Assembly (NCBI GenBank): GCA_018969115.1
Contig: JAGWYZ010000008.1
Coordinates: 1 to 40,407 of the forward strand
Source: Chloroflexota bacterium
GTDB lineage: Bacteria > Chloroflexota > Anaerolineae > J036 > Brachytrichaceae
Direction of reading: 5' to 3'
Length of the DNA stretch: 40,407 nucleotides
The position numbers were made by a program, and so were the translations under genes. The notes under the pieces are model-generated. The model was not told where the DNA came from. It saw nothing but the letters and a program-made list of their open reading frames with translations, and did not search any database. Positions 1-40,407 of the stretch are shown here, piece after piece; positions within the stretch are counted from its first letter, which is position 1; the number at the start of each line of letters is the position of its first letter.

Positions 1-145
1 ATGTAGGCCCTGTTGGTGATTTGGGGGTTGCTGTTAATGTCTGAACCACAAATAGGGTGGTAATGGTAGAAAGAATCATATTAATGATGGCAAGAGCGAG
101 CCATTGCTTCCAATTGAGGGGAGGGATCCAGCGATTGAGCGACAT
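1..145 (-). CDS. N-terminus of an unrecognised membrane-anchored protein (partial, runs off the window)
   Basis: Read on the minus strand from an ATG at 145, this gives about 48 residues before the window edge. The start is MSLNRWIPPLNWKQW, followed by one hydrophobic stretch (about residues 16-40, LALAIINMILSTITTLFVVQ), then a polar Thr/Pro-rich start of an ectodomain. This looks like a single N-terminal membrane anchor with the rest of the protein outside the cytoplasm. It is divergent from the gene starting at 204, so the two promoters share the 58-bp gap. No family can be assigned from this fragment. Confidence 0.55.
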   Translation of the reverse strand, partial: MSLNRWIPPLNWKQWLALAIINMILSTITTLFVVQTLTATPKSPTGPT

Positions 146-191
146 AAATAAAAAATTTTATTGTTTGTAATATAACATCGAACATTTGTGC

Positions 192-197
192 TAAACT
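192..197 (+). promoter_or_regulatory. -10-like hexamer, leaderless start
   Basis: TAAACT ends 6 nt before the ATG at 204. Transcription would begin at or next to the start codon. No Shine-Dalgarno sequence is visible. Confidence 0.45.
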
Positions 198-203
198 TGG
201 ATT

Positions 204-1073
204 ATGCCAAACGCAGGCAAAGTATTGCTTAAAGATGTTTTGGTTGATTATGCCAACCACTTACACCGACGACCTATCAGCGATAATACCCGCAAAGCTT
301 TTTTAGGCGATGTACGTATTTTTGTGCGTGATATCGGCGAAGATCGACCTATTTATAAGGCCACTGGAGATCAGATACGAGATTGGCTGACTCAACAAGA
401 ACGCAGCCAACACGCTGGTAGCCCTAAGTCAGTTGAGCGACGTTTAACATCGCTCAAGGTATTTTTTGATTGGGCACACACCAGTGGTTATTTGGCTATT
501 AACCCTGCCGATCCTATTGCTTATCGCCCCCTACTAGACCCCTTGCCAGAATATTTGACTGAAGCCCAGACCACAGCCGTTGTTATGGCGGCGCAACAAG
601 TTGCGAGTGGCGAGAAGCTCGAAATTCGACCGCTGACAGTTATTATGCTAGTGTTAGAGACCGGCATGAAAAAAAGCGAAGTGCTTAATTTGACTTTAGC
701 CGATATTGATCGTAGTAATACTGAAACCCCATCCGTGTGGGTGCGTTATAAACAGCGTCATCTCAAATTTAAAAATCGTTCGTTAGCGATTTCTAAAGAT
801 TGCTTGAAAGTGATGGATGAGCAAATTGTGCGATTTGCCTGCATTGAGCAATTGTTTACCTGCACTGGGCGCAACCTTGAATATTTGTTTAATCGCCGAG
901 TTGCCCCATTAGCCAATATTCCATCACTTACTTTCGAGATGTTACGTTGGACTAGCGCTTTGGTTGATTTTCGGTCGGGGGATATGAACGATGACCAAAT
1001 GCGTTTCAAATATGGCTTATCACCCGCTGGTTGGCTTGAAATGCAAGCCAAGCTCGAAAGAATTCAAAACTGA
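204..1073 (+). CDS. Degenerate tyrosine-recombinase-like (XerC/D-fold) protein, probably catalytically inactive
   Basis: 289 aa. Residues about 8-95 resemble the N-terminal SAM-like core-binding domain of phage integrases and XerC/D (repeated helices, NTRKAFLGDVRIF, then SVERRLTSLKVFFDWAH). Residues about 115-285 resemble the catalytic domain (LTVIMLVLETGMKKSEV corresponds to the first-arginine box TGLRxSEL). The catalytic set is largely missing. The first Arg is Lys (TGMKKSEV). In the second box (SLTFEMLRWTSAL) only the Arg of LRxT remains and the preceding His is Glu. The late LGH box reads YGLS, and no Tyr is at the expected place. This points to a DNA-binding or structural paralogue, or a decaying gene with an open frame. 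It is a lone gene ending in a bidirectional terminator; no att-like repeats were seen nearby. Confidence 0.7.
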   Translation: MPNAGKVLLKDVLVDYANHLHRRPISDNTRKAFLGDVRIFVRDIGEDRPIYKATGDQIRDWLTQQERSQHAGSPKSVERRLTSLKVFFDWAHTSGYLAINPADPIAYRPLLDPLPEYLTEAQTTAVVMAAQQVASGEKLEIRPLTVIMLVLETGMKKSEVLNLTLADIDRSNTETPSVWVRYKQRHLKFKNRSLAISKDCLKVMDEQIVRFACIEQLFTCTGRNLEYLFNRRVAPLANIPSLTFEMLRWTSALVDFRSGDMNDDQMRFKYGLSPAGWLEMQAKLERIQN

Positions 1074-1128
1074 GAAGTATTTGAGGCAATTTAATAAAGA
1101 TGTCATGCCGAAATCATGCATGAAAAAT

Positions 1129-1166
1129 AAAAAATGCAGAGTTAGATTTACTAATTCTGCATTTTT
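1129..1166. terminator. Bidirectional intrinsic terminator
   Basis: A stem with AAAAATGCAGA on the left and TCTGCATTTTT on the right, extended by TTAG/CTAA. A-rich and T-rich flanks give a U tract on both strands. It lies between the convergent ends of the recombinase-like gene (1073) and ftsH (1184). Confidence 0.8.
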
Positions 1167-1183
1167 TATTTTTAATTTCCAAA

Positions 1184-3019
1184 TTACGCTGCCATCATCT
1201 GCTTAAACTCACCGGCATCTACGGTTTCATGTTCGAGCAAGCGCTTGGCCAAAGTCACTAACTTTTCTTTATTATCGGTTAGCACTTGCTTCGAGCGCTC
1301 ATAGCTACGGCGAATAATTTTGGTCACTTCGTGATCGATCTGTTCGGCAATCTTGTCACTATAGGGTTTCGACTCGCCAAATTCACGACCCATAAATGAG
1401 GCTTCGGCGCGACCAGAGTAAGATACCGGCCCCATCTCGTCGCTCATGCCATATTGGCGCACCATCGCTCGCGCAAGGCTTGATGCCCGCTCGAGGTCGC
1501 TCACCGCCCCAGCTGTGACATCATTAAAGACAATATCTTCGGCGGCACGCCCAGCCAATGTCATGACAATTTGGGCTTCCATTTTTTTGCGCGTCATGTT
1601 TAGGGCACTTTCTTCGTGTTCTGGGGCAAACCATGTCACCCCACCAGCCATACCGCGTGGAATAATCGTCACTTTTTGCATCAGCAATTCAGCTTCGGGC
1701 AACATGGCAGCTGCCACCGCATGGCCGGCTTCGTGATAAGCCACCACTTCTTTTTCGCGCGGGCTAATCAGGCGGCTGCGGCGCTCTGGGCCAAGTGCCA
1801 CTTTTTCAATGGCTTCTTGCAACTCGGCTTGCATGATTTCTTTTTTACCGGCACGTGCGGCCAAAATGGCCGATTCGTTAATCAAGTTTTCTAGGTCTGC
1901 GCCGGTAAAGCCGGGGGTCTGCTTTGCAATCAAATTCATTTCAACATCTGCAGAAATGGGTTTGCCTTTTGAATGAACCTTGAGAATAGCTTCGCGCCCA
2001 GTGATATCGGGCACATCGACCATTACGCGGCGGTCGAAGCGACCTGGGCGTAGCAAAGCAGGGTCAAGCGTATCAGCGCGGTTAGTTGCAGCAATTACAA
2101 TCACATTTGTGTCGGTGCTAAAACCATCCATTTCAACCAACATCTGATTGAGGGTTTGCTCGCGTTCATCATTGCCGCCACCCCAGCCGCCGCCACGTTG
2201 GCGGCCTACAGCATCAATTTCGTCAATAAAAATGATACAAGGGGCTGCTTTTTTAGCTTGATCAAACAAATCACGCACACGGCTTGCACCTACGCCAACA
2301 AACAATTCAACAAACTCTGAGCCAGACAAGCTAAAGAATGGCACACCGGCTTCACCTGCGGTGGCTTTTGCCAATAGGGTTTTGCCTGTGCCGGGTGGGC
2401 CAATGAGCAACACACCTTTAGGGATACGTGCGCCCAGTTGGATAAATTTTTCTGGGTTTTTTAAGAAATCAACAACTTCAACCAATTCAAATTTCGATTC
2501 TTCGCAACCAGCAACATCGGCAAATGTGACCACCGGTGTTTCTGAGTTCATACGTTTGGCGCGACTGCGCCCAAATGAGAAAGCCTGATCAGCCCCTGAT
2601 TGGGCGCGTCTCATGCTAAAGATAAATAACCCTAGAATGAGCAAGACTGGTAGCAAATTGATGATCCAAAATCCCAATTGCGACATTAAAGATGCTGTTT
2701 CGGGGCGATAGTCAAACGATGCCAAATCTTCGGCAGTGAGACCATAGTTGCGCAAACGTTGAATTGTGTCGATATTTTCTTCTTTATTGACAATAAAACG
2801 TTTATCGTTTTTTAGTTGCACCCGTAAGAAAGTGCCGCCAGCAGGGGCAACCACTTCTTTGACGTTTTGCTTTTTAATCTCTTGAACTAGCGTATTAAAT
2901 GAAGCTTCGTCTGTACTGCGGGGCAAAGTCGATGTGCGTGCAAATGCCATTGCTGCATAGGCAATGACGAGCGCGATCAAAATGAGCGGGACAATGTTAT
3001 TTCGTAAACCTTTGGGCAT
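1184..3019 (-). CDS. ftsH: ATP-dependent zinc metalloprotease FtsH (copy 1)
   Basis: 611 aa from ATG 3019. This start is chosen over an in-frame GTG at 3040 because AAGAGG sits 7 nt upstream of 3019. FtsH is a membrane-anchored AAA+ protease that degrades damaged membrane proteins and short-lived regulators. All parts are visible in order: a first membrane segment ([18 protein letters not shown]), an extracytoplasmic domain of about 80 aa, a second segment ([13 protein letters not shown]), Walker A GPPGTGKT, Walker [12 protein letters not shown], a second-region-of-homology arginine motif (RPGRFDRR), the zinc-binding HEAGH, and a downstream SDLERAS carrying the third metal ligand. Length is normal. 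It is convergent with the recombinase-like gene. A paralogue lies at 8736-10646; the two differ most in the extracytoplasmic domain and C-terminus. Confidence 0.97.
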
Positions 3020-3085
3020 TCCAAACCTCTTAAGAAACACCAGCGTAACATGTGCGTATTAGCTTTGCGTTAGACTTTAAGTATA

Positions 3086-3271
3086 CACGGCATAAAACTA
3101 ACGCCACATTGTGCATAAAGTTGAATGTAATATCGGGCAATTGATGCAGTTGGAAATATTTGGTAAGATTTTTTTATTTTTACTTTATTCTGTAAATCTG
3201 ATAATGGCAGGGAAATAGTAAAGCAATCATTTTTAGCAGTTAAATTATCTTATTGTTTTTAATGTTGTTGT
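3086..3271. other. AT-rich intergenic DNA
   Basis: Upstream of ftsH, up to the left duplication of the miniature element. A TATACT hexamer on the minus strand at 3080-3085 is a possible -10 for ftsH; no good -35 accompanies it. I see nothing else here. Confidence 0.4.
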
Positions 3272-3361
3272 GTATCATCTCAATAGTTCGGGGTAAACCC
3301 CAAAGATATAGTGCATTTGGTGAAAAATAGTTTTATTTCTCCCGATTTTTTGAGATGATAC
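3272..3361. mobile_element. Miniature inverted-repeat element, short form (copy 1), 8-bp target duplication
   Basis: 90 bp. The ends are perfect 11-bp inverted repeats (GTATCATCTCA / TGAGATGATAC), extended imperfectly to about 23 bp. The core contains the palindrome GGGGTAAACCCC. It is flanked by GTTGTTGT (3264-3271) and GTTGTTAT (3362-3369), a 7/8 direct repeat. It is about 92% identical to the copy at 13917-14006. It carries no coding sequence. Its right end is only 14 bp from the queA start codon. Confidence 0.85.
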
Positions 3362-3375
3362 GTTGTTATGTGTTT

Positions 3376-4410
3376 ATGTTAACCTCTGAACTAGACTACG
3401 ACTTACCCATTGAGCTAATTGCTCAACATCCTATTGAGCCACGCGACGCATCGCGGCTGATGGTTATACATCGTAATACTGGTGCGATTGAGCATCGCTA
3501 TTTTTATGATTTGCCACACTATCTACAGGCTGGAGATTTATTAGTGGCTAACCATTCACAGGTTATTCCTGCGCGTTTGATGGGTAGAAAACCCACAGGC
3601 GGCAAAGCCGAATTATTGCTTTTACGCAAGCTCGACCAAACCCAGTGGTTAGCATTGGTTGGGGGGCGGAATGTGAAAAAAATTATATTTGATCAAACGC
3701 CTGAAGTGACCGTGACGGTATTGGTTGCCGATAGCAACAATCCTGAATGTGTGATTCAATTTAGCCAACCAATCGAGCCATTTTTAGCGCAGTTAGGCAC
3801 CATACCACTACCGCCCTACATACAGTCTCGGCTAAATGACCCGGGGCGCTATCAAACGGTTTACGCTGCGGTAGCTGGCTCGGCGGCAGCCCCTACGGCT
3901 GGCCTTCACTTTACCCCCACACTGATCGATACACTCCATAGACAAGAGGTTGATATGGCTTGGGTCACCTTGCATGTCGGGTTAGATACGTTTAAACCCA
4001 TTGATGAAGCTGTGGTTGAACAACACGCGATTCATAGTGAATGGGTTGAATTGTCAGCCCAAACTTTTGCGGCTATAACCAAGACGAAGGACCGAAAGAG
4101 GCGAATTGTTGCCGTTGGAAGCACCAGTGTGCGGGTGTTAGAAGCTGTTGCAAATGGGGCTGTTGAAACGCAAGTATTACCCAATTTAGATACAAGAGGT
4201 ATTGCTGGATTTACGCGGTTTTATATCACACCGGGTTATCAATTTAAAACAGTAGACGCAATTATTACAAATTTTCATTTACCACGCTCAACTTTGCTTG
4301 CCATGATGGGGGCATTTATGGGGGTTGAACTAATGAAGATTGCTTATGCTGAAGCAATTCGAGAACGCTACCGATTTTATTCGTTTGGCGATGCTATGCT
4401 TATTTTATAA
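3376..4410 (+). CDS. queA: tRNA preQ1(34) S-adenosylmethionine ribosyltransferase-isomerase
   Basis: 344 aa. QueA transfers and isomerises the ribosyl moiety of SAM onto 7-aminomethyl-7-deazaguanine at tRNA position 34, making epoxyqueuosine. Family motifs are clear: YDLPIELIAQHPIEPRDASRL at the N-terminus, LLVANHSQVIPARL, GGKAELLLL, YQTVYA followed by AAPTAGLHFT, LHVGLDTFKPI, VGSTSVRVLEA and TNFHLPRSTLLAMMGAF. An earlier in-frame ATG at 3355 lies inside the terminal repeat of the miniature element; start 3376 removes the foreign MIRCYVF extension and matches the usual QueA N-terminus. No Shine-Dalgarno sequence is visible. No other queuosine genes are adjacent. It is followed by two hairpins and a convergent GntR gene. 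Confidence 0.96.
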   Translation: MLTSELDYDLPIELIAQHPIEPRDASRLMVIHRNTGAIEHRYFYDLPHYLQAGDLLVANHSQVIPARLMGRKPTGGKAELLLLRKLDQTQWLALVGGRNVKKIIFDQTPEVTVTVLVADSNNPECVIQFSQPIEPFLAQLGTIPLPPYIQSRLNDPGRYQTVYAAVAGSAAAPTAGLHFTPTLIDTLHRQEVDMAWVTLHVGLDTFKPIDEAVVEQHAIHSEWVELSAQTFAAITKTKDRKRRIVAVGSTSVRVLEAVANGAVETQVLPNLDTRGIAGFTRFYITPGYQFKTVDAIITNFHLPRSTLLAMMGAFMGVELMKIAYAEAIRERYRFYSFGDAMLIL

Positions 4411-4418
4411 ATGTGAAC

Positions 4419-4460
4419 TGCGATCTTTCTTTCAGGCATGGTTTTAGTAGGAAGATCGCA
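4419..4460. terminator. Weak hairpin just after queA
   Basis: Arms GCGATCTT and AAGATCGC (10 of 11 bp with the flanking base pairs) around a 20-nt loop, starting 9 bp after the queA stop. There is no clear U tract, so this may be only an RNA 3'-end stabiliser. Confidence 0.35.
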
Positions 4461-4527
4461 TCGGTGAAGATTGTATTTTTGGAAAAAATGTATCTGGACA
4501 ACGATATCATCTTTAAACGGGCTATTA

Positions 4528-4597
4528 GCAGAAAGTGCTATGGTTTGGATAGGTGCAGATTTAACGATACCCCTACCTAAACCATAGCACTTTCTGC
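4528..4597. terminator. Strong 26-bp hairpin terminator between convergent queA and gntR
   Basis: Arms 4528-4553 and 4572-4597 (begin GCAGAAAGTGCTATGG) pair with two mismatches around an 18-nt loop. The plus-strand side is followed by GCTATTTTTATATT, a U tract suited to terminate queA. Confidence 0.75.
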
Positions 4598-4638
4598 GCT
4601 ATTTTTATATTCTCTTAATCCAAAAATACGCCCAGCGA

Positions 4639-5322
4639 TTATTTGTCTTGGCGGTTGCTCAGGTATTCTTTATAAGTTGCCAATGCATTTTGATTGTGTG
4701 ACTTGATGAAGTTTTCGAGCGCGTCGTAATCATGCGCCAACATGTACTGTAGCATAGTGTGATGTTCTTGTTGGGCCTGTGAAATACGATTGGCTAAACC
4801 GCCTTCGAAGTAAAAATGGCGCAATCTCGCCCAATGGGTCAGAACCCTCTGCAGCATTTCCTGCAGCATGGGCATCCCCGCCACACGTGCAATGGTATCG
4901 TGCATTTGCTTGTTTAGCTCAACCCATGATTTTTGATCGTTATTTTCCAACGCCGCATCCATTTTTTGAACGATGGCCGTTAACTCGGCTTGGTCCTCTT
5001 TGGTCATCTTTTGGGTTGCTACGCGAGTGCTAATGACTTCTAGCCCCTCCATTATTGTAAAAACCTCAGAGACCGAACTTTCAGAAATATGAGCGACTGT
5101 CACACCGATATGTGGGACAGATTCAACCAATCGTTCAGATTGCAGCAACTGTAATGCTTCGCGTACTGGGATTGGGCTAACCGAGAGACGTTGCGCGATA
5201 TCTTCGATTACAAGACGCGTGCCGGGTTTGACTTCACATCTAATAATCGCATCACGCAGGGTATGATAAACAAATTCTTGTTTGGTTTGGAATCGCATTC
5301 CACCACTAATATTAAGTTGCAT
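4639..5322 (-). CDS. GntR-family transcriptional regulator, FCD subfamily
   Basis: 227 aa. Residues about 12-75 form the GntR winged helix-turn-helix (RDAIIRCEVKPGTRLVIED, then QRLSVSPIPVREALQLL). Residues about 85-215 form the all-helical FCD effector-binding domain, with spaced His residues typical of metal- and carboxylate-binding members (DTIARVAG, then AQQEHHTML and IKSHNQNAL). FCD regulators usually repress catabolism of organic or sugar acids. The divergent neighbour is a glycerate kinase, so glycerate or a related acid metabolism is a plausible target (inference). A TAGAAT hexamer at complement(5330-5335) lies 7 nt from the ATG, suggesting a leaderless message. A miniature element now occupies the shared regulatory region. 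Confidence 0.88.
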   Translation of the reverse strand: MQLNISGGMRFQTKQEFVYHTLRDAIIRCEVKPGTRLVIEDIAQRLSVSPIPVREALQLLQSERLVESVPHIGVTVAHISESSVSEVFTIMEGLEVISTRVATQKMTKEDQAELTAIVQKMDAALENNDQKSWVELNKQMHDTIARVAGMPMLQEMLQRVLTHWARLRHFYFEGGLANRISQAQQEHHTMLQYMLAHDYDALENFIKSHNQNALATYKEYLSNRQDK

Positions 5323-5329
5323 ATCATGT

Positions 5330-5335
5330 ATTCTA
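5330..5335 (-). promoter_or_regulatory. -10-like hexamer, leaderless start of the GntR gene
   Basis: On the minus strand this reads TAGAAT, ending 7 nt before the ATG at 5322. No Shine-Dalgarno sequence is present. Confidence 0.45.
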
Positions 5336-5528
5336 TCACACCTTGTTTTAATAAATTAGATATTTTTTTTGAAGAGATCAACAAAGCATACTATTTTTTA
5401 TTTATAGTTGCTATATTTTAATGGGTAATTTCCTAAAAAAATGTGATGTTTGTCTCTGTTTGGTTGTATTTTTCGTTATCAAATGCTTGATATCGCCTTG
5501 GACAGCGTTTTTTGTTTGAATAAAGTTA

Positions 5529-5701
5529 GTATCTTCTCAATAATTCGAGGTAAACCTGTTGCCACATTCTGAACCCAAAAGGTGTAATGTCGAAATCACT
5601 ATATGGCCGTTGTGAACAGCAGCTTTGCCCCTGTTCACAACGGCTATATAGTGATTTCGACGAAAATTTGTTTTATTCGCCCCATTTTATCGAGAAGATA
5701 C
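5529..5701. mobile_element. Miniature inverted-repeat element, long form (copy 2), exact 8-bp target duplication
   Basis: 173 bp bounded by GTATCTTCTC (5529-5538) and GAGAAGATAC (5692-5701). Exact direct repeats TAAAGTTA flank it at 5521-5528 and 5702-5709. The interior carries a 30-bp hairpin (arms 5590-5619 and 5631-5660, one mismatch, 11-nt loop) whose base is TCGAAATCAC / GTGATTTCGA. The outer parts resemble the short form (GGTAAACC on the left, TTTTATT near the right). The right duplication overlaps the putative -10 of the glycerate kinase gene. Confidence 0.9.
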
Positions 5702-5707
5702 TAAAGT

Positions 5708-5713
5708 TATACT
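5708..5713 (+). promoter_or_regulatory. -10-like hexamer upstream of the glycerate kinase gene
   Basis: TATACT, 11 nt before the ATG at 5725. Its first two bases lie in the right-hand target duplication of the miniature element, so any original -35 would have been separated from it by the insertion. Confidence 0.4.
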
Positions 5714-5724
5714 TGGATTAATTT

Positions 5725-6924
5725 ATGAGTGAGATGGTTAGCCTAACCCAAAAGTTAATTAATGCCGCACTACATGCAGTTGCCCCAGATACTGCCATTT
5801 CTCGTCACCTTCGTTATATTGATGGTGTTTTATGGGTTGGAGAGCGTTCATATGATGTTATTGGCAAAAAGTTGCGTTTGATTGCTATTGGTAAAGCATC
5901 TGTGCCAATGGCGATGGCTGTGTTAGATTTGTTAGGTGATCATATTCAATGTGGGGTAATAGTAACAAAATATGCGCATGTTACGGCGAGCGCCCAAGCT
6001 AAAATTGCGCAATATCACCCTAAAATAAGGTTGATTGAATCGGCTCACCCGGTGCCCGATGAAAATAGTTTGCGGGCAGGTATAGCCGTATGTGCCGCGT
6101 TAGAAAACTGTAGCGCCGATACATTGGTGATCACTTGTGTTTCGGGTGGGGCATCGGCTTTACAAGTGGCTCCTCATGAGGGTATTTCACTCAAAACAAT
6201 GCGGGCGATTAATGATGCTTTATTACGCAGTGGGGCCGATATCACCGAAATGAATGCGGTGCGCTCGCGATTGGATCGTTTGAAGGCGGGTGGGTTGGTG
6301 CGAATGGCGCAGCCCGGGCAGGTAGTTGGGTTAATTTTGTCAGATGTCATTGGTGACCCACTGGCTGTCATTGCATCTGGATTGACCAACGATCCATTGG
6401 CATATAATGTCTTGGTTGGAAATAACGCCCAAGCCTGTGCTGCGGCTGCTAGCGCTGTACAAAAATTGGGCTATAAAACCCAAATTGTTACAACCAATAT
6501 GGTGGGTGAGGCCCGTGAACGTGGTTGCGAAATTGTGAATGAGATGCTATTATGCGTCACTCAATTGGGGCGGCAGTGTTTAATTTTTGGGGGCGAAACA
6601 ACCGTCACCATCCGTGGGAATGGTAAGGGTGGGCGGAATCAAGAGCTGGCGTTGGCTGCTGCGATTGAGTTGGCCGCTCATACGCCTAAGCGCCCGATTA
6701 CAATTATTTCATTTGGCACTGATGGAACTGATGGCCCCACAAATGCTGCTGGTGCGATTGTGACACAACATACCCTTGCCCGCAGCCAAAAATTGGGTTT
6801 AAATGCTCAGCAGATGCTTGCACAAAACGATAGTTATCACTTTTTTCAACCCCTTGGCGATTTGATCATAACTGGCCCAACTGGCACAAACACTGCCGAT
6901 ATCGTGATTGCGTTGTTAGACTAA
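5725..6924 (+). CDS. Glycerate 2-kinase, MOFRL (GckA/TtuD) family
   Basis: 399 aa, slightly shorter than many members (about 420-450). This family phosphorylates D-glycerate to 2-phosphoglycerate, feeding lower glycolysis. Residues about 1-240 form the N-terminal DUF4147-type domain (LRLIAIGKASVPMAMAV; HPVPDENSLRAG; VSGGASALQVAP; EMNAVRSRLDRLKAGGL; GLILSDVIGDPLAVIASG). Residues about 285-395 are the MOFRL domain (GGETTVTIRGNGKGGRNQEL, then SFGTDGTDGPTNAAGAIV). Key Gly-rich and Lys/Arg positions are present and it looks functional. It is transcribed away from the FCD regulator at 4639-5322, which may control it. A gene for a sugar transferase follows after 60 bp with its own promoter. Confidence 0.9.
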   Translation: MSEMVSLTQKLINAALHAVAPDTAISRHLRYIDGVLWVGERSYDVIGKKLRLIAIGKASVPMAMAVLDLLGDHIQCGVIVTKYAHVTASAQAKIAQYHPKIRLIESAHPVPDENSLRAGIAVCAALENCSADTLVITCVSGGASALQVAPHEGISLKTMRAINDALLRSGADITEMNAVRSRLDRLKAGGLVRMAQPGQVVGLILSDVIGDPLAVIASGLTNDPLAYNVLVGNNAQACAAAASAVQKLGYKTQIVTTNMVGEARERGCEIVNEMLLCVTQLGRQCLIFGGETTVTIRGNGKGGRNQELALAAAIELAAHTPKRPITIISFGTDGTDGPTNAAGAIVTQHTLARSQKLGLNAQQMLAQNDSYHFFQPLGDLIITGPTGTNTADIVIALLD

Positions 6925-6969
6925 TCTTAGAGGGTACGACGAATCTCATTAGGCTGTAAAAATGCAAGC

Positions 6970-6975
6970 TATAAT
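6970..6975 (+). promoter_or_regulatory. -10 TATAAT, leaderless start of the sugar transferase gene
   Basis: A perfect TATAAT ends 9 nt before the ATG at 6985, so transcription would start close to the A of the start codon. No convincing -35 was seen. Confidence 0.5.
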
Positions 6976-6984
6976 TTATTTCTC

Positions 6985-8454
6985 ATGCAGGATACGCTGG
7001 TGCAGCCCATGAACACGAAGGTGGGATTGCCATTTATGCAGCGGCATTATCATACTGTCGTTACACTTTCACTGCTCATTGCCGATGTTGTCAGTATTGT
7101 GCTTGCATTCTGGTTAGCATTTCAGTTGCGGTTACGAATTCCTTTGCCTGAACGAGCCGCCCCAAATTTACGTTTTGCCGATTTTGTGCCACTGCTCATT
7201 TTGCAAGTGGTGATGACCATCATTGCTTTTTTCTTTGGGCGCATGTATCATCGCCGCCGCACACGTATTGGCTCTGATGAAACTGCCACTATTTTTTCTG
7301 GCGCATCGATTGGCACTTTAATTAGCATTGCCGTTGCGTCGTTAACGCTCAAATCATCGTCTGGTGCGTTCGATTATTCACGTGGGATGGTAGTTTATGC
7401 GTGGTTACTCAGCATTTTGTTTGTGTTTTTGCTGCGTGGGTTACAAGCACGCTTGCAACGTTGGTTACAAGTGCAAGGCTATGGTCGCACCCGTGCTGTC
7501 ATTATCGGCGGGGCCGAGCCGCTGCTCGCTGTGTTGCAGCGTATTATCCAAAACCCTCGTTTAGGTTACGATGTCATCGGTGTTGTGCAATTTAATAGCA
7601 ATAGTCAATCGCAGCCCTATCCCGGGGTTCGGGCATTGGGCGGTATCGATATGTTATCTGATATTGTTTCTCGCGATCAGTTAGATGAAGTCATCATTGC
7701 AGTGCCTGAGGCGAGTGACGAAGATATGCTGAGGATTATTTCTAAATGCGATCGTAGCACCATTAGTATCAAGGTTTATCCAGATGTGTTTCAGATTATG
7801 GCTGGGCAGATGAGCATTGGTGAATTGGGTGGGTTGCCACTTTTAAATGTGCGTGATATTAATTTGCGAGGCTGGAAATTATCATTAAAACGTGCAATGG
7901 ATGTGATGGGCAGCGCGGTTTTGTTAATTGCATTGTCACCCATGTTGCTGTTTGTTGCTTTGCTAATTAAGCTTGACTCGGCTGGGGGGGTGTTTTTTGC
8001 CCAACGGCGAATGGGGATGGATGGCAAAGTGTTTTATATGATTAAATTTCGTACGATGCGGCAAGATGCCGAGAAATTAGGCACATGGACGACGAAAGAT
8101 GATCCGCGCAAAACCAAATTAGGCGGTTTTTTACGTCGAAAAAATATTGATGAGTTGCCGCAATTGATCAATGTTTTATTGGGAGATATGAGTCTGGTTG
8201 GCCCAAGACCTGAACAGCCAGCTTATGTCGAGCAATTTAGACAATTGATTCCAAGGTATATGGAACGACATCGTGAAAAAGCGGGATTAACTGGGTGGGC
8301 ACAGGTAAATGGGATGCGAGGTGATACCTCGATTGAGGAGCGCACAAAATATGATTTGTGGTATGTTGAGAATTGGTCAGTGTGGTTAGATATTCAAATT
8401 ATTTTACGCACTGTTTTGCGTATGATAACAGGCCGTGACGAAAATGCCTATTAG
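6985..8454 (+). CDS. Undecaprenyl-phosphate sugar phosphotransferase (exopolysaccharide priming enzyme)
   Basis: 489 aa. This family starts exopolysaccharide or O-antigen repeat units by moving a hexose 1-phosphate from a nucleotide sugar onto undecaprenyl phosphate in the inner membrane. Four hydrophobic segments lie in residues about 20-160, followed by a nucleotide-binding-like middle domain (TRAVIIGGAEPLLAVLQRI, then YPGVRALGGIDML). A fifth hydrophobic hairpin (VMGSAVLLIALSPMLLFVAL) leads to the catalytic C-terminal domain (FFAQRRMGMDGKVFYMIKFR; RRKNIDELPQLINVLLGDM; SLVGPRPEQPAYVEQF). The Asp-Glu pair of the catalytic domain (NIDELPQ) is present. The domain order matches the WcaJ/WbaP group. 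It is a lone gene here; an alternative start at 7009 is possible. Sugar specificity cannot be read from sequence. Confidence 0.92.
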   Translation: MQDTLVQPMNTKVGLPFMQRHYHTVVTLSLLIADVVSIVLAFWLAFQLRLRIPLPERAAPNLRFADFVPLLILQVVMTIIAFFFGRMYHRRRTRIGSDETATIFSGASIGTLISIAVASLTLKSSSGAFDYSRGMVVYAWLLSILFVFLLRGLQARLQRWLQVQGYGRTRAVIIGGAEPLLAVLQRIIQNPRLGYDVIGVVQFNSNSQSQPYPGVRALGGIDMLSDIVSRDQLDEVIIAVPEASDEDMLRIISKCDRSTISIKVYPDVFQIMAGQMSIGELGGLPLLNVRDINLRGWKLSLKRAMDVMGSAVLLIALSPMLLFVALLIKLDSAGGVFFAQRRMGMDGKVFYMIKFRTMRQDAEKLGTWTTKDDPRKTKLGGFLRRKNIDELPQLINVLLGDMSLVGPRPEQPAYVEQFRQLIPRYMERHREKAGLTGWAQVNGMRGDTSIEERTKYDLWYVENWSVWLDIQIILRTVLRMITGRDENAY

Positions 8455-8735
8455 CCGTTGTAACCTATTGGCGAAAGACATGCCATGATTCATATTTTGC
8501 AAAGATGTGCTTAATTCATTTAAAAATTGAAGCAAATTCTGAGTCTTGTGAGACTTAAGCTGACTTGGAATATAAACTGGTGCTTACGACTGCTTTTGTA
8601 GGAAATAACGAAAGTTGTTTTGTCATTTTGATTAATTTAAATCACCCTAATAATATATAGAACTGCAATGTCATTGATATTTCTGTCACTTTTCGGGTGC
8701 AAAAAATATTAATAATGTTGTATTAGTAAAGATAA

Positions 8736-10646
8736 ATGCAGAAAAATCAACGACTCATCCTTTTTTTGATAGTTGCCGCAATGATTGCGAGCATAATTTA
8801 TTATTTTCGCAATGAAGTGCAATCTCAGAATGAAGTGCCGATTTCTGATGTGGCACGCTATGTTAAGGCTGGTGAAGTTGAACGGCTGACCGTCAATGGC
8901 AGCGAAGTGCAGGTGCGGTTTAAAAATGGTCGTCAACCTATTATTTCGCGCAAAGACGATTCAGCTTCATTGGTTGAGCAATTGGCCTTAATGGGTGTTT
9001 CGGCTGAACAACGAGAAACTGTCAAGATTGAAATTGCCAATCCATTCTCTTGGTTCGATGCAATTATTAATGTGGCAAGTATTTTGTCACCGATTCTTTT
9101 GCTATTGTTTTTCTTGTTTATCTTTCGTCAAGCTCAAAACATGAATGGCAATGCAATGGGGTTTGGTCGCAGCCGTGCTCGCGTATTCAATGGGCAAAAT
9201 CCTACCGTCACCTTTCAAGATGTGGCAGGGGCCGAAGAGGCCAAACAAGAATTGCAAGAAGTGGTAGAGTTTTTGAAGCAACCTGAAAAATTTATACAAC
9301 TTGGGGCACGTATTCCCAGAGGCGTTTTGTTAATTGGAAGCCCGGGCACTGGAAAGACTTTGTTGGCAAAAGCAGTGAGTGGTGAAGCAGGGGTGCCATT
9401 TTTTAGCATTAGCGGCAGTGAATTTGTCGAAATGTTTGTGGGAGTTGGGGCAAGCCGTGTGCGTGATTTATTTGAGCAAGCTAAAAAAGTGTCACCTTGT
9501 ATTATTTTTATCGATGAAATTGATGCAGTAGGGCGTAGCCGTGGCACTGGGGTTGGTGGGGGGAACGATGAGCGTGAGCAAACCCTAAATCAAATTTTGG
9601 TAGAGATGGATGGATTTGGCACAGATACCAATGTGATTGTAGTGGCCGCTACCAACCGCCCTGATGTGCTTGATGCCGCGCTGATGCGACCAGGGCGATT
9701 TGACCGCCGCGTGATCATTGACCGCCCTGATGTGCGTGGACGTGAAGCGATTTTGAAAGTGCATGTGCGTGGTAAACCTTTGGCAACCGATGTTGATTTA
9801 AATCGGCTGGCCAAAACAATGCCGGGCTTTGCTGGGGCTGATATTGAAAATTTGGTGAACGAAGCCGCTATTATGGCGGCCCGCCGTAATAAAAAGACCA
9901 TTGGTATGACTGAGTTGCTCGAAAGTATTGAGCGTGTCATGATAGGCCCAGAGCGCAAGAGCAAACTTATTTCAGAAAAAGCCAAACGCATTACGGCTTA
10001 TCATGAGGCGGGTCATGCGATTGTGGCACATTTATTGCCAAATTGTGACCCAGTGCAAAAAATTACCATCATTCCGCGTGGCTTAGCGGGGGGCTACACC
10101 CTGTCATTACCAAGCGAAGAGGTTTCATATGTTAGCCGCAGTAAATTTGTCGATGATTTATCTTATGCCTTGGGTGGGCGTGCGGCAGAAGAGGTTGTAT
10201 TTGACGAAATTACAACCGGCGCAAGCAGCGATTTACAACGGGTCACTGAAATTGCGCGTGATATGGTCACTCGATATGGTATGAGCAATGTAATGGGACC
10301 GATGGTTTATGGACAAAAACAAGAAATGGTATTTTTGGGGCGCGACTTGGGTGAACAGCGTGATTACAGCGATCAGGTAGCTTTAGAAATTGATCGTGAA
10401 GTGCGCCAACTCGTGATGACGGCTTATGCCCGCGCTAAAGATGTATTATCGACCAATCGTGCTATTCTTGAGGCGGTTTCGTTGCGGTTGATGGAAGTCG
10501 AAACCCTAGATCACGAAGAATTCGCCAAATTTTTTGTGATTCCCGAACCTGAGAAACCTTTTAACCCACGTCCTCGCATGGTTTCTGCGCAAGAAGGGCG
10601 GGATGGCAGCACCTCACCCAGCACAGTGTTGCCAAAGCCAGCATAG
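8736..10646 (+). CDS. ftsH: ATP-dependent zinc metalloprotease FtsH (copy 2)
   Basis: 636 aa, the second membrane AAA+ zinc protease in the window. N-terminal membrane segment [18 protein letters not shown], extracytoplasmic domain, second segment [15 protein letters not shown], Walker A GSPGTGKT (Ser for the usual Pro at position 2), Walker [20 protein letters not shown] arginine motif, zinc site HEAGH, and [11 protein letters not shown] with the third ligand. The C-terminus has a Pro-rich tail ([12 protein letters not shown]) absent from copy 1. There is no clear Shine-Dalgarno sequence. It is followed by a hairpin element and the convergent DUF349 gene. Several FtsH copies per genome are known from phototrophs and Chloroflexota. 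Which substrates each copy handles is unknown. Confidence 0.97.
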
Positions 10647-10648
10647 TT

Positions 10649-10782
10649 CAGCCACTGTTGGGTGCTTCCCCAAAAAAGTAATGTCGAAATCATGAGATGA
10701 CCGTTGGTAGTGTGGTCAAGCGCACACTACCAACGGTCATCTCGTGATTTTGACGAAAAGTTGTTTTATGTTTGGTAAATAC
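10649..10782. mobile_element. Degenerate long-form miniature element with 31-bp hairpin
   Basis: The interior matches the 5529-5701 copy (GTAATGTCGAAATCA at the hairpin base; TTGACGAAAA and GTTGTTTTAT after it). The hairpin arms are 10684-10714 and 10723-10753, with two transition mismatches. The terminal repeats and target duplication are no longer recognisable, so this is an old copy. Lying between convergent ftsH and DUF349 genes, it may also act as a transcription terminator. Confidence 0.6.
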
Positions 10783-10788
10783 AGTTGT

Positions 10789-12351
10789 TTAGCGAATACG
10801 ACGTTGCATCCCTTCGACTGACCCCGATAGTTCTTGCAAGCGCTGATTTTTTTCTTTGGTACGTGCCGTGACATCGGCAATTTTGGCCTCAAGCTCAGCC
10901 CGATACTCGGCGCGTGCTGTCGCTAGGCTTTCACGCCAGCGTGAAATATTGGCTTCATCACGCGATAGTGACTCTTTGAGCCGCAGCAATTGATCTTGCT
11001 TGCGTTCAAAAGTGTCGCGCATACGCTCACGATTTTCGATGCGTTGTTGCGATATTTGTTCACCACGTCGGTCAAAAAAGTCATCGGCGGCAGCGCGGAA
11101 GCGGTCCCACAACTTGTCATCAAATTTTCGACCAGCCGAACCTACTTTTTTCCAATCGGCTTGTAAATCTTTAAAAGCATCGGCTACAGCTTTAAAATCA
11201 ATGGCGCTACCTCGTGAATATTCGCGCAATGTCTCAGCACGTTCACAAAGCTGCTCTTTTTGGGCGCGGGCCTCGTCACGTTGTTGATCGCGCACACGGT
11301 AATGTTCAATTCGTCGGTTAAAGAATTGGTCACAGGCGCTATGAAAACGATCCCATAAGGCATCATCGGCAACACGCCCCGCAAAACCAATCGTTTTCCA
11401 TTCAGTTTGAATTACCTTCAGGCGTTCACCTGTGGCTTCCCATTCCATTGAATCTTTTAGTTTTTCGGCCTCAATGCACAATTTTTCTTTACATTCTCGA
11501 TACCCCTCACGCTCTTTGTCTAGTGCCTCATAATGTTGACGTCGACGCTCAAAAAATGCATCGCGGGCCGTGTTAAAACGCCCCCACAAAACATCATCTT
11601 CTTCACGCCCCGCTGACCCCACTTTTTTCCAATCATCAAATAGCGTTTTCATTTGGTCTGCTGTGGCTTTCCAATCAGATGATTGGCTGATCCCTTCAGC
11701 TTTAGCAATTAGGGCTTCTTTGGCTTCGCTATGGACTTTGCGTTCTTGTTGTACATGCGTTTCAATGATTTTTTCCATTTCACGCAATCGTCCAACCAAA
11801 GTATCAAAATCACCCAAGGCATTGGCTGTAGGCAAAAACTCTAACATTGAGCGAACGCGCCCAGTGTAAATTCGTTTGTCTTCAGTATGGGTTAAGCCAG
11901 TTTCAATAATATTGATTTTTTCTTCTTGGTCACGAAACTTGCTGACCAAGTGGGCAAATGTGCCCGCTTGGTCTTTGCCACGCAATTTGCCAATGACGCG
12001 CTTGGGGAACAGAGATGTCGCTTTGAGGTAAACATTGCCTTCGTCATCAACTTCGGCCCAACGTTCAGCCTCAATTTCACCGGCTTCAGTTAAGGCTGGG
12101 GCGACCGGTTCGTCTGTTGGCTCAGCATTTTTTTCGATTGTTGTTGTATCTATCGCCGCAGATGCAGGGGCTACTTCTGCTGCTGAAAGAGATGGGGTTA
12201 ATGGGTCTTCGGCGATGGTCGCCGCGTTATTGACTATTGGGTTATCGATAGTTGTTGGCTCGTTGCTGAGGTTTAAATCAGACCGAGGCGTTGCAGAGGA
12301 AGAGTTCGCTGGGATGTCAATAGTTACATCCGCTGGGATTTCGCCGTTCAT
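10789..12351 (-). CDS. DUF349 repeat protein, coiled-coil C-terminus
   Basis: 520 aa from ATG 12351, chosen over a GTG at 12417 because AGGA lies 9 nt upstream of 12351. After a low-complexity acidic/Ala-rich N-terminus (residues about 1-100) there are at least three DUF349 repeats of about 70-75 aa. Each has a WK.VG.AGR..D..LW.RF core (WKKVGSAGREEDDVLWGRF, WKTIGFAGRVADDALWDRF, WKKVGSAGRKFDDKLWDRF), and a weaker repeat precedes them. The last 80 residues are heptad-like and charged, predicted coiled coil. DUF349 has no firmly established biochemical role; proteins of this type are helical and cytoplasmic. No signal peptide or membrane segment is seen. It lies downstream of gcvT on the same strand but with a separate promoter region (TATAAT-like at about 12447). 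Confidence 0.88.
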   Translation of the reverse strand: MNGEIPADVTIDIPANSSSATPRSDLNLSNEPTTIDNPIVNNAATIAEDPLTPSLSAAEVAPASAAIDTTTIEKNAEPTDEPVAPALTEAGEIEAERWAEVDDEGNVYLKATSLFPKRVIGKLRGKDQAGTFAHLVSKFRDQEEKINIIETGLTHTEDKRIYTGRVRSMLEFLPTANALGDFDTLVGRLREMEKIIETHVQQERKVHSEAKEALIAKAEGISQSSDWKATADQMKTLFDDWKKVGSAGREEDDVLWGRFNTARDAFFERRRQHYEALDKEREGYRECKEKLCIEAEKLKDSMEWEATGERLKVIQTEWKTIGFAGRVADDALWDRFHSACDQFFNRRIEHYRVRDQQRDEARAQKEQLCERAETLREYSRGSAIDFKAVADAFKDLQADWKKVGSAGRKFDDKLWDRFRAAADDFFDRRGEQISQQRIENRERMRDTFERKQDQLLRLKESLSRDEANISRWRESLATARAEYRAELEAKIADVTARTKEKNQRLQELSGSVEGMQRRIR

Positions 12352-12543
12352 CGTATGGTTTCCTAGAATTTCGCTTGTCACAATATATTCGCTTTGTTTT
12401 GCTTCATCAAGAAGCACAACGTACTCGTTTCTCGTATATAAAATTATATGCTAATTTCAGGATTTGACTGGGCAGCATAAAATTTTACATTGATTGTAAT
12501 GGGTAATGTTAGCGCAAATTGCTAAAAGATAAAGAGATAAAGG

Positions 12544-12602
12544 GCTGATTTCACGAGTTATCCTCTCAAGTATAGATTTAGAGGATAGATTGTGAAATCG
12601 GC
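12544..12602. repeat. Palindrome with GATTTCAC base (type B), imperfect
   Basis: Left arm starts GCTGATTTCAC; right arm ends GTGAAATCGGC; the arms meet at TATCCTCT / AGAGGATA. Flanking sequence (GCAAATTGCTAAAAGAT on the left) is shared with the copy at 29448-29565, so the repeat unit is larger than the hairpin. It lies between gcvT and the DUF349 gene. Confidence 0.7.
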
Positions 12603-12633
12603 AAAACCTTTTGTTAACTCAGAATCAGCTTTA

Positions 12634-13833
12634 TTATGATTTTCTTGGCGGGAAACGCGATAACACTGTTGCTGTGTCTGGAATGAGGGTGCGACTGCCT
12701 AAAGCCGCAAATGGTGTGAGTGGGGGTGGCTGTTTTTCGGGCAAGGCAATTATATTGAGGGTTGCTCCTTCAGCTGTATTTGCTGCTGTTTCAACCAAAG
12801 CGAGGCCAAGCAAAAAACCATTGCTATCGAGTGCACATGAGGTTACTGTGCCAATTACACGCCCGCGTCTATCTAATACAGGGTCCCCAAGTTTTGATAC
12901 GCGCACCCCTTTGTCATTCATGCGAAACCGCACAATTTTGGCATTGTTGGCTGCGACTTTGGCTGTATAGGCTGCTTTGCCAATAAAATCGCTGGTTTTG
13001 CTCAATTTTACAAAATTGTCAAACCCAATTTGGCAAGGCACCAAATTAAGTTGTCCGCCCAATTCATGTCCATATAACGGCAACCCAGCTTCGATGCGTA
13101 AACTGTCACGTGCAGCTAAGCCGCATGGCTTCAACCCTAGGGCATTGTTGGCCTGCATCAGCTTATTCCATAAAGCTACCGATTGGTCAGGATGCACAAA
13201 CAGCTCGTAGGCTACGCGTTCACCGGTATAGCCTGTGCGTGAGATGATCACATCAATATCGCTAATGCCAGCATGTAAGACACCGGTATAAGGCAAATTG
13301 TTGAGTGAGGTAAGCTGTGGATTGAGTGATTGCAAAATTTCGAGTGATTTAGGGCCTTGTAAGGCGATATCGACCCGACGTTCATCGCCTGTGCTTTCAG
13401 CACGTAAGTCGCGTAAGATGCATTGTGGCGCACGGCTGCCGTTTAAGCTAGTTAACCACGCCCATGCCTTATCGTTATTTGAAGCATTCACTACAATCAT
13501 ATATTGCGTAATCCCAAGCCGATAAATCATAATGTCGTCAATAACATTTGATTGATCGTCTAGCAAATAGGAATATTGCGAACGCCCAACGGCTAATTTG
13601 CTGACATCGTTTGTGCTAACAGTATCTAGAAATGCGCAAGCATTAGGGCCACTCGCTTCGAGTACACCCATGTGGCTCACATCGAATAAACCAGCAGCAT
13701 TTCGTACGGCTGCATGTTCATCTTTTACTGAGGTATACCAAACTGGCATGTCCCATCCACCAAATGGCACGGTTTTGGCCCCTAGTTTTTTATGCGTCTC
13801 GAATAACGCTGTGCGTTTGAGAATTTCGGTCAT
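12634..13833 (-). CDS. gcvT: Aminomethyltransferase, glycine cleavage system T protein
   Basis: 399 aa. GcvT takes the aminomethyl group from lipoylated H protein and, with tetrahydrofolate, releases ammonia and makes 5,10-methylene-THF. The folate-binding fold runs through residues about 10-265: FGGWDMPVWY; NAAGLFDVSHMG; the catalytic-Asp region NVIDDIMIYR; ALQGPKSLEIL; SRTGYTGERVAYELF; LAARDSLRIEAGLPLYGHEL. The C-terminal barrel domain follows (VRVSKLGDPVLDRRGRVIG). Length is slightly above typical (about 365), with a short Pro-rich tail. The start is supported by TATACT at complement(13841-13846), 7 nt upstream, giving a leaderless message. gcvH and gcvP are not in the window. Confidence 0.95.
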   Translation of the reverse strand: MTEILKRTALFETHKKLGAKTVPFGGWDMPVWYTSVKDEHAAVRNAAGLFDVSHMGVLEASGPNACAFLDTVSTNDVSKLAVGRSQYSYLLDDQSNVIDDIMIYRLGITQYMIVVNASNNDKAWAWLTSLNGSRAPQCILRDLRAESTGDERRVDIALQGPKSLEILQSLNPQLTSLNNLPYTGVLHAGISDIDVIISRTGYTGERVAYELFVHPDQSVALWNKLMQANNALGLKPCGLAARDSLRIEAGLPLYGHELGGQLNLVPCQIGFDNFVKLSKTSDFIGKAAYTAKVAANNAKIVRFRMNDKGVRVSKLGDPVLDRRGRVIGTVTSCALDSNGFLLGLALVETAANTAEGATLNIIALPEKQPPPLTPFAALGSRTLIPDTATVLSRFPPRKS

Positions 13834-13840
13834 AAATGAA

Positions 13841-13846
13841 AGTATA
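13841..13846 (-). promoter_or_regulatory. -10 TATACT, leaderless start of gcvT
   Basis: The minus strand reads TATACT, ending 7 nt before the gcvT ATG at 13833. No ribosome binding site lies between. Confidence 0.5.
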
Positions 13847-13916
13847 GCCTTGTTTGGGGTTGATTTAATGTATTTTCTTGCTTTTGGGCAATATGTTGCG
13901 CACTATAGCAAAGAAG

Positions 13917-14006
13917 GTATCATCTCAATAATTCGGGGTAAACCCCAAAGATGTAGTGCGTTTGGCGAAAAGAAGTTTTATTTCACCCGATTTTTTGAGA
14001 TGATAC
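13917..14006. mobile_element. Miniature inverted-repeat element, short form (copy 3), exact 8-bp target duplication
   Basis: 90 bp bounded by GTATCATCTCA and TGAGATGATAC. Exact direct repeats CAAAGAAG flank it at 13909-13916 and 14007-14014. Seven differences over 90 positions separate it from copy 1. It lies between gcvT (upstream side) and the end of the RidA-like gene. Confidence 0.9.
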
Positions 14007-14076
14007 CAAAGAAGGTTGAAAAGTAGTCAATCTAAAAAACCATTCTCTTTGTAAGCGGAGAAGGCAGTAATTTTGG

Positions 14077-14460
14077 TTAAATAACCGCATCAGCTTCTAT
14101 CTCTACTAAATATTCTTCGCCTACCAAACGCGCTTCAACTAAGGTATTGGCTGGCCTAATGATGGCAAAATGCTCACCGTGTGCCCGTGCAATTGGCTCC
14201 CAATCGGCGATATAACGCACATAAATACGCGTTCGGATGACATTTTGCATAGATGCGCCTAATTGTGTTAGGGCATTTTCAATTTTAGTGAGAATAAATT
14301 GCGTTTGTGTTGCTGGGTCGTCTAGTCCTACAACATTGCCGTGTATATCAGTGGCGGTTGTGCCCGAAACCGCAATCATATTGCCAATTCGGACTGCTCG
14401 CGCATAACCAGCTATCTTTTCCCAACTAGTACCGGTGTCAATAAACGTTCTTTGATTCAT
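14077..14460 (-). CDS. RidA/YjgF/UK114-family protein lacking the canonical arginine
   Basis: 127 aa from ATG 14460; a GTG at 14478 would add six residues and overlap the upstream gene. RidA proteins are trimeric, and the best known hydrolyse reactive enamine/imine intermediates from PLP enzymes. The fold is recognisable (GYARAVRIGNMIAVSGTTAT, then TKIENALTQLGASMQNVIRT and EEYLVEIEADAV). The substrate-binding Arg usually found in a PARxxV segment is replaced: this protein has PANTLVEARL. That places it among RidA relatives without proven deaminase activity. It follows a GntR regulator by 10 bp, almost certainly one operon, so a role linked to the sugar-acid regulon is possible but unproven. 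Confidence 0.85.
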   Translation of the reverse strand: MNQRTFIDTGTSWEKIAGYARAVRIGNMIAVSGTTATDIHGNVVGLDDPATQTQFILTKIENALTQLGASMQNVIRTRIYVRYIADWEPIARAHGEHFAIIRPANTLVEARLVGEEYLVEIEADAVI

Positions 14461-14470
14461 AATTTTACTG

Positions 14471-15181
14471 TTATCCACTCAAGGGTCTAGCCAATGCCAT
14501 CATGGCATCGTCGAAATGTTTTTCCATGGCGTGTTGGGCGGCGGCGGCGTTATGTTTGCAAATTGCCTCAACCATCGAGGCATGTTCGGTTTGAATCCGC
14601 TGACGGTCGCGGTCATTGGTTTGGCGCAACAGGCCAACTTGAATAGCAACCTGTGATGATTCGCGGATTGATTCGATCATGTGCAATAACATGGTGTTGT
14701 GGCTGGCCGCCGCAATCGACAAATGTAGCTTTAGATCAAGCTCGGCATAGCGCTCTGCTGCGCTCAGGCAGCCGCTCATCTCGCGCACCAAGGCATTTAG
14801 CCCGGTTAATTGGGCTTCGGTGCGGCGTTGGGCCGCCAAAATAGCCGATTGCACCTCTAATCCGCGTCGCACTTCCATCAATTCTAAAATAGCAGCTTGT
14901 TTAGCCAGCAATGAATGTTGAAAAAATGCCGACAATGCCTCGTTGTGCAAGGGGCGAATCACTGCACCTTTGCCATTCACGACCTCAAGCAAACCGCGCC
15001 CGACCAAAGCCTGAATCGCCTCACGAATGACAGTGCGGCTAACGCCAAATTGATTGGCTAAATCACCTTGCGAAGGGAGCACATCACCCGGCATCATGCC
15101 ACGCCGTTGAATAATATTGGCTAGCCCCTCAGCAGCTTGTTCGGCCAGTGTTTCGCGCTTGAGTTTTATGATCTCTAACAT
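14471..15181 (-). CDS. GntR-family regulator, FadR/FCD subfamily, of the sugar-acid locus
   Basis: 236 aa. Residues about 5-75 are the GntR winged helix-turn-helix (MMPGDVLPSQGDLANQFGVS, RTVIREAIQALVGRGLLEVV). Residues about 95-225 are the FCD ligand-binding bundle (LMEVRRGLEVQSAILAAQRR; DLKLHLSIAAASHN; HASMVEAICKHNAAAAQHAM), with His residues placed as in metal-binding FCD members. It is divergent from eda-kdgK and shares a 175-bp regulatory region holding a palindromic operator candidate, so it is the likely repressor of the pathway and of itself. TAATAT at complement(15188-15193) lies 6 nt upstream of the ATG (leaderless). The effector is probably a pathway intermediate (inference). Confidence 0.9.
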   Translation of the reverse strand: MLEIIKLKRETLAEQAAEGLANIIQRRGMMPGDVLPSQGDLANQFGVSRTVIREAIQALVGRGLLEVVNGKGAVIRPLHNEALSAFFQHSLLAKQAAILELMEVRRGLEVQSAILAAQRRTEAQLTGLNALVREMSGCLSAAERYAELDLKLHLSIAAASHNTMLLHMIESIRESSQVAIQVGLLRQTNDRDRQRIQTEHASMVEAICKHNAAAAQHAMEKHFDDAMMALARPLSG

Positions 15182-15187
15182 AACTAC

Positions 15188-15193
15188 ATATTA
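15188..15193 (-). promoter_or_regulatory. -10-like hexamer, leaderless start of the GntR regulator
   Basis: The minus strand reads TAATAT, ending 6 nt before the ATG at 15181. Confidence 0.4.
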
Positions 15194-15219
15194 TCGCAGC
15201 CGTTTTGACATATTTACCC

Positions 15220-15248
15220 TTGACAAATTGTAGATTTAATATTACACT
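15220..15248 (+). promoter_or_regulatory. Candidate sigma-70-type promoter of the eda operon
   Basis: TTGACA at 15220-15225 and TACACT at 15243-15248, separated by 17 bp. A second TTGACA lies at 15205-15210. The resulting start site would fall inside the palindrome at 15255-15277, as expected for repression. Confidence 0.55.
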
Positions 15249-15254
15249 CTCATC

Positions 15255-15277
15255 ATAATACTGTCAGGCTGTATTAT
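15255..15277. promoter_or_regulatory. Palindromic operator candidate for the GntR/FCD regulator
   Basis: Perfect 7-bp arms ATAATAC and GTATTAT around a 9-bp centre (TGTCAGGCT). It sits just after the -10 of the eda promoter in the divergent region between the regulator and its likely target operon. The position fits a repressor site; the identity of the binding protein is inference. Confidence 0.55.
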
Positions 15278-15309
15278 AGGTTGTGTTTTCTCCTCCCTTC
15301 TTTTTGAAC

Positions 15310-15347
15310 GGCCTAGCAGATTGAAGTAAGATTCAGACTGTTAGGCC
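15310..15347 (+). promoter_or_regulatory. Leader hairpin followed by a U tract, directly before eda
   Basis: Arms GGCCTAGCAG (15310-15319) and CTGTTAGGCC (15338-15347) pair at 9 of 10 positions around an 18-nt loop. They are followed by AAATTTTTT and then the ATG at 15357. It has the shape of an intrinsic terminator or attenuator and leaves no room for a ribosome binding site. Confidence 0.5.
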
Positions 15348-15356
15348 AAATTTTTT

Positions 15357-15998
15357 ATGAGCGAGTCTACTCTTCACACAATTCATCGGGGCAAAGTTGT
15401 TGCCATTGTACGTTTGCCCGATCTAGCTGATGCCATCGAGCTTTCACGGGCACTTATTTCGGGCGGTATTACGGCGCTCGAATTTACCTTGACGAATAGC
15501 GAAGCGTTAAACGCCCTGCAAGCAGTCAAGGCTGCAATCCCCGAATTTGGGCGTGGCGAGGCTGTGATTGGCGCTGGCACGGTTGTGACGCCTGATCAGG
15601 TGCGGGCTTCGGTGGCGGCAGGGGCACAATTTATTGTCGCGCCTACCAGCAATTTTGCTGCTATTGCCACTAGTCGTGAAATGGGTGTGCCGATCATGCC
15701 TGGTGCCTATACTCCTACCGAGATTTTAGCGGCATGGGAAGCTGGTGCCGCCGTAGTCAAGGTTTTTCCGGCGCGCGCGCTTGGCCCCAATTTTATAAAA
15801 GATGTGCGCGAACCATTGCCATTTTTAAAATTGATGCCCACAGGTGGTATTGGTATCGACAATATCGCCGCTTATTTGCAAGCCGGAGCTTTTGGGGTGG
15901 GGGTGGGTGGCAATTTGGTTGATAAACAAATGGTCGCCGCCCGTGATTGGGCCGGTCTTTATGCCAAAGCCCAAGCATTTATTAAAGCAACACAATAA
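15357..15998 (+). CDS. eda: KDPG aldolase (2-dehydro-3-deoxyphosphogluconate / 4-hydroxy-2-oxoglutarate aldolase)
   Basis: 213 aa, normal length. A class I aldolase that cleaves KDPG to pyruvate and glyceraldehyde 3-phosphate, the last step of the Entner-Doudoroff and hexuronate pathways. Visible motifs: KVVAIVRLPD, the Glu of ALEFTLTNSEA, GAGTVVTPDQ, the Schiff-base lysine in AAVVKVFPARALGP, and the phosphate-binding LMPTGGIGIDN. It is the first gene of the rightward operon, preceded by a promoter, an operator-like palindrome and a leader hairpin. The gap to kdgK (91 bp) is filled by a heptamer-type inverted repeat. Some relatives prefer 2-keto-3-deoxy-6-phosphogalactonate; the neighbours do not decide this. 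Confidence 0.94.
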   Translation: MSESTLHTIHRGKVVAIVRLPDLADAIELSRALISGGITALEFTLTNSEALNALQAVKAAIPEFGRGEAVIGAGTVVTPDQVRASVAAGAQFIVAPTSNFAAIATSREMGVPIMPGAYTPTEILAAWEAGAAVVKVFPARALGPNFIKDVREPLPFLKLMPTGGIGIDNIAAYLQAGAFGVGVGGNLVDKQMVAARDWAGLYAKAQAFIKATQ

Positions 15999-15999
15999 A

Positions 16000-16089
16000 A
16001 AGTAGAAAGTGCAAAGTAGAAAGTAAAAAGTATTAGCTAATTTACTTTCCACTTGTTACTTTGCACTTTCCACTCAGCACTCAAAAAGT
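16000..16089. repeat. Heptamer-based inverted repeat between eda and kdgK
   Basis: The left half is built of heptamer-like units AAAGTGC, AAAGTAG, AAAGTAA. The right half is their inverse (TTACTTT, GCACTTT and variants), giving an AT-rich hairpin of nearly the whole 91-bp gap. The same architecture recurs at 17047-17127 and inside glyQS. Confidence 0.75.
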
Positions 16090-17046
16090 ATGGACGTAAT
16101 CACCCTCGGCGAAAGCATGTTACGGTTGTCACCGCCGGGTCACGAGCGGTTATCACAATCGGTAACACTCGAAATGAAATTTGGCGGCACCGAGTCGAAT
16201 GTAGCGGTGGCGTTATCACGCATTGGTTTTCAAACTTCATGGTTATCACGCTTGCCTGATAACCCCTTGGGCCAGCGTTTGGTGGCCGAATTGCGCAGCC
16301 ACGGTGTAGACACAAGTGGCGTGCGCATGGTGGCAGGCGAGCGATTGGGCACCTATTTTATTGAATTTGGCTTGCCCCCACGCCCCAATCGTGTGGTATA
16401 TGACCGCGCCAATTCTGCGATGTCGCGCATGACGGTGGATGATGTGGCGTTTGACCTGATTGGCAAGGCGCGTTGGCTGCATCTCAGCGGCATTACCCCT
16501 GCGCTTAGCGAGGCGTGCCGCGAGTTGACGTTGGCCGCAGCTGCTTTCGCCCGTAGCAAAAACATACCGGTATCGTTCGATGTCAACTATCGTGCGTTGT
16601 TATGGTCGCCCCAGCAAGCTGGGCAAACGCTTGAAGCCATTTTGCGTCAATGTGATGTGATTTTTAGCGCCCATCGTGATGCGCAAAATTTATTTGGGGC
16701 TGATGCAAATGCCGAACAAGCCGTGCGTGATCTGCGGTCGCGTTTTGGGTGCCGCCAAATGGTGCTGACGATTGGCGAAGAGGGGGCCATTGCCTGTACC
16801 GCTGATACAATTGCGCAGCAATCGGCATTTAATGTGTCGAACCCCGTTGATCGCATTGGCGCAGGTGATGCGTTTGACGCTGGTTATATCGCAGCCCAAT
16901 TGCGCGGCTGGTCGCTCGATGCGTCATTGCGCTTTGGCAATGCCATGAGTGCCCTCAAAATGACCATTCCGGGCGATCTCGCCCTTGTTTCACTCTCAGA
17001 AATTGAACAGATGTTAGCTGGCTCAAAATTGGCCAGTGTTAGGTAA
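16090..17046 (+). CDS. kdgK: 2-dehydro-3-deoxygluconokinase, PfkB family
   Basis: 318 aa. It phosphorylates KDG to KDPG, supplying the aldolase encoded just upstream. PfkB/ribokinase features: VITLGESMLRLSP at the N-terminus; GGTESNVAVALSRIGFQTSW (sugar-binding Gly-Gly region and Asn); VDTSGVRMV; PVSFDVNYRALLW; VLTIGEEGAIA; and the signature DRIGAGDAFDAGYIA with the catalytic Asp. The FDVNYR(A/P)LW segment is characteristic of KDG kinases. There is no visible Shine-Dalgarno sequence; the preceding bases belong to the heptamer repeat. The substrate assignment is supported by eda next door. Confidence 0.92.
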   Translation: MDVITLGESMLRLSPPGHERLSQSVTLEMKFGGTESNVAVALSRIGFQTSWLSRLPDNPLGQRLVAELRSHGVDTSGVRMVAGERLGTYFIEFGLPPRPNRVVYDRANSAMSRMTVDDVAFDLIGKARWLHLSGITPALSEACRELTLAAAAFARSKNIPVSFDVNYRALLWSPQQAGQTLEAILRQCDVIFSAHRDAQNLFGADANAEQAVRDLRSRFGCRQMVLTIGEEGAIACTADTIAQQSAFNVSNPVDRIGAGDAFDAGYIAAQLRGWSLDASLRFGNAMSALKMTIPGDLALVSLSEIEQMLAGSKLASVR

Positions 17047-17127
17047 GAAAGTAAAAAGTGCAAAGTAAAAAATAAATTAGTTCACACTTTTTACTTTTTA
17101 CTTTGCACTTTGTACTCTATAAGCAAT
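17047..17127. repeat. Heptamer-based inverted repeat between kdgK and the epimerase gene
   Basis: The left half contains GTAAAAAGTGCAAAGTAAAA and the right half its near-exact inverse ending CTTTGCACTTTGTAC. It is the same unit sequence as the repeat between eda and kdgK, and occupies essentially the whole gap. Confidence 0.75.
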
Positions 17128-17997
17128 ATGAAAATAGCAATTACAGGCGGCGCAGGCCGAATTGGAAAAAGATCGACCGAAATTGCATTGGCGCAAGGGC
17201 ATGAGGTCGTGAGCATCGACCGAGTTGCACCCGGACAAGAGCTAATTAAGCTGGCAAGCGAGGCTGGCGGGCGGCTGAGTTTTTGTTATGCCGAAATTAC
17301 CGACTATATGGCAGTGTATAACGCCTTTAGAGGCTGTGATGCTGTCATTCATTTGGCAGCGCTGCTGGGGCCAGAAGTAGCACCAGAGCCACAAGTGCAT
17401 CATTTGAATGTGACTGGCAGCTATAACGCTTTATGCGCTGCGGCTTTGTTAGGCATCAAAAAAGTATGCCAAGCTTCTAGCGTCAATGCCACTGGCTTGG
17501 TCTTTAGTCGTTCGCCAAAATTTGATTATTTTCCACTTGACGAAAACCACCCGACTTATAACGAAGATCCATATAGTTTATCAAAATGGATTTGTGAACA
17601 GCAAGCCGATACTTTTGCACGCCGTTACGAAGATATGACGATCGCAAGTATGCGTTTTCATTGGGTGTTGCCCAGCCGCGATATTGCGTTAAATGGCTTT
17701 GGCGGCATGGGTGGCTATCAGCAAAACCCGATTATTGGGGTCAAGCAATTGTGGGCGTGGACGCATTTAGATGCCGCTGCGCGGGCTTGTGTGCAGGCGT
17801 TGTCTGCCACTTATCTTGGACATGAGGCGTTTTATATCGTCGCCCCTAATCATGCTTGGCATGGATTATCGCGTGAATTGGCACAAACACATTACCCCAA
17901 TGTGCCCATTCGCGGCGAATTGGCTGGCACTAATAGTTTTTTTGATAGCAGCAAGGCTGAGCGTTTGCTTGGTTGGCGGCATGTTGAGCTTGAGTAG
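17128..17997 (+). CDS. NAD-dependent epimerase/dehydrogenase, extended SDR family (uronate-dehydrogenase-like)
   Basis: 289 aa from ATG 17128; an upstream TTG at 17110 lies in the heptamer repeat. Rossmann nucleotide site KIAITGGAGRIGKRS with an acidic residue at the end of the second strand (VVSIDR), suggesting NAD. Catalytic elements: ASSVNATG (Ser) and YSLSKWICEQQ (Tyr-x-x-x-Lys). GGAGRIG resembles uronate dehydrogenases, which oxidise galacturonate or glucuronate to aldarolactones, but sugar-nucleotide epimerases share the fold. Within this operon a sugar or sugar-acid dehydrogenase is the likelier role (inference). It is fourth in order with kdgK upstream and a dehydratase downstream, separated from the latter by a perfect palindrome. 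Confidence 0.85.
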   Translation: MKIAITGGAGRIGKRSTEIALAQGHEVVSIDRVAPGQELIKLASEAGGRLSFCYAEITDYMAVYNAFRGCDAVIHLAALLGPEVAPEPQVHHLNVTGSYNALCAAALLGIKKVCQASSVNATGLVFSRSPKFDYFPLDENHPTYNEDPYSLSKWICEQQADTFARRYEDMTIASMRFHWVLPSRDIALNGFGGMGGYQQNPIIGVKQLWAWTHLDAAARACVQALSATYLGHEAFYIVAPNHAWHGLSRELAQTHYPNVPIRGELAGTNSFFDSSKAERLLGWRHVELE

Positions 17998-18011
17998 ATG
18001 TGGCCTTCAGT

Positions 18012-18060
18012 CCCTCGCCCCTACCTCCTCTCCCTTAGGGAGAGGAGGTAGGGGCGAGGG
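18012..18060. repeat. Perfect 24-bp GC-rich palindrome between the epimerase and dehydratase genes
   Basis: Arms 18012-18035 (starts CCCTCGCCCCTACC) and 18037-18060 are exact inverse complements with a single-base loop. It begins 14 bp after a stop and ends 24 bp before the next start. There is no U tract, so strong termination is unlikely; mRNA stabilisation or DNA cruciform is more plausible. Confidence 0.85.
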
Positions 18061-18084
18061 GCTAATAAAAAAACAACAATAATA

Positions 18085-19371
18085 ATGACAACAAACAAAC
18101 CTACCCCCCAAGATAATGTATCAAGTCATGGTAGACCAAGCGACCTGCGCATTACCGACATGCGCACCGCCACCGTTGGCTGGAATAATTGGCGATTTAC
18201 CATCATTCGAATCGATACCAACCAAGGCATTAGTGGTTATGGCGAAGTACGCGATGGCGCGAGTAAAACGTTTGCCCTCATGCTCAAAAGCCGCTTAATT
18301 GGCGAAAATCCGTGTGATGTCGATCGACTCTTTCGCAAGATCAAACAATTTGGGCATCACGCCCGCCAAGGCGGCGGCGTGTGTGCTGTTGAGATGGCGC
18401 TCATGGATTTGGCTGGCAAGGCCTATGGCGTGCCGGCTTTTATGATCGCGGGTGGCAAGTTCCGCGATAGCATTCGTATGTATTGCGATACCCCCAATGA
18501 GCCAACCGGTGAGGCGATGGGCAAGAAAATTCGTGAGCGTATTGACAAGGGGTTTAGCTTTGTCAAGATGGATGTCGGCATTGGTGATTTAATTGATGTG
18601 CCGGGTGCGTTGTCTTTTCCTCCGGGCATGACTAAAACCAATAAAATCATGCACCCATTCACCCACATTCGTCTAACTGATCGTGGTATTGGCATTTTGA
18701 CTGATTATGTGGCGGCAGTGCGGCAAGAAGTGGGCGATGAAGTGCCAATTGCCGCCGACCATTTTGGGCATATTGGGGTCGAAGATTGTTTGCGGCTCGG
18801 TCATGCGCTCGAAAAATTTAACCTAGCATGGCTCGAAGATATGGTGCCGTGGCAATATACTGATCAATGGGCGCGGCTGAACCGCGAATTGCGCACCCCC
18901 TGTTGCACTGGTGAAGATATTTACCTCAAAGAAGGTTTTGTGCCTCTGTTTAATGAACGCGCTATCGCGATTTGTCACCCTGATCTCGCCACCAGTGGCG
19001 GCATTTTAGAGACGAAAAAGATTGGTGATATGGCGCAAGAACGTGGCATTAGTATGGCCTTGCACATGGCTGGCACACCCATCAGCACCATGGCCTCGGT
19101 GCATTGCGCCGCCGCTACCGAAAACTTTATCGCGCTTGAGCATCATTTTAGCGAAGTGCCATATTGGGATGACTTTATCAGCATTGATGGGGCCGCCAGT
19201 GGTAGCAAAGTGATTCAAAATGGCTATATCCCAGTGCCAACATCGCCCGGTTTAGGCTTTACATTGAATGAGGATGCGGTGCGGGCACATCTCATCCCTG
19301 AAGATCAAGGCTTTTTTGAGCCAACCCCACAATGGGACAGCGAACGCAGTTGGGATCGGTTGTGGTCATAG
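18085..19371 (+). CDS. Enolase-superfamily sugar acid dehydratase, mandelate racemase subgroup
   Basis: 428 aa. N-terminal capping domain (residues about 18-135) with GISGYGEVRDG and HHARQGGGVCAVEMALMDLA, then the barrel. Catalytic lysine region FVKMDVG; metal ligands Asp (IAADHFGH), Glu (AWLEDMVPW) and Glu (CTGEDIYL); the Asp-His dyad of the mandelate racemase subgroup in CHPDLATSGG and ALHMAGTP. The subgroup includes dehydratases that convert gluconate, galactonate, fuconate, rhamnonate, mannonate or aldarates to 2-keto-3-deoxy acids. With kdgK and eda in the same operon, the product is likely KDG or an epimer. Exact specificity is not readable. An extra loop of about 30 aa (near residues 170-200) follows the lysine motif. 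Confidence 0.9.
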   Translation: MTTNKPTPQDNVSSHGRPSDLRITDMRTATVGWNNWRFTIIRIDTNQGISGYGEVRDGASKTFALMLKSRLIGENPCDVDRLFRKIKQFGHHARQGGGVCAVEMALMDLAGKAYGVPAFMIAGGKFRDSIRMYCDTPNEPTGEAMGKKIRERIDKGFSFVKMDVGIGDLIDVPGALSFPPGMTKTNKIMHPFTHIRLTDRGIGILTDYVAAVRQEVGDEVPIAADHFGHIGVEDCLRLGHALEKFNLAWLEDMVPWQYTDQWARLNRELRTPCCTGEDIYLKEGFVPLFNERAIAICHPDLATSGGILETKKIGDMAQERGISMALHMAGTPISTMASVHCAAATENFIALEHHFSEVPYWDDFISIDGAASGSKVIQNGYIPVPTSPGLGFTLNEDAVRAHLIPEDQGFFEPTPQWDSERSWDRLWS

Positions 19372-19400
19372 TTTAAACCTTTGACCTTAAAATATTTTAG

Positions 19401-19443
19401 GCCAATTTCACTAACCAGCTTCAAGCTGGTTAGTGAAATTGGC
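19401..19443. repeat. Perfect 21-bp palindrome of type B
   Basis: Arms 19401-19421 (starts GCCAATTTCACTAACC) and 19423-19443, single-base loop. The base of the stem is the shared (C)(A/G)ATTTCACTA motif of the type B palindromes. It lies 29 bp after the dehydratase stop and 8 bp before the PNPOx pseudogene. Confidence 0.85.
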
Positions 19444-19450
19444 ATTTACA

Positions 19451-19951
19451 ATGGCCTCTTATTTCTCGTCTATCACCGATGCATAAGCTGAGTTGATATA
19501 GCTTTTCCCCCTGTTTTTTGTGGCAACGGCTGACCCCAGCATGGCTGATGATGGCAATGTTGGCCCAATTAATACCTCGCCAAGCGGGGGTGTGCTGCTG
19601 CATATACTCAATCGCAATCATGTTGCGTTTCTTGATTATGTGGGCAGCGGCAACGAAACCGCAAAACACACCCGAGCCGGTAGCCCCATCACCCTCATGG
19701 TTTGCGCGTTTGACGAAGCCGATGCTGCCATTGTGCGGTTATATGGGTGGGCCAAGATTACGACCTTGGCGCAATCAGAGTTGGCAGACCAGCTTTTACA
19801 AAATGGTGACTCAGACCTCAACGCGCGCCCTCGTCAAGTGATCGAAGTGATGGTGGATAAAACCAGCACCAGTTGCGGCTATGGTGTGCCGGTAATGAGT
19901 TTGGTGCGCCAGCGCCGCACCACTGATCGGGGGCAGCGTTATAAGACCTAA
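19451..19951 (+). pseudogene. PNPOx-family flavoprotein gene with two in-frame stops
   Basis: A continuous frame from ATG 19451 reads MASYFSSITDA-stop-AELI-stop-LFPLFFVATADPS and continues to 19951. Stops are TAA at 19484 and TAG at 19499. The deduced protein fits the pyridoxamine 5'-phosphate oxidase-like family: SITD at the N-terminus, FFVATADP, INTSPSGG, FLDYVGSGNETAKH, LMVCAFDEADA, IVRLYGWAKI and SCGYGVP near the C-terminus. Both stops would be Gln codons before a C-to-T change. A downstream GTG at 19520 could start a shortened protein, but it would lose the first strand of the barrel. The usual SPKG motif is SPSG. Probably inactive. Confidence 0.8.
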
Positions 19952-19973
19952 CAAACCCACCCGTCAATTCCGT

Positions 19974-19979
19974 TAAAAT
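19974..19979 (+). promoter_or_regulatory. -10-like hexamer, leaderless start of glyQS
   Basis: TAAAAT ends 9 nt before the ATG at 19989; no Shine-Dalgarno sequence. Confidence 0.45.
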
Positions 19980-19988
19980 GGCGTCCCT

Positions 19989-22900
19989 ATGACGCTTATT
20001 AATTCTCCGGCTCTCACATTTCAAGACCTTATTCTAAGGTTACATCAGTTTTGGTCCAGCAAAGGTTGCTTGATCTGGCAACCCTATAATCAAATTGTGG
20101 GTGCTGGCACCATGAACCCAGCAACATTTTTGCGCGTGCTTGGCCCAGAGCCTTGGGATGTCGGCTATATTGAACCTTCGGTGCGCCCCGACGACGGGCG
20201 TTTTGGCGAAAACCCAAACCGGCTTTACACCCACACCCAGTATCAGGTGATCTTGAAGCCGACCCCCGAAAACTCGCAGGAGTTGTATTTAGAAAGCCTC
20301 GCCGCCATTGGCATCGACCCTAGCAAACACGACATTCGTTTTGTTGAAGACAACTGGGCACAGCCCGCCATTGGCGCATGGGGCTTGGGTTGGGAGGTAT
20401 GGCTCGATGGACTCGAAATCACCCAATACACTTATTTTCAGCAGGTTGGTGGCATCACCCTCGACCCCATTCCGCTTGAGCTAACTTATGGGTTAGAGCG
20501 CATTGCAATGGCACTGCAAGGCGTAAAAAATGTGTTTGATCTGAAGTGGGACGAAAAACGCACGTATGGCGATGTCAAATTGCAAGACGAAATTGAACGT
20601 AGCCAATACGCCTATAACCAAAGCGATGTCGAATTTCTGTATGAGCAATTTGATGCCATTGAAGCCGAGTGCAAACGCACTGTAGCGCGCGGCTTGGTGG
20701 CCCCAGCCCACGACTTTGTGTTGCAACTGTCGAATGTGTTTAACCTGCTCGACACACGCGGCACAATTGGTGTGACCGAGCGCCAACGCTTTTTGGGCCG
20801 CACCCGCGACCTCGCCCGCACTGTAGCTGCCGCTTATGTCAAACAGCGCGAAGTGATGGGGCATCCTTGGCTAAAGGCAAGTGCTGAGTCTAAAGTGCTG
20901 AGTCCTGAGGTTACACAAATACCTAACTCTCAGAACTCAGAACTCAGAACTCAGAACTTATTATTTGAAATTGGGGTTGAAGAATTACCCGCCCATAACG
21001 TGAGCGAAGGCAAAGCCCAATTAGAAAAATGGCTTCCCGAAATATTAAAAGAAGCCCGCCTCATGCATGGTTCCATTCGCGTGCTAGCCACCCCGCGCCG
21101 CTTTGCGGTGTTGGTGAATGAGGTTGCGTCCCAACAAAGCACTCTCGAAGAACTCGCCAAAGGTCCTGCCACCAAAATTGCCATTGGCCCCGATGGCAAG
21201 CCCACCCAAGCCGCGCTTGGCTTTGCCAAGAAATTTGGCCTTGGGGCTGAGGCTATTAAAGTATTTGACGATGGCAAACAAAGTTATGTGTATATCGAGC
21301 GCCGCGAAGAAGGTAAACCCGCCATTGAAGTGTTGCGTAGCGTGCTGCCAAACCTTATCGCCAAGCTCAGCTTTGAGAAAACCATGCGTTGGAACAGCAG
21401 CAATGTGGCCTTTGCTCGTCCCTTGCAGTGGTATGTGGCTTTGCTCGGTCAACACATCATTCCGTTTGAATACGCCAATATCACTAGCGGCAATATCAGC
21501 ACCGGCCCACGCGGCGAAGGCTCGCCGCGCTTTATGGTTGACCACGCCGACGATTATGATCGTTTGTTGTCAGCCCAACACATCATCGGCGATGTCGCCA
21601 CCCGCCGCGCCGAAATTCAACGCCAACTTGCTACGGTTGCCGCTAGCATTGGCGCACAAGTCGAGGCTGACGATGATTTGCTTGACGAAGTGACCAATTT
21701 AGTGGAGCAGCCGGTTGCCCTGCTTGCCAAATTCGACCCAGCTTACCTCGAAATGCCACCCATCATTTTGACCAAAGTGATGCGCAGCAAACAACGCTAC
21801 TTTACCTTGATCGATGCCAAGACTGGTGCAATGCGCCCCAACTTCATCACTGTACGCAATGGCCCCGACCGCGATAACGACCTTGTGGTGGCTGGCAATG
21901 AAAATGTGGTGTTTGCGCGTTTTGCCGATGCATCGTATTTCTATCGCCACGATCAAGAAAAGCCATTGGCCGAGTATGTACAAAAACTTGAATTGCTCAC
22001 GTTCCAAACCCAACTTGGTTCAATGCTCGACAAAACTAAACGCATCGAATCGCTGGTTGAAGCCATTTCGGTGCAATTAACGATGTCACCTGCCACCGCC
22101 CAAACCGCCAAAACTGCCGCGCATCTGTGCAAAGCCGATCTTGTCACCAGTATGGTGGTCGAAATGACCTCATTACAAGGGACAATGGGCCGCGCTTATC
22201 ACCTCAGGCAAGGTGGCGATGAGGCTGTGGCCGATGCCATCGCCGAGCATTATTGGCCGCGTTTTGCGGGCGATAAAGTGCCGCAAACCCCCGCCGGTTT
22301 GGTGGTGGCTTTGGCTGACAAGCTCGATAGTATTGCTGGTTTGTTTGCCGTTGGCCTTGCACCCAAAGGCAGCGCTGACCCATTTGCGCTGCGCCGCGCC
22401 GCCATTGGGGTGGTGCAAGGATTGGTGCAAAACGGGGCTTCATTTTCATTGTGGGCTGGGTTGCGCAGCGCCGCTGCCCGTTTGCCCATCAGAATGAGCA
22501 ATGATGCACTTGACGCTGCCCATAAATTTATTGTTGAACGGCATCGCGCCGCTTTGGTCGAAGCTGGGTATCGTCATGATGTGGTGGATGCTGTTTTGAG
22601 CGTGCAAGGTGATAACCCGACCCGCGCCCAACAAGCTATCGAACAACTCGCCGATGCGGTGAAGACCGCTGGTTGGGACAAGACTTTGGCAGCTTATGCC
22701 CGCTGTGCCCGTATCGTGAAGAACCAGCCAATAGAAGCTGCAACAACGGTTGATAGCGATCCAGCCACGGTAGCGTTGGCCCAAGCCGTCGTTGGGTTAG
22801 GGGCATCTAGCAATGTCGAAACGCTCATTGCCAATTTGCAAGATCTTGTTGCGCCTATCAGCCATTTCTTTGACAAGGTTATGGTGAATGTGGATGATGC

Positions 22901-22991
22901 TGGTTTACGCTTGGCACGTCAAGTGCTGCTGTGGCGCATTGTGGCGCAAGCGCATGGCATTGCCGACTTGAGCAAGTTAGAAGGGTTTTAG
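19989..22991 (+). CDS. glyQS: Glycyl-tRNA synthetase, alpha and beta chains fused
   Basis: 1000 aa. Charges tRNA-Gly. Residues 1 to about 296 are the alpha chain (catalytic, class II): [93 protein letters not shown]. Residues from about 324 are the beta chain: [15 protein letters not shown], the HD-like domain [47 protein letters not shown] and a C-terminal anticodon-binding region. Most bacteria encode two separate chains; fusions are known in some lineages. The linker (about residues 297-323, ending in NSELRTQN) is encoded by a heptamer inverted repeat at 20876-20959, unlike the surrounding gene. The start is supported by the -10 at 19974. Confidence 0.97.
20876..20959. repeat. Heptamer inverted repeat inserted in frame within glyQS
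   Basis: Left half: AAGTGCT and GAGTCTA-type units, twice. Right half: four tandem GAACTCA heptamers, the inverse of AGTTC-type units. It is 84 bp (a multiple of three) with no stop, translated as the alpha-beta linker. It is the same design as the operon-gap repeats at 16000 and 17047, with different unit sequence. Confidence 0.75.
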
Positions 22992-23017
22992 CTTGTTTGT
23001 TTTGTTCGAAGTAATAT

Positions 23018-23168
23018 GTTATCTAAAAAAATAAGATAGGTGAAACAAATTTTTGTCAAAATTGCGATATGACCTTTGGCAGCATGGGCAAAACCCGTGC
23101 CGCCAAAGGTCATATCGTGATTTTGATATTATATCTTTGGGGTTTATCCCTAATTATGGCAAAGATCT
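23018..23168. mobile_element. Degenerate long-form miniature element (copy in reverse orientation) with 33-bp hairpin
   Basis: Read on the minus strand it has CATAATTAGGGATAAACCCC on one side and AAAATTTGTTT, then TTTTTTTAGATAAC on the other, matching the long-form layout. Hairpin arms are 23056-23088 and 23094-23126 with four transition mismatches. Ends have drifted and no target duplication is visible. It fills most of the gap after glyQS, and its boundary is uncertain by a few bases. Confidence 0.6.
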
Positions 23169-23228
23169 TCGCTATTTTCCATGTCTTTATGTCAGCATAG
23201 AAATGTGAAACATAGCAGTTTCATCCTC

Positions 23229-23234
23229 TATAAT
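23229..23234 (+). promoter_or_regulatory. -10 TATAAT, leaderless start of the DUF4058 gene
   Basis: A perfect TATAAT ends 6 nt before the ATG at 23241. This also argues against the earlier in-frame start at 23181. Confidence 0.5.
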
Positions 23235-23240
23235 TTTATT

Positions 23241-24065
23241 ATGCCTTCACCATTTCCGGGGATGGATCCCTATCTCGAAAGCCCGCACATTTGGGAAGAT
23301 TTTCACACAAGCCTTGCGGCTGAAATTCGCAATACCCTAATGCCTAAATTGCGCCCAAACTATATTGCTGCTATTGAGCCACAAGTGCAATATGACGAAG
23401 TGCTTATCCATGACATTCCCATTACACGGCATAAAATTCATCCCGATGTTGGCATTTTTAAGCCGCGCCAACCCCAAGACAACATAACACCGACAATGGT
23501 TAAGGCTGTTAGAGAACCTATATTAATGCCTATTCCTGCTCCTTATCGAGCCAAAATTGCTATTAATGAACCGGCTAAGCGTTTGAGTATCGAAATCCGT
23601 GAAACACTGACAGGTGAGTTGATTACGGCCATCGAAATTTTATCGCCGGTTAATAAACGCCCATCGCATGAAGCGTTTGCTGCATATCAACGCAAATTGC
23701 AACATTTGTTAATGTCGCAAGCCAATGTGATCGAAATCGATTTGTTGCGTGCGGGTATTCGCAGTGAATTGCTTGATCCTGTGCCTGAATTTGGCTACCG
23801 GATTATTTTGAGCCGCAATGTGCAACGTCCCGATACCGATGTATGGGCTTTTGGTATTCGTGACCCTCTGCCGACGATTGCGGTTCCGTTACGGCCACCG
23901 CATCCTGATATTGATCTCGACCTCGGCGAAGTTGTACGCCGTGTCTATGATTTGGCTGGGTATGACATGCGTGTTGATTACGAAGATAGCCCACCGAAAC
24001 CAGCGCTAAGTGATGCGGATATGCGTTGGTTGCAGTCACATTTATCTGCTGCCGGAGTGCGATAA
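23241..24065 (+). CDS. DUF4058 family protein
   Basis: 274 aa from ATG 23241, giving the family's characteristic start MPSPFPGMDPYLE; a longer reading from 23181 is not supported. Further conserved parts: WEDFHTSLAAEIRNTLMPKL, RPNYIAAIEPQVQYDE, HPDVGIFKPR, an acidic/Lys segment resembling a nuclease-like core (SIEIRETLTGELITAIEILS, then PVNKRPSHEAFAAYQRKLQ), and VIEIDLLRAG. DUF4058 is common in cyanobacteria, planctomycetes and Chloroflexota, often as many paralogues, with no established function. A weak resemblance of EI(x)xP(x)NK to PD-(D/E)XK-like cores is my inference only. The next gene starts 8 bp downstream, so the two are probably co-transcribed. Confidence 0.88.
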   Translation: MPSPFPGMDPYLESPHIWEDFHTSLAAEIRNTLMPKLRPNYIAAIEPQVQYDEVLIHDIPITRHKIHPDVGIFKPRQPQDNITPTMVKAVREPILMPIPAPYRAKIAINEPAKRLSIEIRETLTGELITAIEILSPVNKRPSHEAFAAYQRKLQHLLMSQANVIEIDLLRAGIRSELLDPVPEFGYRIILSRNVQRPDTDVWAFGIRDPLPTIAVPLRPPHPDIDLDLGEVVRRVYDLAGYDMRVDYEDSPPKPALSDADMRWLQSHLSAAGVR

Positions 24066-24073
24066 TTTACGCG

Positions 24074-24538
24074 ATGTCCAATTATCACCTCGCTCAATTT
24101 AATTATGCACGCATGGTTGCACCCCTCGATAGCCCCATTATGGCAGGGTTTGTGGCTGGGTTAGACGCGCTGAATGTGCTGGCCGAGCTTAGCCCCGGCT
24201 TTGTATGGCGACATGTCGGCGAAAACAATAACTCAACTTCAGTGCGCCCTTACCCCGATGAGATGTTGATCATCAATTATTCGATATGGCAAGATATTGA
24301 AACGCTGAAGCATTACACCTATAAAACCGTGCACGGCAAATTTATGGTGCGTCGCCGTGAATGGTTTGAGAAAGTGCACGAAGCTTATTTGGTGATGTGG
24401 TGGGTTCCAGCGGGTTATATTCCTTCGGTCGATGAGGCCAAAGCCAAGCTCGCCTGTTTGCAACAACATGGCCCGACCCCAGCCGCATTTCACTTTCGCA
24501 CCCCGTTTTCGGTCGCCGATGCCTATCCTATCGGTTGA
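24074..24538 (+). CDS. DUF3291 domain protein (antibiotic biosynthesis monooxygenase-like fold)
   Basis: 154 aa from ATG 24074, which restores the standard N-terminus YHLAQFNYARMVAPLDSP; the upstream in-frame ATG at 24026 would overlap the DUF4058 gene. Conserved parts: MAGFVAGLDALNVLAELSPG, FVWRHVGENN, VRPYPDEMLIINYSIW, VRRREWFEKVHEAYLVMWWV, HGPTPAAFHF. The domain is predicted to take a dimeric ferredoxin-like alpha/beta fold; its function is not established. Trp and Arg conservation (WRH, RRREWF, WWVPAG) suggests a small-molecule pocket. It is the second gene of a DUF4058-DUF3291 pair, with a palindrome 9 bp after the stop. Confidence 0.88.
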   Translation: MSNYHLAQFNYARMVAPLDSPIMAGFVAGLDALNVLAELSPGFVWRHVGENNNSTSVRPYPDEMLIINYSIWQDIETLKHYTYKTVHGKFMVRRREWFEKVHEAYLVMWWVPAGYIPSVDEAKAKLACLQQHGPTPAAFHFRTPFSVADAYPIG

Positions 24539-24547
24539 CAATGGCAG

Positions 24548-24600
24548 TCGATTTCACTATATCCCGCCTGTCGCAGTCAGGCGGGATATAGTGAAATCGA
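24548..24600. terminator. Perfect 23-bp type B palindrome between convergent genes
   Basis: Arms 24548-24570 (starts TCGATTTCACTATATCCC) and 24578-24600 are exact inverse complements with a 7-nt loop. It lies between the ends of the DUF3291 gene and the nuclease gene, where a bidirectional terminator is expected, though no long U tract follows. Confidence 0.7.
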
Positions 24601-24625
24601 TGCGAACTTGCTTGCGTTTGTTCAT

Positions 24626-25318
24626 TTAATACTGCTGATACTTGGCATTGCCAGACTTGACCATCAGATCATTGACGTTAATGTATTTATCTTTATTTTT
24701 AGGGTCCTCAACCCATAATTCGGCTAAATAGCACCCATATTTTTCTTGGTCATCTTTAAATGTTTCGATCACGATGCTTTTGTCTAAAACCAAACTGCGC
24801 AAAAAATCACGCGCTTTCTCACCGGCAGCATGTGATTCACCTTTATATTCGGGGGCATTAATACGCAGTAAGCGCAATTTCTCACCATGCACCCAATTGT
24901 GCATACCCAAGTCAATATCAACCGTGATTGTGTCGCCGTCATAGACCTCACGCACAACGGCTTGATAAAAGTATAAAGCGCTTGCCAAGGTTTTGGCTGT
25001 CACCACACTTGAAGTTGCACCATCGGCTTTGGGCGCACGGTCTTGAGGGGGAGCTTCGGCTGGTTCGGTTTCGGCTGGTTTTTTCGTTTTGCTTGGTTTG
25101 CTCTCTGGTTTTTCGGGGCTTGTGCGTGGTGGGGCTTTGCTGCGTGATTGACTTGGGGCTGGAACATTTTTTTTGCCCAATACACCACTTGATTTAAGCA
25201 CATCTTCGAGCAGATCACCCAGCGAATCGAGAATACCAGTTTGTCTAAGGTTGGCGGTTGGGTCGGCTATGCTTTTGGCATCGGGGTCGTTGGCTTGTGA
25301 GGCTTGTTTTGATAGCAT
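24626..25318 (-). CDS. Thermonuclease (SNase)-like protein with a catalytic Arg replaced by Cys
   Basis: 230 aa from ATG 25318 (a TTG at 25336 is possible). Residues about 1-95 are low complexity, rich in Pro, Lys, Glu and Ser. Residues about 110-230 are the staphylococcal-nuclease OB fold: VVREVYDGDTITVDIDLG (Asp of the calcium site), LRLLRINAPEYKGE (first catalytic Arg and Glu; the usual Asp is Asn, as in many relatives), EKARDFLRSLVLDKSIVIE. The third catalytic position reads EKYGCYLAELW, where active members have YGRxLA. The codon is TGC, one C-to-T step from Arg CGC. No convincing signal peptide is present. It may be a nuclease-dead SNase fold or a recently damaged gene. Confidence 0.85.
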   Translation of the reverse strand: MLSKQASQANDPDAKSIADPTANLRQTGILDSLGDLLEDVLKSSGVLGKKNVPAPSQSRSKAPPRTSPEKPESKPSKTKKPAETEPAEAPPQDRAPKADGATSSVVTAKTLASALYFYQAVVREVYDGDTITVDIDLGMHNWVHGEKLRLLRINAPEYKGESHAAGEKARDFLRSLVLDKSIVIETFKDDQEKYGCYLAELWVEDPKNKDKYINVNDLMVKSGNAKYQQY

Positions 25319-25336
25319 AAGTATATTTTGGCACAA

Positions 25337-25521
25337 ATTTTGTATCTAAAGTACAAATCGCTAACATCTTCGAGGTCGTATCAAGAAACGCGGCTACAAC
25401 GTTAAACTGCGCTAACAACGTCGAGGTTTGCGCTGATTTCGGCATCATGTCTTTATCCCACCCGTTATAATGTAAGTGTGCATATTTAGCACTCGCAACC
25501 CTGCGATACATATAAAAATAG
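25337..25521. other. Intergenic DNA upstream of the nuclease gene
   Basis: No gene is convincing here. A minus-strand open frame over 25245-25838 crosses the miniature element and has no family resemblance. I see no further structure. Confidence 0.4.
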
Positions 25522-25675
25522 GTGTCTTCTCGATAATTAGGGGCATTTTCAAAAGACGTAATGCCAAATTCACTATCACTTCGTATTTGGAGGGGGAAAA
25601 TCCCTTTCCAAACACGAAGTGATAGTGAATTTGGCAGAAATTTGTTTGATTTTTCACTGTTTATTGAGAGGATAC
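25522..25675. mobile_element. Miniature inverted-repeat element, long form (copy 4), 8-bp target duplication
   Basis: 154 bp with imperfect ends GTGTCTTCTC and GAGAGGATAC. It is flanked by AAAAATAG (25514-25521) and CAAAATAG (25676-25683), 7/8 identical. The interior has a perfect 23-bp hairpin stem (arms 25562-25584 and 25614-25636, base TGCCAAATTCACTATC) topped by a second small stem (TTTGGA/TCCAAA). TTTGTTT and TTTATTGAGAG on the right match the other copies. Confidence 0.85.
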
Positions 25676-25870
25676 CAAAATAGGCCTCGCTAAAGCCACA
25701 CTGCCGAATGAGCGGTATCGTGTGGCTTTGGCTTGTAATTATTTGGGCAGCGTGGGTGCAAAATGGCAACAATAAATCTATTTGTTGTTTAGGCTGTAGG
25801 TTTTCATTGAAGCATCTGTATCTGTAACATAAAGCCATAGCATGAGCAACAAACTTTTGGAGATGAACAA

Positions 25871-27790
25871 GTGATAAAAAACATGGTTGCTGTCGGCATT
25901 ACGGCAGCTTTTATTTTGGCTGGATGTGGTGGCCAACCCGTTACCGTGCCCCCTGCCGTGCCCTATAGCCCGGGCACACCATCGGCCCCGCCCAAACCCG
26001 CAGCTGCTAGCCCAACCGATGCCCCTAAACCTGCCGCCCCTGCCACCGCCTCAACAGCAGTGGGAGCCGCCGCGCCTGCCGCCGCACCCGCTAGCCCTGC
26101 TGGTGATCGCGCCTTTAGCAAGCTCTCCCCCGCCGATCGTGGCAAGATCAGCAGTGCCCCGCCGCCTATGGCCATTGACAAGACCAAGAAATATATTGCC
26201 ACGATCAAGACCAGCAAAGGCGAAATTAAGGTTGAGTTAGACCCCAGCGCCGCGCCCCAAACGGTGAATAACTTTGTTTATCTTTCAACCAATGGTTTTT
26301 ATGATGGCCTTACTTTTCATCGTGTAGAACCTGATTTTGTTATTCAAGGTGGCGACCCCGCCGGTAACGGCAGCGGTGGCCCGGGCTACAATATTCCACC
26401 AGAGATCAAATTGCCCCATGTAGCAGGGGCTATTGCCATGGCCCGACGTGGTGGCCCACCTGAAAGCACCCCTAGCAGCGGTAGCCAGTTTTATATTACC
26501 CTTGCCGCTACCCCCAATTTAGATGGCAACTACACCGCCTTTGGCAAAACCATTGCTGGTATGGATGTGGTGAAGAAAATTGCCATTGGCGATAAAATCG
26601 AGCGTGTCGATATTGTCGAGGCTAGCGGCAGCGCGGTTGCACCTATTCCGACTGCCATTGCGGTGGCGGCTGCCCCAGCAGATTGCAAGGCCGTTGAAGA
26701 TAAGGTGCTTAAAGATGTGCCAGAATTGGTTGTAGACAAAGATGATTTGGTGATTGGCAACCCCAATTCGATTTCAACGTTGGTCGAATATGGCGATTTG
26801 CAATGCCCATCATGTGCCACTTTGCATCCCATTCTAAAGAGTGTGATGCCACAAATTAGCGATACGGTCAAGTTGGTGTTTCGTCATTTCCCCTTGGTCA
26901 ATTTGCATGACAAGGCCATGATTGCCGCACGGGGTGGCGTGGCAGCCCAAGAGCAAGGTAAGTTTAATGAATATCAAGACTTGCTCTATGCCAAACAAGC
27001 TGATTGGGACAAGACCCCCGTTGCCGAATTTACTAAGACTCTCAGCAGCTTTGCGGCTGATTTAAAACTAGATGTGGCAAAATTTGAGGCCACACTTGCC
27101 AAACCCGAAACACAGGCACGGGTAGACCGCGACCGCAAGACCGGCGAAGCGCTTAAGGTGTCGGGCACGCCGACCTTGTTTTTAGATGGGCAACCCTTTC
27201 AACCTGCGGTATTGGGCAACCCCGCTACGATTGAACAAATTAAAACCTATACCCAACGTCGACAAACCTATAAAGAGTATCTTGGCAAAAAGCCGGTGAC
27301 TTTTGCCAAACCCGATCAAGTGATTGCGAAAGGCGATGTGTATGAAGTCACCATCAAGACCAGCAAGGGCGATGTTGTGTTGGAATTAGATGGCAAATTG
27401 GCTCCGGGTAATGTCAACTCGACGATTTTCTTGATGCAAAAGGGGTTTTATGGCAATATGCCGGTGCTGGTGAATGAACCTCAATTTAACGCAGTGTTGT
27501 TTGGTGACCCCAGTGGCACCGGGTTTGCGTCGCCCGGTTACGATTGTACGCCCGAAACCGATGGCAAATTTGACAAACCTGGTGTCGTTGGTTTGTTCCG
27601 TAGCGTGAGTAACCCCGATAATTCTGGAGCACAATTGGTTATTACTTATGATGCCTCACCACAACTCGATGGCGACCTAACCGTAATTGGGCAAGTGACC
27701 AAAGGGTTAGAGATTGTTAAATCTTTAGTGGGCGAAGAAGGTAAAGACAAACAAGACAAGTTGATTTCGACAACGGTGAAGAAGAAGTAG
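25871..27790 (+). CDS. Lipoprotein with cyclophilin, DsbA-like and second cyclophilin-like domains
   Basis: 639 aa from GTG 25871, supported by GGAG 8 nt upstream. A signal peptide with a good lipobox (FILAGC, Cys19) anchors it outside the cytoplasm. A Pro/Ala linker (about 22-105) follows. Domain 1 (about 108-250) is a cyclophilin peptidyl-prolyl isomerase with [15 protein letters not shown] (Arg151) and GSQFYIT. Domain 2 (about 270-470) is DsbA/thioredoxin-like with CPSC (Cys312, Cys315) and the cis-Pro loop SGTPTLF (Pro434), likely a thiol oxidase or isomerase. Domain 3 (about 491-639) is a second cyclophilin fold in which the catalytic Arg segment reads MPVLVNEP, so probably inactive. Role: folding and disulfide formation of exported proteins (inference). 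Convergent with htrA. Confidence 0.92.
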
Positions 27791-27810
27791 CTGTAAAAGA
27801 TATCATACCA

Positions 27811-27857
27811 AAACAATAACGTCTCGATTCCCATTGGGAATCGAGACGTTATTGTTT
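27811..27857. terminator. Perfect 23-bp hairpin after the lipoprotein gene
   Basis: Arms 27811-27833 (starts AAACAATAACGTCTCG) and 27835-27857, single-base loop, ending in ATTGTTT. It begins 20 bp after the stop of the lipoprotein gene, in a convergent gap. Termination in one or both directions is likely. Confidence 0.7.
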
Positions 27858-27867
27858 GCAGATATTC

Positions 27868-27917
27868 GCCGATTTCACTATCCCTAGCCCAGCAAAACTG
27901 GGGATAGTGAAATCGGC
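27868..27917. repeat. Type B palindrome in the convergent lipoprotein-htrA gap
   Basis: Arms GCCGATTTCACTATCCC (27868-27884) and the exact inverse (27901-27917) around a 16-nt loop. It immediately follows another hairpin with a different sequence. It probably also terminates htrA. Confidence 0.75.
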
Positions 27918-27954
27918 TGACTGAGGGTAGGTCTACGACCACCATGACTGCCTT

Positions 27955-29325
27955 TTAACGAGGTCGTTCGCCTAATTTCACCTTTATTTCAGTTTGCTTA
28001 CCCTCGCGAATGATGATCAATGTGACAGTGTCACCAGGGCGAGTAGTGGCCGATAAACGTGAAATCAGGTCGTTTGAATCTTTTACTTGGGCCCCATTAA
28101 GCGCAACAATAATGTCACCTAACTCGGCAATGGTGCGGGCTGTGCCTGTGCCCTGAGTGCGAATGCCGCGCAAGCCTGACTTCTCGGCTGGCCCACCAGC
28201 CACAAGGTCAGAAACTAAAACACCACGACGCACCGGCAACTGAAATTGGTCAGCGATAGTGTCATCGACTTGGCGCATATTAATGCCCAAATAAGGGTAA
28301 CGATAACGCCCTTCTTCAATTAATACTGGATAAACCCGCTTAACGGTGTTTGACGGAACTGCGAAGCCAACCCCACTGCTCGAAGCTTGCCCATTCACTG
28401 TGTTGCTGGTGCGAATGGCTGTATTGACCCCGATCAAGCGTCCGCGTGAATCGAGTAATGGCCCACCAGAGTTGCCCGGGTTGATGGCGGCATCAGTTTG
28501 GATGATATCTGGGTTGCTAAACAAGCCGCCTTCGCCGGTGGTAGTTTCGCCCTTTTCAGGCAAAGCACGCCCAACTGCGCTCACGATGCCCGTTGTCATA
28601 GTGCCTTGTAACCCAAATGGGTTACCGAGTGCAATTACCTTTTGGCCGGGCTTGACTTGGCTTGAATCGGCAAATTCAATCGGCATTAAGCGGTTCTCCG
28701 ACACTGTCACCTTGATGACGGCCAAATCGGCATAGGTATCACGTCCGACAATCTTGGCAGGAGTGCGTGTGCCATCCGAAAATATCACATCGACTTGGGT
28801 GGCTTGCTCGACAACGTGGTTATTAGTTACAATATAACCACGTTTATCGACCACAAAGCCAGAGCCAGACCCGCCACTACTACCGCGCCCAACTTCAATA
28901 TACACTACGGCGGGGTTTGCACGCTCATATAAATTGATCAACACGCGCTCTTCTTCGTCATAATTTTGGCGCTGTTGGGCCGGAATTGCGGTGGGGATGG
29001 GTGCTAAAGTTGGCTCTGGGTTTTGTATCCGTGTGGCGGGTTGGGCAGGCTGGCTTGTTTGCCCTTGGGCTGCTGGGGCCGTTGGGATGACTGGTTTGGG
29101 GGTGGGTGTGCCTTCGTTCGTCACCGCGCTAACAATCGCGTTGGCTGTTGCTAATGCGGTGCGGGCCGAATCTGGAACCGGTATTCTCGAACAACTTGCC
29201 ATGATCAAGCTGCCAATGATGACGGCGCTTGCCATTAAACGGGTGACAGATCGAGTCTGTTTACGGTGAATGGGGGGCGGTGAAACATCGACGCGTTTGT
29301 TGATGATTTGGGTTGGCGTATACAT
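27955..29325 (-). CDS. HtrA/DegP-type S1C serine protease with one PDZ domain, lipoprotein
   Basis: 456 aa. An envelope protease for misfolded exported proteins. The N-terminus has a hydrophobic segment ending in a lipobox-like MASC (Cys45). A Pro/Thr-rich linker (about 65-120) follows. The chymotrypsin-like domain (about 125-325) has the full triad: His170 (VTNNHVV), Asp200 (TYADLAVIKV), Ser286 (NPGNSGGPLLD). One PDZ domain (about 350-450; YLGINMRQV, LVAGGPAEKSGLRG, IVALNGAQVKDSNDL) ends the protein. AGGAG 9 nt upstream supports the ATG at 29325, one of the few clear Shine-Dalgarno sites here. Next to the PPIase-DsbA lipoprotein (convergent) and a ResB-like gene (divergent), it suggests an envelope quality-control group. 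Confidence 0.95.
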   Translation of the reverse strand: MYTPTQIINKRVDVSPPPIHRKQTRSVTRLMASAVIIGSLIMASCSRIPVPDSARTALATANAIVSAVTNEGTPTPKPVIPTAPAAQGQTSQPAQPATRIQNPEPTLAPIPTAIPAQQRQNYDEEERVLINLYERANPAVVYIEVGRGSSGGSGSGFVVDKRGYIVTNNHVVEQATQVDVIFSDGTRTPAKIVGRDTYADLAVIKVTVSENRLMPIEFADSSQVKPGQKVIALGNPFGLQGTMTTGIVSAVGRALPEKGETTTGEGGLFSNPDIIQTDAAINPGNSGGPLLDSRGRLIGVNTAIRTSNTVNGQASSSGVGFAVPSNTVKRVYPVLIEEGRYRYPYLGINMRQVDDTIADQFQLPVRRGVLVSDLVAGGPAEKSGLRGIRTQGTGTARTIAELGDIIVALNGAQVKDSNDLISRLSATTRPGDTVTLIIIREGKQTEIKVKLGERPR

Positions 29326-29401
29326 CTATCGTTACTCCTAAATTATGCAAAATGAATGTTGCTTATATTATCAAGCAAAAGACGAATGACTTTGCTTAGC
29401 T

Positions 29402-29421
29402 GACCTGTCTATAATCAGGTC
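29402..29421 (+). promoter_or_regulatory. Palindrome around a TATAAT, candidate operator-promoter
   Basis: Arms GACCTG and CAGGTC flank TCTATAAT, placing a plus-strand -10 (29410-29415) between the arms. It lies in the divergent htrA-resB region. It could control the ResB-like gene, from which it is now separated by a type B repeat. No regulator is assigned. Confidence 0.35.
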
Positions 29422-29447
29422 GCATCGTTTTAATCTTGAACACTATA

Positions 29448-29565
29448 TTAGAGCAAATTACTAAAAGATGAGGGGCCGATTTCACGATCTATCTCCCACA
29501 GCAACGCTGTGGGAGATAGATCGTGAAATCGGTAAAATCATTCATCAACTCGAAATCTACTCTAA
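29448..29565. mobile_element. 118-bp inverted-repeat unit containing a perfect 27-bp type B palindrome
   Basis: Outer ends TTAGAGCAAATT (29448-29459) and AATCTACTCTAA (29554-29565) are inverse complements at 10 of 12 positions. The centre has exact 27-bp arms (29476-29502 and 29506-29532, starts CCGATTTCACGATC) with a 3-nt loop. Flanks match those of the 12544-12602 palindrome. No target duplication was found. It lies between divergent genes, so it is not a terminator. Confidence 0.65.
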
Positions 29566-29686
29566 GAAAGAAGAAAGTTATTTTCTTATTTTTATCGCAA
29601 ACTGTTGGATAAGTATTGACACGACATGAGACTTTGGTGAACTTAATTTTAAGGAATCATAATGCCGTCGATACGTCTTTTGTGAA

Positions 29687-31117
29687 ATGACACCCAAGCC
29701 CGTTATTGATAAATCACAATTACCCAACCCAACAGCTAACGCGCTGTCTGTGCGCGTTAGCATAGATGCACTCGAACAACGTGACAATTGGCGTGCTGGG
29801 TGGCGTTTTTTTGCCCATGATGGAGTATTGGCGTTATTATGTGTTGGGTTGCTGCTTGCGACGCTAGCCTATTATCTTTTGCCACAATCGCCTTTTGATA
29901 GTACTGCCGATGCATTGGGTTTTAGCCAATGGCAAGCCCAAGCCCGCGCCTTAACCAATGGGGCTTTTACCTTGTTGCAAGATCTGGGTTTGTTTGATAT
30001 TGTCCACGCGGGTTGGGTCCGCTTATGTTTAGTAGCCTTGCTTGGGGTGGTGTTGTTGCGTTTGGCTGATCGGGTTTCACATTTTTGGTTAGGGCGTAGT
30101 GGCACTGGTCATAGCGGCACTGGAACCAACACTGAGCAGTTGCACGATGAAACTCGGGTGCACGTTACCGATCATGCTCCCAGTTTGTTGGTGATAGCCG
30201 AACGATTGCGCCGCAGGCATTATCGCGTCATGCTCGACCCCCATTCACCTAACCAACCACGTTGGCTAAATGCTGATCGCGCCCCACGTGCCGAACTTTT
30301 TTCGATCTTGATGCACACTGGCTTATTGGTCGCTGCTTTCGGGATGTATGCCAATATATTATGGGGTTGGAATGATCAACATATTCCGATTAGCAGTGAA
30401 ATCCCCATCGTACTGCCAACCCAACGATTTAATTTGCAACTGTTGGCCGCTAATGACCCACCCAACACTGTAAAAGTGCAAATTGATGATCAAGTCCCCC
30501 AAATTTTGGCGTTGCCAGCCACGCTCCAAGCATCGGGCATGTTAGCTGCCGTTTCATCACAGCAATTTTTGTTGCAACCACTCGTCCTCAATGTGGCAGA
30601 AATCACTCCAGAATTTCGGGTCTCAGCCACCGCTGCTGATAAAAGCGCCTTGCCATTGATCATATCAAGTTATGCTTCGGCCCAGTCTGAAGCGGTATTG
30701 ACTTTTCGGTCCGGCGAGACCGAACGTGCGCTGGCGATTGGCCCCGAACCAGCAAAACTTGCCTTGCTAATTTCACCCACCGAGCGCAAACCCGAAAGCA
30801 CCAATGCATTGGGCATCGTGCAAGCCTTTGCGTTGCCCAGTGGGCGCGTTATTACCGAAACAGCCATTCGGCCTAATCTGGTCATCGAAGGGGTTTATAT
30901 CAATATCGCCCCTAGTTATGGGGCCGTGATCGCAGCCCGTTATCAACCCGGCAATGTGTGGGTGTGCTTTGGGGCATTGATTGCATTGTTGGCATGGTTG
31001 GGCTGTTGGCGTTATCCTATGCAGCGTATCGTGGCACGCCTCTACGCGCCTGACTGGACTGAGTTTTATGCTAGTGGGCGATGGGTAATGCAAATCATTC
31101 ACGAAGTGACTGGATAA
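29687..31117 (+). CDS. ResB-like membrane protein (cytochrome c maturation family)
   Basis: 476 aa. Hydrophobic segments: about residues 45-65 (VLALLCVGLLLATLAYYLL), 108-125 (GWVRLCLVALLGVVLLRL), 205-225 (LFSILMHTGLLVAAFGMYAN), and near the C-terminus 425-445 (VWVCFGALIALLAWLGC). A large extracytoplasmic beta-rich region lies between the last two. This topology and LGLFDIVHAGWVRLCL resemble ResB/Ccs1, which presents apocytochrome c for haem ligation in system II. Divergence is considerable and the partner CcsA is absent from the window. A multihaem cytochrome gene lies 8.5 kb downstream. Function as a maturation factor is plausible but not certain. Confidence 0.72.
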   Translation: MTPKPVIDKSQLPNPTANALSVRVSIDALEQRDNWRAGWRFFAHDGVLALLCVGLLLATLAYYLLPQSPFDSTADALGFSQWQAQARALTNGAFTLLQDLGLFDIVHAGWVRLCLVALLGVVLLRLADRVSHFWLGRSGTGHSGTGTNTEQLHDETRVHVTDHAPSLLVIAERLRRRHYRVMLDPHSPNQPRWLNADRAPRAELFSILMHTGLLVAAFGMYANILWGWNDQHIPISSEIPIVLPTQRFNLQLLAANDPPNTVKVQIDDQVPQILALPATLQASGMLAAVSSQQFLLQPLVLNVAEITPEFRVSATAADKSALPLIISSYASAQSEAVLTFRSGETERALAIGPEPAKLALLISPTERKPESTNALGIVQAFALPSGRVITETAIRPNLVIEGVYINIAPSYGAVIAARYQPGNVWVCFGALIALLAWLGCWRYPMQRIVARLYAPDWTEFYASGRWVMQIIHEVTG

Positions 31118-31279
31118 TTTATTTTTAATAACATTTGGCGTGTTTTTATTCGGGCTTTTACTGTCGGGCAGAACTAATATTTTGAAAAACTGTCAGTTAT
31201 CAGGCTTAAGATATACCTCAAAATCTAACCACAGATAAGAGGAATAAAAATGAGTGATAACTGATGAGTGTATCGTGCC

Positions 31280-31913
31280 ATGAAAAGAGTGCAGGGACAT
31301 GCAGCGCAACATCTAAACACTTTAGCTGGATTTGTCACTCAGACTATACAAAGCAGAAGCTGGCAATTGTCTAAAATAGTAGCCAAAACACCAGATGAAA
31401 CAAAAGGTGAGAGCAGAGTCAGACGCCATACGAGATTCTTAAAGCATAAAGAAATCGATAATAATACATATTATTTAAATATATTAAAACCATATTAAAA
31501 CGATGAGCGCAAGCTTAGCTATAGACAGCAGTGATATGGGGCGACATTGCATCACTTTGATGATTAGTGCGATTTATAAAAAACGTACATTGCCATTGGT
31601 TTAGATGGTGGTGGAAGGTAAGAAAGGACATTTTTCAAATGAAACCCATATTGTACTGTTGAAGCGGGTGCAAACACTGTTGCCTAGAGGAAGTGATGTC
31701 ATTTTAATCGAGGATGGTGTCTTTGATCGTGTCGTCGTGTCGAATTGCAACAAACGGCACATGGATATAAGATATAATTAAGAATACGTGTATCGTACAG
31801 CGAAAAGCAGTCAATTATGGGGTGAAGGCAAAAAGCTAAGTATGCAAGTTGCTCCGGATGAATGTAAGCAATGGGATGGGGTAAGATTCTCAGGGCAAGC
31901 CCCAAAAAAATAG
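31280..31913 (+). pseudogene. Decayed DDE transposase gene of IS4-like type
   Basis: Fragments in order: HLNTLAGFVTQTIQSRSWQL, then ESRVRRHTRFLKHKEI (frame 2). After a frameshift near 31500: SLAIDSSDMGRH (first catalytic Asp region), LMISAIYKKRTLPLV-stop-MVVEGKKGHF, LLPRGSDVILIEDGVFD (second Asp region), RYN-stop-EYVYRTAKSSQLWGEGKK. Stops are TAG at 31602 (where relatives have Trp), TAA at 31779 and TAG at 31911. The C-terminal third with the catalytic Glu is gone. No terminal inverted repeats or target duplications were found. Codon pattern and content match DDE transposases of the IS4 superfamily. It cannot supply transposase activity. Confidence 0.75.
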
Positions 31914-31931
31914 AACATTAGTTTTGTGTGG

Positions 31932-31977
31932 TATCAAATGTCAATTATTAATCATTAACCACTCACCATTAACCATT
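31932..31977. repeat. Heptamer repeat tract just before the ADP-ribosylglycohydrolase-type gene
   Basis: Units ATTAATC, ATTAACC, ACTCACC, ATTAACC run up to the start codon at 31978. Translated in frame they add a spurious INHSPLTI-like extension, so this tract decides the start. A possible inverted half (GAGTGAT, AACTGAT, GAGTG) lies at 31250-31269 on the other side of the transposase remnant. Confidence 0.6.
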
Positions 31978-34077
31978 ATGACAACACTTCCTTCAGATTA
32001 TGCCCAACGTGTGTATGCTGGTTGGCTAGGCAAATGTATTGGCGTGCGCTTTGGCGCACCGACCGAGAGTCTGTGGTACAAAGATATCAAGACCCTATTC
32101 GGTGAACTAAAGTATTATCTGCAAACCGACCCCCGTCTGTTTCACCCTGATGATGATTTGACTGTGCCCTTACTCATGCTACGCACGCTCGATGATTATG
32201 GCGATGACCCACCAGTAGCCCGCTTTGGCGATGTTTGGCTCAACACTATCGCCGATGGACGCGGCACATTATGGTGGGGTGGCTATGGTATCAGCAGCGA
32301 ACACACCGCCTATATGAATTTGCAAGCTGGTATTCCTGCGCCACTTAGCGGAGCCATTGCCACCAATGGCCCTGTCATCGCCCAACAAATTGGTGGGCAA
32401 ATTTTTAGCGATACTTGGGGCCTCATTTGCCCCAATAACCCAGCCCGTGCTGCCGAATTGGCTAAACGCGCCGCCGAGGTCAGCCACGATGGCTGGGCTG
32501 TGCATGGGGCCATGTTTATTGCGGCAATGGATGCCATCGCCTTTAGCGCCAAAAATGTGCGCGAGGTGATCGAGGGTGCGCTCAAACACATCCCCGCCGA
32601 TTCACGCTATACCCAAGTGGCGCGCGAAGTGATGGCGTTTTACGATGCCAACCCAACCGATTGGCATGCTTGTTACGACTGGATCTATCATCATCACGGC
32701 TATCACCATTACCCGGGGCATGTGCATGTCATCCCCAATGCCGCGGTGTGTGTGATGTCGCTGTTATATGGTGAAAACGACTTGGTGAAAACCATGCAAA
32801 TTGGCAATATGGCGGGTTGGGACACCGATTGTAATGTTGGCAATATGGCCTGCACCGTCGGTATTATGCGCGGTATCGCCTCCATCCCCGATGCTTGGCG
32901 CAGCCCGCTCAACGACTTTTTTACACTGGCCTCGCTGACGGGCAGCCGCAATATGATGGACGTGGCCAGCGCCGCTCGCGAATTCATTCGCCACGGTCAT
33001 CGCCAAGCCCAATTGCCCGAACCCGCCCCCCAAGCGCGGTACACCTGGGAATTTGCCGGTAGCACCCAAGGCTGGGTGACCATTAACAGCGGTTTGCATG
33101 TGCAACGCCTAGCCGAGATTGTAAGCGTTGCGCAGACCAACGATGTGACTGGCGCGAAGGGGGCCTTGCGCCTCACCGCCGCCGATTTTTTCAATCGCCG
33201 CCAAATGGGGGCTTATACCCGCACCTACATTCGCCCCGCCGAGCTTGACGGCAACAATTATCAAGGCACCTTCTCGCCCAGCATTTACCCGGGTCAAACC
33301 ATCACGTGCCGTATCATGGCGCACCCCAATGCGCTGCCCGACCTCATTGCCAATGTGTTTGTAAAGAATGGCAATCTCGCTGCCAATGATGAGACCAGCC
33401 TCGTGCAATCACCCGGCCTCAAGCTCATCCCCGGCCAATGGCAAAGTATCACTTGGCGCATTCCGCCCATGATCGGTGCGTGTCTGTCGCAAGCTGGTGT
33501 GCTGGTCACTTGTCATCACGCGGCCAAGGCCAACGAGGCTGTGTATGTGGCCGATTTTGATTGGGGTGGCAAGCCTGATTTCAGCTTCGACTTTAGTCGC
33601 GAGCGTATCGAGACCAATGGCAGCAGCCAATGGACCTATTTGCGTGGCTTTTGGTCGCTAGAGGGCGATGCCTATGTAGGCAGCGGGGTTGGGCAAAATG
33701 AGAGTTATAGCGGCGATATCGCTTGGCGCGATTACACGGCCTTTGCCAACCTCACACCCATCAATGGCGCGGCCCATATGTTGCTGGCGCGGGTACAAGG
33801 CGCAATGCGCAGCTACGCTCTGGCGCTGTTGCCCGACAAATTGGCATTGCTCAAAAATAATCACGGCTACACCGAGGTCGCGTCTGTGCCGTTTGAATGG
33901 GCGCATGGGCAGGCCTACACCCTTGTGCTGGTGGTGAATGGGGCTGAGTTGGTGGGGTCGTGTGGCGATGTGACTGTGCGCTGGCACGACGACGCGCCCT
34001 ATCTCAGCGGCATGATCGGCCTCGCCAACCAACGCGGCTGCCGCACCGCTTTTAGAGCGGTTGGGGTAGGGGCGTGA
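31978..34077 (+). CDS. ADP-ribosylglycohydrolase family protein with C-terminal beta-sandwich region
   Basis: 699 aa from ATG 31978 (start set by the heptamer tract). Residues about 1-345 are the all-helical ADP-ribosylglycohydrolase fold: YAQRVYAGWLGKCIGVRFGA, the metal-binding acidic cluster HPDDDLTVPLLML, GTLWWGGYGISSEHTAYMN, IFSDTWGLICPNNP, EVSHDGWAVHGAMFIAAMDA, and the C-terminal metal site GWDTDCNVGNMAC. Family members remove ADP-ribose from proteins or small molecules, but long members like this one are of unknown substrate. Residues about 365-699 are beta-rich, probably two carbohydrate-binding-like or LamG-like modules (FSFDFSRERIETNGSSQWTY begins a repeat). No signal peptide. It is an intact gene amid pseudogenes. 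Confidence 0.85.
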   Translation: MTTLPSDYAQRVYAGWLGKCIGVRFGAPTESLWYKDIKTLFGELKYYLQTDPRLFHPDDDLTVPLLMLRTLDDYGDDPPVARFGDVWLNTIADGRGTLWWGGYGISSEHTAYMNLQAGIPAPLSGAIATNGPVIAQQIGGQIFSDTWGLICPNNPARAAELAKRAAEVSHDGWAVHGAMFIAAMDAIAFSAKNVREVIEGALKHIPADSRYTQVAREVMAFYDANPTDWHACYDWIYHHHGYHHYPGHVHVIPNAAVCVMSLLYGENDLVKTMQIGNMAGWDTDCNVGNMACTVGIMRGIASIPDAWRSPLNDFFTLASLTGSRNMMDVASAAREFIRHGHRQAQLPEPAPQARYTWEFAGSTQGWVTINSGLHVQRLAEIVSVAQTNDVTGAKGALRLTAADFFNRRQMGAYTRTYIRPAELDGNNYQGTFSPSIYPGQTITCRIMAHPNALPDLIANVFVKNGNLAANDETSLVQSPGLKLIPGQWQSITWRIPPMIGACLSQAGVLVTCHHAAKANEAVYVADFDWGGKPDFSFDFSRERIETNGSSQWTYLRGFWSLEGDAYVGSGVGQNESYSGDIAWRDYTAFANLTPINGAAHMLLARVQGAMRSYALALLPDKLALLKNNHGYTEVASVPFEWAHGQAYTLVLVVNGAELVGSCGDVTVRWHDDAPYLSGMIGLANQRGCRTAFRAVGVGA

Positions 34078-34100
34078 TGGCTTTTTTATGCCATCACGCC
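34071..34100. terminator. Hairpin overlapping the ADP-ribosylglycohydrolase-type gene stop
   Basis: Exact 11-bp arms GGCGTGATGGC and GCCATCACGCC with loop TTTTTTAT. The stop codon lies in the left arm. A second, shorter hairpin follows at 34243-34264 (CAAACGTGCT / AGCACGTTTG). Confidence 0.6.
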
Positions 34101-34311
34101 ACCTTGCGCGGTCGCTCAGTCGCCGACGTTGCTGGGGCTTTGCATGGGGGCATTTTTTTCTATAGACAAGTTAATCTTGAGCGTTTTTCTTTCGGCTTAG
34201 ATTTGCGTATGCCTGCCTGTGAGTTTCAAGATCTGATAAATTCAAACGTGCTAAAGCACGTTTGCCGCAGGCTTTACTTGTGGTTGGGGATTAGCTTATG
34301 AGGACCTTGCA
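34101..34311. other. Intergenic DNA between an intact gene and a pseudogene cluster
   Basis: A 75-codon open frame (34074-34301) overlaps the upstream stop and two hairpins and has no recognisable family. Apart from the hairpin at 34243-34264 I see nothing here. Confidence 0.4.
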
Positions 34312-34683
34312 TTACTTACCCATCGCCAAGATCAGGCCGCTGACAAAGGGAATAAGCCAAAGAAACCAGACAAGCAAGCTAAAACGGTGAAAATTGTGAA
34401 CGGCATCCTCGCGTTTTAATACCAGCACCACCGTTGCCCAGATGGCATGAACAATCATTAAGATGATCGCGGCTAGACCTGTAAGCACGTGTGAGTTAAA
34501 TGAAAACGAACCAGCGATTTGACCCATCGGGGGTGTGCCAAGTGTGTCAAAGATTAGCCCAAGCCAAAAGAAAATCAAATGCCACGACTTTAGTCACCCG
34601 ACAATTTTCTCACCCCATACCGTGATGGTGTAAAAAGTGAGGGCTGAAACCATAGAGAGGATTGCGATTGGTAAAAGTGACAT
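34312..34683 (-). pseudogene. TIGR03987-type small membrane protein gene with an in-frame TGA
   Basis: From ATG 34683 the frame reads MSLLPIAILSMVSALTFYTI, then TVWGEKIVG, a TGA at 34594-34596, and continues without shift as LKSWHLIFFWLGLIFDTLGT to 34312. The whole (about 123 aa) matches a family of four-helix membrane proteins with WGEK near the start, GQIAG.FSFN and VHAIWATVV in the middle and WLIPFVSG near the end. TGA replaces what is likely Arg (CGA). TGA is a normal stop elsewhere in this window, so recoding is unlikely. A palindromic operator-like site lies upstream. Confidence 0.75.
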
Positions 34684-34722
34684 TTTGTTCTTTTCTTTCA
34701 TTATTGATTAGTATTTTTTTAT

Positions 34723-34742
34723 ATTAGTCAATATCGACTAAT
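34723..34742. promoter_or_regulatory. Palindromic operator candidate upstream of the TIGR03987-type pseudogene
   Basis: Perfect 7-bp arms ATTAGTC and GACTAAT around AATATC, with a further half-like TTGATTAGTA at 34705-34714. Size and symmetry fit a TetR- or MarR-type repressor site. No such regulator gene is in the window. Confidence 0.45.
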
Positions 34743-34855
34743 AAATTTATTGTATATGGTTTTGCGAGCAGCATTCATTTATTGTGTGCCGCTTAACTTC
34801 GTGCACAAAATTGGCAAGTAAATGTGATTGCCGCATTTTTCACCTGCATCATTGA

Positions 34856-35793
34856 CTTTCACGGGCCGATGTGAGTGGTGCGGATTTTAGCGGCACGAAT
34901 TTGGCTGGGGCGCGCTTTATGCTCAGCAAGTAAGGCAAGACACAGACAGCACACACTTCCTATATGCTAACTTCGTTGAAGCAGACTTCTCTGTCACCAG
35001 ATTGTATTTTGTCGATTTCTGCTATACCAACCTTAATGGTGTGAATTGGGTCAACGTTCAAGAGCTTGAACAAGCGAAATTTGATAGCTATTACCTCAAC
35101 ACTGCTGCTTTGCGTACCCTCGCCATTCATCGCGACGGGCGCGGACAAACTTACGATGGCCTCAACCTGAGTGGCCTTAATTTGGTGGTGGCGCAAGTGC
35201 AGGGGGCCAGCTTTGTCAGCGCCAACTTAAACGATGTGAATTTGCAAGCCGTCGACTTGCGCGAAGCCGTGCTGAAACAAACCCAACTGGATGGCGCAAA
35301 CTTGAGCACGGCAAATTTGAATGGCGCGACCATTGAGGATTGGGGCATCACCGTCAAAACCCAGCTCGATGACATTCGCTACACCCATGTGTATATGTGG
35401 GCGGCGGGCGCGGGGATAACAAACCACCTGTGCAAACCTGATAACGAGAACGAGGTCTACGAGGTCTTTGCCGAAGGCGAATTTGCCGAGTTTATCCGCC
35501 CGCTCACCGATACGCTTGATCTGTATCATAGCCAAGGCGTTGACCCGCGCGTCATGTCGGCGGCTATCAAACACATGTCCGAGCGTTATCCCGAGGCTGG
35601 GCCGCAGATTGTGGCGATGGAGCGACGCGGTCAGTATGGTTTTAATGTGCGGGTGCAGGTCACGACCGAGGCCGACAAATCAGCCCTCAGTGCTGATTAT
35701 TTTGCCAAATACAAACAATTCAAGGCCCTCGCCGAGGCCGAAAAACAAACTTTAATAGCGCGGCTTGATGTAAATATGATCAAAGCGCGATAG
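34856..35793 (+). pseudogene. Pentapeptide-repeat protein gene with a decayed 5' end
   Basis: An upstream fragment (34862-34932, RADVSGADFSGTNLAGARF, then a TAA) has clear pentapeptide repeats in one frame. The reading continues in another frame from about 34952 (ANFVEADFSVTRLYFVDF) through the open part 35002-35793, with repeats such as LNLSGLNLV, ASFVSANLNDVNLQAVDL, ANLSTANLNGA. The C-terminal 150 aa are a non-repeat helical domain (PLTDTLDLYHSQGVDPRVMS). So at least one frameshift and the loss of a start. A residual protein from a downstream start is possible. Pentapeptide proteins form right-handed beta helices; no function is assigned. The 3' end overlaps the convergent ureohydrolase remnant by 42 bp. 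Confidence 0.65.
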
Positions 35794-36432
35794 TGTTGCC
35801 AGCACCGTATCAATGACCTGTGCAGTGCCCAGTTGGTCAATCTGTTTAGACGAAAACATCTGCACCAGATTGGCGTTAAAAAATGCCAATTCATCCGATT
35901 CAATCGAGCGAATACCCAAGAAGTAGATATTTTCAACGCCACCGACGGCCTTTAAGTCCAAGGCACGGCGTTCGGTGCAGCCGTGCGCAAAACGGTTGCC
36001 GTCCATCTCATCACACAGGTCAAAATGGGCATCGATATGAATGATGCCCAATGAACCCGTTATCACTTTGTCAACCTTGCGCATCACCGGAATGGTGGTG
36101 GAGTGATCGCTGCCCAGTATGATGAAGAATTTGCCCATCACTACCACCTTGGCTACCGCCGTTTCAATTGTTTGCCAATCGCCCATGTCAAAATTGCCAA
36201 GGTCACGAATGTTGAGATCGGCAAACGATTTAAAATTTTCGGTGGTTGGCGAGATGGTTTAGGTGATGTTGCGAATGGCTTGTGTGCCATAGCGCATACT
36301 GGCGCGAAAACTTGTGCCGCCATCAAAAGGGATGCCAAACATAACAATATCGGCCTGCACGATCGGCAGGTTTGGCTTGTTTAGCCCTGCCCACAACTTT
36401 GGGTTGCTGATGATGTTGGCGCTGTCGTTCAT
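35752..36432 (-). pseudogene. Agmatinase/arginase-family (ureohydrolase) gene, nonsense-mutated and 3'-truncated
   Basis: From ATG 36432: MNDSANIISNPKLWAGL, VMFGIPFDGGTSFRASMRYG, TQAIRNIT, then TAA at 36259-36261. The same frame continues TISPTTENFKSF, ILGSDHSTTIPV (first Mn-binding His), GIIHIDAHFDLC (DAHxD metal motif), GNRFAHGCTERRAL, IYFLGIRSIESDE and ends HIYIKPRY. Family members continue with a second Asp-rich metal motif (xDxDxxDP) which is absent, so the last quarter is missing. The break falls where the convergent pentapeptide gene ends, suggesting a deletion or rearrangement junction. Inactive. Confidence 0.8.
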
Positions 36433-36443
36433 TTTGATGCATG

Positions 36444-36517
36444 TGTAGAAGACGCGCCACCGGCGCGTCTTCCGTCCCTGCCGAATTGAAAAGACGCGCC
36501 ACCGGCGCGTCTCTACA
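36444..36517. repeat. Tandem GC-rich hairpins (two copies of the same palindrome)
   Basis: Two copies of GACGCGCCACCGGCGCGTC (36451-36469 and 36493-36511), the first with arms extended to GAAGACGCGCC/GGCGCGTCTTC. They are bounded by TGTAGA on the left and TCTACA on the right, so the whole is also an inverted repeat. It lies between the aminotransferase stop and the ureohydrolase remnant. Likely a dispersed intergenic repeat. Confidence 0.7.
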
Positions 36518-36568
36518 TCGACATTCGACGTTGTGTATCAGATTCGATTGGTTGGGTGAGGGTATGCC

Positions 36569-37744
36569 TTATACCTTGAGCTTATCCAGCGCCGCCTTCA
36601 TACGGTCGAGGCCTTGCAGCATGGTGCTGCGCGAGGTGCCGAAATTGAAACGCACAAAGCCTTCGCCACCTGCGCCAAACATAACGCCATTATTCAGCGC
36701 CACTTTGCCTTCTTTCAAAAAGAAATCATAGGCATTGCCCGAAATGCCGGTCTTGCTGCAATCGAGCCAACCGAGATAAGTGCCAGCCGGTTTGGTTGCC
36801 TTGATCTCAGGCATATTTTCGGCCAAATAGTCGAGCAATACATTGCGGTTTTCGGTCAAATAGGCTTGTAGCTCACCCAACCAGCCATCGCACTGGGTAT
36901 AGGCGGCGTGGGCTGCCGTGATGCCGAGCGCATTCACGTGCGGCACAATGCCAGATTCGGCATGTTGCAAACGCTCGCGCATGCGTTTGTTTTGCACCAC
37001 CGCAAAGCTAAAGCCCAAGCCCGGCACATTAAAAGTCTTGCTGGGGGCCATCAAGGTCACGCAGTTTTGCGCAATCGCCTCAGACACCGAGGCCATCGGG
37101 CTGTGTTTGTTGCCGTCCAACATCAAATCGCAGTGAATTTCGTCTGAAATGATCAAGACATTGTGCTTCAAACAAATTTCGCCAATCTTGAGCAATTCTT
37201 CGCGGCTAAACACAATACCAGCGGGGTTGTGGGGGTGGCACAGATAAAACATGCTGGTGCGTGGGGTGATGGATTTTTCGAAGGCCTCATAATCCACTTC
37301 ATAGCGAATGTTTTCGCTATCGTCCACTCGCTTGAGCTTACAGCCAATGGCGGTCATGCCTTGGTTGACCGGTGCGCTTAAAAAGGGCGGGTAAACGGGG
37401 GTCATGGTGGTGACATTGTCGCCCATATGCCCATAGGCCCGCGCTACCAAATTTAACCCGCTGACCAAGCCCGGCAAAAACACAATATCATCGGGGTGAA
37501 TGGCCCAATCATATTTTTTTGCCAGCCAGTTGACAACGGTGGCACGCATGTCGACATTGGGCGCTTCGTAGCCAAACACCCCATGTTCGACCCGCTCGCG
37601 CAAGGCCTGAATAATCGGTTCGGGCGACTTAAAGTCCATATCGGCGACCCACATCGGTAACACATCGGGGTTATAGAGGGTCCATTTAATACTGTTCGAT
37701 TGGGTGCGGTCGACAATTTGGTCGAAAATAGAGTTTTGTGACAT
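36569..37744 (-). CDS. PLP-dependent aminotransferase-fold C-S lyase, MalY/PatB type
   Basis: 391 aa, normal length. The family cleaves cystathionine or other cysteine S-conjugates to pyruvate, ammonia and a thiol, and some members act as aminotransferases. Features: FDQIVDRTQSNSIKWTLYNP, LPMWVADMDFKSPEPI at the N-terminus (typical of MalY/PatB), YPPFLSAP, LCHPHNPAGIVF, IISDEIHCDLML (Asp binding the PLP nitrogen), the Schiff-base lysine in APSKTFNVPGLGF, and FVRFNFGTSRS with the carboxylate-binding Arg. Divergent from the luciferase-like gene at 37832, with a remnant of the miniature element in between. Confidence 0.93.
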   Translation of the reverse strand: MSQNSIFDQIVDRTQSNSIKWTLYNPDVLPMWVADMDFKSPEPIIQALRERVEHGVFGYEAPNVDMRATVVNWLAKKYDWAIHPDDIVFLPGLVSGLNLVARAYGHMGDNVTTMTPVYPPFLSAPVNQGMTAIGCKLKRVDDSENIRYEVDYEAFEKSITPRTSMFYLCHPHNPAGIVFSREELLKIGEICLKHNVLIISDEIHCDLMLDGNKHSPMASVSEAIAQNCVTLMAPSKTFNVPGLGFSFAVVQNKRMRERLQHAESGIVPHVNALGITAAHAAYTQCDGWLGELQAYLTENRNVLLDYLAENMPEIKATKPAGTYLGWLDCSKTGISGNAYDFFLKEGKVALNNGVMFGAGGEGFVRFNFGTSRSTMLQGLDRMKAALDKLKV

Positions 37745-37791
37745 AATAATCCACTTCTTGGTGTAATGACTAAGAGGTTCCTAGTTTACCC

Positions 37792-37825
37792 GTGTTTTAT
37801 TCACCCCTGATTATTGAGAAAATAC
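37792..37825. mobile_element. Remnant right end of the miniature element
   Basis: GTGTTTTATTCACCCC, then GATTATTGAGAAAATAC, matches the right ends of the copies at 5529 and 25522. The left part is reduced to AGTTTACCC and the terminus cannot be placed. It sits immediately upstream of the luciferase-like gene. Confidence 0.55.
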
Positions 37826-37831
37826 CAAATA

Positions 37832-38845
37832 ATGATGAAATTTAGTATACGCCTAAACAATGACCTGCCTTTGGCAGATTATGTGTCGTTGGCACGTGCC
37901 GCCGAAGCCGCCGGTTTTGACCAATTTTGGGTCAGCAACGATTTATTTTTGCGCAGTGCCCCGGTTATTTTGGCGGCAGTGGCACAAGCCACCCAACAGA
38001 TTCACATCGGTACTTGCATTCTCAACCCCTATACCATCGATCCTGCCGAAATTGCCATGTTTGCTGCCACGATGGATGAATTGAGCAGTAACCGTTTTAA
38101 TCTTGGCTTGGCGGCAGGGGCTAGTGATTTTTTAAATTGGGTGGGGATTGAGCAGCGCAAGCCATTGGCTGCCATGCGTGAGAGTATTTTGGCGATTCAG
38201 GCCTTGCAGCGCGGCGAGCGGGTGGCGATGAAAGGGCAATTTTTGCAATGGAATGACAATGCTTATTTGCGTTTTAGCGCGCCGCGCCAAACCCCCATTT
38301 ATGTCGGGGCCATGAGCGAAGGCATGTTGCGTTTGGCGGGTGAGTTGGCCGATGGTGTGTTGCCGTTGTTGTTCCCGCCTGAGCATTATTTTGGGGTGCG
38401 GCCTTTGGTGAATGAAGGCCTTGCCAAGCGTTTGGCGACCGCTCACACCAGCGCCGCCGATTTTGATTTTGCCGCCTGTATTTGGGTGTCGCTCGATGAT
38501 GACGGCGCTGCTGCTCGCCGTGTGTTGGCGCAAAAAGTAGCCTATTATGGTCATGCCCTCAGCCCGCTCATTTATGCGCGGCTAGGTGTTTGTCAGGCCG
38601 AGTTTGAACCAATTGACCATGCACTTAATGTTGAGCGTGACGAGGCCAAAGCCATTGGTATGGTAACAGACAAAATGCTTGCCATTGGAGTGGTGGGTGA
38701 TGTTGACGACTTGTTAGCGCGGCTGCGGCCCTTAGCGGCAGCTGGTGCAACCCACATCAGCTTCGGCCCCCCACTTGGTCCCGATCCATTCAAAGCCATT
38801 CAACTGCTCGGCCAGTGTAAAAAAATATTGAGCACTAAGTGCTGA
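37832..38845 (+). CDS. LLM-class flavin-dependent oxidoreductase (luciferase-like)
   Basis: 337 aa from ATG 37832 (a second ATG follows at once; an in-frame TTG at 37814 lies in the mobile-element remnant). The TIM-barrel luciferase-like family uses reduced FMN or F420. Features: KFSIRLNNDLPLADYVSLAR, AAGFDQFWVSNDLFLRSA, IHIGTCILNPYTIDPAEIAM, NRFNLGLAAGASDFLNWVG, a typical RESILAIQALQRGE segment, PIYVGAMSEGMLRLAGELAD, and THISFGPPLGPDPFKAI at the C-terminus. The pattern is closest to the methylene-tetrahydromethanopterin-reductase-like group, which is often F420-dependent. Substrate unknown. It is followed after 28 bp by an ABC ATPase gene on the same strand. Confidence 0.9.
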   Translation: MMKFSIRLNNDLPLADYVSLARAAEAAGFDQFWVSNDLFLRSAPVILAAVAQATQQIHIGTCILNPYTIDPAEIAMFAATMDELSSNRFNLGLAAGASDFLNWVGIEQRKPLAAMRESILAIQALQRGERVAMKGQFLQWNDNAYLRFSAPRQTPIYVGAMSEGMLRLAGELADGVLPLLFPPEHYFGVRPLVNEGLAKRLATAHTSAADFDFAACIWVSLDDDGAAARRVLAQKVAYYGHALSPLIYARLGVCQAEFEPIDHALNVERDEAKAIGMVTDKMLAIGVVGDVDDLLARLRPLAAAGATHISFGPPLGPDPFKAIQLLGQCKKILSTKC

Positions 38846-38873
38846 ATGTCAGTTGTGATATCCTTCGTCTCGA

Positions 38874-39635
38874 ATGTTGACGCGATTATTTTCACGGATT
38901 GGGAGAGCCAATGCGGCCCCCAATGGCAAAATAAACTTGCCAGAGCAAAGCACATTGATTGATGTGCGCAATGTAGTGAAAATTTATGAGACTGGTGCTG
39001 GCAAATTTTTGGCGCTAAAAGGGGTAAATATGCAAGTAAACACCCATGAGTTTGTCGCCGTGATCGGCAAATCGGGCAGCGGTAAATCAACCTTGGTCAA
39101 TATGATTTCTGGCATCGACCGCCCCAGCACAGGTGAGGTATTTGTCGATGAAACTCCCATTCACAGGCTCAATGAAGGCCAGTTAGCGGTTTGGCGTGGT
39201 AAATCATTAGGCGTTATTTTTCAGTTTTTTCAATTACTGCCCAGTCTAACGGTGGTTGAAAATGTGATGTTACCGATGGATTTTTGCAACATGTATGCCC
39301 CGCGTGAACGCTTTGACCGCGCCATGAGTTTGTTAGAGCATGTCGGCATTGCCGAACACGCCCATAAATTACCCAGCGCCACTTCGGGTGGGCAACAACA
39401 ACGTGCCGCCATTGCCCGTGCTTTAGCCAACGACCCACCCATTATTTTGGCCGATGAACCGACTGGCAATCTCGACAGCCGCACCGCCGATCAAGTGTTT
39501 AACCTATTTTCGACCTTGGTGCAAGAGAGCAAAACCATTCTGATGGTGACACATGATAAAGATTTAGCAAAACGGGTCACTCGCGCTGTGACGGTCGCCG
39601 ATGGCGAAATTGTTGATGAAATTCGCAATTCATAG
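38874..39635 (+). CDS. ABC transporter ATP-binding protein, MacB/LolD type
   Basis: 253 aa. Walker [11 protein letters not shown]-loop [16 protein letters not shown], signature [14 protein letters not shown] (Thr in place of the usual Leu before it), Walker [13 protein letters not shown], and switch His in MVTHD. The D-loop [11 protein letters not shown] and short length place it with MacB/LolD/FtsE-like ATPases that work with FtsX-like permeases to power export, lipoprotein release or efflux. About 30 residues precede the core domain ([20 protein letters not shown]), longer than usual. No permease gene is in the window: downstream is a convergent cytochrome gene, so the partner is elsewhere. 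Confidence 0.94.
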
Positions 39636-39644
39636 CATCTGCCG

Positions 39645-40400
39645 TTATTTGCGAGTTTGTTGATGGCATAACTCACAGCCAGCATTAAGCGTTTTTTGAT
39701 CGATGTAATGCTCTTTTTCGATTGTGCGATGCACAAGATGACACGATGTGCATTCGACAGTGGTGTTATAACGGGTTAGGCCACGCGCCATTAAGGCTTG
39801 GGCATCACGGGTGTCGGGCGGCATCACCAATGTAGCCCCAGCTTTCCATAATTCATAGGCCACCGGCAAGTCATGATGATGATGATTGGCTGCACCGACG
39901 GTCAAAAGCGTATCACGGTGACAGGCAACACAACTGTCATTGGTTAAATGTGGAACCCGTAATGTTAACGATTCGGTATTCGTGATATTGCGCCCAGCCA
40001 ACCAGACAACAGCGTGACGCGCTGTCATCGGCCATTTGCTGGCTTGTGCTTGCAAACTTTGGTCGCCTAAATGACAATCAATACAATAAATAGTGCCGCC
40101 TTTACCGCGAATTTGTTGGTAGTGAAATGACGAAAGATCAATGGCAACGGCTCCGCCAATAGCGGCTTGCCCGCGTTGAAAATAAGCGGTTTCGGGCGTG
40201 GTATGACAACTGGTACAAAATACGTCTTCGCGCTCACGCGCCGCCACATAACTTGTACCGCCAATTAAAATGCCAAGTGTGAGCAAGGCGATTAATAGCA
40301 GTGGCAACCAAACCACCGGCGTAAACCCACGATTGGGTGGCCCTGAGCTAAAATCGCCATCGTCTTCTGGTAATTCATAGGTGTCACGTATTACGCGCAT
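39645..40400 (-). CDS. Membrane-anchored multihaem cytochrome c, NapC/NirT-like, five CXXCH
   Basis: 251 aa. One N-terminal membrane helix (residues about 27-50, VVWLPLLLIALLTLGILIGG) followed by an outward-facing haem domain with five CXXCH sites: CTSCH (Cys62), CIDCH (Cys106), CVACH (Cys157), CTSCH and CELCH near the C-terminus. Anchor plus first haem (DVFCTSCHTTPET) resembles NapC/NirT/NrfH quinol dehydrogenases, which pass electrons from the quinone pool to outer redox partners. Those families usually carry four haems, so five is slightly unusual. No terminal reductase is visible within the window. A His-rich patch (NHHHHD) may supply distal ligands. The start ATG is 8 bp from the window end; 9 bp separate its stop from the convergent ABC gene. 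Confidence 0.9.
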   Translation of the reverse strand: MRVIRDTYELPEDDGDFSSGPPNRGFTPVVWLPLLLIALLTLGILIGGTSYVAAREREDVFCTSCHTTPETAYFQRGQAAIGGAVAIDLSSFHYQQIRGKGGTIYCIDCHLGDQSLQAQASKWPMTARHAVVWLAGRNITNTESLTLRVPHLTNDSCVACHRDTLLTVGAANHHHHDLPVAYELWKAGATLVMPPDTRDAQALMARGLTRYNTTVECTSCHLVHRTIEKEHYIDQKTLNAGCELCHQQTRK

Positions 40401-40407
40401 TTTAAAA

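Follow-up and report, generated by a model that had tools for sequence, protein, structure and literature searches.

The window analyzed here is a stretch of 40,407 nucleotides (contig JAGWYZ010000008.1) from the draft genome of a Chloroflexota bacterium (GCA_018969115.1, hereafter G000), which is assembled in 472 contigs totalling 4.6 Mb (94% completeness). Within the window, positions 31280-36432 hold four broken genes and one intact gene. Comparisons were made with a sister species (G003) at ~7% DNA divergence from G000 and with an outgroup (G001) ~20% away. An initial annotation of this DNA had described four genes decaying side by side; the four are indeed decayed, but an intact gene encoding a 717-aa ADP-ribosylglycohydrolase lies among them.

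The first of the broken genes (31280-31910, forward strand) is, judged by its homology to an intact IS4 transposase, a relic of an IS4-family transposase that survives in two frames. Two stops interrupt it, TAG at 31602-31604 and a TAA, and the initial reading of a tryptophan turned into TAG is in keeping with the alignment: both stops lie opposite Trp in the intact IS4 transposase of Candidatus Chlorohelix allophototropha (Chloroflexota, WP_341467879.1), to which the two relic pieces are 37% and 39% identical. The TAA requires two changes from TGG. Unlike its intact relative, the window copy is decayed and is without the portion after residue 225 of 364, past which no alignment was obtained. 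The second piece scores 36.9 bits (E 2.2e-9) against NF033591, below the curated cut-off of 152 for the whole protein. A search of eight genomes, G000 included, found no further copies of the relic, and plasmid relatives of the transposase were sought by DNA comparison and none were found. At 31156-31236 there is a probable IS end remnant, of which an 81-base copy, 88% identical, is located at 15226-15306 of G000 contig C271; the match to G003 ends at 31157.

The intact gene (31924-34077, forward strand) belongs to the ADP-ribosylglycohydrolase family and encodes 717 aa from a TTG, with an alternative ATG start at 31978. It shares 79% DNA identity with a locus on G001 contig C290, where the gene context differs. 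Heptamer tandem repeats of the CCATTAA type (31943-31977, forward strand) stand directly 5' of this ATG, which is in frame with the gene. Tandem arrays with a period of exactly 7 are abundant in the genus, with 53 in 333 kb of G000, 90 in 434 kb of G003 and 82 in 305 kb of G001, while those same stretches hold 0-5 arrays for each of the periods 5, 6, 9 and 10, and 8-11 for period 8. The arrays are built from several different units, with G000 examples also on contigs C179, C124, C99 and others. Many end just 5' of the ATG of a long ORF (20 of 53 in G000, 35 of 90 in G003, 27 of 82 in G001), compared to 4.5, 8.0 and 7.1 expected from random placement. They resemble the TAACTGA repeats that precede start codons in Beggiatoaceae (PMC4679880), and may merit separate study. 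Between the intact gene and the next pseudogene is a dispersed repeat element with a short hairpin (34145-34275), with copies of 84-85% identity on G000 contig C410 and G003 contig C29. A different element of ~120 bases, at 29448-29570, has a near-perfect long hairpin in its computed fold, and the matches listed include dozens of copies from G000 and G003 and two or more from G001. A search of Rfam over the window gave no match above the gathering score, for this hairpin element or elsewhere.

On the reverse strand, 34312-34683 is a pseudogene of the HsmA family (TIGR03987), with a single TGA at 34594-34596 interrupting a frame that is otherwise open across 123 codons. With X placed at the stop, the translation scores 143.9 bits against TIGR03987 (cut-off 78.2, E 2.2e-42), which places it in the family; the TGA makes it a pseudogene of that family. 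Among 40 genomes the gene was found in three, these being G000, G001 (87% identity) and G006 (58%). The residue at the stop is Arg in both relatives, so the arginine initially proposed for this position stands; the CGA codon proposed for it is less certain, the G001 codon being CGG. With the stop codon excluded, comparison with G001 gives a dN of 0.07 and a dS of 1.68, the latter near saturation, so that the dN/dS of ~0.04 is a rough ratio. The low dN relative to dS suggests that HsmA was strongly constrained until recently, and the pseudogene is probably young. The presence of the gene in only three of 40 genomes suggests that it is dispensable in this group.

The remaining two pseudogenes face each other. 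The pentapeptide-repeat gene (34854-35793, forward strand) had been credited with a frameshift, and a change of frame is present, the two surviving pieces being in different frames; as the sole lesion, however, it falls short. Relative to the G001 ortholog the start region is lost, with the first ~23 codons unalignable, a TAA at 34931-34933 stands opposite AAA, 59 bases replace 624, and the C-terminal EAD7 domain (PF19960) is gone. This reading was assembled from BLAST segments and translations, as the MAFFT alignment misplaced the first piece. The G001 ortholog (contig C308, stretch L083, 3848-5710, minus strand) is a 620-aa open frame that comprises pentapeptide repeats and an Ala/Val/Phe-rich stretch encoded by repeats of the GCATTC/GCAGTC type, and that ends in an EAD7 (effector-associated) domain. 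The opposing gene (35755-36432, reverse strand) is a ureohydrolase pseudogene of the agmatinase/arginase superfamily. With X at its stop it matches Pfam Arginase (PF00491) at 138.7 bits (cut-off 22, E 3.5e-40), which is a superfamily match that covers profile positions 1-207 of 280 and thus, along with the stop, leaves the domain incomplete. The TAA (36259-36261) is present as first annotated, accompanied by truncation of the 3' end at the pentapeptide junction. Its proposed origin from CAA finds no support in the three homologues alignable at that position (31-34% identity), which have His, His and Thr; these were the usable rows at the stop, most others having taken the wrong ORF. An attempt to polarize this stop was dropped, all homologues being at most 34% identical. 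Because the facing 3' ends of the two genes meet at ~35755-35793, a single deletion is suggested to have taken both.

The surroundings of these genes differ between the genomes compared. The alignment of G003 to the window spans 7462-31157; it is broken by several gaps, and its segments are each 90-95% identical. Contig C50 of G003 follows the window through 31157 before carrying other genes for 4.6 kb. From their translations, we take these to be a 274-aa membrane-type ORF, a 431-aa flippase-like ORF, a LacI-type regulator and the start of a substrate-binding protein. The match resumes at window position 36506, within a pair of palindromes (CGCGCCACCGGCGCG, 36441-36516), on a separate contig (C47) that begins exactly there; since this side of G003 is a contig end, the breakpoint is seen at the 31157 side only. 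The G001 counterparts of the ADP-ribosylglycohydrolase, HsmA and pentapeptide genes, the three genes of the block that can be aligned, are spread over three contigs. The breakpoint in G003 and the scattered context in G001 together point to a mosaic block that rearrangement either put in place or left behind, and its edges carry the IS remnant on one side and the palindromes on the other. Elsewhere in the window, 23002-24051 contains most of a DUF4058 gene which is absent at the same place in G003 (129 bases there) and has alignable DNA in G001.

We consider it very probable that this is an ordinary zone of gene turnover, in which a rearrangement mosaic holds genes that died by the usual routes, with a modest AT-ward shift of the lineage on top. 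A rearrangement with its breakpoint at 31157, beside the IS4-type relic and potentially caused by the insertion sequence, would have brought or left the mosaic block between 31157 and ~36506. Non-essential genes of the block may then have died through decay of the insertion sequence, deletions of 3' ends (pentapeptide and ureohydrolase), a change of frame and nonsense changes, in the order that we infer here. The nonsense changes would have arisen mostly via C:G to T:A transitions, which are common in bacterial mutation, and the AT-ward shift relative to G003 would be superimposed on these events.

With so many contigs in the draft, any one stop might reflect a consensus error or the allele of one strain, and the otherwise good conservation of HsmA against G001 would suit such an explanation for its lone TGA. 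Single errors do not explain the transposase, ureohydrolase and pentapeptide genes, nor a further broken gene named PNPOx in the initial annotation, which carry at least two lesions each. That some of the stops are assembly errors or minority-strain alleles is very unlikely. The so-called PNPOx gene (19451-19951, forward strand) has two stops near its start, TAA and TAG, where G003 has CAA and CAG in an open frame of 166 aa. Five of the six stops for which relatives suggest the former residue fit a C:G to T:A change (two in PNPOx, one in HsmA and two in the transposase); the misfit is the pentapeptide TAA. By the genetic code, any transition that turns a sense codon into a stop is a C:G to T:A change. 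Calculated from ORF codons in 27 stretches of G000, the expected share of C:G to T:A among nonsense changes is 0.22 at flat rates, 0.67 under the sister spectrum and 0.81 under that of G000 itself, and the probability of at least five in six is ~0.36 at a share of 0.67 and 0.67 at 0.81. Because the code and the sister spectrum already predict mostly C:G to T:A, the stops say nothing on an unusual process. A set of stops that are all C:G to T:A follows almost inevitably from the code and the usual bacterial bias, and should not be taken as a sign of a repair defect.

The substitution spectrum of the lineage was therefore read from aligned DNA rather than from the stops. The 27 stretches (333,421 bases) were picked around anchors from hit lists and are a non-random sample; 20 of them, from 17 contigs, aligned to G003 (57 segments, 171,893 columns), and the other seven, without an aligned G003 partner, were left out. 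Changes were polarized with G001 at 33,902 sites with conserved neighbors in all three genomes. On the G000 branch versus the sister branch we counted 704 versus 416 C>T changes, a 1.7-fold difference, and 206 versus 258 T>C changes, with the reservation that parsimony with an outgroup ~20% distant may misassign some sister T>C as C>T in G000. The remaining classes are 55 versus 46 (C>A), 55 versus 54 (C>G), 10 versus 13 (T>A) and 31 versus 29 (T>G). In 19 of the 20 stretches, transitions at four-fold sites are in excess in the AT direction. Unpolarized transitions number 3568 versus 2281, AT-ward in 18 of 19 stretches, and unpolarized W/S transversions are also AT-shifted (560 versus 412, p 2.3e-6, 14 of 19 untied stretches). 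The AT-ward shift of the lineage relative to its sister is thus real within the sampled stretches, in coding and non-coding DNA alike, and it goes beyond what a plainly ordinary account of the locus would hold. The initial annotation had proposed a C:G to T:A-rich spectrum and a check of it; on these stretches, independent of the stops, the proposal is confirmed at the level of the lineage, and it is the stops that fail as evidence for it.

The cause of this shift is less clear-cut. A purely deamination-based cause, as first suggested, receives no clear support: the unpolarized W/S transversions shift too, and the polarized ones are flat. Selection on codon usage looked plausible, as two-fold sites hardly shift, and was set aside when four-fold sites and non-coding DNA no longer differed on trinucleotide matching (odds ratio 1.04, p 0.69). 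A small difference separates four-fold from other third positions (odds ratio 1.20, p 0.013). A methylated-cytosine motif was likewise rejected, as inspection by eye of the best 30 rows revealed no single dominant pentamer context. It is possible, though we hold it somewhat doubtful, that the shift reflects a change in fixation rather than mutation, through a weakening of GC-biased gene conversion or of selection for GC. Such a change would account for transitions and unpolarized W/S transversions both moving AT-ward, for four-fold and non-coding sites behaving alike at matched trinucleotide context, and for the lower T>C count on the G000 branch. It is at odds with the somewhat greater shift of transitions than of transversions (1.56 versus 1.36 at p 0.047 when two flanking bases match on either side; p 0.027-0.22 with other flank lengths) and with the flat polarized W/S transversions in the smaller outgroup set, and the context dependence of the shift, with its weakness before T (87 versus 69 C>T), looks mutational. 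The alternative that the mutation process itself changed after the split strikes us as unlikely; here C>T at ~1.7 times the sister's level, weak only before T, would be an early stage of natural GC drift, accompanied by a UDG gene interrupted at a contig end, with its other flank moved, and a mutY that was not found, with the stops as a small by-product. A sister pair with a different AT/GC balance could serve to test whether GC drift begins at the level of mutation or of fixation.

The initial annotation had also invoked relaxed selection together with cytosine deamination under weakened repair, perhaps in a shrinking genome. The raised C>T, the four-fold AT-ward excess in nearly all stretches and the flat polarized W/S transversions would be in keeping with lost repair, whereas the shifted unpolarized transversions would not. 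Among the repair genes that had been singled out, the frames of MutS1 and MutL are open in G000, mutY was not found, and the uracil-DNA glycosylase gene is represented by its first part. A search for the PF03167 (UDG) family came up empty in G000, against 23 of 25 genomes with a match, and of the 501 bases in the UDG piece taken from the sister ~430 are unmatched in G000. A match to the initial portion of that gene sits at the very end of G000 contig C337, open to the contig edge, and the other UDG flank, an M32-peptidase-like gene on contig C48, has different neighbors than in the sister. UDG loss as the cause was set aside on account of this open first part, although the remainder may have been lost. 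Beside it on C337 (stretch L105, 256-1375) is a gene resembling that of a histone deacetylase, which carries two disrupting lesions, a stop and the deletion of one base, and is open in G003. For mutY, 17 of 25 genomes have a match over the cut-off; G000 does not, and neither do seven others. Three pieces of the sister's mutY neighborhood, mutY included, have no match in the G000 contigs, which may reflect a gap in the draft or a loss. A long-standing loss of MutY is unlikely because C>A is not clearly raised.

General relaxation or a shrinking genome shows no sign in the data. With 126 genes tested each way, two G003 genes are broken in G000 and three G000 genes are broken in G003, three of these five cases being weak owing to a doubtful ORF (window 25245-25838), a join of fetched pieces on G003 contig C47 (L116) and a run-in at a fetch end (L111). 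The threshold behind the 126 genes missed PNPOx, which would add one more disrupted gene in G000. A finer comparison found events in 19 and 21 genes, many of them near gene ends or as paired indels. One gene in the window (19989-22991), taken from its translation to be a glycyl-tRNA synthetase, has a run of small indels relative to G003 at ~30% of its length, perhaps a variable linker. Changes at codon positions 1 and 2 number 355 in G000 versus 321 in the sister, against 614 versus 459 at four-fold sites (Fisher p 0.054), so that the ratio is if anything lower here, in a test of relaxation made rough by the inflation of the four-fold count through the AT-ward shift itself. The genome size lies within the 4.2-5.3 Mb span of the genus. 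Taken with the open repair frames and the C>A count, these results make it highly improbable that selection was relaxed and that weakened repair produced a deamination bias while the genome shrank, and none of the three elements of that proposal (relaxation, reduced repair, shrinkage) finds support.

The preferred reading, that of an ordinary turnover zone, agrees with what is known from other bacteria. Hershberg and Petrov 2010 (PMC2936535) found C/G to T/A transitions to predominate in all five clonal pathogens examined. Likewise, C>T on both strands is the commonest polarized change on both branches here, with the difference from the pattern described there that two close sister species diverge ~1.7-fold in C>T. 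As in ordinary bacterial pseudogenes at variable sites associated with insertion sequences or rearrangements, mixed lesions (stops, a frame change, deletions and an IS relic) stand beside intact genes, and the sister carries other genes at the site. Against such pseudogenes nothing here is distinctive, the pseudogene load being no higher than that of the sister among the 126 genes tested each way. The cluster is real and routine, a known kind of dead-gene cluster in a rearranged zone marked by an insertion sequence.
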